From NCBI GenBank assembly GCA_017536845.1, contig JAFWCP010000004.1, forward strand, positions 1-7,663: a stretch of 7,663 nt of DNA, given 5' to 3'. Below, piece after piece: positions 1 through 7,663 of the stretch. The translations under genes were made by a program, and so were the position numbers. The first letter of the stretch is position 1. Every line of letters begins with the position of its first letter. Origin of the DNA: Solobacterium sp. (GTDB lineage Bacteria > Bacillota_I > Bacilli_A > Erysipelotrichales > Erysipelotrichaceae). The notes below the pieces were generated by a model, which ran no database searches, was not told the origin of the DNA, and saw only the letters and a program-made list of their open reading frames with translations.

Positions 1-288
1 ATCAACAGACTGGCAGAAGGCAATCCATATACGGTACAGGAAGTGTTTGGCATAGGCGATGATCTGGTAATTCCCAATGGCATTCCAATGAAAGAGATTG
101 AAGCACAGAAGGAAAAATCGAAAAGCATCATTGCAAAGAGCATAGATAAGCTGATTGCACGCAGAGAACAATTGAAAAGGAAAAGAGAGGAGAAAAAGGA
201 AAAAAGAAAAGCCACAGTCCTTGAAAAGCGTAATAATCGGAAAGACAAAATACTCGCTGCCGCCTCAGCTCCGGAAATTGGTGAATAA
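1..288 (+). CDS. C-terminal end of an unrecognised protein with a basic tail (5' partial)
   Basis: The plus-strand frame is open from the first base of the window to TAA at 286-288, giving 95 residues of a protein whose start lies upstream. I do not recognise the family. The first ~35 residues look globular (a GIGDDLVIPNGIP stretch). From about residue 35 onward the chain is almost all Lys, Arg, Glu and Gln (for example KRKREEKKEKRK), predicting a long, highly charged basic helix that could bind nucleic acid or act as a flexible tail. A GTG at 43 could start a shorter ORF, but no good ribosome binding site precedes it and the frame continues upstream, so a truncated longer gene is more likely. 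Its base composition is more A/T-rich than the genes downstream. The gene ends before the hairpin at 312-343. Confidence 0.6.
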   Translation: MNRLAEGNPYTVQEVFGIGDDLVIPNGIPMKEIEAQKEKSKSIIAKSIDKLIARREQLKRKREEKKEKRKATVLEKRNNRKDKILAAASAPEIGE

Positions 289-311
289 TATATCTCTCTT
301 CAATATGAAAA

Positions 312-350
312 CCCGTTACAGTTTAGTCTAAACTGTAAACGGGCTTTCGT
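312..350. terminator. Hairpin terminator between convergent genes (weak T tract)
   Basis: CCCGTTACAGTTTA (312-325) pairs with TAAACTGTAAACGGG (329-343) across a 3-nt loop, with one bulged A. It is followed on the plus strand by CTTTCGTATT, a poor T tract. It lies 24 nt past the stop of the partial gene and is its most likely terminator. Read on the minus strand, it is followed by TTTTCATATT, so it could also act in that direction. Confidence 0.6.
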
Positions 351-379
351 ATTGCTTGAAAAACTGTGAGTAGTAACCA

Positions 380-408
380 AAAAAACTCAGCAGCTGCTGA
401 GTTTTTTT
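380..408. terminator. Strong bidirectional rho-independent terminator
   Basis: A perfect 18-bp palindrome, ACTCAGCAGCTGCTGAGT (385-402), is flanked by an A run on the left and eight T's on the right (T402 to T408 plus pairing). It begins 8 bp beyond the stop codon (416-418) of the minus-strand CW_7 gene and fits as its terminator. The flanking A and T tracts let it work from both directions, backing up the weaker hairpin at 312-343. Confidence 0.85.
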
Positions 409-415
409 ACCGCGA

Positions 416-910
416 TTATTTGAGAAGCTTGTTGACAAGCGCCTGAACAGTATTGTAGTCATAGCCGGCAGCAGTGAGCTTCTGCTTACGCTCATCACCG
501 TTGCCCCACTTGCCATTGATGACTTCCTTGGCAATCTCTTCGATGGACTTCTTGGCAGCAGCACCGGCACCGAGGATCTTGTTGACCTCAGCCTGGACTG
601 CGTTGTAATCAAATCCGGCAGCTGTCAGCTTCTGCTTACGCTCATCACCATTGCCCCACTTGCCATTAATGACTTCCTTGGCAAGTTCAGCAACGGACTT
701 GGCAGCGGCAGAGCCGGCACCGAGGATCTTGTTGACCTCAGCCTGAACGGCGTTGTAATCAAATCCGGCAGCAGTCAGCTTCTGCTTGCGTTCATCACCG
801 TTGCCCCAATTGCCATTAATGACTTCCTTGGCGAGTTCGGCAACAGACTTTGCGGCTGTTTCTGTCTTGGCGGCAGCAGCCTTTTTCAGTGCATCAACCT
901 GTAACGGCAT
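416..910 (-). CDS. Stand-alone triple CW_7 (Cpl-7) repeat protein
   Basis: The 164-aa product is a short Ala/Lys-rich N-terminus (residues 1-21) followed by three copies of the CW_7 repeat at residues 22-63, 72-113 and 122-164. The repeats are spaced exactly 50 residues (150 bp) apart and joined by Gly/Ala/Lys linkers. Each carries the family signature: a KEVINGKWGNGDERKQKL-like stretch, then TAAG-[FY]-DYN-x-VQ-x-x-VNK. CW_7 repeats are known from the C-terminus of the phage Cp-7 lysozyme and other lysins, where they bind the muropeptide part of peptidoglycan without needing choline. No catalytic domain, signal peptide or membrane segment is visible, so the protein would stay in the cytoplasm unless released by lysis. 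I chose ATG at 908-910 (MPLQVDALKK) over the upstream in-frame ATG at 932-934 because AAGGAGGG lies 7 nt before it. The gene is monocistronic, with its own promoter and terminator. It could be a lysin accessory, a phage remnant or a wall-fragment binder. Confidence 0.9.
   Translation of the reverse strand: MPLQVDALKKAAAAKTETAAKSVAELAKEVINGNWGNGDERKQKLTAAGFDYNAVQAEVNKILGAGSAAAKSVAELAKEVINGKWGNGDERKQKLTAAGFDYNAVQAEVNKILGAGAAAKKSIEEIAKEVINGKWGNGDERKQKLTAAGYDYNTVQALVNKLLK
722..847 (-). repeat. CW_7 repeat 1 of 3 (residues 22-63)
   Basis: This is the N-terminal copy of the 42-residue CW_7 unit. It differs from copy 2 mainly by N instead of K in the GNWGNG stretch. Copies 2 (572-697) and 3 (419-547) follow on the minus strand at an exact 150-bp period. 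Copies 1 and 2 are nearly identical, so this is a recent internal duplication or a homogenised array. Copy 3 is the most diverged (SIEEIAKEV start; YDYNTVQALVNKLL end). Confidence 0.85.
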
Positions 911-917
911 AATTAAG

Positions 918-925
918 CCCTCCTT
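918..925 (-). promoter_or_regulatory. Shine-Dalgarno sequence deciding the CW_7 gene start
   Basis: On the minus strand this reads AAGGAGGG, with a 7-nt spacer before the ATG at 908-910. It overlaps what would be codons of the longer ORF from 934, which argues for the shorter start. Confidence 0.85.
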
Positions 926-936
926 TTTATGCATTC

Positions 937-950
937 ATTATAGCATATGC
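937..950 (-). promoter_or_regulatory. Extended -10 promoter for the CW_7 gene
   Basis: The minus strand reads TGC then TATAAT (TATAAT at 937-942, TG at 944-945), an extended -10 element. No good -35 is seen at 16-18 bp, which fits extended -10 dependence. The A-rich stretch opposite the T tract at 998-1013 lies farther upstream. The 8-bp palindrome GCATATGC (943-950) overlaps the extended element and could be an operator half, but this is weak. Confidence 0.6.
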
Positions 951-974
951 GGTTTTTCGATGGGCTGTGAAACC

Positions 975-984
975 ATGTGCACAT
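975..984. other. 10-bp perfect palindrome in the divergent intergenic region
   Basis: ATGTGCACAT is self-complementary and lies about 33 bp upstream of the CW_7 gene's -10 element. It is the right size for a dimeric repressor or activator site, but a palindrome of this length can occur by chance and no second copy was seen. Confidence 0.25.
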
Positions 985-1015
985 AAACGGAATGAAACTT
1001 TTTTTCTTTTTTTCG

Positions 1016-1053
1016 GTCATCTGGAATCTTTCTGACTATATAGATAGTGGAGG
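1016..1053 (+). repeat. Leader direct repeat, copy 1 (38 bp)
   Basis: This segment runs from GTCATCTG through CTTTCTGACTATATAGA to TGGAGG and matches 1155-1192 at 35 of 38 positions. Weaker similarity extends upstream (AAACG-GAATGA and a T-rich run before both copies). It contains a TATATA (1037-1042) and ends in an SD-like TGGAGG, yet no gene follows it. It looks like a leftover promoter/leader whose gene has been lost. Confidence 0.75.
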
Positions 1054-1154
1054 CATGCAGCTTACGACCTTGCAGGGGGGATACGTACGTCTTGCGGGCC
1101 GGGCATCTGCCTGCAGCTTTCCAGGAAACGTGAATGATCCGGAAAGGTTTTTGC

Positions 1155-1192
1155 GTCATCTGAAATCTTTCTGACTATATAGAGAATGGAGG
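1155..1192 (+). repeat. Leader direct repeat, copy 2 (38 bp), upstream of the nuclease-like gene
   Basis: This is the second copy of the 38-bp leader, starting 139 bp after the first. It precedes the 387-aa gene at 1240. It carries TATATA at 1176-1181 with a poor -35-like TTGCGT at 1151-1156 (19-bp spacer), and the same arrangement exists in copy 1. It may hold the promoter of the gene, but the -35 match is weak. Confidence 0.7.
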
Positions 1193-1214
1193 ATTCCGGA
1201 TTCTGCGGGAATCC
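1191..1214 (+). other. Possible 5'-leader hairpin before the nuclease-like gene
   Basis: GGATTCC (1191-1197) can pair with GGAATCC (1208-1214). Alternatively, GGATTC (1198-1203) can pair with GAATCC (1209-1214) over a 5-nt loop. The two pairings are mutually exclusive and lie between the leader repeat and the true Shine-Dalgarno sequence. They could affect translation, but the stems are short. Confidence 0.3.
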
Positions 1215-1226
1215 CACGCACCGGAA

Positions 1227-1233
1227 GAGGAGG
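1227..1233 (+). promoter_or_regulatory. Shine-Dalgarno sequence deciding the nuclease-like gene start
   Basis: GAGGAGG lies 6 nt before ATG 1240. The in-frame ATG at 1186 sits inside the leader repeat with no ribosome binding site before it, so 1240 is the preferred start. Confidence 0.85.
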
Positions 1234-1239
1234 AAAGAA

Positions 1240-2403
1240 ATGAGCGAAGAGACTTTAAAGACAAAGGACATGGCATCGGAAACCGAGGAAAAGGGTTCGG
1301 AAGAAAACAAGGTAGCGGCGAAGAAAAAGTCTCCCGTCATCGAAAGACTGGCTGTCGAGAGCCAAGGGAAAAACACGGAGCGGGAACTGCTGAAGATGTC
1401 AGGGTGGGCAAGGAAGTATGGCCTCGCGCACCATCCGGCTTTCATTTCAGCGCTTCTGCTTCTGGCGGAGGCCACAGGCATCAGTTTCAGCCTGAAAACG
1501 GAAGTGACGATGGAACATGGCATGTATCGTGCGGATGCGTATATCCGTCTGCCGGAAAAGACGCGGACCGACAATTCGATCTTCGGGATCCTGAGCCGGT
1601 ATTCACCGTATTCCGTGATCGAGTTCAAATCCTTCTGGGATGATCTGTCCAGGCCTGTTCTGGCCAAAGGGGTGTATTACAAGGAAATGCTTTCTCACTC
1701 ATTGAGCAGGGAGGACCCGGACGCCGTCAGGATGGCAACGGTATACGCCGTGCCGGACATATCAAAAAGCCTGCTGGACTATTTCACAGTTCATGGGAAA
1801 ATTGAACTTGAAAAGCTGACAGATGGTGTTTATTCTGTCAGTAACTACAGTGCGGATCCCGTTTATATCGTGACTTACGGGAAACTGAAGGGGAAGGAAA
1901 ATGCCCTGCTGAGGATCTTTACCAGGGACGCAGGCTATGATGATTACAGGATTGTGGCAGAGTACATTGAGAAGATGGCAGAGGAAGGAAATGAAATCGG
2001 CAGGACGGAAGGGCTCCTGCTGAGTTATCTGGACAGAAGATTTCCGGAATACCGGCAGGCCAGGGCAAAAGAGAAAGGAAGTGACTTTATGACAGTCAGA
2101 GAGGATTGCTTAAGCAGGTATTTTGAAGTTGTGGATGAAAAGCTGGAAATGGAAAAAACGCTGGAAGAGCAGAAAAAAGCGTTGGAAGATCAGAAACGGC
2201 AATGGGCCGCAGAAAAAGAAAATCTGGAAGACACAGTGAAACTGCTTCGGGAAAAGATTGATGAACTGGAAAAGAACTCGGGCAGCGGCCTTTCTGCCGG
2301 TCAGAGTTCTGTTCTGCCAGCCCTGGCTGAAATCGGCAGGCAGGTGAAAAAGGCGGCCGGCAGATTCGGCATGCTGATATTCGGGATCGGGATGCTGAGA
2401 TAA
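1240..2403 (+). CDS. PD-(D/E)XK-nuclease-like protein with C-terminal coiled coil (Rpn-like)
   Basis: The 387-aa cytoplasmic protein starts at ATG 1240 behind a strong SD. The N-terminal ~30 residues are charged and low-complexity. A globular domain follows (about residues 45-270). Within it, D99 (in RADAYIRL) and E128-x-K130 (in VIEFKSF, after a predicted strand) are spaced like the D...(D/E)-x-K catalytic core of PD-(D/E)XK nucleases, including the Rpn / transposase-like nuclease families of Bacillota. I cannot name the exact family. From about residue 300 a coiled coil follows (EKTLEEQKKALEDQKR and onward to REKIDELEKN), then a Gly/Ser linker and a helix. The last 11 residues (GMLIFGIGMLR) do not match the second copy downstream, which ends RFSSFCRETIRLIQ and on, so this C-terminus appears to have been cut by a duplication junction. 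Met284 could serve as an internal start. Alternative: a non-catalytic scaffold of the same fold. Confidence 0.75.
   Translation: MSEETLKTKDMASETEEKGSEENKVAAKKKSPVIERLAVESQGKNTERELLKMSGWARKYGLAHHPAFISALLLLAEATGISFSLKTEVTMEHGMYRADAYIRLPEKTRTDNSIFGILSRYSPYSVIEFKSFWDDLSRPVLAKGVYYKEMLSHSLSREDPDAVRMATVYAVPDISKSLLDYFTVHGKIELEKLTDGVYSVSNYSADPVYIVTYGKLKGKENALLRIFTRDAGYDDYRIVAEYIEKMAEEGNEIGRTEGLLLSYLDRRFPEYRQARAKEKGSDFMTVREDCLSRYFEVVDEKLEMEKTLEEQKKALEDQKRQWAAEKENLEDTVKLLREKIDELEKNSGSGLSAGQSSVLPALAEIGRQVKKAAGRFGMLIFGIGMLR
2074..2091 (+). promoter_or_regulatory. Putative internal ribosome binding site and in-frame start (Met284)
   Basis: Inside the nuclease-like gene, AAAGGAAG (2074-2081) sits 7 nt before an in-frame ATG (2089-2091). 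Translation from here would give a 104-aa C-terminal protein (2089-2403) that lacks the nuclease core and keeps the coiled coil. The same ribosome-binding sequence, spacer and ATG recur in the downstream copy (2445-2462), where the upstream nuclease domain is absent. E. coli rpn genes are known to make C-terminal inhibitory proteins from such in-frame internal starts; use of this site here is inference. Confidence 0.4.
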
Positions 2404-2444
2404 GCAACTGCTTTCCGGGATACCGGAAGGCAAGAGCCAAAGAG

Positions 2445-2452
2445 AAAGGAAG
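2445..2452 (+). promoter_or_regulatory. Ribosome binding site of the C-terminal-only copy
   Basis: AAAGGAAG with a 7-nt spacer (TGACTTT) to ATG 2460, identical to the internal site in the full gene at 2074-2088. Confidence 0.55.
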
Positions 2453-2459
2453 TGACTTT

Positions 2460-2831
2460 ATGACAGTCAGAGAGGATTGCTTAAGCAGGTATTTTGCAGT
2501 TGTGGATGAAAAGCTGGAAATGGAAAAAAAATTGTCCGACAAGGACAAAGCACTGGAAGATAAGGACAAAGCACTGGAAGATAAGGACAAAGCACTGGCT
2601 GATAAGGACAAAGCGTTGGAAGATGAGAAAAATACAGTGCGGATGCTTCGGGAAAAGATTGATGAACTGGAAAAGAACTCGGGCAGCGGCCCGTCTGCCG
2701 GTCAGAGTTCTGTTCTGCCAGCCCTTGCTGAAATCGGCAGGCAGGTGAAAAGAACAGCTGACCGCTTCAGCAGTTTCTGCAGGGAGACGATCAGGCTGAT
2801 TCAAAATCTGAATCAGGAATTCAATGTATGA
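2460..2831 (+). CDS. C-terminal-only copy of the nuclease-like protein (coiled coil; antitoxin-like or remnant)
   Basis: The 123-aa ORF begins at the ATG corresponding to Met284 of the upstream gene and uses the same SD. Residues 1-25 (MTVREDCLSRYF and on) match the upstream protein except one Ala/Glu change. Residues 27-54 are four heptads of DKDKALE type that form a highly charged coiled coil. RMLREKIDELEKN and the Gly/Ser linker with SAGQSSVLPALAEIGRQVK then match again. The C-terminal helix (RFSSFCRETIRLIQNL) has no counterpart in the upstream protein and is probably the family's original ending. There is no nuclease core. It lies 56 bp past the upstream stop, so both could be translated from one transcript. 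It is either a decaying 3' fragment or a functional small partner that hetero-oligomerises with the full-length protein through the coiled coil. The reading frame is intact and the repeats are in frame, which mildly favours function. Confidence 0.55.
   Translation: MTVREDCLSRYFAVVDEKLEMEKKLSDKDKALEDKDKALEDKDKALADKDKALEDEKNTVRMLREKIDELEKNSGSGPSAGQSSVLPALAEIGRQVKRTADRFSSFCRETIRLIQNLNQEFNV
2538..2621 (+). repeat. Four tandem 21-bp (7-aa) coiled-coil repeats
   Basis: The four 21-bp units start at 2538, 2559, 2580 and 2601 and encode DKDKALE, DKDKALE, DKDKALA and DKDKALE. Units differ by one to a few bases. A 7-residue period keeps both the reading frame and the heptad register, so copy number can change without breaking the coiled coil. 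The upstream paralogue has only related, non-identical heptads (EEQKKAL, EDQKRQW) here. Confidence 0.95.
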
Positions 2832-2855
2832 ATGCGCTTTCACTTTCATCCTTTC

Positions 2856-2861
2856 TATAAT
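2856..2861 (+). promoter_or_regulatory. Candidate -10 element for the secreted hydrolase gene
   Basis: A consensus TATAAT lies 26 bp before ATG 2888 and 24 bp after the preceding stop. No convincing -35 is seen 16-18 bp upstream (TGCGCT at 17 bp). If used, the 5' leader would be very short (about 20 nt), just covering the SD. Confidence 0.4.
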
Positions 2862-2873
2862 GGCATCACAAGG

Positions 2874-2880
2874 AAAGGAG
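2874..2880 (+). promoter_or_regulatory. Shine-Dalgarno sequence of the secreted hydrolase gene
   Basis: AAAGGAG with a 7-nt spacer to ATG 2888. It fixes the start directly before a textbook signal peptide. Confidence 0.85.
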
Positions 2881-2887
2881 CGAAAGT

Positions 2888-5800
2888 ATGATCGCAAAGA
2901 AAGCATTTTCCATTCTGGCATCTCTTGGCATGGCGCTTACCGTAACGGTACCTGCCTATGCAGAAGAAACAGAGATTCAGGCGAAGGGCTATACGGATGT
3001 CGGCTATACCGTTCTCGATGAATGGCTAGGCCCGACAGGCACGTATCCGGCCCGTCACATCAGCGGCTTTGACCTGACATTTGCCGGTGAGCCGGAAGGC
3101 GTTGAACCCGGTGACTTCACTGTCATTGACGAAGAGTATGAAGCTGCCGGTACGTTTGACAACGGCGTCCTGACCGTATCAGCGGCTGCTGCTGAAGGAA
3201 ACACGGTAAAACTCACCATACCGGCCGATAAGGCATCAACAGCGATGGCATATACCGGCGGCCTGGATTTCCGGAGAAGAAAGGTTTCCTACCGCATTGT
3301 CATCAACAATGATATCAAGGCAAAGGACGGCAAGGTCCTTGCCGCGGCCGGTGATTTCGTCAAGGTCACACAGGATGAAATCGAACAGATCGGTACAGGA
3401 AGATTTGAAGAACTGGTCCTGACCAGCGACAATGCCGGCAATAACATCTACCTGATGGTTTCCCTGCCGGAAAACTATGATGAAAACGGCAGTTATCCGC
3501 ATGTCTTCCATGTGACAGGCGGCGGCCAGCAGTACAAGAAGAATCAGAATCTGGACCCGGAAATCTATGGCGAAGACAATTTCGGTGTAGGCGTTGACTG
3601 CGATTATGCGCCGTACACCTTCGCTACCCAGGATGAAGATACCATCGTGGTGACCTTCCAGTCCATCGGCCAGCGTGACCTGCAGCCGGAAGGCTACAGC
3701 TACAGCAAGGACGTCAACCAGGCAGTGGAATACTTCCTGGACAACTATGCCGTTGACAGCAGCAGGGTGTATGCGGTAGGCAACTCCATGGGCGGCAACA
3801 TCATGTCTGAAGCTGTTGCCATGAGGCCTGACCTCTATGCGGCATACGTTCCCTGCAATACAAGCATTGTCATGGGCACCCAGAGAATCGATCCGGAAGA
3901 TACGGAAAACGAGATTTACCAGAAGTGCCTGTCCTATGTCAGAAGCTATATCTCGGAAGAAGTTGCCATCAGCTTCAATGCCGGCCGCAATGACCCGACC
4001 GGTTCCTGGGCGAGCGATCAGCTGCCGTATCAGATGCTGGTGGATGAATACAAGGCTGCCGGTTATACCGATGAACAGATCAGTGAACTCGTGCAGATGC
4101 ATACCTATGAGGATGAGGATTTCCACGCCGTAGGTTCCCATTACTACCATGGTGCAACCGGCCTGATGTGCCTGAACAAGGATGTTCTGGCCTGGGTCTA
4201 CAGGCAGCAGAAGCCGGAAACCCGGGTGTCTGAAACTGCCAATGACTTCGCGAAGGTCTACGGTTACAGCGCTGCCGCGGCAATGACTTACAGAAGTGAA
4301 AACGGCCTTGCGACGCCGACCTTCCTGGTTTACCCAGACGGCCAGGTATCCCGACTGCAGGCGGAAAAGCTCCTCGAAGATATGGGAATCTTCGATATCG
4401 TTGATGAAGAAAACGGTGCCGTATATGTGATCAATCCGGCCGAAGCGGAATACAGCAGCGCTGATGCGGAAGCATTTGTCTCCCTGCTCGATGTCCTGAC
4501 CCCGATGGCCATGAACACCAAGCTGATCGGCATCGGCAGCGGTTCCACCTTTATAAGCAATGAACTCAATGAAAAGCTCTGGTCCGTTGCCGGCCTCATG
4601 CTGTATGGCGGCGAAGAAGGCAAACCGGTGAAATACGCGGTTCCCGCCTATATCAGCGGCACATCCGGCAAGGCATATACCGATGCCGCGGATGCGGAAA
4701 ACGAGTTTGAAAAGGTGATTGTTTCCGAAAACGAAGAAACACTCGGTGAAGCATTTGCCAATGCCTGGAAGGAAATCTTTGTCAAGAACGGCCGGGTAGG
4801 CAATATCACCGGCACGTTCTACACAAAGCCGACTTCCATCGAACGTCCGTTTGAATACTTCTCTTATCTTGACTGCGCGAGCATGGGCATTCAGAGAACT
4901 GTCGTCGATACGTATGATTTTGATGGCGACGGCATCATGAACCTGTGGTATGAGTACCTGCCCGAGGCAACTGTGGAAGCCCCTGCTTCCAGCGTCCCGA
5001 TGGTCCTTCTGCTCCATGGCAATACCAATGACCCGAGAACCCAGGCCAATACTTCCGGCTGGCCGAAGGTGGCAGCTGAAAACGGCATCATCCTGGTGGA
5101 ACCGGAATGGCAGGGCGGCATGGTCAGCGGTACGCAGATCGACGCGATGACCGAAGATGACAGCACCTCCGAAAACAATGACATCATCAAGATGCTTGAT
5201 GTCGTGCTGGCAAAGTATCCGCAGATTGATGCTTCCCGTATCTATGTCGAAGGTCTTTCCCGCGGTTCGGTCAACTCCATCAACATCGCTTTGACAAATC
5301 CCGACATCTTTGCGGCTGTCGGTGCCCATTCTGCCGGCACCATGGAAAACTTCTATGACGGACTGATGGAATATGCACAGGCCAGTGACTATGAAGTACC
5401 CATCTTCTTTATCGCCGGTGACAAGGACCAGTTCTATCCGCTGCCTGCCAAGGGCGAGAAGGGCAGTGTCTTCATGGCTCTGCAGCTTTACCAGGTCATT
5501 AACGGCCTTGAACCTTCAAAGTTTGAAGATCTTGCCCTGACTGAGGAAGACATCGACTTCGGCCTGAAGTTTGATGAATATCACAAGACTGAGAATGCCG
5601 GAACGCTGGATGTCCGTACAGGCGAACTGAAGAAAGATGGCAGAACCCTGATTTCGATGAACGCGGTTGATAACTGGGGCCATTGGAACTATGAACCTGC
5701 CGCTGCTCTGATGTGGGATTTCTTCAAGGATTTCACAAAGGATGCGGAAGACAGACATCCGGATATCCTGATCTATGACCGGACAGGAACAATGGATGAA

Positions 5801-7663
5801 TACTCCGTCAACACAGCTATTGATGTCCCGACCTTCATCATCTATCCGGATGAAGCGGTCGCAAGAGATGACAGAGATGCATATCTGGAAGAAACAGGCA
5901 TCAAGGCGAAGGTTGATGAACTTGGCGCAAAGGCGGTCATCATCAACCCGATTGACGGTGAATACGGCCAGGCTGACGCAGATGCCTTCCTGAGCAATGT
6001 TGATACAATCGGCTATACGCTGAATCTCAAGGTCATCGGCTTCGGCAAGGGTGCGACATTTGTCAACAAGTATGTCTCCAAGCTCGACTGGGCGGTTGCC
6101 GGCATCATGGCGGTGGGCGGTGAAGCCGCTGACAGCGTGAAGTATTCTGTTCCGGCTTATGTTTCCGGATCTGATGCGGCTGCCTATATTGAAGCCGACA
6201 AGGCAGAAAAGACAGCGGAAGAAGGAACAATGACAACCTATGTCAATCCTGACAACCATTTTGAAATCGTTGTTGCCAACAGTGCGGAAGAAACACCGGC
6301 AGAAGCATTTGCCAACGCCTGGGATACCGTGCTTGTCAGAAACGGCAAGGTCGGCAACATCACCGGAACATGGTATACACAGCCTCTGTCCAGGGAAAGG
6401 CAGTTTGAATACTTCACCTTCCTGAATCTGGAAGCCCTCGGCCTTAACAGAAACGTTGTATCTGATGTTGATATGGACGGTGATGGTCTGAACAACCTCT
6501 GGTATGAATACTATACCGACGCATTCAATGACGCAGAAGCAGGCACTGTTCCTGTGGTGGTCATGCTGCACGGAAATGGCAATGACCCGAGAACGCAGGC
6601 CACAACCTCCGGCTGGGCACCCCTTGCCGCAGAAGAAGGCATCCTGCTTATCGAAGCGGAGCATCAGGGCGGCATCGTCGGCGGCACAGAATATGATGCA
6701 ATGAGCTTCGATGATTCCATGACGAAGGAAAACGGCATCATTGATATGATTGGTCTGCTGAAGGAAAAGTATCCGCAGATTGATGAGAACCGGATTTACG
6801 TGGAAGGCCTTTCCAAAGGCTCAGTCAACTCCATCGTTCTGGGCATCATGCATCCGGAAGTCTTCGCGGCAGCAGGCGGCCATTCCGCCGGCATCATGGG
6901 CCGTTACTACGATGCCCTGCTCGAGGAAGTGGAAGCAGTCAAGGATGATATTGATACACCGCTCTATCTCACCGGCGGCACAAAGGATACCTTCCCGATG
7001 ATTGAAAAGGGTGAAAACGGCGGTGCTCTGCTGGCAATTCAGCTCTATGAAATGCTCAATGAACTGCCTGTTACCACATTTGATGAACTCAGCTATGACA
7101 ACTCGAAGTATCTGGGCATGGTCTTTGATGAGTTCGGCGTGGAAGACACAGAAGGCTATGCACCTGTCTACAGCGGCAAGATCATGAAGGACGGCAAGGT
7201 CCAGCTCAACATCAACGCGATTGAGGACTGGGGCCACTGGAACCTGGAAGCTTCAGCTGAACTGATGTGGGACTTCTTCAAACAGCATACCCTCAACGAA
7301 AATGTCAATGGATTCTTCGATGAGGAAGGCAATAAGGTTGTCCTGAAGCAGCTTGACGAAAAACTGTACTGGTTTGAAAACGGTGAACAGCAGGGCGTTT
7401 ACGGCGATCCGCTGAACATCTGGGATACCCAGTATGACAGGATCGAAAGAGGCCGTGAAATCTATGATCCCGAAACAGATGCCTGGTACTGGCTGGATGC
7501 CAATGATAACGGCGCGGTTGCAAGGGACAAGGAAGTCTGGATGCCTTACATCTTCCAGGGTGAAAACCCGGCTACCGAAGGTAAGTGGGTGCGCTATGAC
7601 AAGTATGGCCAGATGGTCAAGGGCTGGTATGCAAACGACAACGGCGTTTACTACTATGACCTG
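2888..7663 (+). CDS. Secreted giant multi-domain esterase/PHB-depolymerase-like hydrolase with wall-binding C-terminus (3' partial)
   Basis: The frame stays open for 1592 codons to the window edge; no stop is seen. Residues 1-25 are a signal peptide (KK, hydrophobic core, AYA before EE). A beta-rich, possibly Ig-like segment follows (~27-145). Hydrolase 1 (~160-440) has a GNSMGG elbow with Ser300, D369 and H418 or H421 as likely triad. Two repeat units follow. Unit 1 (478-949) has a degenerate hydrolase-like part with GIGSG (Gly550 where Ser is expected), a DFDGDG loop (677-682), then an intact hydrolase: HG at 710, GLSRG Ser791, D847, WGHW His932. Unit 2 (982-1467) repeats this: GFGKG (Gly1053), DMDGDG (1195-1200), HG at 1228, GLSKG Ser1309, D1367, WGHW His1450. 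From 1475 a Trp/Tyr-rich wall-binding module begins (WYWLDANDNG, GKWVRYDKYGQMVKGW). Likely a surface-attached carboxylesterase or polyester/feruloyl-type esterase; the substrate is unknown. The triad residues are assigned by motif and spacing only. Confidence 0.9.
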   Translation, partial: MIAKKAFSILASLGMALTVTVPAYAEETEIQAKGYTDVGYTVLDEWLGPTGTYPARHISGFDLTFAGEPEGVEPGDFTVIDEEYEAAGTFDNGVLTVSAAAAEGNTVKLTIPADKASTAMAYTGGLDFRRRKVSYRIVINNDIKAKDGKVLAAAGDFVKVTQDEIEQIGTGRFEELVLTSDNAGNNIYLMVSLPENYDENGSYPHVFHVTGGGQQYKKNQNLDPEIYGEDNFGVGVDCDYAPYTFATQDEDTIVVTFQSIGQRDLQPEGYSYSKDVNQAVEYFLDNYAVDSSRVYAVGNSMGGNIMSEAVAMRPDLYAAYVPCNTSIVMGTQRIDPEDTENEIYQKCLSYVRSYISEEVAISFNAGRNDPTGSWASDQLPYQMLVDEYKAAGYTDEQISELVQMHTYEDEDFHAVGSHYYHGATGLMCLNKDVLAWVYRQQKPETRVSETANDFAKVYGYSAAAAMTYRSENGLATPTFLVYPDGQVSRLQAEKLLEDMGIFDIVDEENGAVYVINPAEAEYSSADAEAFVSLLDVLTPMAMNTKLIGIGSGSTFISNELNEKLWSVAGLMLYGGEEGKPVKYAVPAYISGTSGKAYTDAADAENEFEKVIVSENEETLGEAFANAWKEIFVKNGRVGNITGTFYTKPTSIERPFEYFSYLDCASMGIQRTVVDTYDFDGDGIMNLWYEYLPEATVEAPASSVPMVLLLHGNTNDPRTQANTSGWPKVAAENGIILVEPEWQGGMVSGTQIDAMTEDDSTSENNDIIKMLDVVLAKYPQIDASRIYVEGLSRGSVNSINIALTNPDIFAAVGAHSAGTMENFYDGLMEYAQASDYEVPIFFIAGDKDQFYPLPAKGEKGSVFMALQLYQVINGLEPSKFEDLALTEEDIDFGLKFDEYHKTENAGTLDVRTGELKKDGRTLISMNAVDNWGHWNYEPAAALMWDFFKDFTKDAEDRHPDILIYDRTGTMDEYSVNTAIDVPTFIIYPDEAVARDDRDAYLEETGIKAKVDELGAKAVIINPIDGEYGQADADAFLSNVDTIGYTLNLKVIGFGKGATFVNKYVSKLDWAVAGIMAVGGEAADSVKYSVPAYVSGSDAAAYIEADKAEKTAEEGTMTTYVNPDNHFEIVVANSAEETPAEAFANAWDTVLVRNGKVGNITGTWYTQPLSRERQFEYFTFLNLEALGLNRNVVSDVDMDGDGLNNLWYEYYTDAFNDAEAGTVPVVVMLHGNGNDPRTQATTSGWAPLAAEEGILLIEAEHQGGIVGGTEYDAMSFDDSMTKENGIIDMIGLLKEKYPQIDENRIYVEGLSKGSVNSIVLGIMHPEVFAAAGGHSAGIMGRYYDALLEEVEAVKDDIDTPLYLTGGTKDTFPMIEKGENGGALLAIQLYEMLNELPVTTFDELSYDNSKYLGMVFDEFGVEDTEGYAPVYSGKIMKDGKVQLNINAIEDWGHWNLEASAELMWDFFKQHTLNENVNGFFDEEGNKVVLKQLDEKLYWFENGEQQGVYGDPLNIWDTQYDRIERGREIYDPETDAWYWLDANDNGAVARDKEVWMPYIFQGENPATEGKWVRYDKYGQMVKGWYANDNGVYYYDL
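4319..5734 (+). repeat. Internal unit 1: pseudo-hydrolase + Ca-like loop + hydrolase
   Basis: Residues 478-949 of the hydrolase, from PTFLVYPDG to WDFFKDF. It is paired with unit 2 (5831-7288). Key catalytic positions in the hydrolase half (His710, Ser791, His932) and the Ca-like loop (Asp677) are each exactly 518 residues from their unit-2 partners (1228, 1309, 1450, 1195). The degenerate half is shifted by about 15 residues through insertions in unit 2. Many positions match at the protein level, but the DNA has diverged, so the duplication is old. Confidence 0.85.
5831..7288 (+). repeat. Internal unit 2: pseudo-hydrolase + Ca-like loop + hydrolase
   Basis: Residues 982-1467, from PTFIIYPDE to WDFFKQH. 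It has the same order as unit 1: degenerate elbow GFGKG at 1051-1055, VPAYVSG strand, AEAFANAW and VGNITGTWYT stretch, DMDGDG loop, VPVVVMLHG oxyanion strand, GLSKGSVNS elbow, WGHW. It has an extra insert after AAYIEADKA of about 15 residues compared with unit 1. It joins directly to the wall-binding module. Confidence 0.85.
7310..7663 (+). other. Start of a C-terminal cell-wall-binding module within the hydrolase
   Basis: Residues 1475-1592 are rich in Trp, Tyr, Gly, Asp and Asn (YWFENGEQQG, DPETDAWYWLDANDNG, GKWVRYDKYGQMVKGWYAN). This layout resembles the C-terminal wall-attachment modules of many gut Bacillota surface proteins, related to choline/glucan-binding (CW_1-like) repeats. Further repeats probably continue beyond the window. 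Confidence 0.7.

Follow-up and report, generated by a model that had tools for sequence, protein, structure and literature searches.

A candidate PD-(D/E)XK nuclease gene of Solobacterium with an internal start signal and a free-standing copy of its own tail

The nuclease-like gene and its tail copy

The window analysed here, a 7,663-nt stretch at the start of Solobacterium sp. contig JAFWCP010000004.1, contains a gene for a 387-aa protein, followed 56 nt after its stop codon by the ATG of a 123-aa ORF (Table 1). Both ORFs were present as claimed in a preliminary description of this DNA, which had also regarded the short one as the C-terminal segment of the long one; this was borne out by an alignment to residues 284-377 of the 387-aa protein, with 72 of 104 columns identical (69%, E 1e-42). 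The start signal said to be shared by the two genes is an 18-base SD-ATG string, AAAGGAAGTGACTTTATG, with just two occurrences on the window's + strand, one in frame within the 387-aa ORF (2074) and one preceding the 123-aa ORF (2445). The SD ahead of position 1240 is also strong (duplex energy -12.6 for pairing with the 16S tail).

Table 1. Features of the nuclease-like gene and its tail copy, with positions in the window
Feature	Position	Strand	Basis
Toxin-like L form, 387 aa: helical-tailed protein, likely a PD-(D/E)XK nuclease	1240..2403	+	ORF; upstream SD; conserved residues
Core domain, residues 60-262, query for the family searches	1417..2025	+	Alignment A7; profile comparisons
Internal SD and spacer preceding in-frame ATG 2089	2074..2088	+	Duplex energy -15.2; synonymous redraws
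S form, 104 aa: the tail alone, predicted from the internal start	2089..2403	+	Internal SD-ATG; inferred product
Duplicated stretch with copied SD, ahead of the free gene	2412..2459	+	Homology from 48 nt upstream of the ATG
123-aa free-standing tail gene (candidate separate inhibitor)	2460..2831	+	69% identity to residues 284-377; SD energy -15.2
21-nt (heptad, coiled-coil) repeats, outnumbering those of the long gene	2517..2640	+	Repeat family D1

At the DNA level the repeat consists of two matching pairs, 2041-2193 with 2412-2564 (88% identity) and 2218-2371 with 2619-2772 (86%), and the indels between the tail of the long gene and the free copy, of 21 and 9 nt, are all in frame. The 123-aa protein carries more heptad repeats than the long gene and has its own last ~20 residues. 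An assembly duplicate was ruled out as the source of the 123-aa ORF, because the copies differ in sequence and the repeat is thus no assembly echo. Over 94 codons the two tails showed a dN of 0.153 and a dS of 0.358. No terminator-like site was found on the + strand between 900 and 2950, so a single transcript could span both genes. No Rfam family was matched in the window.

Family membership and distribution

Among 5.8 billion proteins, the only close relative of the 387-aa protein (P0001) was P0003, which is 85% identical, and three large protein searches returned nothing beyond P0001, P0003 and P0004. In two of these searches scoring was limited to the ~8000 candidates with the most shared words, among which coiled-coil words probably displaced others; moreover, hits depend on 5-residue words in common with the query, and distant relatives may therefore be missed. 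Scans of the genome_contigs, plasmids, phages and viral_contigs sets with P0001 found no relative, and viral_contigs gave no match to three other family members either.

Same-family genome searches revealed relatives at about 15-29% core identity. The whole-protein search matched 14 of 272 genomes at E 0.01, most of them judged to be fortuitous hits to the coiled coils of other proteins (L009 and L011 were inspected); weak core matches were also found in G058 and G185. An 11-sequence profile matched seven of the 272 genomes at E 1e-5, with a core match in G047, G060 and G065 only, while the other four matched from model position 202 on, that is, in the tail part. Matches of profiles A5 and A6 to the EGREEG tails of other genes were excluded from membership. 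Four of 149 relatives of G060 matched, as did one of 395 genomes in a class sample and one of 392 in a phylum sample, both matches being G060 itself.

Profile comparison linked the window core to the main G060 group with a probability of 97.6%, and the L072/L069 group to the same G060 group with 97.5%. The direct comparisons of the window with L072/L069 and with L068 were weaker (39% and 45%), so its tie to these members runs mainly through G060. These sequences appear to form an unannotated, PD-(D/E)XK-like family which, as far as sampled, is confined to Erysipelotrichaceae-group genomes; no paper describing it was found in text searches of an open-licence library. Two distinct family nucleases lie on the same strand ~1.6 kb apart at L042 (G060:C195); the second is followed downstream by a free copy of its tail, and G060 also contains broken family genes.

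Conserved residues of the core

An acidic residue, a D and an E-x-K motif form the pattern of PD-(D/E)XK enzymes, whose core fold is alpha-beta-beta-beta-alpha-beta. This residue signature, a catalytic D and E-x-K with an upstream acidic residue, is present in the family. D99, E128 and K130 were where the preliminary description had placed them and, together with E88, which it had not named, were invariant in seven of seven members, five of these distant. Over 11 members, E88 was kept in all and D99, E128 and K130 each in at least 90%. The visible exception was L044 (4060-4851; the same protein as P0004, which is present in six contigs), where the equivalents of D99, E128 and K130 are lost and the frame is still open; it is possibly a pseudo-enzyme or a decaying copy. 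The retention of these residues in distant relatives supports the identification of the family as putative PD-(D/E)XK nucleases, in agreement with the PD-(D/E)XK-like catalytic signature proposed earlier.

AlphaFold2 models built on 2- and 3-sequence alignments had a mean pLDDT of 46.9 and 43.8. They displayed a helix-strand-strand-(gap)-helix-strand order compatible with PD-(D/E)XK, the E-x-K strand not being formed, and are unusable at these pLDDT values, so the PD-(D/E)XK fold is a putative one, proposed from residue conservation. PDB sequence and profile searches gave matches at chance level, with no nuclease among the profile matches. The 387-aa protein and 12 family cores had no convincing match to the core in Pfam, NCBIfam or PHROG, the best PHROG match (E 0.0056, in three of the 12 cores) being to a PHROG of unknown function. 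Likeness to the CARF-PDDEXK proteins of PADLOC (CARF_PDDEXK, PDLC01899) was restricted to one paralog, L042a, which matched weakly (E 7.6e-4) from its own E-x-K onward, within the nuclease part of the model; as one of 12 members, it gives a hint only.

A probable internal start at the core/tail boundary

In ten family genes, every in-frame ATG was ranked by the pairing energy of its upstream bases with the 16S tail. ATG 2089, with an energy of -15.2, was the best of the 11 in-frame ATGs of the window gene, and the top-ranked SD-ATG coincided with the core/tail boundary in eight of the ten genes. The boundary ATG of L042a ranked second, behind an ATG five codons from the gene end, and the best ATG of the catalytically decayed L044 was elsewhere, at residue 233. 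With L044 left out, a rough chance estimate for at least eight of nine genes having their best ATG at the boundary was 1e-5, a value which is indicative only, because the genes are related and the L072/L069 boundaries were set once the tail was known.

Synonymous-codon redraws were used to separate the effect of the codons from that of the peptide at the SD. The internal SD of the window was reached by 0.15% of the redraws (0.0015), and values of 5% or less were obtained in four of nine genes (Fisher 6e-5, which overstates independence because the genes are related); L043 fell just above this level (0.0525), and the weak internal SD of L072 (energy -5.4; redraw value 0.80) was not codon-favoured. 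The peptides overlapping the SD differ among genes, so the kept feature looks like a ribosome signal. Alternatively, the internal SD-ATG could be unused, its resemblance to a start being a by-product of E/K/G-rich coding at a domain junction, as might be argued from the redraw values above 0.05 at five of the nine sites and from the overstated combined value. However, the effect is position-specific, being found at the boundary of eight of ten genes, whereas 80 other in-frame ATGs of the ten genes gave only two values of 5% or less (median 0.59), and we consider this alternative very improbable. The in-frame internal start of the preliminary description therefore looks real, with its ATG best-ranked in most genes and a codon bias towards the SD.

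Free-standing tail copies in relatives

Ten family loci, each with at least 150 nt downstream, were inspected for tail copies; L046, L052 and L069 (cut by contig ends), L071 (an N-terminal piece at a contig end), the fragments at L048 (two), L049 and L044:1875-2477, and P0003 were left out of the count. A copy of the gene's own tail was found downstream on the same strand at six of the ten loci, namely the window, L050, L045, L042a and L043 of G060, and L072 of G065, and was not found at L042b, L068, L070 and L044; four of the six are from G060, and few lineages are sampled. The two-gene layout that had been proposed for relatives is thus recurrent, and its copies are mostly open: one of the six is broken at its start (L043, which lacks the first residues and has lost the SD-ATG, leaving no clear start) and one is shortened by a stop codon (L072).

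Five of the six copies have their start at the position of the internal-start ATG. Homology sets in 48 nt before the ATG in the window, 61 nt before it in L050, 12 nt in L042a and 14 nt in L072, and the L045 copy, which runs to the contig end, has the same initial codons with its own SD in front. The internal and free start signals are GCGAGGAGGATAAAAAAATG and GTGAGGAGGATACAAACGATG in L050, and GAGGAGTTAATCATG and CGGAGAAATTAATCATG in L042a, where the free SD is weaker. Distances from the nuclease stop to the free ATG were 56, 454, 161, 803 and 77 nt across five loci. As a control, 79 ORFs from this DNA were examined, and for five of them the C-terminal part was matched further downstream: the antisense of the window repeat, a whole tandem hypB-like gene (L072), its presumed counterpart in L069 from another genome, and two which were read as neighbouring permease genes. 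No tail-only copy was seen among these controls, indicating that the tail copy of the window is more than chance. A search with P0002 as query gave no match in any of six genomes, G060, G047 and G065 included.

By eye, the tails of the window, L072, L042a and L050 are unrelated to one another, suggesting at least four separate budding events. The tail repeats are heptads in the window, G047 and G065 and of an EGxx type in G060, with copy numbers that vary between copies. Two closely related tails in G047 (L068:4983-5828 and L070:4114-4515) differ in their heptad counts, as Rpn tails do in their four-residue repeats.

The 123-aa ORF could also be a functionless fragment in decay, left behind when part of a tandem duplicate was deleted. 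The L043 copy without a clear start, the shortened L072 copy, the broken family genes in G060 and the four of ten loci without a copy fit this reading, which we nevertheless regard as unlikely, since six of ten loci have an own-tail copy on the same strand, five of these six retain an ATG at the internal-start position, and the frame in the window has stayed open across in-frame indels. In addition, dN was lower than dS in the tail pairs of the window, L072 (0.093 and 0.568) and L042 (0.212 and 0.336), although a constrained nuclease copy alone could explain part of this difference.

Comparison with Rpn and PF12784 proteins

According to Zhong et al. (2023, PMC10327210), rpn genes encode the toxic nuclease RpnL, which is blocked by RpnS, its own tail made separately from an internal start; free-standing RpnS genes, independently derived, lie downstream of E. 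coli rpnE (ypaA) and rpnC. The Rpn proteins (COG5464, PF04754; E. coli and C. difficile), as covered there, resemble the present family in their PD-(D/E)XK-type core, putative in the family, in a variable repeat-rich helical tail, in the internal ribosome-binding site and start for the tail, here predicted from sequence, and in some cases (after rpnE and rpnC) in a free-standing tail gene downstream. In contrast, the family has E-x-K, with K130 nearly invariant, where Rpn has E-x-Q, a glutamine which Kingston et al. (2017, PMC5350276) present as characteristic of Rpn and unusual elsewhere in PD-(D/E)XK enzymes, and whose change to lysine in RpnA (Q84K) abolished activity. Rpn tails consist of four-residue repeats, as opposed to the heptads of the window, G047 and G065, although G060 members do carry tails of the EGxx type; the family is far narrower in its distribution among the genomes sampled.

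Neither the 387-aa protein nor any of the 12 cores matched the Rpn models in Pfam and NCBIfam. Filing the family under Rpn was rejected because of this and of E-x-K in place of E-x-Q. The preliminary description had suggested that the locus may be a Bacillota version of rpn: its two-gene layout recurs at six of ten loci, but membership in Rpn did not hold. That an inhibitor became a separate gene, as it also suggested, is already reported for rpnE and rpnC in PMC10327210, and the two-gene layout is therefore not new; the novelty lies in how a family outside Rpn, by the features tested, has used it repeatedly. The family nonetheless likely works like Rpn.

PF12784 (PDDEXK_2) proteins were present in seven of seven genomes tested. 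Those of the Erysipelotrichaceae-group genomes share the EGREEG tail type with the family, but their core has no match to the family profile. The PF12784 genes of G060, G047 and G065 are on contigs other than those of the family genes, and those of G207 and G082 are the ones matched by profile A6 in the tail part only. In hhalign, family cores scored below 1% against the PF12784-type sets, a test in which RpnA alone also fails, so it leaves room for an old link.

Proposed mechanism

The explanation that we lean towards, as a reasonably probable one, is that of a nuclease toxin whose tail, made from within its gene, is the antitoxin, with a further antitoxin gene budded off; for each step of this scheme Rpn provides a tested precedent (PMC10327210). 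The long gene would encode a PD-(D/E)XK-type nuclease carrying a self-associating helical tail, and ribosomes would also start at the internal SD-ATG to produce the tail alone, which would keep the nuclease inactive by pairing with the same tail in full-length molecules. A tandem duplication that included the internal start signal would then have budded off the second tail gene, adding inhibitor whose dose and divergence could be independent. Release of the nuclease, with damage to DNA as the result, would follow a trigger, for which phage infection is a plausible candidate. The sequences themselves hold the conserved catalytic residues, the codon-biased internal SD and the recurring layout; the analogy with Rpn leads us to infer that the long protein is an active, toxic nuclease, that both small proteins are translated, that tails bind tails and thereby inhibit, and that the system has a putative role in defence. 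Evidence of a promoter or of a defence island at the window was not found, and this was counted against the model.

The sign of the small protein's effect cannot be read from the sequence, which gives a separately started oligomerising tail, and this tail could instead be a needed partner, a subunit for assembly or targeting of the nuclease such as Cas11d is for Cas10d; PMC10327210 mentions Cas11d among internal-start products with a complementary role. Such a role seems quite unlikely to us, given that RpnS, the closest tested analogue in the same source, inhibits, and that repeated extra copies would suit a dose-limited inhibitor at least equally well.

A broader proposal built on the toxin-antitoxin model is more tentative, and we hold it to be possible but somewhat doubtful: that an Erysipelotrichaceae-specific family of E-x-K nucleases came by the intragenic-antitoxin design in a second acquisition, separate from that of Rpn, and that its antitoxins keep budding at the internal start and diverge with their own nuclease. 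If true, intragenic antitoxins would be no peculiarity of Rpn, but a strategy open more generally to nucleases whose tails oligomerise, and the family would display the stages (no copy, young, diverged and broken copies) by which an overlapping toxin-antitoxin pair splits in two, that is, a repeated and visible route from a gene-within-a-gene system to an ordinary two-gene pair. The family also supplies unannotated candidate nucleases outside the descriptions of PADLOC.

Neighbouring features of the window

Upstream of the nuclease gene, a 45-nt leader-like stretch is doubled on the + strand (1009-1053 and 1148-1192, 89% identical), which could be what is left of a further duplication, or else a promoter region in two copies. 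Further upstream, on the - strand (416-934), a 172-aa protein is built from three cell-wall-binding repeats of the CW_7 type (PF08230, E 5e-67); no catalytic domain was recognised in it. Downstream of the tail gene, a long secreted-looking esterase (2888-7663, +) extends past the window end and contains at least two tandem PHB-depolymerase-like domains with 49% mutual identity; it has matches in three Erysipelotrichaceae metagenome assemblies (47-51%) and in one Blautia (28%).
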